Assembly: GCA_009192285.1 (NCBI GenBank)
Contig: CM018603.1
Span: forward strand, 5,391,613 to 5,455,612
Source of the DNA: Morchella semilibera
Taxonomy: Eukaryota; Ascomycota; Pezizomycetes; Pezizales; Morchellaceae
Reading direction: 5' to 3'
Length of the DNA: 64,000 nt
The stretch's first letter is position 1, and each line of letters starts with the position of its first letter. The position numbers and the translations under genes are program-made. Shown here piece after piece: positions 1 to 64,000 of this stretch. The notes below the pieces were generated by a model, which ran no database searches, was not told the DNA's origin, and saw nothing but the letters and a program-made list of their open reading frames with translations.

Positions 1-2330
1 GAACGGAAGACCTTCTGACCTGATATAGGTGGAAGTTGCATTAAATCCTGCATACAAATGATATGTAGATTTCCGAAAGTTTTCAAGTTATTATGTATCC
101 TTGCAAACAATCAAGACATAAATCCAATAACTCTGCATTCACCATCAATATCTCATCTATTACCAATATTTTAATACACCGTATTTCTTCAAGCCTATCA
201 GAAGGTTGCAAGCGATTTGACTTTAACATTTCACCTCCACTATCTGCACCTATGTTTAATGCTGGATGAATGGTTTGGCCCAATATATTATTCGCCACAA
301 TACCGGTTGGTGCAAGCTTGAGATATTTAAAGTGATATACGTCAAACTAACGTTCTAATACGTTTAGGAGATATGATTTCCCGTACCTGCAGATCCAGTA
401 ATAAAGAACTTGAGGCTAATACCACTGATAGGAAAGTTAAAAAGTGATTGGGTAACTTTTGTATATGCATAATATTGATCACTGTGTAGACTGAATACCG
501 CCTCGTTGTTTTGAATCGGAATGGATAGTAGTTTTAGTTCAAGTAGTTGTTTTCGGACAATCTCTTGAACAGGTTCTTCAGACATTGATAATACAGCTTC
601 TACCAATTCCTGATAAATGCTTGTGATAGGTAGGGTAGTCTGTTGTGTTCCTTTCTGGTATATACGTTGAACTTGTTCATACATATCAGGAAATCGCTGA
701 AACAAATGCTCTCGGTAGTTGAGATAACCACCATGTATCTCATCATCAGATCGCCAATCCTGAATCTCTAATAGTTTATTAAAGAAAAATCTCTGTCCAT
801 CTGCTAATCGTCTATAACATATCCGGATCATATGTGGCTACTGTAAATTAGCTTCACAATTGATATAGATAAAATTACAATGAGTAAAATATCTTTTTCC
901 GTTGATAAACAAAATTACCTAACTTATCTATCCAAGCTTCAGTCTGTGATCGCCAACGAATTTGTTCTATTTTATAGAGTGAGTAGCATTTGAAGTAAGT
1001 AAGATGTTCAAAGACGATATTCTCTGGTCGGTTCAAATATTACTCAATAGCGTCAGGGTAGAAAATATCTTCAGAGGTGGGATCAACTTCCAATGACCAA
1101 GCAGGTTTAACTACGCTAGAACGATATAATGGCATTGAAGTAGGTAGATAGACACATGAACTTGACATTTGAAAAATTGGAAAGCTTAAGAGTAAAACCA
1201 TGGTTTCAATAAATCTCATTCTTCGAGCAAGAAGATGATTATTAGTCTGACTTGAACTTATGACGTTGATAATAGATTTTGGTTCCGCTTTAGTAATATA
1301 TTTTGTTATATATTTGGATAAATTACTAGAGGTACAATATTGTACGTTGCAATGCCCTCATAATAACAGGAACCTAGGCTGTATGGGACAATATACCGGT
1401 TCTCCTCTTTAATTCTTTTATATGTATATCCAACTTCTTCTTCCTTCTGGTATGTGATATTTGAAAGTTCCACAAGAAACTCTTTTCTACAGGTTCCAAC
1501 CTCATCCCTACTCCCGCCACATAGTCGAGATTCACATGAATGAGCGTGGTGCTGCATAACGAAAGCATATAGTTCCGGTTCTGTATCGGGATTTGGTAGG
1601 TCGGTTCGAATAAGAGTTTACTCAATAAGTTGATTTTGTGTTAATTCCGACCACAGAAGCGAGTGTGTATGTATTGCACCCCTCAATTGAAATTCATGCC
1701 GTTCAACTAACTCATTTAAATATCTAAAACCTGATACTGAAAAGATCCGGAGAAAAGATTTTTTAATCCAATGACAACGTTCGTAATAGTACTGCGCAGC
1801 ATCCTATGGTCGATTTTAAGGCAATATATTGTGATTGGCTGTTTGTTGTAGAATGTTTTGGTAATCACTCCACCGTTTAGAAAACGTAGTAGCAATGAAT
1901 AAAGTAGGTATTCCATATGTCTGTAGCATACATTGAACATGACTTTTTACGTTCAGAAAAAATATATCACCTGTCTGTATGAATCGTGAAACAGTTGTAG
2001 TCAGATGTTCAATAACGATAGACCATAGACCGTATTGACTCTATTGTAATAATTCAGCAGCGTTATGTCGTGAATTTGCACCTCTCTCTTGATATCCTTT
2101 AACAACATGACACCTACCCTGCAGTATTCTAATTGCTTCAATTTCCATGTATATCCATGGTCCTGAGTAATTATCATCATGGAAAACGGATATAATTGAG
2201 CTGAGTTTGATTTTAGCATCAGCAGCCATGGTATTTTTACAACGGATTGTATTTGGTTGTTGAATTGAATGTATATACTGTCCCTTACCCCAGGGATATA
2301 AAACTAAAAAGAGTAATGCTTCCAAAGCAT
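1..2330 (-). mobile_element. Decayed Helitron replicase-helicase, cut by the window start
   Basis: Rolling-circle transposon (Helitron) coding remains read on the minus strand. From high to low coordinates: a Helitron-like N-terminal region at about 2.33-2.04 kb (EALLFLVLYPWGKGQY), a Cys/His segment near 1.55 kb (MQHHAHSCESRLCGG) followed by the typical RYIVPYS stretch, and a Pif1-type helicase at 0.83-0.08 kb with a Walker-A-like FITGSAGTG and a Walker-B-like ILVIDEI. In the family the Rep nuclease nicks and joins DNA and the helicase unwinds it. The reading is broken by many stops and frame changes: the Walker A reads GTGNH where GTGKS is expected, and the Walker B reads DEILM where DEISM is expected. 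The copy is therefore non-functional. The helicase C-terminus and the element's 3' end lie outside the window. Family call is firm; exact limits are not. Confidence 0.88.
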
Positions 2331-2647
2331 GATCTGATCGTTGTATTCCAATACCTTAGTTTGAATTGATAGAGAGAGGGGATACAACTGGCAATCAAAA
2401 ATACCGATGGTATTCATTTGCGATCTGTAAGGGATAATTGAAAGGAACCCTAACTATATCAGGGCGGTTTCAAAGTCGTGTTTAATCCAAATTTGGATCA
2501 GTATTGGAAATCAAGGAGACCGTAGGTAAAGGACTCAGTTGCAGCTCTCTTCGTATATTATATCTCTGAAATGGTATATAATTTGCCAATAGCCAACTGC
2601 GACAACGTTCAAGCTTTTCAGTATCATGATATCGATTGAATTGATTT

Positions 2648-2784
2648 CATCAGCAAGACTTCATTTGTCTCCTGATGTCTCCTGATTCTTAGGAGACTCA
2701 AAAATCATCTAGGAGTCTCAGGAGCCTCTCAGGAGACCCAGGAGACTGTTGGGAGATTCCAGTCACAAGTTGAGCTTGCTGATG
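2648..2784. mobile_element. Small TIR element, CATCAGCAAG family, copy 1
   Basis: A 137-bp element starting CATCAGCAAG and ending CTTGCTGATG, with an interior full of GTCTCCTGAG-like words. It is flanked by TT on both sides, a 2-bp target duplication. Two more copies lie at 3344 and 3640. Non-coding. Confidence 0.7.
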
Positions 2785-3343
2785 TTACCACCGGTGGGAA
2801 AGCTTTATGAATATTCACTAACGTAGCATAAAGACTGAAACTTAGCATTTATACGCACAGGGACTGAAATTTAGCACTAATACCACCGGTGGTAAATAGT
2901 TTATCAACCGTTGGTGAAATTACTTTTGACACGTTGACCGCTCCATCCCCAAGCCAGTAACCGAAACAACATATTCGATAAGTGTAAAATATATAGGCAT
3001 ATTGTAACAGGGTAACGCAGCGCAAAAAAGAAGATGACAATGATGACGCAGAGGGGCTCGAGGAGTACAGCCTAAGCGACGAGGAGACCAACGAAGACAG
3101 AGGCAACACCGGGCAGGCACAAGCACAGGCACCGGCGAAGACAAAGGCAGGGGCAAAGGCACAAGGGCACAGGGCAGAGGAAGCGAGGACCGGATGGACC
3201 TCAACGAGAACGATGAGAGGTACTATGGATTTCCTCTTTCTAGAGGGCGAAGTCTTTAGTACGAGAAGCTATGGCTTTAGAAGTAGGAGTAAATTCCTAT
3301 ATATCGAAATAACAGAAAGATGAGACAGAGAGGAAAGAAAGAA

Positions 3344-3480
3344 CATCAGCAAACCCAACTTATGACTGCAGTCTTCCAACTGTCTCCTAGGTCTCCTGAG
3401 AGCCTCCTGAGACTCTTGAATATTTTTCGAGTCTCCTGAGGCTCAGGAGATATCAGGAGACAAATGAAGTCTTGCTGATG
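3344..3480. mobile_element. Small TIR element, CATCAGCAAG family, copy 2
   Basis: A 137-bp copy with CATCAGCAAA and CTTGCTGATG ends, inserted in the dispersed repeat. The uninterrupted sequence at about 39,785-39,815 acts as the empty site and shows that insertion duplicated 2 bp (AA). Confidence 0.75.
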
Positions 3481-3639
3481 AAAGAACTAAGGAAAACACC
3501 TATCCCCGCTATTTAACACCCCTCCTTCACTAGTTCGCTATGACTCATACGTCAGCTCATTGAAACCCATAGAAATCTATAGCACCCACAACTCGTATTC
3601 CTCTCCACCATCTTCACTATTTACATTATAAATCCATCA

Positions 3640-3776
3640 CATCAGCAAACTCAACTTATGACTGCAGTCTCCCAACAGTCTCCCAAGTCTCCTGAGAGTC
3701 TCCTGAGACTCCTGGAGATATTTTGAGTCTCCTGAGGCTCAGGAGACATCAGGAGACAAATGGAGTCTTGCTGATG
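3640..3776. mobile_element. Small TIR element, CATCAGCAAG family, copy 3
   Basis: A 137-bp copy in the same orientation as copy 2 and very similar to it. The empty site near 39,630-39,650 again shows a 2-bp duplication (CA). Confidence 0.75.
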
Positions 3777-3925
3777 CACGCCATCGAACCTCCTAGAACC
3801 CAATAACGACACTCCCCTCCTTTAGCACACCCCTTTCCCGCTTAGTATTACCCTAACAATCACAATAGCGCTTCGACTACCGAACCCTCGGGACCGATGC
3901 CAAGATGCCGGGACACATATTGTAC

Positions 3926-4799
3926 ACCTTTCACATGGGAATGAGAAAATAAACAGAAAAGAAATTTATACAAACCAAAGTTTCGTACAGTCTTTGGATT
4001 TGGTTGAAAATAGTTCATCGGGTATTGGTATCCAGAGCTGAAATTTATAATTAAAAGTTCAAATTATAAGAAATATATATAATGTGAATTACAAAGTTTC
4101 CCCACTTTCTTTATACATACTTAATTTTGATAAATAATGATATTATACTTGCCGATAATAAAACCATGATATTATAGTCGCCGATTACATGGATATATTT
4201 CTTGGTTTTTTGATAATATACATATATGGATAATAATATCAACGGTAGATTCCGGTTAGAGTCACGAAATCCGATAAATGATATTTTCATATCTCTTGAC
4301 ATAAATATCTACATCTAATAACATATTATTCAACATACCTTGAAATCAAACTAAAATAGTCAAAATTTTATAGTAGGGAAAAAACATATACAATCTGGAA
4401 TGTTTAGAAGATTACAAACCAAATAAAAACTCAGACATAATACATACCGAAGAATAATTATATAGTAATTTGAAAAGAAACAATTCTCAAATTCGTTGAT
4501 ATCATCTCTTGTGATAATAATAAAGTTCCCATCATATATAAAGATATATATTATTTGTACTGTATATATTATGTATTTTATATTAGTTATATATAGTTAA
4601 AAATGTATAAATGTATATGATTTCACAATGTGTGTCAACCCCTATTAGGAAATCTCATACTAAAGAGGTTTAGTGCTGTTACACTACCATTGAAAACCGA
4701 CACGCATATAGTTTTAGTATGTTTAATAGCGCTGCCACATGGCGCGGGTGGCGCTGATCACCACCGATTACAAGAACTATGTTCGCGTTGGCTCACACA
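3926..4799. other. AT-rich non-coding stretch
   Basis: Strongly AT-rich, most clearly at 4.0-4.6 kb. I see no gene, TIR pair or repeat here; the short open frames have no recognisable content. Confidence 0.5.
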
Positions 4800-4801
4800 T
4801 A

Positions 4802-7075
4802 GATGCCTTCCCCCTCCACCGGAACACTCCCCCCAGTGGAACAGGTCGTGGTTGGTGGATTTTGGCCTGGGTTGTATGGGGTGAGTTTGAGATCATCGTA
4901 CTATTAAAGAAGTGATCACTAACAAAATTCTCTAGGGAAGTACGAGTGTTTTTTCTATTCAGATCCCAAAATCAGCGTGTGCGATTAAGAATTCATTAAT
5001 GACCCGAAGCATCTTTGTATACATTAGAGAATAGATGTCTAGTATTCTATACCCTCAGCGCCTTCAGGATAGTTTGGCCATTTGCTGAAATTAGCCAACT
5101 CCATACCCTGAAACTGCGATTGGATTTGGTTTACTGAGTCCCCGATTTCTTCACTACTAGTAATACCTTTACTGGAACTGCCTCGCTTCCTTTTCTGAGC
5201 TTCTATATAGGCTCCTGTACATAATCTACTCGCTGTGGGTATTTTCCTTCTGTTGGGTTTTGAATGACGGATGCGTTCAAGCTCTAATAACTATTAGTAG
5301 GCAATATAGGAAATAATTTATTATTTACTGTTACCTTTCTGAGTCTTGTCTTTCTCATATCTCAAGAAGGAGATTTCTACCTGTTGTCTCTCTAGTTCTG
5401 CTTGCTGTTGATCCAAAACCTCGGATAGCAAATTGAGATTAGTGTTTGACACTGTTTCAGGATTGCGCTTTTGCTGTTCAAGGTGTGAACGTGCTATATT
5501 ATATGCGTCCACAAGTGGTTGTGACCAGGATTGGGGTGTCCAAGGACGAGGAGGTGGTTCAGGAATGCGTCGTTTTGCTGCTTCAGGATTAAAAGGCCAT
5601 GCGCCTGCTAAAGCAAAAGCTCGGCTACAAATTGAACCCTTACTATTAGAGTCCACTGTCATATCTCTGAAGGTTTTTTGACGGGCAGGCTCCAAAAAAT
5701 CCATAAAACTGTGTCTCCCAATTCCTATCTTACCATACCGTGAATGCTCTTGAACTTGTATGCCGTACCAATGCTGATAATGTCTGAAGACTTCGACATC
5801 TAATGGTTGAAGCAAATGGGTAGCGTGTGATGGAAGACATAAAACAATAATTTTATGATCCCAACAAAACTCTATTGCTTTCAGGTTCATATGGGCAGCA
5901 AGGCCGTCAACAAGAAGTAACCGCCATTGACCATTGGCTCTGTTTGAAATATATCATATATTAGTAAAATTATATATAATTATATGTAAAAATACTAGTA
6001 TTAAACATGGATTTTTACCTTTCAGTTGTATCAGGCTCAAATATATTTATTATCCAATCTGTATATAACTCGGAATCGATCCATCCTGATTCTGAGTATG
6101 CATACAAATATCCATTTGAATCTCTCCTAGACCATCCATAGTTGTGGTTTTAGCCTTTATAAATAATTAAAGGCCTTGCAACAAAATCATCGGCGGAAAT
6201 ACACTCCAATATTGTAACCATTTCTCTCGTTCCATCCTCAGCCAGCTCTGCTTGCTCAGGATAACCATGTTGTATAATTACTTTACACAACGCTGCTTCA
6301 CCAATACGAAAGCCTTTCTCATCTAGGTTGTAAAAATTCTGTCCTTCGATCGCAAATTCAATTAACACCTTCTTTAATTTTGAAAAGTAGTCATTGTACA
6401 TGTTGAGGTCGTGATTTGCAGTTGCGTGTGTATAGTGTAACCGTTTTGCATATTTTGTCTCGTAGAAAGCATGCCATTTTTGAAAATGCTTTGAAGTCCA
6501 GTTTTTTCCAACTTTTGCATTATCTATGCCTGTTTTCTGTTGTAGAATTCCGTTTGCGTATTCGGTAAAGATAGGAACAGTGACAGCAAAGTTGTGAGAT
6601 GTCATTCGATTGCATACTTCGAATAGGTATTTGGCTTCATTATCTAATTGCATGTCAGTATTCCTCCAAGTATCATAACCACACCACTTACCGGAAAGAT
6701 GTTGTCGCCTTTCAATATCCTTTACTTTATTTCTACCATCTCGCAACCGCATTGCAAGCGTGCTTGGCTTCACCAGTTCAAAGCAAGCGGCAGTCTTGCG
6801 TATAGAATTATATTCAGGTGCTGTCTTATACAACCGCTCTGCCTCTGCTAACTGATTCTCCTTCCTGAGAGTGAGATCGCTAATAACCATTTTGCTGAAT
6901 TTGTTGTCCTCGCTTGATAGTATAGAGCCTCATGGTTTGATTCCTTGGAAGCTGAACCTATACCAAGACTAATGACATATACTGTCTCAGAAACCAACCA
7001 ATCACGGCATCTGAAAACACTTGGGTCTTACTCTGTTCCACTGGGGGGAGTGTTCCGGTGGAGGGGGAAGGCGTC
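4802..7075 (-). mobile_element. Fot1/pogo-type DNA transposon with 43-bp TIRs
   Basis: A 2,274-bp element bounded by inverted repeats at 4802-4844 and 7033-7075 (GATGCCTTCCCCCTCC... with one mismatch in 43). It is flanked by TA dinucleotides at 4800-4801 and 7076-7077, the target duplication of Tc1/mariner/pogo elements. A single transposase gene lies inside on the minus strand. The intact ends and near-identical TIRs suggest a fairly recent insertion. It sits about 125 bp upstream of the kinase-ankyrin start codon and so probably inserted into that gene's promoter region. Confidence 0.92.
5321..6890 (-). pseudogene. Fot1/pogo DDE transposase with one in-frame stop
   Basis: Cut-and-paste transposase of the CENP-B/DDE_1 type. 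The start is the ATG at 6890. The N-terminal third has helix-turn-helix DNA-binding sequence (PSTLAMRLRDG; later NWTSKHFQKWH). The catalytic core follows: first Asp in YNLDEKGFRIG, second in LLLVDGLAAHM, third in LQPLDVEVF. An intron of about 80 bp (5942-6019) joins EPDTTE to RANGQWR in frame. A TAA stop near 6150, just after LIIYKG, interrupts an otherwise continuous reading (next NHNYGWSRR). The C-terminal ~190 residues end in a Gln/Glu-rich helical tail. Apart from that stop it looks whole, so it is a recently dead copy or a sequence error. Confidence 0.87.
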
Positions 7076-7199
7076 TATCCAATAGAAACACCGTGCCAGC
7101 ACTCAAGCCCCGCCCCAACGCTCGAGCGGGGTCTCATCCTCATCACACAACCCTGACAATACCACCATATAAATACCCATAGGCCAACAGAACGAAGAA

Positions 7200-9770
7200 A
7201 TGGCATTCAAATCCTCGCAGGTTGAACACCTCAAATTGGTCGCCGAATTCATTGGCAAATCACGTTGCAAGCATACTATCGCCGGCCCGGGGGAGCTGGT
7301 AAGGTATGAAACCTGGACGAGGACCAAGCGACTTGGAGAGGGTGGGTTTGGTGTGGTTTATCAAGAGACCTGTTCAGAGACGAGGGATGTTAGGGCGGTG
7401 AAGCGGATCAGCAAATCATTGGCTATCAGATGGGACGAAGTGGGGATCTTGGAACAACTGCGCTCGGTAATCCTCCGTCAGCCCCGCTGAAACCGTGGAG
7501 GACTAAGTGCAATGGTTTACTAACGCCCCTATGTTCCCAAATTAGAATCCAGAGCACTTCGTGCAGTTAATAGGATGGTTTGAGGATAAATATGATGTTT
7601 ATTTGGCCATGGAATTCCTTCCGGGCGATCTAGGGGGACTACTCAAAGAAACTGGAGGTCTCAGTGAAAACGAGTCAAGAAGCGTTACAAAGCAGATTCT
7701 TACTAGCCTAGAAATCCTACATAAGAAGGGTATCTGCCATAGGGATCTCAAGCCCGGAAATATCTTGATTTCTAAATGGGCACCGCTTCGAGTAAAAATT
7801 GGCGACTTTGGCGTCTCTAAGCTTAAGGACCCCGACGGCAAGACCGAATGGCGAACCACCACAGGCACTACACCCTTCATGGCACCGGAGATCCAAGATC
7901 TCTCTACCTGCGATCAGGAAAGCAGCATATATACGACAGCAGTTGATATCTGGTCCTTGGGGTGTTTAGTGTACTTCATGATGACCAATACACTACCGTT
8001 CCCTCAGACTAAAGACCTGAAGAACCATATACATAATCGAAGTCAATTCCCACCCAGGACGGCCGTCGCACTGACTATCCCGGACTCAGCAGTTGGATTT
8101 CTGACTAGTTTGCTTCAGCACGTACCAGAAAAACGACCTCCGGCGTCGCAAGCTCTACTGCACTCTTGGCTTTCCATTCAGGAGCAGATCGACGAGGCAG
8201 GATGGGCGGATATATCCTCTGGAGCAGGTAAACCTGTCTCTGCGTCTGGACCTAACCAAAAGGTAGGCACCGCAAGCGACGCGGCCCCCGCAGCTGGAGG
8301 TAAATCGGCTACCAAAGACAAGCCGGGCCAAAAGAACCCTCGGGTTGCCATCACTGCTTGGAGAAGAGGTAAAATACCCTATATTCTGTACCGTTATCTT
8401 GCTGTTTCTGGTATACGAGAGTTGACTGAAGTTATAGACGCTCTTCAACACGTATTAGTGGCGGCTGCTGCGAGCGGCAATTGCGAGCTGCTTGTACAGC
8501 AACTGGGGAAGGGGGCAGGTCCTATGGAGGATCCTTCGGGATATACACCAATATACGTCGCTGCGAAGAATGGCCACCTCTCGATCATCAAACTGCTACT
8601 AGAGCACGGGGCCGATCTAGGCGTTGGGGTACTCATGAGGTCTCTGCGTTGCACGGGGCTACTAGCGCGGGAAAGCTTCAGATAGCTCAATACCTATTGG
8701 ATAAAGGTGCTGACATTTCGGCAAGGACTAAGGAGGGGTACATGGCTCACCATATCGCTGCACAAATTGGTGCCACTGAGGTGCTCCAGCTCCTGGTTGA
8801 AAGGGGGGCAGATATTTCGGCTTTGGGGGGAACACGGGGACGGACCGCTCTAATGTATGCTGCGTTCAATGGCCATCTGGGCGGGGCACGCTACCTACTG
8901 GACGGAGGTGCAGATATTTTGGCAAGGGATAACGAGGGGCGCATGGCTCACCATATCGCTGCGGAATTTGGTGCCACTGAGGTGCTTCAGCTCCTAGTTG
9001 AAAGGGGGCAGATATTTCGGCAACGGATAACGAGGGGCGCATGGCTCACCATATCGTTGCGGAACCTGGTGCAACTGAGGTGCTTCAGCTCCTGGTTGAA
9101 AGGGGGGCAGATATCGCGGCTTTGGGAGGAACACGGGGACGGACCGCTCTAATGTATGCTGTGTTCAAGGGCCATCTGGACGCAGCACGCTACCTACTGG
9201 ATAGAGGTGCAGATGTTTCGGCAACGGATAGCGAGGGGCAAATGGCTCACCACATCGCTGCACAATTTGGTGCCACTGACAGGTGCAGATATTTCGGCAA
9301 CGGATAACGAGGGGCGCATGGCTCACCATATCGCTGCACAATCTGGTGCAACTGAGGTCCTTCAGCTCCTGGTTGAGCGAGGGGCAGATAAATCAGCACG
9401 GGACACATCCGCCAGGAGATGCACCGCCCTAATGTATGCTGCGTGGGAAGGTCATTTGGACTCAACACGCTACCTACTGCAGGGAGGAGCAGATGTTTCG
9501 GAGGGGGCGTTGGTTAGTACGTTGGGTGCTTTAAAACTGGGATCGGAACGTGGTTATATCGATATAGTATGCCTACTACTGGATAGAGGGGCCTATACCT
9601 CTGTGGCGGCTGCGGCTGAGGAAGCAATGTCATTGGCTGCCAGCCAAGGTCATACGGAAATTGTGATGCTGATCACCGAGTGGTTCGAGAACGAAATGAG
9701 TATAGCTTCCACTGATCTGGGTAACCTCCAGCTCAATCAAGGACCCCTACTTAAACCGGTGGGTTTATAA
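7200..9770 (+). pseudogene. Protein kinase-ankyrin repeat gene, frame broken in the repeats
   Basis: Exon 1 7200-7466; 79-bp intron 7467-7545 with a CTAAC branch site; then a second exon. A further 69-bp intron is likely at 8369-8437, is phase 1 and in frame whether or not it is removed. The kinase is complete in motifs: glycine loop LGEGGFGVVYQ, ATP lysine in VRAVKRI, catalytic loop HRDLKPGN, DFG, activation-segment end GTTPFMAPE, and DIWSLGCLVYF. A low-complexity linker precedes at least seven ankyrin repeats. The frame changes near 8620 (one extra base), near 9005 (a G run one base shorter than in the sister repeat) and near 9280 (part of a repeat missing). Uninterrupted, it would be an 800-odd-residue Ser/Thr kinase that likely senses ligands through ankyrin repeats, as proposed for fungal NLR-like proteins. 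It may be a pseudogene or carry repeat-region assembly errors. Confidence 0.85.
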
Positions 9771-11708
9771 TTTATGGCGTTGCGAGATTTTCAGACCCGG
9801 CCTCCGATTGTTCACCCCGCAGACACTCCAACTCATACTTTCCACGTATCTGGTTTTAACTCGACTGTCGGCGCGACCTGATAACGGCCTCCGGTAGATA
9901 CACCCCCTTATCAACTGCGTAATTTCAATAACTCTCCAAAGCCACGATCCCCATCCGAACCCATGTTCCAGCACCCCCAGCCCCCTGTCCCGCCTGCCCC
10001 TCTCTTCATACACACCTCTCAGAAAGTTGTTCCCCATATCTCTGTTAGATCTTTGCTTTTGCCTTGTTCAGCTGAATACCGGCATATATATTGTCTCATG
10101 CCTTACTGTCCCACGAATATTTCTTCCTTTGACCTCTTCCATTCGTTCTTATTTCATCAAGACTGCCATATTCACATGTTCGATGTATGTTCTTTTCCCA
10201 GGGTAGTTCGCAGGACGATGTAGGCCTTGGCGTAGGAGTGTTTTACGCGGCGGGGGTCTCTTTATTTCCATCGAGGGTCATTTTTTTCATAACCTTTTTC
10301 TCGTTGTTTTCTTCCGAGTTTCTCCGTTATTCTCCTATGGCATCTCCATCAATAAATTGAACTAGCAATTTTTTCCATAATCTATAGCCCGAGTATTCCA
10401 CTGGTAAAGGATTTGCTGGATTAGAGCGTTTTGGAAACCAACTTCTGAGTCTAAATTTTTAGTTCTTGGCGACCGGTTTTTGGTATGGATAGCTCGCCAG
10501 GGGCTCGGAATTTGAGACCAAAATTTGAGGTCAAAATTCGAAGATTTGGGTGTTGCCAAAACGCTCTATTCTCGTTGAACTGTTGGGCCATTTCCTCATG
10601 GTCTCCTGGTTGCGGGGAGGGCTCCGTCCAATGCTCTCAAAGCCTTTGAAATCAACTTCGCACCTTGGGCAAGCATGATTGTTGATATTCTAGAAGGGGG
10701 AGTGTCCGGGTCTGTCGGCTATCCGCCCGGACAAGATAGGAAAACATAGGAGTCGGTGGACACCGTTATTGCATGGGCTAGTTGTAGCACCTTAACACGA
10801 CGATAATAAGTCGAAGCAATGAGGGGGGGTTACATATATTGAAGACATCGATACTGTAAGCACCGTTCGCCGAATGGGTATTTCCACTAGCTAAAATGTT
10901 TATTAGCCAAGAACTATTATATAATACATGTCTCTCCATCAATTTTGTAACCTATGTCTATCGTTTTATTCGTACTATCAGGTGCAGATCTCGTTTTCCA
11001 AGCTCATCCGAAATCTGGAAAGTTGTGGGACATATTCTATGGTAGAGCACCCACTGGCGAAGACTAAAGTCTATAAGATGCAGAAGCCTTGGTTATCACG
11101 TAGAGGTGTAAGCGAACAGGGGTTCCGGATTCGTAGTTGTTTCAATACCTATTCTGGCCTATTCAGAAATCGAAGGAATTAAGCTGCTATAAGCCGGGAA
11201 GAAACATATCATAATGGAGCTGTGGAAGCTTAGGAACAGGTATGTCAAGGCCCTGGAAACGGGGGAGATCGAGCTGGAGCAGTCTGGGCTTCCTCAGCTT
11301 GGTGCTTGAGGGTTGTTTGTTCCGGGTCATGGGTCGTAGCGCAAGGAGTAAAATCAAGGTCATGGTAAGTCACTCGGATCTGCATTAGTACAACTGTTCG
11401 TTTTTTTTTGTTTTTTTTTCTCCCTCCGTTTTGCCCGCCTACCGCACGCAGCCTTACAGCATGACAATGAAACCGTTTGATCTATTGACCGATACTTATG
11501 CAGCACGAGGGCTATGGCAAAATATTTCCTCCCACTCACTAGCGGGTGCGGCTTCCCTCACCGGTAAAGAGAGAAAGAAAGGAATAAAATAGGAAAAATC
11601 ACAGACAACTGTTGCTGATGACAAGAACCCATCTCGGGGAGTGTCACGGACCACGCTCTCATTTCCCGCAATAAATACTAATGCATACAGATAGATATTC
11701 CAAACAGA
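9771..11708. other. Intergenic, one small TIR element
   Basis: Apart from the TIR element at 10,424-10,566 I see no gene. A short helical-looking stretch at 11,214-11,309 (MELWKLRNRYVKALETG) could be a gene fragment, but nothing around it supports a gene. Confidence 0.4.
10424..10566. mobile_element. TIR element, GAGCGTTTTGG family, copy 1
   Basis: A 143-bp element between TA dinucleotides (10,422-10,423 and 10,567-10,568) with GAGCGTTTTGG / CCAAAACGCTC ends. The interior is palindromic with words such as TTGGCGACCGG. TA duplication and size fit a mariner-type MITE. Relatives lie at 12,808 (left end only), 27,348-27,445 and 59,851-59,958. Confidence 0.75.
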
Positions 11709-12400
11709 CTACAGCACCTCCTCCAAATCGATCCCCCGAAACAGTACCAACTGCAGGAATGTCTCATAATATAAAGCATTCGTCTTAAAGCCCGCCATCT
11801 GGTCCAGGTATGCGTAGCGCGCCCAAGCCGCTCTCTGGTACCTCCCGTAGCGAGGTTCACTATAGAGGGAGGGGTAGTCTACACCGGCCGTCGGGAAACC
11901 ATCGTGTGTGAGCGACACCTTCTTGAGCAGTGCTGCCATTGCTTCACCCTCCTCCTTGAACCTGTTGGGTGTTCCTGTAAGCGGAAACAGCCGCGAGGCG
12001 ATCGCGCGGAGCCCATTGTCTAGCTCCTTCAGCATGCGTTCGCTGAGCTGCACGACATCCCCGGCGCGGACAAGACCGAGATACACACCGCGACCTAGCC
12101 AGAGACCTCAGCGTGGGGGGGACAAGATACGGAGAAGCACTTGGACTACCGACCTACTGTGCTCACGCCCTGAGCAGGTGGATGGGTACACCGGCTATTG
12201 CACGCCTGCGGCTCCCGGTCGTCCTGCCCGCGTGCGACGACCCGCGCGAGCTGGTCGGTCTTGGCCTGTAGAAGAAGGATCTGTTGCGTCAGGTCGCCGA
12301 TCTTGTCCTGGAGGGCATCGACATTGCTTGTGTCCTCGGCGGAGGAGGGCTCGGTGGTGATTGTTGTGGTGACGATGGTTCGGGCTTTCTTGGTCTCCAT
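11709..12400 (-). CDS. Unknown 210-aa protein with N-terminal coiled coil
   Basis: Minus-strand gene with two exons: complement(12154..12400) and complement(11709..12094), joined across a 59-bp intron (GT...TGGCTAG) in phase 1. The product starts METKKARTIV. It has a heptad-like segment at about residues 29-54 (ALQDKIGDLTQQILLLQAK), then a helical C-terminal half (LSERMLKELDNGLRAIASR ... YLDQMAGFKTNALYYETF) ending GIDLEEVL. No transmembrane segment or signal peptide is seen. The start was chosen because upstream sequence in frame is proline-rich and non-conserved in style. I do not recognise the family. Intact reading across the intron and ordinary amino-acid composition make a real gene likely. 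Confidence 0.62.
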
Positions 12401-12572
12401 TTGGTGGGGTTTGGGATTGTGTTGGTTAGGTGCGGGGCGGCTGGGGATTATGTGTGTGTGGTGCGCCTTAAAGATGACATGTCGCTTTCTCAGCCACTCG
12501 GGAGGTGTTTGAATCAATGGGATCAATGTCGGCCACTCAATCTCTCAACAGGCCGAGAGTATACCGTAGATA

Positions 12573-12729
12573 CAGCCGCAACTCGGTATGCCGGATTGCC
12601 AAGATTCTAAAGATTTCGTACGGGGTAGCAAAAAGTCCGGAATAGGAAATCGATTTGTAGCAAAAAAAATATCAAAATCCCAGAGGATTTCGTACGCGAC
12701 AAGGGATCCGGCGTATTGAGTTGCGACTG
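12573..12729. mobile_element. Pogo-type MITE (TA-CAGYCGCAACTC ends)
   Basis: A 157-bp inverted-repeat element flanked by TA at 12,571-12,572 and 12,730-12,731, with ends CAGCCGCAACTC and GAGTTGCGACTG. The inverted similarity continues inwards (CGGTATGCCGGAT / ATCCGGCGTATTG, then TTCGTACG words). Non-coding, TA duplication as in Tc1/mariner/pogo elements. Confidence 0.65.
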
Positions 12730-12807
12730 TAGATGGGGATATCATGTATGCTTCTCCAGGTCGTGGCGCTCTACAAGAATGCCCACTTTCAAAAGCTCTA
12801 CCGAATA

Positions 12808-13130
12808 GAGCGTTTTGGCAACACCCAGATTTTCAAATTTTGAGCTCTTGGCGGGTTATCCGCACCCAAAACCGGTCGCCAAGAACTAAACATTTAGGGC
12901 CCGTTCGGACAACCTTAGAATATTTCTTTGGATTATTGGGTAGATTGGATTGTCAAAAAGCGAAATGATAATCATAATAATCATAATCGGTGGATAATCT
13001 ACATGTCCAGATAACGTTGAAATAGGATTAGGCTCTCAGGATACTTGTATCTGTGCTGTGTGGGAATAATAAGTACCTCCAGAGGTGATTATTTTCTTGG
13101 CGGATAATCGGGAGTTCGCCAAGGACTAAA
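12808..13130. mobile_element. Composite: GAGCGTTTTGG element joined to a GGCCCGTT element
   Basis: At 12,808 the left end of the GAGCGTTTTGG family begins after a TA. Near 12,898 it runs into GGCCCGTTCGGACAACC, the terminus of a second family. About 220 bp of that second element follows as the reverse complement of 57,520-57,751. The right ends of both are missing or rearranged. Interpreted as one element inserted into another with later loss. Confidence 0.6.
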
Positions 13131-13818
13131 TATTGAATTCAGAATAACCTACCATCTTGTGGCAAGTCCGGACAAAACTCCCGAATCAGCCTTTACGGAC
13201 CCACAATCTCTCACCCGGAATTAAGAAATATTGTCAGAGAAACTACCGAGATAATATACTTGCCGAATTTTCAAGCTTAAGACGGTTGCTGAAAATTTGG
13301 CAACTATACGAGCAGATAGTAGCACAGCCCCCCGTTCTGCCCACAGTGTTTGGGGGGGGGGGGAGAAGGTTTGTTATGCGATCGGGGGTGGCTCTGCACC
13401 AGTACCGAAGCGTTGAGTGGGGACGGTTCGGTTCGTTTCATGGCTCGTGGAGACCCTAACCCTGAGTACTCCTTAGAACGGTGCTGCAGTAGCTGGTTCT
13501 CATCCGCTCGTCTATATAGTGCTACAGGACCGCAGGGACTCGAGGGATTGGATCCCCGGCCAGGGGTTACCTCTTTCACGATTGGTTGAAGGGCGTAGAT
13601 CAGGTCTGCTTATACCAATTTTGACCCCGTACCCGGTCGGTCAGGCATATAAGACCTGAACAAAAAGACGCGCGAGCAGGCCGAGGTGGTGGTTACCTGA
13701 AAAACGATGTTCAGGTTCTTCTTACCTGCCCCGAGTATGCATAGCCAATTTCTCGAGCACTGGCGGTACCTTATGTCTCTGAAAATATGAAAGTGCGACA
13801 TCTCGATGTGGCTTGGGT

Positions 13819-14006
13819 GGCAGGGATTAATAACCCCCCGCCAAGAACTTAATATTTGGACACAGAGGTGGTTAGCGCCACTTCCTATATAGGCGCGCTA
13901 GTGGCATGTGCGAGACAGAATCAACGTGATTTAATTGGTCTGGCAGGGACTAATGCCAAGAGCTTAATATTTACTCTACACATAGAGGCGGTTAGCGCCA
14001 CTTCCT
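13819..14006. repeat. Two-copy direct repeat
   Basis: Two imperfect copies (13,819-13,886 and 13,942-14,006) share GGCAGGGA, CTTAATATTT and GGTTAGCGCCACTTCCT. Function unknown; possibly remnants of small elements. Confidence 0.5.
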
Positions 14007-16898
14007 GTCAAATCTGAGCAGGTTAATCCCCCGCTGTTCCCATACTTTACCGCTGTTCCATTACTGGATCAACCTGGCCATCGCTAGTTTCGCTGTGCGC
14101 CATTCTTGGCCGGCTACATTTGCGGGAAGTAAAGACCTGCTGCAACTGCTGGCTGTGAAGGCAGATGCGGACATGACGGCCCCAACAGTTAGTGGGGGCG
14201 GAGGGTTGGTGTATGGTGAGCACAGCCGTCGGGACTGGACCAGGCGCGCGCAGAGTGGTGGCAATAGAAGAGGATGAGTGGGGGTCGGCGCTGCGTTATT
14301 ATAATGGAGATGGCGTCGCGGGCCGTCGTCGCTAGAGGCTGCGATGGAGCAGTGGTGGTAGGGAATCCGCGGAATGTATTAGTGCTCCATGAGCGCACTC
14401 CGTACGTGTTTTGCTTGCTGGTGGATGCCATCGCCGGGGGTGCCGATCTTCCCTGGTTACACGGCTAGGATGGGCGGGCGCTCGTTTAGTTTTTGTATCA
14501 GTTGGGGGGGGGGGGGGCGGTGGTGGTGGTGGTGGTTCGGTAAGGATATTCCGCAGGGGTGGATACTAGTGTGGAGTGGCCGGTTGCGAGGTTTCGGAAG
14601 TGCTGGGCGGTGTTGGAAGGCGGGATGAGAGCGACCGTGTTTGGGGAATGGCGATATTCCGGGAAGAGTGGAGAAACTGTGAAGCGAGTGATCGGGGGTG
14701 CAGCAGCAGTTTTTTTTTTTTTTTTTTACATCATTAATTGTATATGCAGCAGCAGTTGATCGCGCATGTACCCGGATCTGTTTATTTTTTTCAAAGCGAT
14801 CAGTTGGCGCCGAGAGGAGAGCCAGGAGGGGATTCAATTTTTCTCCCGATATTGTATTTTTTCTTTGGCTGTGGATACTTTTTCTGAGTTCTCTGATTGG
14901 TGGGTCGGCCCTACTCTTAGTCTCTGCAAGAGTAGTGACTTTGACTATCACACCGGACATCTTCCCACAGTGAAAACATGCTCTCAGCACCCCCGGAGAA
15001 GAGAAAAGGTGGGGTAAGCAGTTTGTCGCAACGCAGAACTGTATAAGATGCACAGCGAGCCACCCCCCCCCCCCCACGAATCCGCATCGTCCCGAAGCAA
15101 TTTCATGGCCCTATTCCCGAATAGCCATATACGTCTGCTCCTCTGGCGTGCGAAGTGCCAGCTTTCGGATCCTTATTGTTCCCCCCCCCCCCCGGCCCCC
15201 CTCGGCACTATGGGATCCTGAGTTGCTCCATCCTCCTAACCGACTTCCCCACTAGCCCCCGCTAGTGCTAGCATGGATTCTCATTCGGGATAAAGGCCTC
15301 GGGTCGACCACGGCGGGAAACAGGCGCTGACACCTACCGTGCTGTGGATTCGACCTTCGAAAAATCAATGCCCTTTCTGTAATCTGTGGTTTCTAAGAAG
15401 CCAAGGGGGGTGCATACGGCTGGGTAGGTGGGTTGGGACCATAGGTGGCTACCCGAGCTGGTGTATAGAGATGTTGGAGAGCTGTGGCAGGGTTGGTCGG
15501 GTATATGCTCGGTGAGGCGCCAGCTGGGGGAGGCCCACGTAGTGCCTAGCTGCAAGATGGCGCCAAATACACCCGTTTGTGTGGTGGTGGTGTTATGGGT
15601 ATACACAGCTTTGATCCACTCATTTATCGCTCAACACATTAGCTCCCTCTTCCTCGCTCCGCATCTCGTTCCATACCTCGCTTCCCCCCGTATGTATCTT
15701 CTTTTGCCCACAGCCCCGCCTCGGTTGTGTACCTTGGCTCGTCTCCCCTTCGTCTCCACCTCGCCCCCGTGATATAGCCTGTGCCATAGATGCGCAATAT
15801 GAGCATGTCAGAGTGCCTCAACTTTGGCAAAATTACTGCAAAATGCTCCCAAAATCTCTCGGAGGCACCCCCCGCCCCCCCTCCCCCCAATCCACTGCCG
15901 TTTCTGTGACAGCAGCCCTACCTTGGGGGCACCACTAAGGACCTCCGCCCCCCCACCCGCCCCCCACCCCCATTCCCACCATCCCTAACCACTCTATGTA
16001 CCCTCATTCCAGCGCATGTACCCAGTAAGCAGTCCATAGTTCGACCACAGTTAAACTATGGACAGCTGTGCCAGGACCGCAGTCCTACAGACTTGCTAAT
16101 CAGTCTCGTCCGGTCCAGGGCCGGCCTATTAGCGGGGCTGGACGCACGCAGACGAGGATTTTTTGATTTCTGTGTCTTGGGAGACAGGATCCGTCCTGGG
16201 GAAAACCTATTTTTTTCCTGATGTAAGGGATACGGGCTAGGGTAAAGTAGGATATTGTCGGGCAGGGTCAGCATTGCGCTAGCTATGCAGCTGAATCTTG
16301 TTTGGTGCTCATACGGGCCGTTAATCCACTCGCCCATGCGGGCCAGGATATGGTCGGCTGGGGCCAGGGTCAGTGGTGCGCTAGCTATGCAGCTAGATGA
16401 AGCCGGTCGTTACAGTGCACCACAATGGCCCAATCATCTCTAGCAAAATCATCGCATATCACTCCGGTAGTTGAGAATGCCTGCCAACGCTAGATCCCGT
16501 ACGTGATTAATCTTCTACGTTTGCGAGTACACGAAGTGGGATTTGTACGATAGGGTTAGGGTTGGGATATAAGAAACGAGTACTGGGTCAAATTCGCGAC
16601 AAGAGGCCGCATATCTAATACCAACCTAGGGTCCCCATGTTTAGGTTCTTCAGGCCTTTGGCGAGTACATTTTCTATCGATTTCTTTTCTTTTTTTGAAA
16701 ATCGGTTTTTTATATGGGTACCCTCGCCTGAGCGCGAAATAGGGGCGTCCAGCCACATTGGGGCTGAAGTCAACTTATTTCATTGGCTTGGGGCGGACAG
16801 TAAAACGCTTGGCAAACAACCGGCCTTAAGTCAGTCATCTTGGAGCTAGGTTCCACCAACACACCACGGCCACTGCACCCCCGGTCTAGATTGCACAA
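14007..16898. other. Low-complexity intergenic region
   Basis: Long G, C, T and TGG runs (for example near 14,505, 14,710, 15,062 and 15,181) and two partial copies of a GCGCTAGCTATGCAGCT-containing repeat (about 16,270 and 16,376). The open frames here are proline-, lysine- or histidine-rich artefacts of low complexity. No gene can be supported. Confidence 0.5.
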
Positions 16899-17728
16899 AT
16901 GTCAAACCCATCGCGGATAGATAAAATATGGGGCGACCTTGCTTCCGGGCTCGAGCAAACCCAAACCCAACCTCACGAAGTCCGGAGCTATTTTAGCAAT
17001 CTCATGACGGGCCGACCCCCCGCCGAACTTGGCTTAGCAACCGGGGAGACTCTCTATGATCTTGTCCTCGCCACTACAGGCGGTTCAAGGGTGGGCGATA
17101 TGCCCGAGCCATTCAAGCGCGCCTTAATAAACCATATCCGCCAACATTATTCGTGCGAGCTCCCTGAGTTTGAGATGATGAAGGCAATGACCCAGGTGGT
17201 GAGATCTAAGTATGAGTACTGTAGGTCCATGGGCAAAGTAGCACGTATCAAGCAGAATCTGGATACTTATAGTCGGCATTCTAGGGGAAAGGCAAAAGGA
17301 GAGGCTGTATGGGTTTTTGCTGCAAAGTGGTATCGGAGGTCTACGACTTTCTGAGGGGTGAGCTGCAGCTCGAGATACTTGAATTCAACAAGTTCCCCTA
17401 CTATATTCAGGCTTGGCTTCAACACAAGTTAAAAGAGTATGTGGGTAAGCAGCCGGGGTCAGCGGTGGTATCCGACTGTTTTTCCCGTGCTTTCCGGTCA
17501 ATGGGACAAGGTATGGCGCAGAGAGCTACATGCACTAATTCCTTCTTTGACCAGTATGTTTACATTCTTTCTTATAGAGCACAAGCAGTCCACACACCCT
17601 TACATTCTGCAAGCACTAAAGAAGGAGCTCAGGAGCCATATGATGGCAATCGAGGGGGGGGTGTATACTTGAACAAGTGTGCATGGAAGCGGTTTCTCAC
17701 GGCAAAGAGCCACATATTGACTAATTAA
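16899..17728 (+). pseudogene. Unknown gene with at least one frame break
   Basis: An ATG at 16,899 opens a ~135-residue reading with normal protein composition (MSNPSRIDKIWGDLASG ... FEMMKAMTQVVRSKYEYCRS). Around 17,300-17,330 the natural continuation moves to another frame (VVSEVYDFLRGELQLEILEF, IQAWLQHKLKEYVG). After about 17,550 a third frame looks most protein-like (FLIEHKQSTHPYILQALKKEL). A GTAAGC donor at about 17,444 and a CTAATTCC...ACCAG acceptor at about 17,553 suggest one intron, but they do not explain the first break. Predicted helical, soluble, roughly 240-270 residues. I do not recognise the family. Confidence 0.5.
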
Positions 17729-17996
17729 ACCTTTAACGGATGTTAAATAATTGTTAGGAGAGGCTGATGATATAACATGAAAGGCAAGAAATATTGTATA
17801 GAGGGAATGCAATTGACTATAATGTGTGATTACATGAAAGAGACATTGGAAACAATCAACAAGAGAAGGCGAGAAGTGGGTAGGTTACGAGTAATCGTGG
17901 GAGACATTAGTAGCAAGAAGACAAAAGTTGGGCCGAAAGGTGCCTAGACCTCCTAGCCATCCATAACAGAACGCCAACGTCCCTTTGAAAACCTGG

Positions 17997-18480
17997 TCAG
18001 AAAGTCCAGCTGCCTCGGTAAGGTCTCTCAAGGTACTCGCCTAAAATGTTGTCGGCCTCGGTCCTAGAAACAGTCAACCGACATAGCGGGAAAATGATGG
18101 TAGGTGGGAGTGGTTGGTTTAGTACAGATGTGGAAAGCTGGGTGTCTTCCTCGTCAACAATCAGGATAACTACAGTAGGAGAGTTGTCGTTGTCCTCGCC
18201 GTCGAGGGGAGTAATCACCGGCTGGTTATCTTGCGATAGATGTTGGGTAGAATGGTTGTCGTTGCGATCGTCGACTAGGAAGCCTTAGTGGGCTCAGGAT
18301 GGGGGGAGTGCGGGGGATTTGGGGGAGATGAGGATGGGGTGTTTGTGCACGAGCTGGAAAGAAGTGCGGGTGGGGCGTTCATGAACGGGCCGGGGGGGGG
18401 GGGGGTAGGTGCTGCCTGGAGCGCGGTGAGGGAGGGGATAGGGGCACGTTCCGGGTATATGACCCAAGGAGAGTGCATGT
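17997..18480 (-). pseudogene. Possible broken minus-strand gene
   Basis: Two minus-strand readings abut: a proline/serine-rich one at 18,478-18,275 (PPNPPHSPHPEPTKAS) and a normal-looking one from about 18,280 to 17,997 (NSPTVVILIVDEEDTQLS ... DNILGEYLERPYRGSWTF). They lie in different frames at about 18,278. A CTAAG acceptor there could mean a splice, or the gene may be broken. No known domain is visible. Confidence 0.3.
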
Positions 18481-19262
18481 GGTTCGAAAGCGCCGGTGTA
18501 GTTTAGGTTTTGGCTTCGTTACCCTGGGAGTGGTGGTGTTTCGGGCCTGCAATGGCTAGTTTCTGATGTGGAGTCTGAGGACCGAGTGAAGAATATAAAG
18601 GGTAGAAGAAGTAGTTAGGCAGGGCGTGATGATCTTGGAGGGGTGGAATGGGGTGGAGACAAGGAACAATGGATATGAACTAAACTAACCAGAGGTCCTC
18701 TCTTCGGGATAGGGGCTATTGAAGGACCCATGTGTGCGGAGGATTTTTGTGAGTCCTGGAGATGTGTCTTCAAAACGGTATGTGGATTATTCAGTCAATA
18801 TATATACAAGTATGGATCGGGAGGATGTAGGGTAAGAGCTGTCCCAGTACATGAGAGAACAATGACCACATCATCGATAGTATTACTAAGTATATGCATC
18901 GTTCATTGTCCTGGGCCCGTGACCTGGACTATCTGAGACAGCCCTCGAGGCCCCCCAAAGAGATGAGGTCCCCCACCCCCGCGATTGCATATCGGATTAG
19001 AAAATACAAAAGGTGTCTACTATTCACATATAAACGGGAAAGTGAAATGCACTTACTCATAATTACTAACAATTCAATATGTACTTATGTATGTAGTCTT
19101 CTTCCTTCCTCTCCCTACATAGAGCCGCCAGCCGACTATTAGTAAGCTATCCCGCAACTTAAGTCTACCATCCACCCCACTCCCCTCCACTTCCAAAGCA
19201 CTCCACCTCATTTTCATAACCCAACCTCATCACAGCGAGTCTGACTAAACCTATTAAGAACC
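18481..19262. other. Intergenic region before the tandem array
   Basis: No gene seen. The last ~120 bp before the first array member are C-rich and A-rich, as in the promoters of the other members. Confidence 0.4.
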
Positions 19263-19669
19263 ATGTCACTCGGGTACGTATCTCTCTCCGCGCCCCACAT
19301 CACTCACCCACGCTCAATTAACAATCAAGCACCGAAACCATCGCACTCCTCACACGGAACCTCGACACACTAAACAACATCCTCTCCACGACCCAGCATT
19401 CCGCCACTACCGACAGCGATCGCAAGACCGCGCTACACACGCTCATGATGACGGCCGAAGCGGGGTCCAAGCTTGTGGAAGCCGTGCGCGCGGATGCGCT
19501 GACGGTGGGAGGGGCGGGGGTGGGGGCGGGGGTGCGTGTTGTGGCCACGACGAAGGGAGGGGGGCTACGCCGGTGGCGCCTGCACCGGTGGTGCCTGCGC
19601 CGTGGGGGCCTGCGGGGGGCCGTAGAAGAAGTCGGAAACGCTCCTACTGCGCCTCCCACCCACATGTAG
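19263..19669 (+). CDS. Tandem family member 1, basic Arg/Trp-rich C-terminus
   Basis: join(19263..19273, 19330..19669). The 11-nt first exon (ATGTCACTCGG) encodes MSLG across a phase-2 intron of 56 bp. Exon 2 gives the family core: TETIALLTRNLDTLNN, then TDSDRKTALHTLMMTAEAG and SKLVEAVRADAL. The C-terminus is Gly/Val-rich and then strongly basic (LRRWRLHRWCLRR), ending TAPPTHM. About 116 residues. The gene model is supported by the identical exon-intron pattern of seven downstream paralogues. No signal peptide or known domain. Function unknown. Confidence 0.66.
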
Positions 19670-20028
19670 CATAGTGACACTTGAGAGCTGTAGAGGTTGT
19701 TGATGGGTTGAGGTTTGGCCGGGGGCCCAAGATCTACAGTGCGGGGCCTTGGTATTATATAGTCTTGACATTTACGGTGGAAACCATTACTGCTGCTCAT
19801 GAGTGATCGAGTCCTGTCTCCTACGTCTGCGGGGGTGAGACTCAGTCCCCCTACCCCTGCGGCTGAAGCCCTAATCACAGAAAAAGCGCCGTAACCCTAC
19901 TCCAGTACATACATGTAATTTAGGCCTCCAACCGAGGCATACGGTAACAACCCGCTCCCCCAACCCTCAAGTCCCCAAGTTCCCCCCCGCCCTCCACCTT
20001 ATAAACCACACCACACTCTGACCAAAAG

Positions 20029-20606
20029 ATGTCACCCAGGTAAGTAATCCCCTACCTCTGCGCACCGCCCCCAAACCCACGCCTAACTAACAGTCCAGCA
20101 CGGAAACCATCAAACTCCTCAACCATAACCTCAACACACTCAACTTCGTACTAGCGCCGGCGCAGCGCAACGCCATGACCGATGACGATCGGGGGATCGT
20201 GCTGCGAACGCTCAGGGCAACGGCCGAGGCGGGGGCCAAGCTCGCGGAGGTGTTGCACATGGATGCGGTGAGGGCGGGCGGGGTGGAGATGGTCAGAAGA
20301 CACTTTCCGCGAAGGACGCCGCAGTGTTGGAGGTGGAGCAGGGCTGGGATGAGCCAAAGATTATCCCGGACACGAAGAGCACAGTGGCGGGGCGTTACCG
20401 CATTGTGCCATCTCAAGAGGTGGATACTGATGGTTGGTGAGGGCTTAGATAGAGTTTTAGAGGATGTTGAGCATGAGTGCCTTGGTTTGACGCCTACGAT
20501 CTACAGTGCTTCAGAGGAGGGGGAAGGGGAGAGGGAACAAGGGGGGGGGGGTGTGAATCTTGATCAGATATATGAAGGAGTACCAATAAACGTATATAAG
20601 AGATGA
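20029..20606 (+). CDS. Tandem family member 2, basic C-terminus
   Basis: join(20029..20039, 20099..20606). Mini-exon MSP + phase-2 intron of 59 bp (GTAAGT ... CTAACTAACAG...CCAG). Core: STETIKLLNHNLNTLNFVL, TDDDRGIVLRTLRATAEAG, AKLAEVLHMDAV. The tail is basic and Trp-rich (RRHFPRRTPQCWRW) then acidic and Gly-rich. It is unlike the other members' tails, so the end of the gene (20,606 or an earlier splice) is uncertain. It is 360 bp downstream of member 1 and shares its upstream motifs. Confidence 0.62.
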
Positions 20607-20618
20607 ATATATCCTATA

Positions 20619-20791
20619 CAGTAGACTCTCGCTATAAGGATATGGTCGGGACCAAGAGTACGTATCCTTATGGCGAATTATCCTTATAGAAAGTGGAGAA
20701 TCCTAGCAAAACGGCGGTTGCGGACTGGCCACTGGTATCCTTATAGCGAGTATATCCTTATATAAAATATCCTTATAGCGAGAGTCTACTG
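20619..20791. mobile_element. Pogo-type MITE (TA-CAGTAGACTCTCGCTATAA ends)
   Basis: A 173-bp element flanked by TA (20,617-20,618; 20,792-20,793). Termini CAGTAGACTCTCGCTATAA and its reverse complement resemble the CAGT...GACTCTCG ends known for pogo/Tigger elements. Subterminal TATCCTTATAGCGA words recur inside. It lies between array members 2 and 3. Non-autonomous. Confidence 0.8.
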
Positions 20792-20961
20792 TATATACAA
20801 AGATAAGTCTCCTATCGACTTAGTAAGCCCCGCGGTTGAAGCGCCAATCGTAGAGAGCGTTTCAACCTTGCGCAATTCAGGCACCCAACCCCATGGCATA
20901 TGGTAACAACCCGCCCACTCTTGCAAGTTCCCCAAACCACACCAGTCGGAAATAACAGAAG

Positions 20962-21437
20962 ATGACACTCGCGTATGTATCTCCACCCCCCCCCCCCCTC
21001 CAACCACCCACCGCAATACCATACTAAACCATTCCGCCTACGTACCAGCTCTGAGATACTCTCACAGCTCAACAGTACCACCGGTACGATGAACCGCTTG
21101 CTGTCCGGCCGGACACTACGAACTGCTGTCCCCAGAGGAACGCCAGTCCGCCCTGCTCCAACTCCGGATGACTATCCAAGTACTGGCCCAGCTCGCGGAG
21201 GTGGCTAAGACGGAAGTGCAGCCGTACAACGGCACGGGCCAGGTCCGCCACCGCGAAGCCCAGTTCTGTGCCCCACCAGCCCCATGCCCACCACCCCATG
21301 CGCACACCCCATGCGCACCACCCCCATGCCCACCACCCCCATGCCCACCACCCCCATGCCCACCACCCCCATGCCCACCACCCCCATGCCCACCACCCCC
21401 ATGCGCACCACCCCCATGCCCACCACCAGGACCGTGA
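20962..21437 (+). pseudogene. Tandem family member 3, frame-shifted, Pro/Cys-rich repeat tail
   Basis: Mini-exon 20962-20972 (MTL), 76-bp phase-2 intron, exon 2 from 21049. The core starts SEILSQLNSTTGTMNRLLSG. One extra base near 21,108 moves the conserved LSPEERQSALLQLRMTIQ ... LAQLAEVAKTEV into another frame. In that frame the tail is a (CPPPP)n repeat made by a 15-bp minisatellite and ends at 21,437. Either a pseudogene or a sequence error. Confidence 0.6.
21280..21426. repeat. 15-bp minisatellite in member 3
   Basis: About nine tandem copies of a CCACCACCCCCATGC unit, all but a few bases identical. As the unit is a multiple of three it extends the protein without shifting the frame: CPPPP in the family frame, His/Ala/Pro in another. 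Confidence 0.85.
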
Positions 21438-22187
21438 GGTGGAGGCAAGGGGGAGTAAGGCCAGGGCAAAGAAGACTCAGGCCGATTGGGCGGCTGAGCT
21501 ACTTTTGGTGGTGCCAAAATTATAGACTGGGGGGCCGAGCGGGGTTTTGGAGTGTGTTGGCGGCCTACATTCTATGGTGTGTGGGATCTTGACTTGGCGG
21601 GTGTTCATGATAGCTTTGCCGTCAGATAAGAATATTAGTCTTAGCCAAAGATTAACTTTAACAAGGCATGGAACAAAATATTTAAATCAGCTGTATATCA
21701 TGCCGGTTATATGTAGATAGAGATACATATGGTGACATGCCTTTATTCCAGCCACTCAACATGTTCCTAAACCAATGAAGATGAAATTATCGACTTTCAG
21801 CTGGAGACCTCTCTTGCCCTCAGGTAAGAGTATAAATGGGTGTCATACCGTCCCACTTCTTTGAGTCTTGGCGCGTTTGCATACAAAAATACCCAGCTTC
21901 AAGCTCTAAAATCTGCGCATATAGGAGCAGACTTTGTAGGATTCATAATATTTAGCTTGGTTGGGGATTGTTAGCGGTGCCATTTGCTGTCCCACCCCGC
22001 GCGGCCAAAGCGCCAATTATGAAGGCGATTCGATATTCTTTAGGCTTCCAACCCTAACCTATTTACAGCCCCGAGCTTGTTTATTTATTTATACTTCATA
22101 CAAGCTTGCCTGTTTGCATCTCCCCACCATAAAGTACAAACTATCCACATCCAACGTGTCCGTACAACAACCTCCGGAATACCAAAA

Positions 22188-22472
22188 ATGTCACACATGT
22201 AGGTATATTCTCCCCACCACCAGTCGCACCGCACTAAACTCATACCGCAACACCCCGCCAGCACTGACATCCTCGCAAAATTACAACATACCCTTTGGGC
22301 GATGGATCGTTTAACGACGCCCGGACGGGAACGCCCAGATTGCAGGGATGAACGGAGAACCGCCATGAACCAGCTCCAGGCCACCGTTGAAGTGCTGCAC
22401 AAGGTTGCGGAGGTTGCGCGTATTGAAGCCCTGACGGCGCATAGCATCGCTGAATCAAAGCTCGCCCCTTGA
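22188..22472 (+). CDS. Tandem family member 4, minimal form (73 aa)
   Basis: join(22188..22198, 22262..22472). Mini-exon MSH, 63-bp intron, phase 2. The product is nearly the bare core: TDILAKLQHTLWAMDRLTTP, ERRTAMNQLQATVEVLHKV, AEVARIEALTAHS, then stop after ESKLAP. It defines the conserved unit: a short helix, a variable loop, then a longer amphipathic helix. The start and splice sites match members 1, 2, 6, 7 and 8 exactly in position. Confidence 0.68.
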
Positions 22473-22833
22473 TAGGGGTTACATGTCTATGGGGGGGGAA
22501 TGTGTCTAGGGACGGATCGGGTTCGTAAGCGAGGGCTTTGGGAGGTGGGTTGTTGGCTGGATAATATATATTCATAGCTTAGCGGAGATTGTAGAGGAAA
22601 CAGTTGATTTTTTGGCGCATGTTTGTGATAGGGAAATTAATTCCTCTGCTTCAGATGTAGTGTGTAGTATAGGGACGGGTATCTCATCCACTTGCCGAGC
22701 TTCCCCAAGCGCCAATCCTGAATGCAACCCCGCTCTAATATAATCTAGTTACAACCTCCAAGTTTTCATGCTCCCCACCTCACAAACTATCCCACACCCA
22801 AGATCCGGACAAAAGCCCTGAACACCAAAAGAA

Positions 22834-23129
22834 ATGATCAACGTTACGTATCCAATCCATCTCCCATTTTCCATCGCCCTGCAATGCACTCACACTAGTC
22901 CACCCGCGCCAGCGGAGAGATCCTCGGCCAGCTGCGCTACACCCTTGATATCTGCAACCGCTTAACAATGCCCGCGAACTATACCCTACCATCGTTGGAT
23001 GAGCGTCAGGCCGCCATGAGCCAGCTTAGGGCCAACATAGAAGTACTGTCCAAGCTCGCGGAGGTTGCTCATGTAGAGGCGCTGACGGCGCAACACCTGG
23101 CCACGCAGAAGAAGTGGGGCACTGACTAA
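22834..23129 (+). CDS. Tandem family member 5, minimal form
   Basis: join(22834..22847, 22913..23129). The mini-exon is 14 nt (MINV plus 2 nt), one codon longer than in its paralogues but in the same phase. The core reads GEILGQLRYTLDICNRLT, DERQAAMSQLRANIEVLSK, LAEVAHVEALTAQHL, and it ends KKWGTD. About 76 residues, helical, no membrane or signal segment. Function unknown. Confidence 0.68.
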
Positions 23130-23992
23130 GGGACGGTCTGGGGAGGGGGGTAGGAGGTCTGTTGCTGTGGGATCGGGGCGATAGAGTTTTAACTCCTAGA
23201 GCATTGAATTGTTGATGGAGAGCGGGGGAGCGAGGGGAGGGTGCTTGGGAGGGAGCTTTACGGCGACAGTGGTGGAATACGCTTTTTGTTTGAAGGGAAA
23301 TGATTACTCCTAGCTACGCGCTATTAGTATGTACGTGATGTGCATGTAGAGTAGTTGCCCGTGTACTGTGAATCGAAATTTACGACGACCACCAATAGTA
23401 GATTACCGGATTCTGGGAGCCTGAGACTCGGAGCCTCTAGCAATTGTAGATTATGACTGAAGCCCCACTAGTACTCTGGGGGTTGGCAGTCCGGTAGGGG
23501 GCACCACTAAGTCAGTTCCCACCTCCCAACGAGAGAAAACCCCGAATGTGGTGTATGGTCTACTTGATGATTCTAGATACAAAGATAGATAGTTTATACA
23601 GGCTAGTAAAAGCAGGTCTTGGATAGAACCGTGGGTACGTGGGGAACCGAGTGTGAGTTACTAGTGACCATAACCCTAACCCTCCACCCAGTTCCTACAA
23701 TTCTTGCAGCCGCACAGGGCCAGGAAAAAGTTAATCCTTAGAGTAGATTTTATATAGACGGATTCTTAATATCTTTTCTTTGCTTGGTTGAAAGGTTATA
23801 ATAATTTCTAATGCCACTTTATCACCGGGCACCACAAATATGCCTTGCACTTAATCAGCCCCACCCCGCGCGGCTAAAGCGGGAGTTATTGTGGCTCAGG
23901 CCTCCAACCAACGTATTCTTACAACCTCAAAGCTCCCTTTCCACCCCACACCATACTCTACACACAGCGACCCTGATACACCAACAATAAAT

Positions 23993-24571
23993 ATGGGAAT
24001 CGGGTATGTACCCCCCCCCCCATATCTATCCATCACACTGCTCGCAAAGCTTACCTCTGATACTGGGTACACCAGCACAGAGACAATCACCCTCCTACTC
24101 CGAACCCTCGACGCCTTAGACCACCACACCTCGTATGACCAGCACACGATGCTGTCCGCCGAGGAGCTCAAGTACACCCACATGCAGCTCCTGGCCACGG
24201 TGGAGGCGGCGGGGAAGCTCGCGGAGGCCGAGAGGACATGGGGGGAGGTGGAGAAGGTGAAAGGTGAGACTTTGCGGACAAAGGCTGAAGCAGAGAAGCT
24301 GGAGAAAGAGGCGGAGAGGATTGCGGCAGAGACGGAGAAGGTGAAGGCGGAGGCGGACAAGGTGACGAGAGAGGCCCAGAGGACGAGTGCGGAGGCGGAG
24401 AAGGTGGAGAGAGAGACTGAGAGGATAAAGGCGGAAGCGGAGAGGGAATGGAAGGTTATCGAGAGGACGAGAGTAGAGAGGAATGTAGAAGAGGAGACTC
24501 AGCGGACAGAGGCAAGGCGGGGCATCGAGTGCCGCCGGGGAGTTAGAGGGGGCGGAGATGTTACTGTCTGA
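23993..24571 (+). CDS. Tandem family member 6, coiled-coil C-terminus
   Basis: join(23993..24003, 24076..24571). Mini-exon MGIG, 72-bp intron (a multiple of three, so unspliced RNA also stays open). The core is TETITLLLRTLDALDH, LSAEELKYTHMQLLATVEA, AGKLAEAERTW. It then runs into ~100 residues of charged coiled coil built on 14-residue units such as EAEKVERETERIKA. The product is about 202 residues. The tail probably self-associates. Long Glu/Lys/Arg content with no hydrophobic segment argues for a soluble protein. Confidence 0.68.
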   Translation: MGIGYVPPPPYLSITLLAKLTSDTGYTSTETITLLLRTLDALDHHTSYDQHTMLSAEELKYTHMQLLATVEAAGKLAEAERTWGEVEKVKGETLRTKAEAEKLEKEAERIAAETEKVKAEADKVTREAQRTSAEAEKVERETERIKAEAEREWKVIERTRVERNVEEETQRTEARRGIECRRGVRGGGDVTV

Positions 24572-25678
24572 GGGGGCCAGCTGTCTGAGACTTGGCGCAA
24601 ATGAGCATCGGATAAGATATTGGGACCTGTGGAGGTGTTGGAGATGCATGTAAAGTATTTAGATACAGTGCTACATATGTATCTCGCCCGCCTAGTCACA
24701 CCTGCATACTCTGCTTTAGACTTCGAGTCTCCGGGGTAGTGCCATCCTCCAACCCAAGGTCCTAGACATATCCATACAAGTAGACGCGAACCTGCCGTAA
24801 TGATCCCATCATTTCAAAATCCCCCTCCTGCTGAACTTAGAGTGTTCAGAGAAGGCAAGACCCGTGTTTATTTTAACGAAGAACTCTCTTTAAACCCCCA
24901 ATTGACATATAGCGGAACCACAATAGTAGCATACGCTCGGGAATGGAAAATAGTATGCTCTTAACGGGGTTATCCTAATGGCGGGCTGACGGGTTTTATC
25001 TTGGCGCCGGCGCCATGATCTATTAGAATGAAAACCAGTCTCACTATGTGCAGCAGTAGGTAAAAGGTCATGGAATGCAATTGAGACATCTAACCGTAAA
25101 TCTTTCTAGCCGCACTCAATGGCTTCTTACCTACCGCTGTATTTGTTTATGGGGGATTGGGTAAAAACTGCAAACAAAACTAACATATTTCCATACATGA
25201 ACCTAAGTATATGCTATGAATGGCCATATATATATGGGGTATGCTAGATTTTCCTCAGTAGATCCCTTGGGAATTGCCGGAAGTATATTACTATCGGGGT
25301 TATGCCACTATCGAGGTCTTGCTAGGGGTGCAATTATGGTAGCCGGTTTCCCCGGGGATCATATGGTGGGCCTACGTTTAAAGGTAACCAAAAGTGATCG
25401 CTTATAAAATACTACCAAAAAGGTGGCAAGATGAAGGCGTAGCAATAGTGATGGACCTTACTTCTATTTTTCTAGCCTTCTAATACCTACCGTGGCCACG
25501 AAGCTACCCGGGCGGGATTATAACTCTCTGTTTTGTAAGAGGCGCCAAGACCCAACTGTTACTGTACCGTGGGGGCCCACAGTCCAGGCCTCCAACAATC
25601 TCCCACCGTGCAACGCTTCACCGATATCAACCGCCCAGATAACTCCAAACATCGAGACAGCAAGCCTAAACCATCATT

Positions 25679-26728
25679 ATGACACTCGGGTATGCATACC
25701 ACCACCCCCTCCCACTCTCCACCTCCAGGCCCCCCCCCCACCCCCTCCTACCCACGACTAACAGCTCCCGCTCCATCCAGCTCCGACACCGCCACACTGC
25801 TGGTGGTCACCACCCATACGCTGAACCACCTAATGTCTCCCAGCCAACAAGCACCAGCGGTGCCGGCAGACGAGCGGAAGCGCGCCCTCGACCAGCTCAT
25901 GGTGACTGTCGAGGCCGCAGCAAAGCTCGCCGAGGTTGCGCAGCTCGACGCACTGTCGGCGCATAACACGTCGGGGGGACAGTGCGGGGAGACATTGAGG
26001 CACAGACAGAGATGATCAAGGCACAGACAGAGATGACCAAGGCCGAGACGGAGCGGCTAAAGGCCGAGGCGGGAAAGATCGGCAAGGAGGCGGAGAGGTC
26101 GGCGGCAGAGGCCGAGAGGCTCAAGGCGGATGCGGAAAAGGTGGGGAGGGAGGCCGAGAGGGCGGTGGCGGAGACGGAGCGGCTGAGGGCTGAGGCGCAG
26201 AAGGTCGGCAAGGAGGTTGAGAAGTCGGTGGCGGAGACGGAGAGGTTGAAGATAGAGCTAGGGAGGTTGGGGGGGGAGAAATTAAGGGTTGAGGCGGAGA
26301 CGGGGAGGCTGGGAGCGGACTTGGGGCGGTTGGGGGGTGAGAAGCTAAGGGTGGAAGCGGAGACCGAGCGGCTGAGAGCTGAGGCGCTGAAGATTGGCAA
26401 GGATGTTGAGAAGTCGGTCGCAGAGACGGAGAGGTTGGAGAGTGAGAAGTTGAGAGTGAAAGCCGAAACGGAGAGATTGAAGGCGGACTTAGGGAGGTTA
26501 GGGGGTGAGAAGCTGAGGGTGGAGGCGGAGACAGAGCGGCTGGGGGCGGACTTGGGGAGGTTGGGGGGTGAGAAGCTGAGGTTGGAAGCGGAGACGGGAA
26601 GGCTGAAAGTGGAGGTGGAGAGGGTGAAGAGTGAAAAGCTAAGGTTGGAGGGGGAGACTGGAAGGTTGAGAGTGGAGGTGGAGCGCGTCAAGAGTGAGAC
26701 GGAGCACCAAAGGGTACGCAAGGGTTAG
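25679..26728 (+). CDS. Tandem family member 7, long coiled coil, G-run frame change
   Basis: Mini-exon 25679-25689 (MTLG), 91-bp intron, exon 2 from 25781. The core is SDTATLLVVTTHTLNHLMSP, DERKRALDQLMVTVEAAAK, LAEVAQLDALSAHN. In the six-G run at about 25,973 the frame must change by one base to continue; otherwise translation stops at 26,015. In the continuing frame ~245 residues of coiled coil run to 26,728. They contain four copies of a 21-residue unit beginning GRLGGEKLRVEAET and blocks of KVGREAERAVAETERL type. The base change may be a homopolymer error, slippage or decay; the clean coil downstream argues that the whole is or recently was translated. Confidence 0.62.
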
Positions 26729-27241
26729 AGAAGAATTATTGTCTTGTCATGGGAACGCCCTCGGCGGCGATGTTTTTTGTTGTGTGACGGACATGGATTC
26801 TTTTTTGGGAGGTAACTATGATTTAGGAAATAAATGAGCATCAAGTAAATAATATATAGCTACCGTATAACATGCAAAGGTATTAGAGGCACATGTGTAT
26901 CTTTATATGTAGGTACAATATTACGTGCAGACTAGGGTCCCGTCAAATATACAAGAAACGCGGTTATAAACCAGTTATAAATTCAGGTCCAGCTGAGAGG
27001 GAGTAAGATACTACAGTAGGGTTAGGGGTTATTAAGCAATAAAATAGGAAGAGGGCACCAGTAACGGGAAACAAATCCGTTCCCCCAAACCTTCTAGTAG
27101 ACTGTTGCATGAAGACACACCCGCATTTCAGCTTGTGTCATCCGGCAGTTTCCAATAGCTTTAGTATTTCGCCCAGTTTGAAACACGGTCTCCAGTATCT
27201 CACTTTCGAAAACCTATGGAATAAGCCAGGGTACATAGTCT

Positions 27242-27340
27242 GTTGCCACGGACCATTAATAGGGTATAGGACTATCGCCTGAGTTTGACAATTTCATCCT
27301 CTCATGCGATAGTCCTGTATCCTACTCATGGGCCGTTGCA
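27242..27340. repeat. Small palindromic element
   Basis: Inverted arms beginning TTGCCACGGACCATTAATAG and matching the reverse complement of the segment ending GGGCCGTTGCA. They meet at ATAGGACTATCGC / GCGATAGTCCTGTAT. About 100 bp, non-coding; it abuts a GAGCGTTTTGG relative. Confidence 0.55.
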
Positions 27341-27347
27341 ATTATTA

Positions 27348-27445
27348 GAGTGATATGGCCAGTCCCTGTTTCCCAAATTTTGTGGTTTTCACACCAAGAA
27401 CTGTCGCCAAGAACTAAATATTTAGATCCAGGGGCCAAATCGCTC
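27348..27445. mobile_element. TIR element, GAGCGTTTTGG family, diverged copy
   Basis: A 98-bp relative of the 10.4-kb element between TA dinucleotides, with the shared TCGCCAAGAACTAAATATTTAG-type interior and a right end CGCTC. Its left end is diverged. Confidence 0.5.
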
Positions 27446-27688
27446 TAATAGGGCATTTTTACACACTACCCGACAAACCCTGAGGTTTTCGGATAACTAT
27501 CGCCCGTGTAACCATGGCTGGCCGTACTTTATGTCTCGTCCACTTTGTCAGCCCCACCCACACACTCCCCCGCCCACACACAGCCCTGCACCCACGTCCA
27601 TAACAACCCCCCGCTCTCACATCCGCCCCTCGACCGGCCTTGCCACAACCCTCGCAGAACCCCAATACGTCAAGTCTCAATCATTAAG

Positions 27689-28072
27689 ATGGCACTCAGG
27701 TATGAATCCTACCCCCCCAACCTGATCAGCGCATTACACCAACCACCCCACCCGACAACTAATGACCCCGTCTCCACCAGCTCTGAGATAGTCGCGCTAC
27801 TCAGCCAAGTCACCCTCACCATGGACCAATTAACGTCGCCCAGCAAGGATGCACCGCTCTCCGCAGAAGAACGTAGATGCGTCCTCGCGCAGATCAAAGC
27901 GACGGTCGACGTCGCGGCAAAGCTGGCAGAGGTTGCGCATATGGAGGCGGCGTTGGCTCCCGACGCGGAAGGGGCGAGCATCGACGAGCGCAGGAACAGC
28001 ATCAGGGCTGAGGTGGAGCGGCTGAGGGCGGAGGTTGCACGTCTGGAGAAGGCGGCGGCGTGCGGTTCATGA
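27689..28072 (+). CDS. Tandem family member 8, short coiled-coil tail
   Basis: join(27689..27699, 27781..28072). Mini-exon MAL, 81-bp intron, phase 2. This is the clearest core: SSEIVALLSQVTLTMDQLTS, LSAEERRCVLAQIKATVD, VAAKLAEVAHMEAAL. It is followed by ERRNSIRAEVERLRAEVARL (a short leucine-heptad helix) and ends AAACGS. About 100 residues. The intron length is a multiple of three, so retention leaves the frame open. Last recognisable member of the array. Confidence 0.7.
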   Translation: MALRYESYPPNLISALHQPPHPTTNDPVSTSSEIVALLSQVTLTMDQLTSPSKDAPLSAEERRCVLAQIKATVDVAAKLAEVAHMEAALAPDAEGASIDERRNSIRAEVERLRAEVARLEKAAACGS

Positions 28073-28275
28073 AGTGTAAGTAGTGACGGCGGCGGGGGTT
28101 TTATCGTGTCGGTGGATTAGGGGGGGTGAGGGGTGGAGATGAGGAAGGCGGAGGAGGGGGGGGGGGGGCAGGTTGGCGTTTGAGTAGCGGTAGAGGTAAT
28201 GGACAGTGGTGGTTTTGTGGTGCGGGCGCCTCTGGTGGGCGGGTTGTTGGTCGTGGTGGTCATGGTTTTGAGACT

Positions 28276-28753
28276 CTACCAACTATGTAAACGAATCAAA
28301 AAATGCATCATTCAGGCTTATCACTTTTAATGTGCTTTTTAAAGGGATCAAAAACCGAGCAAAAAGGCGCCTTTTACCATGGGTAAACGAATCAGAAAAT
28401 GAATCCTTAGTCCCATCCGATATATCCAAAGCGCTTTTCTTATAAAACTTTAAAAGAAAAAAAAAAATTGATTCCCCAAGGAACTGAACCCTGACTATTG
28501 CGATTACTTAACCTGAATCTTATCACCTACGCTATCAGACAATATATTAATATATTATTTGAGCTGTGTTGGATTGCCAGAGAGGAAAGGCATCAGAAAA
28601 TTGGTGAGGAAAAGGCATCATGGAAAAGCATCATGAAAAATGAATCCGAGTGCCTTTTACAAAAGCATACCCTCTAAATGAATCAAAGGATTCATTTACC
28701 AAAACTGACTGTGTGGAAAAACGAATCAAATGATTCATTTACATGGCTGGTAG
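28276..28753. mobile_element. TIR element carrying an antisense tRNA-like segment
   Basis: A 478-bp element with ends CTACCAACTATGTAAACGAA and the reverse complement of CTACCAGCCATGTAAATGAA. Inside, read on the minus strand at about 28,545-28,468, lies a tRNA-like stretch with an A-box-like TAGCGTAGGTGATAAGA and a B-box-like GGGTTCAGTTCC. The rest is AT-rich with GAATCA and GGCATCA words. A related element is at 43,357-44,487 and a truncated one at about 42,976-43,231. Confidence 0.6.
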
Positions 28754-30257
28754 GGAGAAATGACCATTGAATTGGAAATAAACACGTTCAACTGTGCGAG
28801 AGAAAACCTAGTGAGGTTCTGGAGTTGACCGAGTACCTGTGTAATCACCTCCGACAGCTATCTGCTGCTATCACTGATGCTGAGGTCTGTATCAAAGAGG
28901 CTGAAACGGTCCACGTACGTGAGTAGTTGTCTAATCACCACCCCCCCAAATTATCCAGCAGTACCATATACCCAAATAGTCGAATCCCTACTAAGAGAGA
29001 CGATAATGGGAGTGTAAGCACCGTGTATCTGATATCTGCCAACCGATATTTGTGAAACGGAGCTCAAATGCTTATTCCAACAGCTCCAAAGAAGGGGAGT
29101 TAAGCGTCTACCTCCTAGGGCACTATTCCCGCGCTGGAAATATTAGGTATCATGGCAGGGGGTTACCTTTCACATGTATTGAAGTGGTCCGGGGGGGGGG
29201 GGGGTGGAGCGGTTGTAGGGACATCCTACATAAGCCGAAAGGCGCCCGGGATCCTTCGGTGGTTTCAGATATTCCGTAGCTCAGCCAGTGGTAACCCTAA
29301 ACCTCCAGCGGAACCGTGCATGTTAAAGGAGACGTAACCCAGTGTCACGATATGCTATATCTATCTGGCAACTCGTGGTGGTCTGCGGAAATTATGGAAA
29401 TTGCGAAGTTTATGAGCTCTATGAGCTTTAGTTCCTATGCGGCAAACAAATAGATGCCGCGTCGTCCGGCCTTGCAACGAAACCTACAGGCCCGCGGCCA
29501 GATGCATGGATAGCCCATTTTCCCCCAAGGTAAGACAAGAGCCGTTCGTACTCTACCAAGATCCCTTGCCTGTGTCATAAATTCGTACTTCACTGACTTA
29601 CTTTCCTTTGTTGACGGATGGCTCAGTGACCTTGCCTGCATAAATTCAGCAATCGGGAAGTCAGGATACCCCGGAATGCATCAATCATTCTGTAGATGTT
29701 TTATGGCCATTGGTCAACACTTGTATTTCTTTATTTATGGACACAACACCCCGGGGAATCGTGCCCAGCGCCACCCCGCGTTTGACCGATCGATAGTGGA
29801 AAATCATGACCTCTTAGGAACCAGCATAGAGTACGATTCTCAGCTAAAAATAATAGTTTGCCGGAGAATGTTCATCCTCTGGCGTTTTCTCCGAGTCTTA
29901 AATATCGGCTGTAGAGGGATCCATTATCCTGATAGATGCGGTCGGTGTCGCCGATCCTAGGGGGCTAGCAATCGACAGACGAAGAGATAATTCTGCTCTC
30001 TCAAAGAAAATAGTCCTTTCGCCAACTTTTCGGCAGCCTCAGAAGTCTGCTGTGTGATGTTTGATAGCGCCTGTACTTTATTACGGAAGGTTCAGGTGCG
30101 GGTGGCCTTCTAGACTACGAAGCTTGGCACCGGCAGCCAACAGCTCTCGTCCAACCTCTAGAGTGACTGCCAAGGAATGCACTTACTAATCCTGCCTATA
30201 TAACCCCGCATTCTCCAGGTGACAATTTTTTCGACGATAGCACAATATCGCGACAAA
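28754..30257. other. Intergenic region upstream of the NLR gene
   Basis: No supported gene. A pair of exon-like pieces at 28,80x-29,010 (LRQLSAAITDAEVCIKEAE; then IVESLLRETIMG after a CCAG acceptor) faintly recalls the array family but does not join in frame. Confidence 0.35.
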
Positions 30258-33200
30258 ATGGACCGCACCAAGAAGTGGTTAAGAAGAAGAATCCATTCGC
30301 GCAGTCAATCTTCGTTACTACAACCTACCCCATCTCCTACGACTGCTTCGGCAACTACACTCCAATCTCCGAGCGCGCAAGGCCTGGTATCGACGCCAAG
30401 ACCTGTCTCGGCCGCAGGGAAACTACAGACACCCCATCACAACTCAGCTTTGCTGGGAAATAGCACCGCCCATACCCATACCCTTGCGCCACCACCCCCC
30501 ACAGCCCCGCTCATAGCCGGACAAAGTCAATCTGTAGTTGGGCAAGGTGTTCTCCCGCTGCCTGGATCCGTACCTTCTATTACGGTCAATGGACCCCCGG
30601 GTCCCCCTCAAACAACCCAACAAGGTGGATCAAATACCCATAGTGTAAACAAGGTTGCTACCCAAAGTTGTATGATTTATATCCCAACGTTAGCCTTCTG
30701 ATATCCTCCTTTACTAGGCCGTGGCAAGCAATAACCCCCCGATTACACCGCCAGCTATTACCCAGGTACCTTCGCTATGGAAACAAGCTTTTGATAGGCT
30801 ATCGGAATGCGATGCAAAGCTGTTCATTTCCACCGACAGCAACAAAGAAGGCTTCTCCAGGAGCTGCTCGACGCTATCATGGCGCAAAGAGATATCTGTC
30901 AGCAGAATAGATGGAAGTTCAGGTTCCGGGGCAAGGAAATCATTGTACGGGATCTCGCTGATAAGCTACTTGATTGGGTTGATAAGTTCAAGAACATTGG
31001 GAACGTCGTAGCTTCCTACGACCCTTCGCATGCAGCATTACCTTGGGCTGGGATACGTTTTGTGCTACAGGTATGGTAGTGATAGGTGGGTAAATACATT
31101 GGGTGGTGCGTGCTAATATTACAACAGATTGTGCTCACTGACCGCGAGGCAATGGGTGTAATTATGGTCGGCATCGAGAGAATCGCGGGATTGTTAGTGA
31201 GAAGTTCGGTTCACGAGGAGCTCTACCTAAAGTCAAAGGTAGCCATCACCGGTCTGAAAGGTCTGGAAGCATCATTTGTCGAGCTCTATCATTCTATACT
31301 CCAGTTCCTTGCCTGTGCGAAGCAGCAACTTGAACGATCTACGACAAGTACGTCTGCAGGCAGCCCTCATCCCAGTGTAGCTTCTCCAATGGCTAATACC
31401 TCCTAAGCGAGAATGTTACGTACCATCCTAGACATAGAGGGAGGGAGGTCGTTGTTCGAGGCTATTGAAGAGAGAGAGAAGCTCTTGGAGATGGAGCTTA
31501 CAACTGCTGATAGAGAGAGTAAGGTCCTTTGCTAAAACTGCTTGTTCTCATCCTAAGTACTTACTGGTGGTGCCTATCAAGTTCAAATGCACGGTTATAG
31601 TGTAGCTGAAGGTAAAGTATATAGAATCTAGACAGGCTACCACATACTAAAAAACATTGACAGACCAGCACAATGAGGTAATGGTGTTTTTGAGAGGACT
31701 GGAAGACCCTATTTCAAGGATAGACCTAGGCTTAGCATCCATGTACAGCGAGATTCAGGGGTACAATCAGAGTGCGTCCCAGCCTATATCTCCCAGCACA
31801 AGTCTGAACTAACCCGTCAAAAACCTCCAGGGCAGGAGAGACTGAAGATATTGCAATGGATTTGCGATGCTAGATATATTGAACATCACAATCAGGCCAA
31901 GGGAAGCCTGTTAGACCGCACTGGACAATGGCTAATCAACAGGCTGGAGTTTCGGGATTGGCAAAACTCCAGTGCCTCGGGTATTTTGTGGCTTCGCGGA
32001 ATGCGTAAGTGATCTAGAGAACCATCTTTGTACGGTACTGACCTTCTTTACAGCGGGCGCAGGGAAGACGAAACTCACGTACAGGATCCTTACTCTCAAC
32101 CTGTCATTTTAAGCTGACTAGTTTACAGGTGCATGGTTATAGACCATTTAGCGTCCTCACGCCGTACATACGAGCCCGTGGTATATTTCTACTGCAACCG
32201 CAACGAGTCGCAACGCCGGATGCCAGAGGTTGTCATGCGTGCCATTGTTAAGCAGCTCTGTGTTGTGCTTCCTGATGATGACCGGCTACCACAAGTGGTC
32301 TTACAAGAATATAAAGCTCGGGAGCAAGGAGGGCTTGCAGCCGGCGATCTGAGCCTGCTGGAATGTGAAAGGTTGATTGTGTCGCTCCTCGATATACACC
32401 CGCAAACTACAATTATAATCGATGCTTTGGATGAGGTTTATCAAGAAAAGCGTTGGACATTAATATCCTCCTTGCAGAAGATAATAGTGCAATCCCCAAG
32501 CTTAGTTAAAGTATTCGTTTCGAGTAGGGACTACCTTGATATTAGCCTGACTCTTGAAGGCGTCCCAAATATGTATATTGAAGCGACGGATAACGGTGGG
32601 GATATCGCCCGCTACGTGAGGCGGGAAGTGCAAAGTGCAATCGACAACCGACGACTACTAGCTGGTAGAGTTTCAGAAGCTCTCAAAGCACAGATCATTT
32701 CTACCATTGAAAGTCAAGCAAATGGAATGTAAGTTATACTGAGTTCGCACTTTCTCATTTACAAACTAACCCTAAAAGGTTTCAATGGGCAGACCTGCAG
32801 ATCAAGCAACTGTACCAGTTGCGATTTGAGCACCAATTCATTAAAAAACTAGGAAAATTACCGAAGACTCTAGAACAGACGTACCTCGAAATATGGCATG
32901 AAATATGTCAAGAAGAAACGGAGATGCAAGAGCTCACGAAGAGAGCGTTGATGTGGGTAATGTGCTCCATGGAACCGCTTTCAAAATCCCTATGGGCCCA
33001 ACTATCCTATCGTAATACGAGAGTCGAACCACATGACCTTGAGCACCTCTTTGATCTCTGTCGAAACTTAGTAGTCTGGGATAAACAACTAAATAAGCCC
33101 ATATTTTCACATTTATCGGTTCAGGAATTCCTCGAAGAAAACATCTTCACAGAACGGGAGGCTCATGGGATGGCTGCTTACACCTGCATCTCATATCTAT

Positions 33201-36101
33201 CGACAAATGAGTCACAGCAGTCTTGGTCAGGGATCTATGAAGAAAACACGCAGTCTTCTGAGGACAAAGAGCGGAATATATATGTACGTTCATTTTGGCC
33301 TGATCACGTGGATGGCTCCTTTAATGAGGCAAATCCCATTGATCCGGGTCTTCTGAGGCTTTTGAATCACTTTCTGAGCCCCGGCTCGGATTATGCGACC
33401 AGGTCTTACCCAAGGATAGGCGACCGTTTCCCCTATCGCCATGCGAACGAGAAACGATCGGGATCGGGGGATTCACACAGATCCTGGCTTAGGGATAATC
33501 GAGACCCACTATTCGTAATGGCCTTTTTTCAATTTGGCGAAGAGATGGAGTGTCTTTGGCAGGAGATGATCTTAGGCGTCAACAGTAGGGGCTCACCTGG
33601 CGCCTTATTGCTAGCGGCAGTTTGTACTCGTCGGAGTCGATGGATGCTTGATTTCCTCTTGCAGCAGGGGGTTGGCTTTCATTTTGCGGAAGATTCCAGC
33701 CTAGAGCGCTATGAGCATACATGCCTATACACTGCGATCACGCACTTACAAGCTGAGGCGATCATTAAACTACTCGAGAGGGCAGCGGTACCTCCTGAAG
33801 GGGCGTTCGTACGATCTTGGTCTCACCCAATTGCTAGAGTTAATATCCTGGGGCATATTGTAGAATCTTCTCGCAACGACCTAGGCTGTCTTAAAAGTGC
33901 CTTGAGTTGGAACAGACTCGTATTCCTCCAGAACAGACAGATTACTATATGTAGGGATTCAGATGACAAATTAAATAACAATGGACAACAGCGGCATCCG
34001 CTAAACATATCCGAGTATTTTAGGATGTCCAGGGTCGTTTTGTTCACCGCACTGAGGGCAGAAAACGCTCGAGATATATTAGAGCTCCTATTTAGTTACT
34101 ACCCCCGCCTGAAGATTAATATAGGAATTCTCACCCAGGCCGTAAGAAGAGGTCTCAAGAGTATTAAGACGATTCAATACTTGCTTGATAGGAATGCCAG
34201 TCTGAGGGTAACCGAGCCGTTATTGGTAAGTGCAGCAGGGAACACGGGTCAAGATGTTGTGGGTTTTTAATCAATCGCGATGCGGGTCTGGAGGTTACCG
34301 AAGCGGTGTTTGTAGCAGCAGCAGCGAATATGGGGCGGGGTTTCGATATTATACAGTTCTTAATCAATCGCGATGCGGGTCTGGAGGTTACCGAAGCGGT
34401 GTTTGTAGCAGCAGCAGCGAACAAGTTTCAGGGTTCCGACATTATACAGCTCCTAATCAACCGCGATGCGGGTCTGGAGGTTACCGAAGCGGTGTTTGTA
34501 GCAGCAGCAGCGAATATGGGGCGGGCGATATTATACAGTTCTTAATCAATCGCGATGCGGGTCTGGAGGTACCGAAGCGGTGTTTGTAGCAGCAGCAGCG
34601 AATATGGGCGGGGTTTCGATATTATACAGTTCTTAATCAATCGCGATGCGGGTCTGGAGGTTACCGAAGCGGTGTTTGTAGCAGCAGCAGCGAACAAGTT
34701 TCAGGTTCCGACATTATACAGCTCCTAATCAACCGCGATGCGGGTCTGGAGGTTACCGAAGCGGTGTTGTAGCAGCAGCAGCGAACAAGTTTCAGGGTTC
34801 CGACATTATACAGCTCCTAATCAACCGCGATGCGGGTCTGGAGGTTACCGAAGCGGTGTTAGTAGCAGCAGCAGCGAACAGTTTCAGGTTCCGACATTAT
34901 ACAGCTCCTAATCAACCCTTCGAACCGCGTTGCGGGTCTGGAGGTTACCGAAGCAGTGTTGGTAGCAGCGAACTGGCGGCATGGTTCCAAAATTATACAG
35001 CTCCTAAACAACCGCGTTGCGGGTCTGGAGGTTACCGAAGCAGTGTTGGTAGCAGCAGCAGCGAACTGGCGGCATGGTTCCAAAATTATACAGCTCCTAA
35101 TCAACCGCGTTGCGGGTCTGGAGGTTACCGAAGCAGTGTTGGTAGCAGCAGCAGCGAACTGGCGGCATGGTTCCGAAATTATACAGCTCCTAATCAACCG
35201 CGTTGCGGTTCTGGAGGTTACCGAAGCGGTGTTAGTAGCAGCAGCAGCGAATCAGCGGCGGGGTTCCAAAATTATACAGCTCCTAATCAACCGCGTTCCG
35301 GGTCTAGAGGTTACCGAAGCGGTGTTGGTAGCAGCAGCAGCGAACTGGCGGCAGGGTTCCGACATTATACAGTTCTTAATCAACCGCAATGCGGGTCTGG
35401 AGGTTACCGAAGCGGTGTTGGTAGCAGCAGCAGCGAACAAGTGGGAGGGTTCCGACATTATACAGTTCTTAATCAACCGCGATCCGGGTCTGGAGGTTAC
35501 CGAGGCGGTGTTGGTTGCGGCAGCTTCGGGCGGCCACGATCCAACTGTGCAAGTTGCCGGGTCAGCAGCAAAGGGGGACAGTAAGTGGATTCTCAAACCC
35601 ACCTTTGATCAGCCACCAAGTCTCAATCCTCCTTAGTTGACACGCCTAGTAGAAATATGGAAGAACTATCTTTCTCCTGAGACTTTAGAGCTGCTCTTTG
35701 ATCGAGATCCAAATCTTAAGATTACGGAGCCCGTGATGATAGCGGCAGCATCGAGCACGCTCAGTATTGACATTTTCATGTGCTTTTTTCGTCACGATCC
35801 AAGTCTGAAGGTTACTGAGCCCACATTGCTGGCAATAGCATCAAACGAGGACGGTGACGACACTATGGAATTCTTGTTCAACTACGGCGCTGTCCTAGAG
35901 ATTTCGAAAGCTGTAATTTTAGTTGCAGCGGAGGTCTGGTCTGGGTACCACGGACTTCCAATGTTTATGATGCTGCAGCATTGTAAGGATTTGGCGTTCA
36001 CGGAGAGTGAGCTGAAGAGGCTCAGGTCTAGTGAATATAAGGAAACGATCGAGGAATTCTTAGGCGGTGGGAGGGAGGATGGATGTTACCCAGGTTACTA
36101 G
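30258..36101 (+). pseudogene. NACHT NLR-like gene with near-identical C-terminal repeats, frame broken
   Basis: Fungal NLR (STAND) gene. Exon 1 from ATG 30,258 (Ser/Thr/Pro-rich leader) to about 30,644; exon 2 from 30,718; exon 3 from 31,128; further exons to 36,101. The N-terminal domain is the common fungal NLR type (ADKLLDWVDKFKNIG ... YDPSHAALPWAGIRFVLQ). The NTPase has Walker A LRGMPGAGKTKLT (split by an intron at 32,0xx), Walker B TTIIIDALDEV and sensor FVSSRDY, then a winged-helix-like LWAQLSYR ... HLSVQEFLEE. The C-terminus is a repeat array (34.2-35.6 kb) and diverged repeats to the stop. One frame break lies near 30,845 and several in the repeat array. Family role: intracellular recognition and regulated cell death. 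Whether this copy is dead or has indel errors cannot be decided here. Confidence 0.82.
34200..35520 (+). repeat. ~96-99-bp tandem repeat array in the NLR
   Basis: About 14 copies of a unit encoding GLEVTEAVLVAAAAN...IIQLLINR, plus diverged copies before (34,206) and after (about 35,720 and 35,812). Middle units are almost identical at DNA level; outer ones share only the VTEP..IAAAS pattern. This ankyrin-like VTE-repeat type is common in fungal NLRs. Units differ by occasional single-base gains or losses that shift the frame. Confidence 0.9.
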
Positions 36102-39100
36102 CTTGACGTTTGAGGATTCCTATATTGACGGAGAGGTTAGGAACCCATCCAATACACGTATACTCTGCTAACTCAATAGTAGCAGGAGGGTTAGTGTGCT
36201 GTTAAGATCGTTCGCGTTAACCTTTTCATTTCTTCCGTGTTGAAAGGTTCCTAGTGTTTCCTTATCATGACAAATGTAGCGTTCCACACCGCCCACAGTT
36301 CGTGGAATTTCATTATCATCTACCTGTCTTTCCCGTGTTCACCAAATTAGGTTTAGTTTTTCTTTGAAGCGTTGACTTACTTGCTAGCTGGATATGATTA
36401 GCTTCTAGGCTTCTGCACCCCTAATCAGCTGAGTCCTAGCATAATAACTGAATCCCCTCCTAATGGCCATAATCCCATTCAGGCCATACCAGGCCAGTAC
36501 AGACTGAGATGCATTTTAACAAGTATTGTCCAATGGCGGGACGCTTTAATGGCGTAGCTGATGCCACGCTAAATCTCTCTTCAAAACTTCATATCCATAA
36601 TCAATGCGGACCTTTTTTGGTAGGTTCTGACATTATGGGGTGCAGCGCTGATCGTTCTGAAACCTACTCTGTACCTAATTCATGACAACTATCAAGACAT
36701 GAATCACACGGAAAGGTCTCCTAGAATGTACAGAAGTGTGTGGGGTTGAATGGGCAGTTTACCTTTGCCTTTAGCAACCTGATTATCCCTGCCTGCATAT
36801 TTCCAATTCCCAGTAATTGCCAAATTACAAAACCCTGAACCTGACATCTTTTCCCTTCTGTGCCCCGACAAACAATGTCACAATAACCCTCCCATCCTAA
36901 TTTTGGGTATGATGTCGCCTTCCCATGGTTACCCGGCTGATGTCGTGTACCTGATAGTCCTTGGCAGTGTCCTAGCACATCCAGGGAGATTGCTTATCCA
37001 GGAATCTCCCTAGGCAAGCTGGTTTAACCAGGAAGCTTCCCCCTCAAGGAACTACATTTGACAGTGTCCAGAAGTTCCGATAAACCCTCAGTTCACTCAG
37101 TGCTATGAGTAGAACAGCGTTGGCGTCATTCATGTAGGGGCCAACATGCTATTCGATTCAATGGCAACATGCTCTTCAGTCCGTTGGTGGGATGGTTATG
37201 GGGACTCACCGAGCAGCGTTATACTCTGAGTTGTGCAAATCAAACTCTTGATTATCTCATTTGAGTTTACCAGAACCATGGTTTGGGGTGCAAGCATCCT
37301 CTGCTGCCCTCCCATCCTTCCTATTTATACCTATTAGTGTACTCGCAAAATAGAAGCACGGTTTTATTATTACTTCCGGAATAAATGACTGGCCCATCAA
37401 ACATCCTTAATGAACTGGGTAACTCTAAGCCTACTTAATTGAGGAGGAGGCCAGTTGGCCCAGGAAACAACCTGGGCAAGCCAGTTCATTCGGGAGACTT
37501 CCTGGATAAGTGGTCTCCCTGTGTGGGCTAGAACACATTTTATCATAGGTTTGCATTAGCAATTGCAGTATCAATGGGCTAGAGAAACAAAGACAACCAA
37601 TCGCATGAAATCATCAATTATATCGTCATGTAGCTCTGCAATATCCACACACAAACAGGGAGCCACAAATGATAATTATTGTAAGGATTCGGAGACTCCC
37701 GACACGATGAGCTCCAAATATAGGCATCACTCTAGTCGTATTTGTGCTGGTCAACCCCGATCGTCGCCAAATATAAGGGAGATAATTATCTATTTCGTTC
37801 ACCTTATGAATAGTAGTAAGTAGTCTCTACTAGCCTTGTAAGTAAATCAAACGATGCTTTACTCTTCAAAGGAAAGCTGGGAAACGGGTCTAGTGTTCCC
37901 CATGAGACTGTTCAAGACCAGCTCAGGGTACAGGCCCAGCTCACCCCGCCCCGCGGGGGTATTAGGCTCATTTGGGCTCCTTTTATAAGTGTAAGCTCAC
38001 AATATTCGAACCTGCTCGAGCCTCCTCTAAGTGATACCACATGATGCAGCACCCAAAAACGCAAATCTTAAGGTATCTTTTTAGACATACCTACTAGAGA
38101 TCTAAACGTTTTTGCCAAGGGCCCCAGATCTGCCATTCATATTGGCCTCGAATAAGAGGTCATGGAAGAATAGCTAAGAATGATTTGTGCCAGGAACAAC
38201 AAGATTACTGAGAGTAACGAGATTTCAGAAAGAGCCCCGGATATCGATAAATCTGGTCTAGTATCTACTATGTTTACAAACACTCAGCAGGCTCGGGACA
38301 GGCCATACCTATGAGCCGCCTCGTCTTGTGGGGAACTTTAAACGAATTGCAATATTCAATACCTTGATGATCTTTCTGCAAATGAGACCATTGGTTCATT
38401 TACCCAGAATCTTACATTAACAGATTTTTAACAGAATTCCTGTTACTTTGATTGATAGTAAAAATCAATAAGTTTGTGATGTACCATTTATTATAAGATT
38501 TTATCTGAATTCTAACTTCTAAGTCCTTGGTCTAATAATCTTATTGTTACAGGTTCAACTGCCGCATATTCCTTTGTTTTTTCGCGTTTTACCCCAAATT
38601 GGTAGAAAAATACATTTGTAAATGTGTCAAAAAAAGATATACACATGCCTTCCCTATAGTAATTCTGATGCCTTTCCCCCAACCACACACTTTCACATAC
38701 ACACCACTCGCCAAATCGCTCAAGTTGGATTTTGATTCATATACCCATTCGCCCCCCCTACGCTACTAGAGGGTACAAAGTTGCAATCCACCCAGATAAG
38801 AGCCAATACATTCAGGACGAGCCGGAGCCTGGTCCAGATGGTAGATGTCTATGATAGTGGCCCAGAGTGGACTAGCTATCCGGTTGTTAGCGGTCCAGTC
38901 CTTGATCTTGCCGCCACTATACATATAGTGGCAGGCGATAAAATCTAAAGTCATAAGCGATCACTCGGTTTCTTGTGTTCAAACATTATTTATTCATCCA
39001 TACTCCGTATATGCATGCAGCCTTCCGGCTATGGCAACTGTGTTCAAAACATGATAATAGTGATAATCTATAATCTTTCATACTTGCATGCAACCCTTCG

Positions 39101-39499
39101 ATTATGTCGGCGTACTCGGGATTACCGCTGTCCCTATTTGGGCAAGCCACTGAGGGGAACTTCCGAGGCGCAGTGTGACCGTCTTTGTTCAAAACATAAA
39201 CTCTAGCAGCGGAATAAGTTGTTGTAATGCCAAGCCCCAATACAGAAGGGGGTTTAGCAGCCTTTATAATAATAATTTGCCTGACAAAGAAGTAACTAGT
39301 AATTGTCAAGGCCCGGCTACGTTATTAGAGTCAGGTACTCACAAGATGCTTTTCTCAGAACCTATCTAAATAACCACACCTCTATATACCACATACTGCT
39401 ACTGGCCATGGATCTTGACATACTTTGCATTAAGAGTAACAAGTAAAGGGACCGCTTCAACTATCCAAACCATATAAGACTCATGCATCTCACCGGTGT
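36102..39499. other. Gene-free repeat region
   Basis: No convincing gene. Possible weak TIR pair at 36,982 (CAGGGAGATTGCTTATCCAG) and 37,521 (reverse complement CAGGGAGACCACTTATCCAG), suggesting a ~540-bp hAT-like fragment without a clear target duplication. The rest is AT-rich unrecognised sequence. Confidence 0.4.
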
Positions 39500-40125
39500 T
39501 GTCCCGGCGTCTTGGCATCGGTCCCAAGGGCTCGGTAGTCGAAGCGCTGTTGCGATTGTTGGGATAATGCTAAGCGAGGAGGAGGTATACTGTGGAGGGG
39601 GTATCGTCATTGGATTCTAGGAGTTTCGATGGCGTGATGGATTGGTAATGTAAATAACGAAGATGGTGGGGAGGAATACAAGGTGTGGCTGTGATGGATT
39701 TCTATGGGTTTCTATGAGCTGATGTATACGTCATAGCAAACTGGTGGAGGAGATGTGTTAAATAGCGGGGGTTAGATGTTTTCCTTAGTTCTTTCTTTCT
39801 TTTCTCTCTGTCTCGTCTTCCTGTCATCTCGGTATATAGGAATCTACTTCTATTTCTAAGCCATAGCTCTTCGTACCAAAAACTCGGTCCTCTCAAAAGA
39901 GGAAACCTATAGTATCTCTCATCGTTCTCGTTGAGGTCCATTTGGTCCTCACTCCCCCTGCCCTGCGTTCTTGTGCTTTTGCCCTTGCCTTTGCCTTCGC
40001 TGGTGCCTGTGCTTGTGCTGGCCGGTGTTGCCCTTGTCTTCGTCGGTCTTCTCGTCGCTTAGGCTGCGCTCCTCGGGTGCTTCTGCGTCATCATTGTCAT
40101 CTTCTTCTTTGCGTCGGGTTACTCC
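39500..40125 (-). repeat. Dispersed ~0.9-kb repeat, copy B
   Basis: Inverted partner of 3005-3925. It lacks both CATCAGCAAG insertions and so preserves their empty sites. On the minus strand near 40,105-39,940 it encodes an acidic to basic low-complexity peptide (SLSDEKTDEDKGN then GQHKHRHQRRQRQ). Confidence 0.65.
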
Positions 40126-42762
40126 GTCACAGGTGTAAAGAAAAGGTTAACCGATACCAATTTAACTAGTCCCATGTAAACCAATGGTGCGAGCCAAATC
40201 TTGCGCTCTGCCACTGTTGTAGGCTGCCACGGACGTGATCAAACTAGTTGGCACTCACGGAATTCGCCACCTTCCTATCGGAATTACGGACTTTATGCCC
40301 GCACTTTCGCCTCTGCGTACGCACTGGCACTGGTGGCGAAGAGGTCATGCTCGCGATCCAAGACAGAGTTTGAAGAATACTAACCGACTCCTCCGGCTTT
40401 CAAGCACAGGAGAGACACTGTTGCATGAGCCACATATGCAGGAAATAATGACTTAAATGTAGTGTGGCCGACGAGCCACCCTAAGTCGAGCAGGAGTAAA
40501 AGCTTGACCGGACCCGCAATAACAGCTGCTTGACTTGTCCTCGCTTGTAAGAGCCAGAGTAGCCCGAACTGAGCTCAGGCTTCCCAGATAGGAGCTCCAG
40601 GAGTCATTCGTGCTCTCTTTGTGTAAATATATTTATTAGGGTTAGGGTTGAGTTCTTCCGGATTTCATGGTTTGGGCATATCTAGTCGAGCAGCGGACAA
40701 GCTCGAGTTAACTCGGCTCTTAAGAACAGCTGCTCGTGGCTGCTGGAGCTTTAGACACGAGTCGGGGCTCGGGTTAACTCGTCTCGTCGACTACATTACT
40801 CAAGTGATTGAAAGCATGGCGTACCACCAATTAAGCATGCGCAAGGGATGCAGCTGTCGGTACTTTCATCGTCTGCTTTCTCTCAACGCCGGTAAAAGTG
40901 CCACCCTCATACCAAAGCATACTGGGTGTCCTGTCCTTCTTGACTTCGATGATGCCCTCCCAACCGCAGCTTCCCCTCTCGAAGCCTTTCCTCATTCCCG
41001 TCTTGAATGCAACCTGAATAGCTAATTTCTGACACTCGAGTAACAGGTAGCTTCATAAATTGAATAGGAACATGCCGCGACTGAAACACAACTCTTATTT
41101 TCGTATCGGAGCCACTCCACCCGGGCGTGGATCATGCACCGATGTTTCCTCGCCCCCATCCAAAGGCTCGCATGTGCTAATAGGTCATGGATGGAATGGA
41201 ATACTCCTGTCCACCAGCGCACCATACAGATCCGTCACCCCGGGTATCAATGGGGAATAGCATTCCTATCTCCACCCCGTCGAGAGGAGTGCCCCCTCTT
41301 TGTGTCACGCTTAATGCCGGTGGTAATTTTCCCAAAGGCTGTATTATGTTTACTCGGTGGTGCCTCTATCCGCAAACCCAATTGCCCAAGGCCAGCCAGT
41401 CATTGTAGGCGGCGCGATCGGATCACCGAGATAGATACTTTTCTACATTGCGGGATTGTGTCAGGTCTTTTATCGCGCGCCTTGCATGGCACCGCATGGA
41501 ATACGCTCTCAACGAGGGCAGGATGTGCGCTTTGGCGCGCTTCTAGCATGGATGGGTTATCTCCCCCTTGGCTCCGTGAGCGGGTCGCGTGAGGGGTATG
41601 GGTTCGTGTGCGGGGGTGTGGTGTCCCTTTCCTACTAGCTCTAGCGTACCAACGTATCTCGTGATATGCTCTTCCGCCTGTGCACACCCACGCACCGGAT
41701 GTTGCCTGCGGGGCCGTAGAGGCTAGTGTGGAGATTTAAGAGGAAATCTTCTCCTCGCGCTGTTGATAGTACCTGTGATAGCCGATATATTTCTTGCCTC
41801 CGGGTGCTTTCTTAGCTCGTTTTATCTACTCTTGTGAGAGCCCCTCAAGACTCCCACATGGGATCCGCACCGGAATCGTTTAAAGCCGCACCTTAAGTGA
41901 TGCTACTCAAGCGCCTTCGTTTCCGGTGAGTTGCGGTTCGGTTCGTTTGGTTTTGGGATCTCGGTTTTAGTTGAGTTCGGGGGGTGCCAAGGCACAGGAG
42001 AACATGACTTGCAATATTCCGGAATCGAAGTCGCCCCGGATCGATCGCTTGTGGTCAACTAATGTGGTAGGAATTAAATAGAAAAAAAGTTAATGTTTTT
42101 GAGGGTTAGGGTTGTTTCCCGCGACCGACTGGGATGGGGGTGTGGACCGGAGGAGCAGGCTTCGTTGTCAATTCTGTCCGCAGAAATGAGAAGCACCGAA
42201 GCGAACATACAAACAGAAGAACAGATCTGCAGGATCTGTCTGTCCAAGAGGGTGGCGGAGAAGAGAGGGTGTCTCTCCACCCCCGCGGATTATCCTCCGC
42301 GAGGACAGCGAGCGAGAGACCGGCGCAGGCCTGAAACTGTGTGGTGATACGGGTGGCGGGCTTCCGGCAACAGATGGGATTTCCTCATGATGTCAGGGTC
42401 CCGGGTGGGTGTGGAGGACAGACCGCATGCAGGTACCGCGGTGGAATCTGCAGGTACAAACATGCACGTGTCGCGTGCTGTTAAGCGAGGGTGGCGCTGG
42501 GCCTTGCATGTGTCTGATCCTTATGTGCTCGTTGTTGTGGGGTGTGGGTTGACGCTAAGGGCTAGGTTTGCGCCGGCGACTATTTCTCTCCCACCCGGCG
42601 GAGGTTTCTTTAGCTGAAGCAAGGAGTGGGTAGCAAAGTGGGTTCTTTGCCCGGGGGAGTCTCATACTGGGGGGAGCGTAAGTAGATGTGTTTGGGAGTG
42701 TGTGACAGGTTACCCACGCCGGAGTAGCGGGCTTGGCAGATACCATCAGCTACAGGCGGCGC
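40126..42762. other. Gene-free intergenic region
   Basis: No supported gene. Contains CTCGAGTTAACTCG-like words near 40.70-40.79 kb and short TTAGGGTTAGGG motifs near 40,637 and 42,101. Confidence 0.4.
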
Positions 42763-42893
42763 TATACTCGTAGTTTTCTAACGTTTCCGAACTGGACTGG
42801 GTCTGCATACCACCAAAATCTAGCTGCCAAGCACGATTTACGCCCATATGCAGGCCCAGTCCAGTTCGGAAACGTTAGAAAACTACGAGTATA
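42763..42893. repeat. Near-perfect 131-bp palindromic element
   Basis: Arms 42,763-42,810 and 42,846-42,893 (TATACTCGTAGTTTTCTAAC...) are complementary over 48 bp with one mismatch, around a 35-bp loop. A TA start on each side would fit a mariner-type MITE. Confidence 0.7.
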
Positions 42894-42975
42894 TTTATTA
42901 CTCTGTTACCCCCGCATGACACCAACCAAACGCATCCAAACACGCATGGCTGCGGTCATTGCCACTCGACACCAG

Positions 42976-43231
42976 CCCGGGAACTGAACCTTGACTATTG
43001 CGATTGCGTAACCTGAGTTTTATGACTACATGTAAGTATGCTACCAGAAATATATTAACAAATTCCATGTGCTGTGCTGGATCGCCAGAGAGAAAAGCAT
43101 CGGTAAATTGTTGAGGAACGACATCACGGAAAGGACCCCGAGCGCATTTTCCAAAAGCCCCCCTGTAAACAAATAAAAAGATACTTCCAAAGCTGGTTAC
43201 GAATCAACGGATACATTTACATGGCTGGTAG
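42976..43231. mobile_element. Truncated copy of the CTACCA TIR/tRNA-like element
   Basis: Shares the tRNA-like block (GGGAACTGAACCTTGACTAT) and the right end ACATGGCTGGTAG with the 28.3-kb element, but no left end is visible. Confidence 0.55.
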
Positions 43232-43356
43232 AGCCATCCCCCAGCGAGGACGCTACATCTTCCCAAAGTGTAACCTGCGCATTCCCGGATCCTCCAGCGT
43301 AGCTCCGTCGATGTCTATATACCGTGTTGAGGCTAGCGACCACTTTTGTTAACTAT

Positions 43357-44487
43357 CTACCAAATAACAATGGAAATGAATCAGGAAATGAACTGTAAAT
43401 TGCATCTGTGGCTTTTATTTCCTTTGTGTCAACTCCATACTTGGATTACATATTATTTGATATCATACCCTCTAGATCCACCCACTTTAGAAATGGATCC
43501 AGAAAGGAATCTTAAGCTATATACATATGCCCTCCTAGCAAATTCATTATCCCCAATAATTAAGAATAAAGATGCTTAGGGTTGAACCTGGGTACTGAAT
43601 TAAATCATTCACGTCTTATCACTTACACCATTGAAAATTGATATACTAAACACTATATATTTACCGTTGAAGAGTAAGAAAAAATCTTTCTGTGTCTTGG
43701 TAGCTCGGAAGAAGACGTTAGAAGAGAGGACGGGTAACTAGGTGGCATCGAGAGGAGGAGAGATTCTTGACAACTGACCCAGCCTGCAGCTATGCGAAAG
43801 CATCAGAAACAGCATCAAAAATCACACCCAGAAATAGCATCAGAGAGTGTGTAAAGAAAGAAGATTTCTGGTCTAGACGCAAATCCGAAGAAGGATATCA
43901 GGAAGGGAGAAATCATATTTAGGTTACTAGTTAAATAACGTAATATCCAATTGGCACTTACAGGGGAGAGAAACATGCATGACGTATTTAATAGCCGCCG
44001 GTATAAATAAGACATTCAAGATACACTAAGCAGGGTATCAGAAAAGACACCGGAAAGGGTTTCAGGAGGGGTAAAGGAAAAGATATTTCTGGCCCCGGCA
44101 TAGCAAAGGGTTAAAAAGGCATAAAAAAGGCATCAGAAAGGGCGCTATATATTTTCATAGTGGCATTTAAGAAGAGGTCTAGCAAGAGTCAGATGTATGT
44201 AATACCTGCTAGTCTATATAATGATATTAAGAGGAATATCCGAAAAGGCATAGCAAAAGGCATTGAAGAAAAGATCGGAAAGGAGGTTAAAGAATATATT
44301 AAAGTAGGTACTAAAAAAAAGACCACCATGAGCAGCATGGCACTCACCGATGTAGGTAGGATGTTAATGTATAAGACAGGGGAAAGGTACCAAAGAAAAA
44401 AAGGATTTCTAGCTTTGGAAACGAATCCTTGATGCATTTTCACGTCCTGCAGAAATGGATCAAATGATTCATTCCCATAGCTAGTAG
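43357..44487. mobile_element. Larger CTACCA-family TIR element with tRNA-like segment
   Basis: A 1,131-bp element from CTACCAAATAACAATGGAAA to AGCTAGTAG; its terminal CTACNA and ATGAATCA words match the 28.3-kb element. A tRNA-like antisense block (GGTTCAACCC near 43,575) is inside. A 90-codon lysine-rich reading at 44,160-44,432 (NDIKRNIRKGIAKGIEEKIG) is open but built from GGCATCAGAAA-type repeats, so I do not call it a gene. Confidence 0.5.
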
Positions 44488-46506
44488 AGACGATCGCGAC
44501 AGACCAGTGATGTACATATATTGGTTATATTCTCACCTTTCCACCATAAACTCATTGTTTATGGTCCAAATGGTTCGAGCTGGGCCTTGAGCGTTTCCCG
44601 TGTTAGCTCGGCTCGTCACTCGTGCCCAACACTAATTCAATCTTGCTGGACTACTCTATAACGGGTCCAGTAGAAGACTTTGAAAGGCCGCTCGGATGCG
44701 TTACTCCACAGTACTTGAGTGTGTGTGGCAGAGGTAGGTTCCACATCTATACTCTGGCAAAGCTGAGACCAACGTATTCTGCCAATCGTTGGGTTTGGGG
44801 ACAAATGATCAAATATCGCTCGTTGTAGGGGGCCCCACTGTGGCATGCTTATTTCATTTCAACCTTGCAGTTATTATAGCAATAATATATCATGATAACC
44901 AATTGCAATGTTCGGAATATGTTTCGTCCCAGCCGTCACTTGTTTGCAGGCCTCTGATGGGGTTATACTGTGCACCTCGTCCCCTGACTCTGGCATTCCA
45001 TCACTTATTACCTGTCGCTGTACATGGTATTGCATAAATAATTATAAACCAACTAGCTAAATGCTACTGGAAATTGTTTCCCACCACCTTTGATCCCTTT
45101 GTGGAAACATCCAGCCAAGAAACATAACCCACATACCATCTGGATAGGTGGTTTAACCATGTTAGAAAAGGTAGTTAAGTGGCTGGTATACCATTATTAA
45201 GGAATAAGAGGCTGGGCGCCGTTTGGGGCTAGTGTGGAGGCGGAGGGCACTCTCATGTGCGCTGGAACGCGGGCTCGCCCGTCTCTCGAGACAATAACAC
45301 AACAGGGTATCTCTCCATTTCACCACATTAACCGAAGCCGTGAAGTACCATTGGAGAAAAACCTTCTTTCCTGGAGCTCGGGCAATGTACGAATGAAGGA
45401 ATAAGGTAGGAAGGGAACATGGGAAGGAGGCTGGCAGGTCAAAGGAGTGCGGGAAGGATGTTGGCAGGACTGCTATAGCGTACCCGAATGTTTAGACATT
45501 TCCTTTGTATTTCTTTCCTATTTTCTATACCTTTCTTTTATTTTATGTTTTTCATTTTCGTTTCACGTCGCTGGCTATAAGAATAGGCCCTTTGGCTGTA
45601 GACTACCCATTACAAAAAAAGCATCAATTTCATACACCCCCAATCATGGGTCCACATGAGGGGCAACGATGTGGTCTAGCAGTTTTTGCACCGTCCGCGA
45701 GCGCCGCTTGTTGACTGCGTTGCCGGTGTGGCGCTGTACGTTTCTCCTAACATACTTTAACGCCCGGTCGGATATTCCTATGGGCCTGATTTCAGCCTTA
45801 AAAAGGGCTTAGTGAAAAGTTAGTCTAATAAAGACCTTATTCAAGCATTTTTAAGAGTGATTTGAGGAATATATAAGGTCTTTATTAGACTAACCCTTGA
45901 CTAAGGCTTATAGGAATATCCGATCCGGCGTTAAAGCAACTCTAGGGTTCCTAGGTAGGCCGGGGGCTGGCGAGGGCTCGCTTGCCAGGGACATGATTGT
46001 CTGAGGATATGTAGTGATGGTGGCGGAAAGGTTAGGGGCGTGGAGGGCGTGGCAGGAACGGGAGAGGTTTGAGAGTATTGATGGGGAGGAGTTGGCACTT
46101 GTGAGGTACAGCCACTCATCAAAAGTGTTCGTGATTGGGGTTTAATATGACATGTCCGGCTCAAGTCAGTTATCAAACTGTGGATTGAAATGTTTAAAAC
46201 TCCAAGCCACCAGTACTTGATGGAGGCTGAATCAGTATTAGGTGTTCATTGTGTTTTGATTCTCTGTTATCAGGTTTCCATAATTCTATAGATACATTTG
46301 GGTTCTTTGGTACAACTGTGTAAGCCACATTGAGCACTGACCATCTGATTATGAATGACGAGCACTTTTGAAGAGTGGCTGTACATGACATATCATATGA
46401 CAAGGGGGATACAGGGGAGTCGTGGGGAGGCGATGAGGAAAAATAGGTCGGGGCGGATATGGAGGGATTGTGGGGATATGGGGGTGGGACCTGGGGGTGG
46501 ACGTGA
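44488..46506. other. Intergenic, one small palindromic element
   Basis: Except for the 170-bp palindromic element at 45,761-45,930 I see no feature. Open frames are short and without recognisable content. Confidence 0.4.
45761..45930. mobile_element. 170-bp TIR element (CTTTAACGCC ends), copy 1
   Basis: Near-palindromic: CTTTAACGCC ... GGCGTTAAAG termini and inner CGGATATTCCTAT and GTCTAATAAAGACCTTAT arms. TTAA lies at both edges; since CTTTAA/TTAAAG flank both known copies, the TIR may extend past it. An inverted copy is at 56,459-56,628. Confidence 0.72.
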
Positions 46507-47175
46507 TTATCGACCTCTACCTTCTCGGTAGTCTACCTGGGGCATAATCCTCTTTGACCTCCCCGCCCCAAATTTGACCAAGAGATCAATCATTGCCGTA
46601 TCTCCTAAATCTTGCGCTATCTCTAATGATGTTCTAACGCCGTAGAGCTCGATCACACCAACCTCCACACCGGCTTCCAGGAGCATAGTTGCGGTAGTTA
46701 TATCTCTTCTGAGCACGGCGCCAATCAGGGGTGTGAAATGTCCGGGCTTCATATTAGGGTCAACGCCATGGTCGAGGAGGATACGAACGATCCCCGAGTG
46801 CCGCCGAAAGATTGCGTGGCCAAACTCGTGCGCCATACGCTTCCCTTTAAAGGTGGTCCCAGAGATAATAAGGGCATGCTTGAGAACAGCGGGGCGGTTG
46901 TGCTCCATTGCCCAGGCAATGATTTTGTCGCTATCTGCCTTGAGGAGAGCAGAGAGGCGTGGGGCGAAAATGTTGTGGAGGATGTGGCACGTACGGGAAA
47001 GCCTGGACAGGGCACCGACAGGGAGGTAGTCGGCAATCTGGAGGTATAGTTCAAGAGGTATGCGGTTTGGCGGCGGGGATGTCGTGAGGGAGAGCAGCTC
47101 AAGGGGGATATCGAGGGATTGTGGAGGTGTGGGGGTGGGGGTCCGGGGGTAGCGGGGGGGTTTCGGGGTTGTTTA
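46507..47175 (-). pseudogene. F-box and ankyrin repeat gene lacking a clear start
   Basis: Minus-strand reading open from about 47,172 to the stop at 46,507. It begins with an F-box-like segment (NRIPLELYLQIADYLPVG, LSRLSRTCHILHNIF), the SKP1-binding motif of ubiquitin ligases. Ankyrin repeats follow (AHEFGHAIFRRHSGIVRIL, TPLIGAVLRRDITTATMLL, TSLEIAQDLGDTAMIDLL). The first in-frame Met is inside the repeats (46,908), so the true 5' end is missing, spliced elsewhere or lost. A partial duplicate of the segment DKIIAWAMEHN (as DKTVARAMEHK) lies at about 47,170-47,240. The 6.3-kb transposon starts 170 bp further upstream. Family role: substrate choice for ubiquitination; its target is unknown. 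Confidence 0.6.
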
Positions 47176-47397
47176 TGCTCCATTGCACGGGCCACGGTTT
47201 TATCCGGGGTTTTTCTGGGGGCGGCAGCGATAAGGGGATGTGGATGGGGGTGGGCGTGGGCGTGGGCGTGGGCGTGGTGGGTGGTGGGCGTGGTGGGTGG
47301 TGGGCGTGGTTAAGGAGGGGGAGGCGAAGGGTGATGTGCGGTAAGTACGGGGGCATTTACAGACCACTTCGCCAAAAAAGGTCAACGCAACGCAACG

Positions 47398-47440
47398 CAA
47401 CCATCAACCATCAACCATCAACCATCAACCACCATCATCA
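47398..47440. repeat. CCATCAA microsatellite
   Basis: About five copies of a 7-bp CCATCAA unit just inside the left TIR of the large transposon. Confidence 0.8.
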
Positions 47441-47502
47441 GTCATCAACAACAATCACTAAAGAGGTGCTAGAACAAGTATTAATCACTCTATTCAATCA
47501 GA

Positions 47503-47960
47503 ACTTGATGCTAATAAGTTACCCAGCTCCCTACTGCTTCCTGCTGCCGAGATTTTGCGCCGAGACCCGCCGAGACTTTGTAGGCATTGGCTTATCCCTC
47601 TAGGGCTTGATGCTAATAAGTGGCCAGCTTCCTACTGCCTCTTACTGCCGAGATTTGCGCCGAGGCCCGCCGAGACTTGGTAGGAATTGCCTTACTACTT
47701 AGGAGCCTGTTGCTAATGAGTGACCAGCTTCCTACTACTTCCTGCTGCCGAGAATTCGCGCCGAGACCCGCCGAGACTTGGTAGGAATTCCCCTGCTACT
47801 TAGGAGTCTGTTGCTAATGAGTGACCAGCTTCCTACTGCTTCCTGCTGCCGAGAATTTGCGCCGAGACCCGCCGAGACCTGGTAGGGATTATTCTATTAT
47901 AGCAGGTTTAGATGCTAATAAGCAATACAGCTTTCTCCCGCTACCTACTACTTCTACTAT
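47503..47960. repeat. ~101-bp minisatellite, about 4.5 copies
   Basis: Tandem units beginning GATGCTAATAAG / GTTGCTAATGAG at about 47,507, 47,609, 47,709, 47,811 and 47,909. Each has CTACTGCTTCCTGCTGCCG and CGCCGAGACCCGCCGAGAC. It sits between the left TIR and the first gene of the large transposon; subterminal repeats often bind transposase, which is inference here. Confidence 0.8.
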
Positions 47961-48374
47961 TTATCACTCGCTACTGCTTAGATTAATTGATAAGGTTTGT
48001 TTCCCCGTCTGAAGCAAACTCAGTGTGATTTTACTCGTGGGGACCTTTGGCTTTTTCCTACTATGTAGGTCATGGCTCAATACTGTGGTTTGGTAAAGAG
48101 GGATCAGACTTAGTCTGTTCATTCAACCTCTGAACCGGGTTTGATGCGTGGTTTCCTATACACGTTGAAATTCATTGGAATTTCTCTTGGGTTTTATTAC
48201 CTTTACCGTTTATCTGTAATAGATCGGTGTCCCCCATGGTTCCTTTATAAGTCCTATATGGCATTATACCATGATGAACTACGGTTCAATTTATTGAATA
48301 CGAGTTGGAGTTGATCATGATGGGCGTGTTTGAGTGAAAATTTGTTAGACTAGTCCGCTGATAAATTTTTTCAG

Positions 48375-49583
48375 ATGGATAGTACTAGCATCGATACCAA
48401 CCAACCGGTAATCAGCAATTATGATATTGATAATGTTGAATTCCTTCTCAAGTCCGGTGCCTTTACCCTAAATAATATAGGCTATGAGGTCAAAGGGCAA
48501 GCTGAGTTGCGCAAGCATGTGGTGCGGTTCCAAAAGAATTGGGAAAAATCTAGAGTAAATTTGGAAATTATCAAAGTTCCAATTAAATTGGGTACATTGA
48601 TTGACAGGGCAAAAACCAAAAAGCTTCCTACTATCGTCAATCAAAATCAAGAGAATCTGAAAGGGACGATTGATTCATTTCAACTTATCAAATCCTCTCA
48701 ACATCCTGTTCAACTTATTGATCCTGATGGCCGTGTACTTGGGTATAGGTGGAGGATTGAGGAACGTTACCTACATACACTTACAGCTTCCGATAAGCAA
48801 CTTCCAATTCACAAGAAAAAATCAGATGTCACGAGTAGGGGCATTAAAGATGCACGTCACTATGCTGTTTGGAGAGATTTTTCAAGAGATTTGTTCCAAA
48901 GTTCTGAATGGGAGAAAGACAAAGACAAGGGAGGAGAGAAGTGGCGGATAGCAAACCTTCCATTATTTCAACGGCTATCAAATGAGCTGCGTATGCTTGA
49001 TCCAGTTATGTTCCTACAAGGTTCTAACTTTGATATGGAAAGAAATATTTCTACTCGGGTTGGGCATGAAAAACAGTCAAAAATCAGTAGCTTTGCTGGA
49101 GCATGGCATGGAGTTGCAATCAATCGTCAGCAATCCTATGATGGAGGAACTCATCAGGATTGGCAGGATTCAAACTTGATGTTTAACGGAGTCATGCCTT
49201 ACGGTCAATTTGGAGGAGGAGATTTATTGCTTTGGCAATTAAAGATCCGACTTGAAATTCATCCTGGTGATGTATTCTTCTTCCTGGGTTCCATTATCGC
49301 TCATAATATTATCGATATTACTGGAGAACGTTTCAGTATCGATGTCTTTACCCACAAAAGTAATTTTGATTGGAAGAAGACTGTTGATAAAGGAAGAAAT
49401 AAAAAGCCAGTCAATAACAGAACTCAACCAATTCGAACTCGTCAACAAATTACGGAATGCGAGGAAAAAAAGAAAAAAGGGGATAGTAAAAAGGAGTTGG
49501 AGAAAAATCAAAATAAGATTAGACGCGAGTATAAGAAAGAAGTTAGAAGAGAAATGAATGGTGAAGTAGCTAAATTCTTTTAA
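48375..49583 (+). CDS. TET/JBP-like 2-oxoglutarate/Fe(II) dioxygenase (402 aa)
   Basis: Predicted DNA-base oxidase; TET/JBP enzymes hydroxylate 5-methylcytosine or thymine using Fe(II), O2 and 2-oxoglutarate. The double-stranded beta-helix core is at about residues 235-330: iron ligands H260 and D262 (GGTHQDW) and H310 (IIAHNI), 2-oxoglutarate-binding R319 (GERFSID). The family's GGxL and PGDVFFF strands (FGGGDLLLW, HPGDVFFFLG) lie between. The N-terminal 230 residues are basic and helical; the C-terminal 75 are strongly Lys/Arg-rich (ITECEEKKKKGDSKKELEK), a possible nuclear/DNA-binding tail. ATG 48,375 directly follows a TTTTTTCAG acceptor-like run, so a 5' leader intron is possible. It lies inside the transposon, tail to tail (70 bp) with the accessory gene. 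Base preference (5mC or other) cannot be told. Confidence 0.83.
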   Translation: MDSTSIDTNQPVISNYDIDNVEFLLKSGAFTLNNIGYEVKGQAELRKHVVRFQKNWEKSRVNLEIIKVPIKLGTLIDRAKTKKLPTIVNQNQENLKGTIDSFQLIKSSQHPVQLIDPDGRVLGYRWRIEERYLHTLTASDKQLPIHKKKSDVTSRGIKDARHYAVWRDFSRDLFQSSEWEKDKDKGGEKWRIANLPLFQRLSNELRMLDPVMFLQGSNFDMERNISTRVGHEKQSKISSFAGAWHGVAINRQQSYDGGTHQDWQDSNLMFNGVMPYGQFGGGDLLLWQLKIRLEIHPGDVFFFLGSIIAHNIIDITGERFSIDVFTHKSNFDWKKTVDKGRNKKPVNNRTQPIRTRQQITECEEKKKKGDSKKELEKNQNKIRREYKKEVRREMNGEVAKFF

Positions 49584-49653
49584 TTGTTATTTTTTTTATC
49601 TCTCAACGGAAGACAGTTCATTTTATCTTGTTAAAAATAAGTCTTCTATACTA

Positions 49654-51338
49654 TTAACATGAATGTGATAGATTCTTTTCTCCTAATGAACCTCCTTCCT
49701 TTTCCTTCTTTTTTGATCTCGTACTCCAGGCTGGGGGATCTGCAAATGGATCGGCAGATATATTGTCAAGTTGTTGAGAAAACTCTTTGCTTGACTTTGA
49801 GTTTGTCGTGGGTAAAGATAATTGATGTGTTGGCATTCGATCAGTAAGTTGAAAGGTACTTAAACGGAATAGAGGTGAGGTTGAATTTCTATATATGTTG
49901 AGGTTACTGAATGAGGGTCGGTGTTTGAAATTGTTGGTTGATAAACTCAAATCCTTATCAACGTCATACTTGCTCGCTACTTCCTAACCCATAATATATA
50001 CAGTCAGTTAATATATAAAAACTATAAAGATACATAAGAGAGACTTACAGTTTTGGACGGAACCTTTTCAGTTTCACTATCGATAGTTGAATCTTCTGTT
50101 CCTGCCGATGAAGAACTACTTATCGAAGGTTCACGTTTGACTCGTGATTCAAACAATTCAAAGTCAAACTTCTCCTGCTTTACTTTTTTCTTGATACTAT
50201 TTGGCTCTTCTTTTATTGGAATAGATCGCTTTCGTTTTACTAATTTTCATATAATCATTATTAGGGTTCAAGTTTGAGTATGAATTTTTAGTATTCAAGG
50301 CAGAATAATACGTACACTTTTGAGGTGATTGGTGATCTGCCTCATATCCTTCTTTGATCTCTTTTATAATTTCTTCGACAATGATATGTATCCGCCCTGC
50401 ACCTACTCCAGTACCGGATGGAAAATCTCTCAAAAAATCACCGACCGTACCTGGTTCAGTTGAACGTGTTTCGATGTAATGAGGACCTTCTTTTTGATGG
50501 AATCCAGTGGCAAGTGTTATAGTTGATACAAGAGTATTACTTGGTAGGTCTTCTTTATAGTTTCGTTTTTGTCGTTTGCACCATTCGATCCAGGCCATTG
50601 ATTTTCCAAGTAGCTCTTGTCTAATATAACAATCAAGTGTTATATTTATAGGTTCATTTAAATTCGGAAAATGCTTGGTCGATATACCTATAACAATATT
50701 AGGAAACTATGAAATAGATTTTATGATGAAAACATACCGACTTGAGTGAATTGCACCCAATAATCTTTACCCATACGGGGCCATGTTTCTGGCACCCCAA
50801 CATACCAAATAGAAAGTTTACGGGTATCCGATGGTTTCATCAACTCTAAACCAGTACGAACTGCTGTTTTTGTCATTGCTGATGGAGGAGGTGGTGAAGA
50901 TAAGCCATATTTGGAACCAGTCATTCGTGATTGCTTTTCTACTTGGGATCGTTTAATTGATTGCTGTCTTGCTGATTCTATAATAATACGACTTGAATAG
51001 ATAGACTGACCTATATTTCCAACCGCAAGAGGTTTTTCCTTTTTAACATTTGCAAATTCCGAATCGGATTCGCTAGAAATAAGATTTATAACAGGTGCGT
51101 TGAGAGTGTGCTTGCCTTTGTGCTTCCGTGAGGTACGTTTTGTAACCGCGTTCTTTTGCATTTTTATGTTTGAATTTTCCCCTTTGATCATATCCGTTGA
51201 ATTATTAAGCTTCAAAAATGAAGGAACAAGTTTTCCACAACATTCATATCGCAGGTCAGCACTTGCTTCATGCAATCGTTCCTCTATACTTTGCGAACAC
51301 CATTGTCCAGCTTCTTTCTCGTTGCGAATTGATGACAT
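49654..51338 (-). CDS. Transposon accessory protein with SUMO-type motifs (497 aa)
   Basis: complement(join(49654..49983, 50049..50239, 50316..50687, 50738..51338)). The three introns (50, 76 and 65 bp) have GT-AG ends and keep the frame. Seen in the protein: a Cys-containing N-terminus (LRYECCGKLVPSFLKL), a SUMO-interaction-like VINLISSESDSE at about residues 83-94, and five psi-K-x-E sumoylation-type sites (IKGE, VKKE, IKEE, VKQE, VKRE). There is a basic KRKRSIP nuclear-signal-like stretch and a central folded part (IWYVGVPETWPRMGKDYWVQF ... LLGKSMAWIEWCKRQ). I know no family for it. It is divergent to the transposase with a shared 282-bp promoter gap. Likely a nuclear helper for transposition or chromatin targeting (inference). 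Confidence 0.7.
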
Positions 51339-51620
51339 CGATTGATAATGTTATACGATAAAAAAAAGAAATATGTTTGAGGGGTATGAAAATAATATGG
51401 TGCGTTGTTGTATTGGAAAAAAATTTTCTTGTTACTCGACTGACAAAACCAACTTAAATATATTGTTGCAACGATAAATGCTAGTGATAATCTGTGACTC
51501 GGTTAGAACTAGCAATAGGGTTAACCCTTTATTAGCAGTCACAGCAACATATTTTCAATTATTTTACAATAATATATTGTCGATTTTAACAACAGTTTGA
51601 AGGGCTCAGAATTGGGAATA
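51339..51620. promoter_or_regulatory. Shared bidirectional promoter region in the transposon
   Basis: 282 AT-rich bases between the divergent accessory and transposase start codons, with several TATA-like ATATATT words. No specific element is recognisable. Confidence 0.4.
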
Positions 51621-53444
51621 ATGGGTCGCAACTCGATCAATTTGGAGCAGTACAAGCCGCTTATCGAAGATTTATACTTGAAAGATGAGAAATCATTAAT
51701 ACAAGTAACAAAATACTTAAATGAATTGGATATTCATTGTTCGCAACGTACACTATCAAGAAAGCTTCAAGAGTGGAAAATGCAAAAACTGAAAAAAAGA
51801 TCAAACGATACCCCAGCTCTACGGGTTCAAATTAGTTATCTTTTTTGGATTCAAAATTTAAATGATACTGATATGCTTCGAGTATGTTGTTCTTATTGCT
51901 TTTATTTAATCTTTCTTTCCGTATTGCGTATTAATATATATAAATAATAATATAGGTACTTCAACTATCAGGACACTCGATTGAAATGCGACGACTGCTT
52001 CGGATTAGACAATCAATGGGTTTAATTAGACGAACAATTACAAGAGATCTTGATACAGCCAATGAACGCTTAAGAGATGTTATACGAGAAGAATTGAAAC
52101 GGGGAAATATTGTACTTTCTGGTCATAGAGCTGTTTGGGCACATTTGCGGAGTCTTGGAATTATTGCTTCAGCGTAAGTAATATCTTTAAATATATACAA
52201 TAATCAATCTTTTTAGTTAATTTACTGATTTGAACAAAAGGCAGAGGATACGACAAGCTCTTTTAATTGTTGATCCTATGGGAGTAGAAGCACGTAGGAA
52301 AGACGTTAATCGAAAACATGCATATTTCACATGTCCAGGACCTAATTGGTGTTGGAGTATTGACGGTCATATGAAACTTCAAATGTTTGGGTTTGAAATT
52401 TATGCAGCCATTGATGCATATTCACGGTATATAATATGGTTTTATTGTGGAATATCTGCAAGAAGTGGTGTGAGCGTTTTAAGTCAATTCATATCTGCTG
52501 TAGTAGAGCACCAAAAATTTCCGCAATTCCTTCAAGCAGATAGGGGTACCGAAACCTTAATGATTGCTGATGGTCATTGGGATCTTCATAAAAGCATGGA
52601 ACCAGAGATTCCATTATCGGATGTGTTTATGTACGGAACCTCTACTAAAAATGTACGAATTGAATCTTGGTGGGGTCAACTAGCGAAGGGAAAAGAGATT
52701 GAATGGAAGGTATAAAGAATACTCTTTTTTATTTCATCTGCGCAGCTAATATCTAATTATTTATATATTAGAGATATTTCGTTGAACTCCAAAACTCAAA
52801 TTTATTTGATGGTTCAGATGCCGATACTATATCATTACTATATGTTTATATGCCTATTGTACGGGAAAAACTTCAAGGATTTGTTGAATGGTGGAATCGT
52901 CACAAAATTCGCAAACAGAAAAATCGTCCTAATTTGCCGACTGGAACTCCATGGCATAATTACTATTTTCCAAAGGATGGAGTTGATGATTTCAGTCATA
53001 TTCCTACAGATAAGGCAATTTCACAACTAAAAGAACGTATTGGTAATTATGGTATGAAAAATTTCAAACTTTTATTGATAAATTCTAATATAATTATTAG
53101 ATCATGATATATATCTTCCAATCGATACAATGAATTGGTGTGCAAATATAGTAACAAAAGCGGGATTTAAACTTCCTGTTACCTACGAAGCTCGTGAAGC
53201 AGATAATACCCGATCGCATTTTGCAATTTATTGTTCTTTAAGAGCCAATGTACGGAATCACATATATGTGAAAGGGAACAGGAATCCATCTCTTCAACGT
53301 ATTCCTGTTCCTAAAGAAGGCGATTATCCAATTGGTAACGCAATTGATATTATAAGGAGAAATGGTATCAGAGTGGATGTAGAAGAACCGTGGGGTTCTG
53401 GTTCTGAAGAATCTGACGATTATGAGTCTCAAAATGAGCTGTAA
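51621..53444 (+). CDS. Integrase-core (rve-type, DD40E) transposase, 523 aa
   Basis: join(51621..51881, 51956..52173, 52241..52709, 52772..53051, 53101..53444); all introns are 49-74 bp with GT-AG ends and the five exons join in frame. The N-terminus is helix-turn-helix-like (QVTKYLNELDIHCSQRTLSR, then RRLLRIRQSMGLI). The RNase-H-fold core has Asp in WCWSIDGHMKL, Asp in FLQADRGTET and Glu 40 residues later in KNVRIESWWG, with YAAIDAYSRYIIWF between. These are features of integrase-core transposases found in fungal and animal genomes. The C-terminus ends acidic (GSGSEESDDYE). No stops or frame breaks, so catalytically plausible. The ATG at 51,621 is the first in frame. It is the likely mobilising enzyme of the surrounding TIR element. 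Confidence 0.85.
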
Positions 53445-53762
53445 AATAAAAATAAAAATTATTATTTTTTCCGGCTCCCGGGCCATTTTACCATATTGGA
53501 TCCTTCTATAAACAAAGCATTTTATATAAAATACAGAACTGTTTAAAATATTTGCATTATAAATAGTTTTTTTTTTATTGTGGGTTGATTATGTTGTGGT
53601 GCGGCTTGGTATGACGCTGTTGCATTGTTTTTTTTTTTTTTGGCGAAGTGGTCTCTAAATGCCCCCGTAGGTAAGCGAGAGTTATAACGAGTTGTTGGTT
53701 GATGGGTTGCCTGATATTAACTGCTCCACAACACCGACAACAGCAGCTGCAGTGGCATTACA

Positions 53763-55558
53763 ATGCCGCCCAAACGCGCCGCCCCCGACACAGCGGACCC
53801 CATCGACACCGACACCGATGTAGGAGCCACTCTGATGCCTCCGCCCCCGCCCACTACACCATCCTCCAAACGCCGGCGCACCAGTCACACCCACAACACC
53901 AGTACGCCCAGCACCACCGCGCCACCTTCGCTATTCTTCGCCGTACCGCTACCGCCACCTTACAATCCCTCCTCCCCTAATGCCGCGAACGAACCCCCCA
54001 GCGACAGCCAGTTCGTGGCCTTCCTGCAAAGCGCCATCACAACCCTGCCAGCGCCCATCCAGGCGCTGTACGGCACTGCGATGCGCAACCTGGCGCCAGA
54101 GAACACGCCAGAGCTGACGGGCGAGATGAGGGCGTCATTAACGAGTGCGGTGACAGGGTTTCTAGTACACTTACCGACTACGGATTGGGAGGGGGATCAG
54201 GGAGAGGGGCGCTTTTTGACCAGGCTCGGGCGGGGGGAGGTGTCCGGGCGGGAGTTGGTGCTGTGGGCGGACACAATTACCGCTGCGCTCAGAGCTTTCA
54301 GCGGCATTGGGGGGTCCCCTGCCCCATCTTGGTCTTCTGCATCCGCGCGCTCCCCGATCCCTCCACAGAGTCCAGACCCACTGACGCCTACGCCCACACC
54401 CGCCGCCATCGATCCTTCCCACACCCGCCATAGCAACCCCTCAGGGCGCTCCGCTACCATTCGCGCGTCCACCCTCACTCGTGATGGCAACGCCTGCGTA
54501 CTGACATCCTTACCGGGACCCACCGCCCTCGATGTTGCACATATCATTCCGTTCTCTGTGCGGGGGGCGAAAGCCGACGCGTTCTGGGGCTTTTTGGGCC
54601 TGTTCCTGGGGGTCCAGGGCGCGGAGAGGGTGAGATGGGCTACATTGCAACTAGCCAACGGAGACGTCCCCGGGGAACAAAGGCAAGAGGGTGCGGGGGT
54701 GGATACGGCAGCTGCGGCGGGCGAGCTGGCGAATTGTATCACCCTCGCAGCGACCGCACACAGATACTTTGATGCTGGTGCGGTCGAGATCTTGCCGGTG
54801 CCTGGCAGCGGCACCTGGAGTGGTGATTATGACCCCAGCATAACCTCCAGCGTAGGTACACCACCCCCTTTTTTTTTTACCTACTTCCTACATTCCCCCC
54901 GCGAACCGCAGTCCCAACCTCACCAAAAGTGCACAGCTAACACCTCCAGTACGACGTAAGAGTGTCCTTCCCCGGTCAGGCCCTTGTCCCTTTCTCCCGC
55001 TACGTCTACTCCGCCGGTACGCCGCCCCAGCTACTGTCTAGCACCCAGCTTACACCTGGCGATGTCATCACGCTGGCTACTCCCGACCCAGCCCAGTGGC
55101 CGCTCCCACACCCGTTGCTGCTGCAGCTGCATGCCCTATGTGGCCGTATAAAGCGATTACGCGCCGCCGCGGGCTGGCCGGTACTGCCATACGGGGATGG
55201 GAGCGAAGACGAGGTGGGCTGGGGCGAGGAGGAAGTTGAGGTGTGGGATGGGGAGGAGGAGGAGGGGGTCAAAGCGCGCTGGGAGGGGGAATGTGCGGCA
55301 GTTTTGGACTGCGGGATGGCGCGGGCTGAGCCAGAGACTGAGTCGGGGCCGGGCATAGCCGGGGGCAGAGGCAGAAAACGCAAGCTTGGTGCTGCCTTGG
55401 CGGGAGAGCAGGAGGGGGGGGTGGGCGGGGATGAGATGTTGGAGCGGCCGAGAAAGGTGGCGGTTGTGATGGGCGAGATGCGGATGCGGGAAGAGGAGAG
55501 GTGGAGGTTGGTGAAGGCGCGGGCGCGAGGGGGAGGGGGAGGTGATATGTTTAGTTAA
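53763..55558 (+). CDS. HNH-domain protein (565 aa)
   Basis: join(53763..54851, 54950..55558); a 98-bp phase-0 intron (GTAGGT ... CTAACACCTCCAG). After a basic, Pro/Ser-rich leader (MPPKRAAPDT, KRRR) and a helical middle, an HNH_2-type domain spans about residues 230-350: STLTRDGNACVLTSLPGP (one Cys only), AHIIPFSVRG with the key His, FWGFLGLFLG, NCITLAATAHRYFD. The C-terminal half (YDVRVSFPGQALVPFSRYVY) and an acidic then basic tail complete it. This arrangement is frequent in fungi; most such proteins are uncharacterised and proposed to be nucleases. The GC-rich coding sequence contrasts with the AT-rich transposon that ends 93 bp before the start codon and so probably split its promoter. 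Confidence 0.8.
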
Positions 55559-57393
55559 GGGACTCCAAAAGGGGCCTTTTCTTTTTAATCCTTCTAATAT
55601 ATATAATATATATATATTTTTATAAGCTCCACTTGATTCGCTCCTGCTCCTCCACTTGCCGCTCATGCGGCTTCTCACTCGGCCTAGTGCTAAATCGCAG
55701 ACCAAAACAAATTCCCACACCACACAATCCTTTTACCCTTTCGTCCCTCCCGGCACGAAGAATTTACATCTGAGTATGAGTTCTATCTTTAGTCAGGGTT
55801 AGGGTTTGTGATCAAGTATATTAATATGCAGCCCCAGAGAGCGGACCATTATTAACGGCCAGTGGTTAATGAAGAGAAGCGCAGGTCGTATATATACTTT
55901 AAAAACTCTGCAAAGCCAAAATCCAAGCGAGGGAGGAAGATCCCCTTCCTGTACAAGAGCTACCCGCACAGGGACACAACCCCTACTATTACTTTAGGGG
56001 TGTAGTTCAAACCTAGTGACAGCTGCAAAACAAGAGCCAGGAGTCAGCTATCATTTATTCCCCTTGAAGTGATTGTCTTAATAGAATTGCGTGCCAGAAC
56101 AAATATATCGTACGGTCACCGAAGCAATTTTGATTTTACGGAAGTAGACTACCGAGGATTTGTGGAAACCGGTTTGATCGAGGAATAGCTCAGGTCAGTT
56201 GTTGAAGCTGACTTCCCTCGGCTTCAAGAGTTCCAAAATTTTATAAGTTAGTTCAAACTGGTTTTTATGACCGTTCTGGTATATAACAGGAAATAGTATC
56301 ACAATTAGGGTTAGTGAGGGTTAGTAAGGGTTCTAGTTATGGAATGAGATCCACAGGGAGGCAGGCCATATGAATTCCGAGTTTACTAGATCATTTTATT
56401 ACTTACAGTGACAGGAATGATGTATGGAAAAAGCAGTTATGTGGTGCACAAACTTTAACGCCGGAACGGATATTCCTATAAGCCTTAGTCGAAAGTTAGT
56501 CTAATAAAGACCTTATATATTCCTCAAATCATTCTTAAAAAGGCTTGAATAAGGTCTTTATTAGACTAACCTTTCACTAAGCCCTTTTTAAGGCTGAAAT
56601 CAGGCCCATAGGAATATCCGATCGGGCGTTAAAGGATATTTCTCCATACAATTTTGACACCCCTGTTTTTCCATTGATCATCCCTATCGCTGCATAGCAT
56701 ATCATGGCAGCGTCAAGGGTCGTCCCCGAAAGGTATATTTCCACCAGTGGTTTGGCAGCTACTCCCTTTAGCTATCTCAACCGAGCAATATTATTGTGGT
56801 TGCCTCCCGGGCATCCGCAAATCCTATCCTATCTCGTAACCCATTGAGCTCCCAACCGTGTAGAATCATCACCGGTCACATATTAGGATAAACCCAATTC
56901 ACCAAGTCAATGGAGCCCACGGAGCATTCGACACCATAGCTCCCATGCGTCCCAACCGCTGCATAATCCGTATATTGATTGACTTTTTCTGCTAAGCCTA
57001 TGCGCGCGTGCGTTGCGGGGGCGCGCCAAGCCTAGAATCACAACTCATCACTCTTGTTCTGTTTTTCCAAGGCTCCTGCCCGTAACTTGTATAGTGCTTC
57101 GGGGGTAGGGGTACGTGCATTGGCAGAAGATCTTGCTTGTCACCGCCACCCCCCACAGACTTACCCCACCCCCGAAGCACATCACACCGAAAAAAACACA
57201 TTTCATATACAAGAATGATATTCTATCAAGCTGGAAGTAAAATTCTGACCCCCCAGAAAGAAGCAAAGGTGGTATTTGCTCACAGATCTTATCTTTCATT
57301 CGCCAAGAAAATAATCACCTCCAGAGGTGATTATTCTCATGACACAGATATCCTGGAAGCCTGATCCTATTTCAACGTCATCTGGACATTTAG
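55559..57393. other. Intergenic with one 170-bp TIR element
   Basis: Apart from 56,459-56,628 nothing gene-like. Short TTAGGG-type motifs occur at about 55,795 and 56,306. A fragment of the GGCCCGTT element (AATAATCACCTCCAGAGG) precedes 57,394. Confidence 0.4.
56459..56628. mobile_element. 170-bp TIR element (CTTTAACGCC ends), copy 2
   Basis: Same length as the copy at 45,761 and in opposite orientation, sharing GATATTCCTATAAGCCTTAG, GTCTAATAAAGACCTTAT and the TTAA-bordered ends. Confidence 0.75.
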
Positions 57394-57751
57394 GGCCCGT
57401 TAGGACAACCCAATAATCTAGATTATTTTGGATTATCACAATAATCTAGGCTGTTCGGTGCAATTGAATAATCCAACATCTGGAACTCCCGATTATCCCA
57501 ATAATTCCTATATGAAATATCAATCAATCAATCAATCCCAATAATCGATCCGCCAAGAAGATAATCACCCCTGGAGGTACTTAATTCTTCCCACACCACA
57601 CAGATATCCTGAAAGCCTAATCCTATTTCAACGTTATCTAGACATGTAGGTTATCCACCGATTATGATTATTATGATTATCATTTTCGCTTTCTGATAAT
57701 TCAATCTGCACAATAATCTCAAGAAATAATCTAAGGTTGTCCGAACGGGCC
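57394..57751. mobile_element. GGCCCGTT-ended TIR element, full copy
   Basis: A 358-bp element with ends GGCCCGTTAGGACAACC and GGTTGTCCGAACGGGCC and many ATAATC/GATTAT words. An inverted partial copy is at 12,898-13,130. Flanking TTA/TAA would fit a 3-bp duplication but is not certain. Confidence 0.7.
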
Positions 57752-58518
57752 TAAGTTGTTGGGGAGAAAGGATTTCAACTTTGTTAGGCAGGGCAAAGTT
57801 TGTTACCAATACAAAATTTGTTAAGGCCAGATTGAAATCCTCATGAGTCAGCACTCGATCTGTCCTTATTAGGCCCAGGCTTTCCCTAGAAGGGACTGAT
57901 CAGCGCGCGGAACTTTGTTACTGTGCCAAGGCCGACCCCATCTTGGTGACCACCATACCGCAAAAACTCACTGATTCCGAACGCGATCAATGTTGCATAC
58001 TATATAAAAGGAGGGAACTTCGTAGTTTTTGTGCAATAGTAGTCATGTTCGGAAGTATTGTAGCGGGTCTAACCTGAAAATAACTTTAGGGGAAATACCT
58101 TCAAGGAAATATGTACTAAAGTTCGCGAGTCATGTGGTGCCCGCAAATCCATATACACACAAAAAACCGCCAAAATTGCAGCAACAGTCGTGTTCGGGGA
58201 CGTCACGGACCTACGAGCAGCGGTAGGTCTCGATGTACGCGATTTATTAAATATATTTATTGTTGTGTAATGCCTACTTCTATATATAATTTATAAGTTG
58301 AAGTACTTCTTCTACATTGGGAATCGAGTGATCCCTAGAGGTTGCTATGATACGTAGTGATGTAGGTACAAGGCTCTAGCTCTGGGACCAGAATCTGATA
58401 AGAAAAACACACGCATTCACTACAACATTCTGAACACTTACCCACACACCCGAGTGCTACGGTGAGTAGAACGCGGCAGTGTGGTTTGTGTTGTTTGTGT
58501 TGTTAAGTTTCACTTACC

Positions 58519-58640
58519 TTGTCTCGAACCAGACGTTGGGTTGGGTGGTCTTCATTACATGTAATTATTAAACTTGTGGGTTGTTCTCAATTCCTATTTA
58601 GCAACGACACTAGACCCAATTGGGACTGGTTCGAGACAAT
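58519..58640. mobile_element. hAT-like MITE with 8-bp target duplication
   Basis: A 122-bp element with TTGTCTCGAACCAG / CTGGTTCGAGACAA ends, flanked by an exact CACTTACC at 58,511-58,518 and 58,641-58,648. Eight-bp duplications mark hAT-type elements. Confidence 0.75.
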
Positions 58641-58789
58641 CACTTACCCTTGATACCGGAGTACTAGTACAGCAAATTCAGGCAACCCATAACACTCCGA
58701 GCCGTGGGGCAATATTGACAGAACTACTCTACAAGAAATAGGGGTCTATATATAGAAAAGAGGCTTTTAGACGGCAGCAAAGCTCGTGG

Positions 58790-58880
58790 GCTAAGTTTTT
58801 GAACATGACTAATATTGCATACACACAAAAAACCGCCAAGACTGCATTTGTATATGGCATGTGTTCAGAAACGCTATGAC
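58790..58880. mobile_element. GCGTTTTTGAACACG element, diverged copy
   Basis: Matches the element at 63,440-63,536 (TTTTTGAACATGACTAATAT ... GTTCAGAAACGCTATGAC). Its left terminus is degenerate. Other ACACACAAAAAACCGCCAA fragments occur near 58,160. Confidence 0.55.
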
Positions 58881-59850
58881 CGAGTACATCGTCGTCATTT
58901 CTACTTTGTCACGTGGTGGGTCAATACACGTCCTTCCTGACGTTACTGGACACGACCAATATTCCATACCATATAAATAGGGGTACTTGGCGAACAGGCC
59001 AGTCTTGGACGGAGCGCATAGGACTAATTATAAGGAGAGTCCGACGTCCTATGTAGTCAGGACTTCCCTTGCACGGAATTATTGAAAGTTGTCAAATTCG
59101 CGACCTCCCTCTTTCAGCGAATTTTAACCTAGTGTGGTAGGTATTTCGGTTCAGTTGTTGCTATTTACCGTAACAAGCAACATAATTCCTCTACTGGGTG
59201 GTGCACGGTCCAGGTCGCGAATTTACAAGGGATAGTCCAATACCTAGTCCAATGTACGGGTGAGGGGTTAGCGGGGTCGTTGGCCCTAAAATTAGCGGGG
59301 TCATTAGTCTCAACACCCAAATAGACTCTCCTGAATTCGCGTGTTAGACGGTGTTGGATTAATCCGACATCCGCCATATCAATGACTCTCCTTCTGGTAG
59401 CTTTGAGCTTTTGGGCACACAAATATTGTATATATTGAACCTGGCATTTGCTTTCTGGAACTTCCTCTAGCTCTCTCTGTCTATGCTTTTACCGATCCCT
59501 CTGATGCCTCCCACAAAAACCGCTAACTTCGCCACCATGCCCATAATTTATATATGTCGAGTTGCACCAGGCGGAGCTATATAATAATAATAAATGGAAA
59601 TACAAGTGGAAAAAACTGACTGCTTTGATGGTTGTCGCGACACTAGAATATTGGGCTCGTTGCATGATCACTTTAAGGACCCCCGGGACGCAACTGTAGT
59701 CTTGGCGATTTTTTGTGTGTGCATTGACACGGTCCCGTGAGATAAGACCGTGTTTAAAATAGGGTAAAATCCTTAAGCTGTTGGAAACTGGTGTCTATAA
59801 CTGCATGATACTCCGGATCATAAGCTAAAAATGCAGATGTGTCTTCAATA

Positions 59851-59958
59851 GATTGTTTTGGCAACATCCAGATCTTCGAATTTTGAGGGCTATCCACACC
59901 AAAGACCGGTCGCAAAGAACCAAAAATTTAGACTCAGAAGTTGGTTGCCGAAACGCTC
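59851..59958. mobile_element. TIR element, GAGCGTTTTGG family, short copy
   Basis: A 108-bp relative of 10,424-10,566 between TA dinucleotides, with GATTGTTTTGGCAACATCC and GTTGCCGAAACGCTC ends. Confidence 0.6.
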
Positions 59959-60353
59959 TAATAGTCTATAAGAAAGTTGTATGTGCCTTTGGGGCCAGGG
60001 GAAACGGAAGTGTTTCTCGCTACTGGTGCCCTCTTCCTATGTTATTGCTTAATAACCCTAACCCTGCCACAGTATCTTACCCTCTCAACTGGACCTGAGC
60101 TTATAACCGTGTTTCCCAGTAGAGCACATATTTGAGACTTTGCGTAAGTAGATTATCTGGGTGGCTGGTAGTATGATCGGAAGCCAAGATTGAATTTTAC
60201 GCTGGAATACAAGCCTGAGATTCCTTTAGGACCTGCCGCACCATAGATATCTAAGGACCGCATTTTCATCTTTCCATTGTTCTAAAATTACATGAATTGA
60301 CATTAAGCAACAAAATGAAAGAAAAAAACACTAAATGAGGCCAGGGGCGGTAG

Positions 60354-62460
60354 CTAGCTGTCCAGAAGTTTTACTACCATCGAATACCCTCGCTGGGCTG
60401 CCATATCCCGTGCAGTATTCCCGGCGGAATTTTCCACATTGGCATTTGCCCCGTTCTTCAGTAACATCCGCACGGCATCTAAATGCCCACTTTCCGCCGC
60501 GAAATGCAGAGCTGTATGTCCTTTTACATCCTTTCTATCGATTTCAGCCCCTTTCTCCAACAGAGCCCCGATAACTGGCAGATGCCCACTCTGCGCTGCA
60601 AGGTGGAGCGCCGTATCCCCCTCCACATTGCTTCCGTTGATATATGCCCCTTCCTTAAGTAGAATGCGTAATATCGTTTCATGCCCGTTGTGAGCTGCGA
60701 GATGTAGTGCTGTATAACCATTTCCATCCTGGCCATTAATTTCCGCTCCATTCATCAAGAGGATTGACGCAACCTGCTGAAACCCCAAATCAGCAGCGAT
60801 TTGTAGTGCCGTTCTTCCCCTTGACATAAGGGCATTGATGTTCGCCCCAGCACTTAGCAATACCGAGATTTGGCTGGCTTCACCTCTTCGTACGCTTCTA
60901 TGTAGAGGAGTCTCTTGCGTTTCTCCCTTTGTCACTTTATCTCCACCATTCTTCATGAGTTGCAGCAATTGATTGACCAACCCATCTTTCTGTGCTGAAG
61001 GCATATCTGGCGATAACGATAATCTCTCGGCGATCCGAACAATCTCGTCGAACTTCCTTTCTGCATCGAGGACCGAGATCGCCCTCCGGAGTCGCCTCGC
61101 CATCACCGACCCCTCCTGTAAGTGCGAGAGCCGTCCCCGCATGGTTGCGAGCCTCCTATCTCCACCATCTCTGATGAGGAAACATAGTCTTACAACTATC
61201 TCACATTCATGCTCTGCGCCAAGTGTTTTGCCGTTGTATTGTCCGACATACTCGATAAGGTCTTCGAAGTAGGTTTCCCATCGCTGGATGCTGCATAGGC
61301 TATTTGTTGGTGCTGATTGCGCAGCACGGTGCCCAGTAATCTCTAACAAGGTGAGGCTACTGGGCCGCTCCGCGCCATCTCTGCCGGGGGTGGTATCGAG
61401 GCATTTCTCAATGATCGTAAACATATCCTCGAAACCGGGGGCCATATTCCTAATAGCCTCGAGTAAGGCGTTCCCGGTAAGGCGCTGTCGCTGACTGTTG
61501 GGTACGAGTGTTCGTGATATCAGATATAGGATGGTACCTTCAGCGCCAGATTCATAACTTAGCACTGGCTCGAGAGCGGTATGGTAAAACGATAGAGAAT
61601 GCATTGCAAGGGTACATACAACCAAGAGAGTATATATCGGATTTTGTGGTCCAATGCGGTTTCTCGCGCGTTATTTCCTGCACCAAATGAGTGTCTGCTT
61701 GGGCAAAAATGACTGTAATACAAAGAATCTCTAAAACATACCGGTGGTCTAAAAGCGGAGGTGCCAGTGTAGGTACCCGACATTTCTGATGTGATCACCT
61801 TTCCAATGCCAAGGTCGCACAGCTTAACAACATCAGAATCCGAACGCCAGAGGAGGACTGAGGTACAGGTAGTTATGCGTTAACATTAGCTCAGTGTACC
61901 ACCGGAGGTTGTATGAGAAGGTCCCACCATTGCTGGGTTTTATATCCCTATGAAGAATTGGCGTCCAACGGGCCTCCACCTGAAACTTATGGACGCCATT
62001 GGGGAGCCGGATGACATTCAAGCCGTGATGGCAGTAGGCAAGGCTGAGGGCTAGCTGGAAGAACACTCTCCACATAAAGTCGGGAGTAAAGAGAGCTTTA
62101 TCCGCTCTTTTCCAGTTTGTCAGTCCCTACATGTTTATGAATAACAAGCACAGGAAGGGCCAGAAGCTACAAACCTCGACAAATCACCACCCTCACAATA
62201 CTCCATGAAGATGCGTGCCTGTCCATCTGGTGGCTCGGTGTCAGAGGAAATATATCGAACGATATTTGGGTGTGTAAGCGTTTGGAGAATTGATATTTCT
62301 CGTTTTATCAAGTGCGTGATATCTTCAGTCCCAGAGGTTGGGGAGATCAGCTTGCAGATGAGCTTTCGCCCAGACTCATGCCGATACACGAACGCGGTAC
62401 CAAATCTTCCATGCCCTGCCGAACCAGTCAACTCAAAGGTATTACCACCCACAATGACAT
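60354..62460 (-). pseudogene. Protein kinase-ankyrin repeat gene 2 (minus strand), one frame break
   Basis: Minus-strand gene. Exon pieces: about 62,460-62,187, 62,142-61,9xx, 61,864-61,7xx and 61,676-60,354, joined by short GT-AG introns. Kinase motifs: glycine loop SAGHGRFGTAF, ATP lysine LICKLI, helix-C IKREISIL, catalytic HRDIKPSN, DLG in place of DFG (LCDLGIGK), activation segment TGTSAFRPP and SDIYSLGC. The reading then changes frame by one base near 61,625 into CTLAMHSLSFYHTALEP. A helical linker of ~230 residues precedes six ankyrin repeats (TALHLAAHNGHETILRILL, TALHFAAESGHLDAVRMLL). The stop is at 60,354. The first exon upstream of the glycine loop is not resolved. Kinase type resembles NIMA-related kinases. 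A signalling partner with a recognition surface is the likely role. Confidence 0.8.
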
Positions 62461-63023
62461 TATTAAGTCCCTATTGTAATCAATCAGCCTAAATCACCGT
62501 TGTAGAAGTTAGGATGGGGGGGGTCCACCATCTTAATTGACCTTGTGAGCGCGAATGTTTATTTTTCCAGGAACACTTCCGTGATCGAGCTTATTATATG
62601 ACTTGGCCACCTGTAACCGGGGAGAACCTTTAACCCCCTGGAGCCTAGAATATAGTATGATTTTAATATAACGACGGGGCACCATACAGACTGTATGTGT
62701 CCTTGCGGTTGTGTACGCCTAGGATTCGCTCATGCTGTCATAATTTAGCCTGATGTCAAATTAGAATCACAACTTTCGTACCCGATCTGGTAATAAAGTC
62801 CGGCGGCAACACCGTGGTAGCCCGAATTCTGGTTGGCTCCGCTAGTTGGTTGGCGCTTAGTTACTTTTCAGAGTTGGGGGCCGTCAACACTTCAGTGCCT
62901 GAGACCTTTTTTTGTCTTTTGACAGAACTGACAAATACGTATGTACTTCTACAGTCTTCGTCCGGCAGAATATTGGTGAGGCAATAAGAAACCAAGGCGA
63001 GCAGCTAGGGCCAACCATACATA
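62461..63023. other. Upstream region of kinase-ankyrin gene 2
   Basis: No feature recognised beyond a possible short 5' exon of the minus-strand kinase gene. Confidence 0.35.
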
Positions 63024-63187
63024 TGGCGCGAGAAGGTGGGTGTGTAAACCTCAGAGCAATCTTTTTTGTATGGGAATTAGACCGTTAGGCTAGGCGCTAG
63101 TACAATCATGGGGGCAGATCTCCCAATCGACTGATTGGCTGCAACCGCCGAAGTTTACACACCTACCCTCCATCGCTTCTCGAGCCA
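63024..63187. mobile_element. TIR element (TGGCGCGAGAAG ends), TA-flanked
   Basis: A 164-bp element between TA at 63,022-63,023 and 63,188-63,189; arms TGGCGCGAGAAG...GGTGTGTAAAC and its complement. Confidence 0.65.
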
Positions 63188-63439
63188 TAAAGTCTATAAA
63201 CAAAAACCTCACGTAGAGTAGAGTAGACATATGGGCGCCGAATGGGAACCTAGAAGGGACCAACACCGTTATGGGTGGGGGCGCCTACAGCCGGATGTCG
63301 ATCAATTCCCAATCAGGCACTCAATTGCCCAGTTTACATCCTAGTCAGGCAACTCCTGCCGCGATACCGATTGAAATAACAAACGAAATTAGTCTGGCTC
63401 TGTTACACATTGTAGAGGGAGAGTACTCGCAACCTCATA

Positions 63440-63536
63440 GCGTTTTTGAACACGACTAATATTGCATGCACCCAAAAAATACCGCCAAGACTACATTTTT
63501 TATATGGCATGTAATAGCGGTTGTGTTCAGAAACGC
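63440..63536. mobile_element. TIR element (GCGTTTTTGAACACG ends), TA-flanked
   Basis: A 97-bp element between TA dinucleotides (63,438-63,439; 63,537-63,538), GCGTTTTTGAACAC / GTGTTCAGAAACGC ends. Related copy at 58.8 kb. Confidence 0.7.
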
Positions 63537-63609
63537 TATGAAGTTGCGATTAGACAATCAGAGTGTGGGGGGCGATTAGCGGTTGAAGTTGACCACCAAA
63601 ACCGAAGTA

Positions 63610-63984
63610 TGGTGCGGCGCGTCTTAAAGGTGACATGTCGGTATTTCAGCTGGAACAATCTTGGCTACTCCGAATGCTTTTGAACCAATCAGAGCATTGT
63701 AATCCAGCCACTTTATGGCTATCTTAGCCGCAACTCTGTAATGAAGGGGTATAAATGGTTATAATACTGTTCCACTTCACCAGGTCTTGGCGCTTTTTAC
63801 ATACAAAAACAGGTAAATGGCATCGCTAATAACTTTTTAATAAGACAAGATATCAAAAATCTATGAAGCCAAAATCTTTATCATACCTATGCCTACAATT
63901 TGGCTTCATAGATTTTTGATATCCTGTCTGGTTAAAAAGTTATTCGTAGTGCAATTTATGTCACCTTTAAGGCGCGCCGCACCA
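63610..63984. mobile_element. TIR element (TGGTGCGGCGCG ends) with a nested palindrome
   Basis: Outer arms 63,608-63,636 and 63,958-63,986 match over 29 bp with one mismatch and include TA flanks. Inside, 63,828-63,944 is itself a palindrome (AATAACTTTTTAA ... GATATCAAAAATCTATGAAG). Confidence 0.65.
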
Positions 63985-64000
63985 TAACTCTATGGTGGGG

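Follow-up and report, generated by a model that had tools for sequence, protein, structure and literature searches.

Positions 47346 to 53669 of the analyzed window (64,000 nucleotides of contig CM018603.1 of Morchella semilibera) likely hold a complete-looking, probably autonomous cut-and-paste DNA transposon of the IS3EU type, equipped with a TET-like enzyme that would act against silencing. The element has a 34-bp terminal inverted repeat (TIR) at each end, with termini TACGG..CCGTA, and three open genes lie between the matched repeats, coding for a TET/JBP-like dioxygenase, a protein of 497 aa (protein X) and a transposase, the latter two by modelled splicing (Table 1). The pairing of transposase and TET-like enzyme is already known, and the present element is a variant of it in gene order, in its third gene and in the HxD motif of the dioxygenase.

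Table 1. Coordinates of the element features, numbered from the first nucleotide of the window.
Feature	Position	Strand	Basis or remark
Target-site duplication GGTAAG, left	47340..47345	+	Identical to right
Left terminal inverted repeat, TACGG...	47346..47379	+	33/34 identical to right
Tandem array in the left subterminal region (GC-richer unit of 101 bp, 3.8 copies)	47509..47890	.	Upstream of dioxygenase gene
Probable TET/JBP-like 2OG-Fe(II) dioxygenase, 402 aa, single exon	48375..49583	+	Sub-threshold Tet_JBP match and residues
Protein X, 497 aa	49654..51338	-	Four modelled exons; without known domain
DD40E rve-type transposase, 523 aa	51621..53444	+	Five modelled exons; N-terminal Clr5 domain
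Right terminal inverted repeat, ...CCGTA	53636..53669	-	33/34 identical to left
Target-site duplication GGTAAG, right	53670..53675	+	Identical to left

The structure proposed in the sequence-only reading, with 34-bp TIRs, a 6-bp GGTAAG duplication and three open genes in between, was upheld in all three respects. The likeness of the TIRs reaches 51 nt at 84% identity. When the 28-nt TIR core was searched in the window (up to 3 mismatches) two sites were found, and none of 100 shuffles had two; the first 14 nt (up to 2 mismatches) matched the same two sites only, a count reached by 8 of 100 shuffles. A second copy of the element was not found within the window by TIR pattern, blastn or tblastn, and the case for mobility therefore rests on the TIRs and the target-site duplication (TSD). 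Two weak matches, one of 29 nt by blastn (E 0.008) and one by tblastn with the dioxygenase (33446-33571, E 0.13), were dropped as chance, and scanning the window for Rfam families and tRNAs gave no matches. The left subterminal region is richer in GC (54% at 47523-47915, vs. 37% across the element). Inside the TIRs the genes follow the order TET-like (+), X (-), transposase (+), such that X and the transposase form a divergent pair and the dioxygenase gene lies outside it, at the left end.

The transposase gene was modelled with five exons (51621-51881, 51956-52173, 52241-52709, 52772-53051 and 53101-53444) and four GT-AG introns of 74, 67, 62 and 49 nt, one of them with an AAG acceptor. The deduced protein matched the Pfam families rva_4 (E 2.5e-30) and Clr5 (3.2e-8) and, below the respective cut-offs, Pfam rve (0.0034) and the NCBIfam families IS481 (8.4e-8) and IS3 (5.9e-7). 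Its catalytic triad is formed by D201, D260 and E301, the second aspartate and the glutamate being 40 residues apart (DD40E). A DDE transposase of the rve type with IS3/IS481 relationship, TIRs of more than 30 bp (here 34), TAYGG..CCRTA ends and a 6-bp TSD are features of IS3EU elements, described as having TA..TA ends and usually a 6-bp TSD (PMC10045372) and, for families from Pucciniales, a 6-bp TSD, TIRs longer than 30 bp and TAYGG..CCRTA termini (PMC12730594). The rva_4 match, the triad and the fit of TIR, TSD and ends thus agree with the earlier description of the transposase as rve-type, DD40E and IS3EU-like. Weak matches to Arg_repressor (0.083), IS630 (0.064) and two more NCBIfam families (0.088 each) were dropped, as were two sequences named DHT03 protein A in a PDB search (best E 0.013). 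Among the matches listed in a literature search on transposases, fungi and rve, no Clr5 paper was found.

The suggestion that such a pairing outside Kyakuja-Dileera-Zisupton (KDZ) transposons would be new did not hold, as TET/JBP genes were already described by Kojima 2025 in 11 DNA-transposon lineages, IS3EU included, with TET-bearing IS3EU families in rusts (Pucciniales) and in Tuber indicum (IS3EU-1_TuIn) (PMC12730594). These elements share with the present one an IS3EU transposase, a TET/JBP gene and a third gene opposite to the transposase, and those of Pucciniales also the terminal features given above. In the published layouts the TET/JBP gene has the transposase gene on one side and an alpha-kinase gene on the other, whereas here the middle place is taken by X, with the TET-like gene and the transposase gene to either side, and X gave no match to an alpha-kinase domain. 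Moreover, the PE type, to which the Tuber IS3EU belongs, is described with an HxE hallmark and a weak HHpred likeness (e-value 1.4 to CMD1) (PMC12730594), whereas the dioxygenase here has HxD; the TET/JBP domain of IS3EU-1_TuIn has a large N-terminal deletion, while the present gene is open over 402 aa. The TET-bearing Kyakuja/Zisupton elements (AG type, including CcTET of Coprinopsis cinerea) also carry a transposon-borne TET/JBP enzyme with HxD, but the transposase found here is outside the KDZ group. The AG type is described with Gly/Ser at H+5 and Asp at H+11 (Gly331 and Asp337 in CcTET; PMC12730594), in contrast to D265 and N271 here. These differences in gene order and in the third gene suggest that IS3EU elements acquired TET genes on more than one occasion.

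In other sequence collections, pattern matches for relatives of the dioxygenase (3 in viral contigs) and of the transposase (3 viral and 23 bacterial or archaeal contig stretches) were found, none of them confirmed by tblastn, and the TIR pattern had no match in the viral contigs; these misses say little on fungi, because the collections searched were of viruses, bacteria and archaea.

The dioxygenase is probably a relative of TET enzymes, as judged from its residues and database matches. Its 402 codons lie in an open run of 409, and when the element was resampled 500 times with a first-order Markov model no run exceeded 198. The match to Tet_JBP (E 0.0076 for the whole protein, 0.0015 for the core; Pfam match at residues 257-328) scored 15.9 and 18.3 bits, below the curated cut-off of 34.9; yet Tet_JBP was the sole family found with the core among 24736 Pfam families, and none of 9 controls found it. 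In a PDB search (phmmer) with the 110-aa core, 4 of 7 sequences were TET dioxygenases (two NgTET and two CcTET, best E 0.0098), with unrelated chains among them (5dmp was third), and the likeness to NgTET1 is limited to about 56-69 residues. The Fe triad and the 2OG arginine are kept (H260, D262, H310 and R319); the residues of the C-terminal half were placed by alignment, and the HxD (H260-Q-D262) by spacing, inside the Pfam match. The sequence-only reading of a TET/JBP-like dioxygenase is supported, though less firmly than it was put there, the assignment being based on an HMM match under the cut-off and on conserved residues. Weak matches to TMP_4 (0.49), AmcC (0.1) and a PHROGs membrane protein (0.11) were dropped.

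Regarding the substrate, F325 and H327 (by alignment) and D265 (by spacing) occupy the places of Phe295, His297 and Asp234 of Naegleria NgTET1, and no counterpart was placed for its Asn147 and Arg224; the 5mC-contact residues and their roles in NgTET1 are those given in PMC11040006 and PMC7854593. From these three residues we infer 5mC as the probable substrate. The position H+11, Thr or Ser in conventional TETs and Asp in CcTET (PMC11040006, PMC7854593), is N271 in this enzyme (by spacing), which weighs against this reading, as do the two residues without a placed counterpart. The main alternative, to which we give a minor though appreciable probability, is that the element is an IS3EU transposon whose dioxygenase, instead of erasing methylation, hits another base or leaves a durable mark (stable 5hmC, oxidised thymine or 6mA). 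In its favour, the relationship of the core to TETs that have been characterised is no more than distant, and Kojima 2025 leaves that option for the PU and PE types (PMC12730594). The 6mA part, but not thymine or stable 5hmC, is opposed by D265, as its counterpart in NgTET1, Asp234, reportedly blocks 6mA, and by N271 in place of the Asp337 of CcTET.

It is rather improbable that the dioxygenase is a captured passenger gene doing nothing for the element. Its location outside the divergent pair would fit such a passenger, but the frame is open with the placed catalytic residues kept, its GC (38%) is close to the values for the two remaining genes (34.5% and 36.7%), and captures are described in many published families (PMC12730594). 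That the gene codes for another 2OG-Fe(II) enzyme, or is TET-like by chance, is very improbable, since the sole Pfam family found and the separate phmmer matches to NgTET and CcTET stand against the sub-threshold score and a poor structure model (AlphaFold2 from the single sequence, without relatives; pLDDT 32.9, uninformative as to a 2OG double-stranded beta-helix).

Protein X was modelled with four exons (51338-50738, 50687-50316, 50239-50049 and 49983-49654) and three GT-AG introns (50, 76 and 65 nt); an alternative last intron gives 496 aa. No Pfam or NCBIfam match was obtained up to E 5. Using motif patterns chosen after viewing the sequence, five [VI]KxE were found (shuffle mean 0.44; 0 of 5000 shuffles reached five), with the same count for the wider [VILMF]KxE (mean 0.89; 11 of 5000), as well as one SIM-like motif with an acidic run, VINLISSESDSE (reached by 260 of 5000), and no enrichment of the plain SIM pattern (2 vs. 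a mean of 3.80; 4453 of 5000 shuffles reached 2). Of the 13 PDB sequences matched by X, 10 carry the name nanobody (best E 0.018); these matches were regarded as chance, and AlphaFold2 without relatives gave a pLDDT of 41.9 for 123 residues of exon 2. Protein X may be an accessory factor, possibly acting with the host SUMO machinery.

According to the preferred reading, of a TET-bearing IS3EU transposon countering silencing, the transposase would bind and excise the element, the TET-like enzyme would oxidise 5-methylcytosine on silenced copies, and the oxidised copies would then be open to transcription and movement, with X as a putative accessory factor. Current activity and escape from silencing are inferences in Kojima 2025 too (PMC12730594). 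A more specific version is quite unlikely, namely an independent capture by an IS3EU lineage of a fourth type of TET (HxD, NgTET-like 5mC pocket, neither PE nor AG) together with X as a SUMO-directed adaptor, so that one element would both erase cytosine methylation and engage SUMO-dependent silencing. Self-demethylating transposons, if real, would offer a direct test of selfish DNA countering methylation silencing, and the present copy, with its three open genes and NgTET-like TET pocket, would be a good choice for enzymological work.

RIP-like decay across the whole element was rejected on dinucleotide indices, against the usual thresholds: the CpG o/e ratio was 0.87 in the element vs. 0.79 outside, and the (CA+TG)/(AC+GT) ratio 1.25 vs. 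1.17. Some past methylation-linked mutation may nevertheless have occurred, since the CpG o/e of the dioxygenase CDS (0.69) is below that of the element.

The element, a putative IS3EU-type DNA transposon, was bounded by 34-bp TIRs (33/34 identical, with TACGG at the start and CCGTA at the end) and flanked at both ends by the 6-bp duplication GGTAAG, as proposed in the sequence-only reading. The TIR core (28 nt, up to three mismatches) occurred twice in the 64-kb window, a count reached in 0 of 100 shuffles, and the GC content was 37%, compared to 48% for the remainder of the window. The element is real and complete-looking, and the three open genes previously described inside it were recovered, on modelled splicing. 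The open run of the dioxygenase gene spanned 409 codons (longest in 500 Markov resamples of the element, 198); an alternative last intron of X, the gene for a protein without known domain, would yield 496 aa, and one transposase intron uses an AAG acceptor.

Coordinates of the element and its genes within the window
Feature	Position	Strand	Structure
Element	47346-53669		bounded by TIRs + TSD
Dioxygenase gene	48375-49583		single exon, 402 aa
X	51338 to 49654	minus	four modelled exons, 497 aa, three GT-AG introns
Transposase	51621-53444		five modelled exons, 523 aa, four GT-AG introns

The transposase matched Pfam rva_4 ('Integrase core domain', 2.5e-30) and, N-terminally, Clr5 (3.2e-8); matches to Pfam rve and to NCBIfam IS481 (8.4e-8) and IS3 (5.9e-7) fell under their cut-offs. 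Its triad was D201, D260 and E301, with 40 residues separating the last two, in agreement with the rve-type, DD40E, IS3EU-like enzyme initially proposed. With these features, the 6-bp TSD and the TA..TA ends, the element fits IS3EU as described in the literature (6-bp TSD, TA..TA ends; PMC10045372, PMC12730594).

According to the accessible text of Kojima 2025 (PMC12730594), TET/JBP genes occur in 11 DNA-transposon lineages, IS3EU among them, hosted by Pucciniomycetes, Agaricomycetes and Pezizomycetes, and are proposed to help escape from methylation-based silencing; the main point of the finding, the pairing of an IS3EU-type transposase with a TET/JBP-like gene, has therefore been published before. 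As far as that text goes, the element is a variant of a published kind: all TET+ IS3EU families there carry TET/JBP between transposase and alpha-kinase genes, whereas the order here was TET-like, X, transposase, with no kinase domain detected in X. In the literature searched, IS3EU together with alpha-kinase was found only in Kojima 2025. Moreover, the dioxygenase bears HxD, in contrast to the HxE of that paper's PE type, and lacks the AG-type residues; it is possibly of the PU type. The Pfam domains of the window (NPHP3_N, kinase and ankyrin, HNH_2 and DDE_1) may, as a matter of judgement, point to a filamentous ascomycete as host; if so, an HxD enzyme would be a departure from the PE pattern.

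The TET/JBP-like affinity of the dioxygenase stood only in part. Tet_JBP was its top Pfam match (E 0.0076 for the whole protein, 0.0015 for residues 230-345), yet both scores lay under the curated cut-off; among controls (8 shuffles and 1 reversal) Tet_JBP appeared in 0/9 and any Pfam match in 1/9 (E 0.17). TET dioxygenases, two from Naegleria (NgTET) and two from Coprinopsis cinerea (CcTET), made up four of the seven PDB matches listed both for the whole protein (best E 0.048) and for its 110-aa core (best E 0.0098), the remainder being unrelated. Single-sequence structure prediction (pLDDT 32.9) was uninformative as to fold.

Dioxygenase H310, R319 and H327 aligned with 4lt5 chain positions 285, 295 and 303, and F325 with 301; an offset of 6 converts these to H279, R289, H297 and F295. 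In NgTET1, F295 and H297 are described as touching 5mC (PMC7854593, PMC11040006). H260, D262 and D265 were assigned via spacing, not alignment: it equals that of CcTET His326, Asp328 and Gly331 (PMC12730594), and Gly331 corresponds to NgTET1 Asp234 (passages of PMC11040006/PMC7854593). In that case D265 would disfavour 6mA and form a hydrogen bond with N4 of 5mC. Two points speak against a canonical pocket: no counterpart could be placed for NgTET1 Asn147 or Arg224, and N271, eleven residues after the first His of HxD, is neither Thr/Ser, as in conventional TETs, nor Asp, as in CcTET (same sources). Self-demethylation by this enzyme is a plausible candidate mechanism, supported by its residues.

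By dinucleotide indices, no RIP signature was found across the whole element (CpG o/e 0.87, TA/AT 0.79, (CA+TG)/(AC+GT) 1.25) compared with the window outside it (0.79, 0.89 and 1.17, respectively); the dioxygenase CDS alone gave CpG o/e 0.69 and (CA+TG)/(AC+GT) 1.47.

Even with E values up to 5 allowed, X matched no family in Pfam or NCBIfam, and it had no credible PDB match. It contained five [VI]KxE motifs (shuffle mean 0.44; as many in 0/5000 shuffles), absent from the transposase and the dioxygenase, and VINLISSESDSE, which resembles a SUMO-interacting motif (SIM); the plain SIM pattern was not enriched. Both motif types carry a SUMO meaning and were chosen after the sequence had been read; a SUMO connection would be a lead only.

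Upstream of the dioxygenase gene, at the left end only, a 101-bp unit was repeated in 3.8 tandem copies (47509-47890), with GCCGAGA occurring 11 times at 47546-47877; these are perhaps transposase-binding or promoter repeats. A G-rich minisatellite (47234-47310) lay immediately left of the insertion site. Pfam identified an ankyrin ORF, also with a sub-threshold F-box-like match, in the left flank and an HNH_2 ORF in the right.

Pfam was run on 10 of the 40 window open frames of at least 150 codons. At 5324-6929 (minus), a DDE_1 ORF (6.4e-9) beside an ORF without Pfam match is the predicted second transposase of the window, presumably pogo/Fot1-like. Adjacent frames at 7546-9767 encoded a Protein kinase domain, then ankyrin repeats. 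A likely NACHT-type gene at 32118-35633 comprised an NPHP3_N ORF, another ORF that matched GPIID_WHD below threshold, and then a tandemly repeated coding stretch. Long open frames on both strands crossed a repetitive stretch at 25900-26725, overlapped by a strong GC skew (0.52) at 26001-27000.
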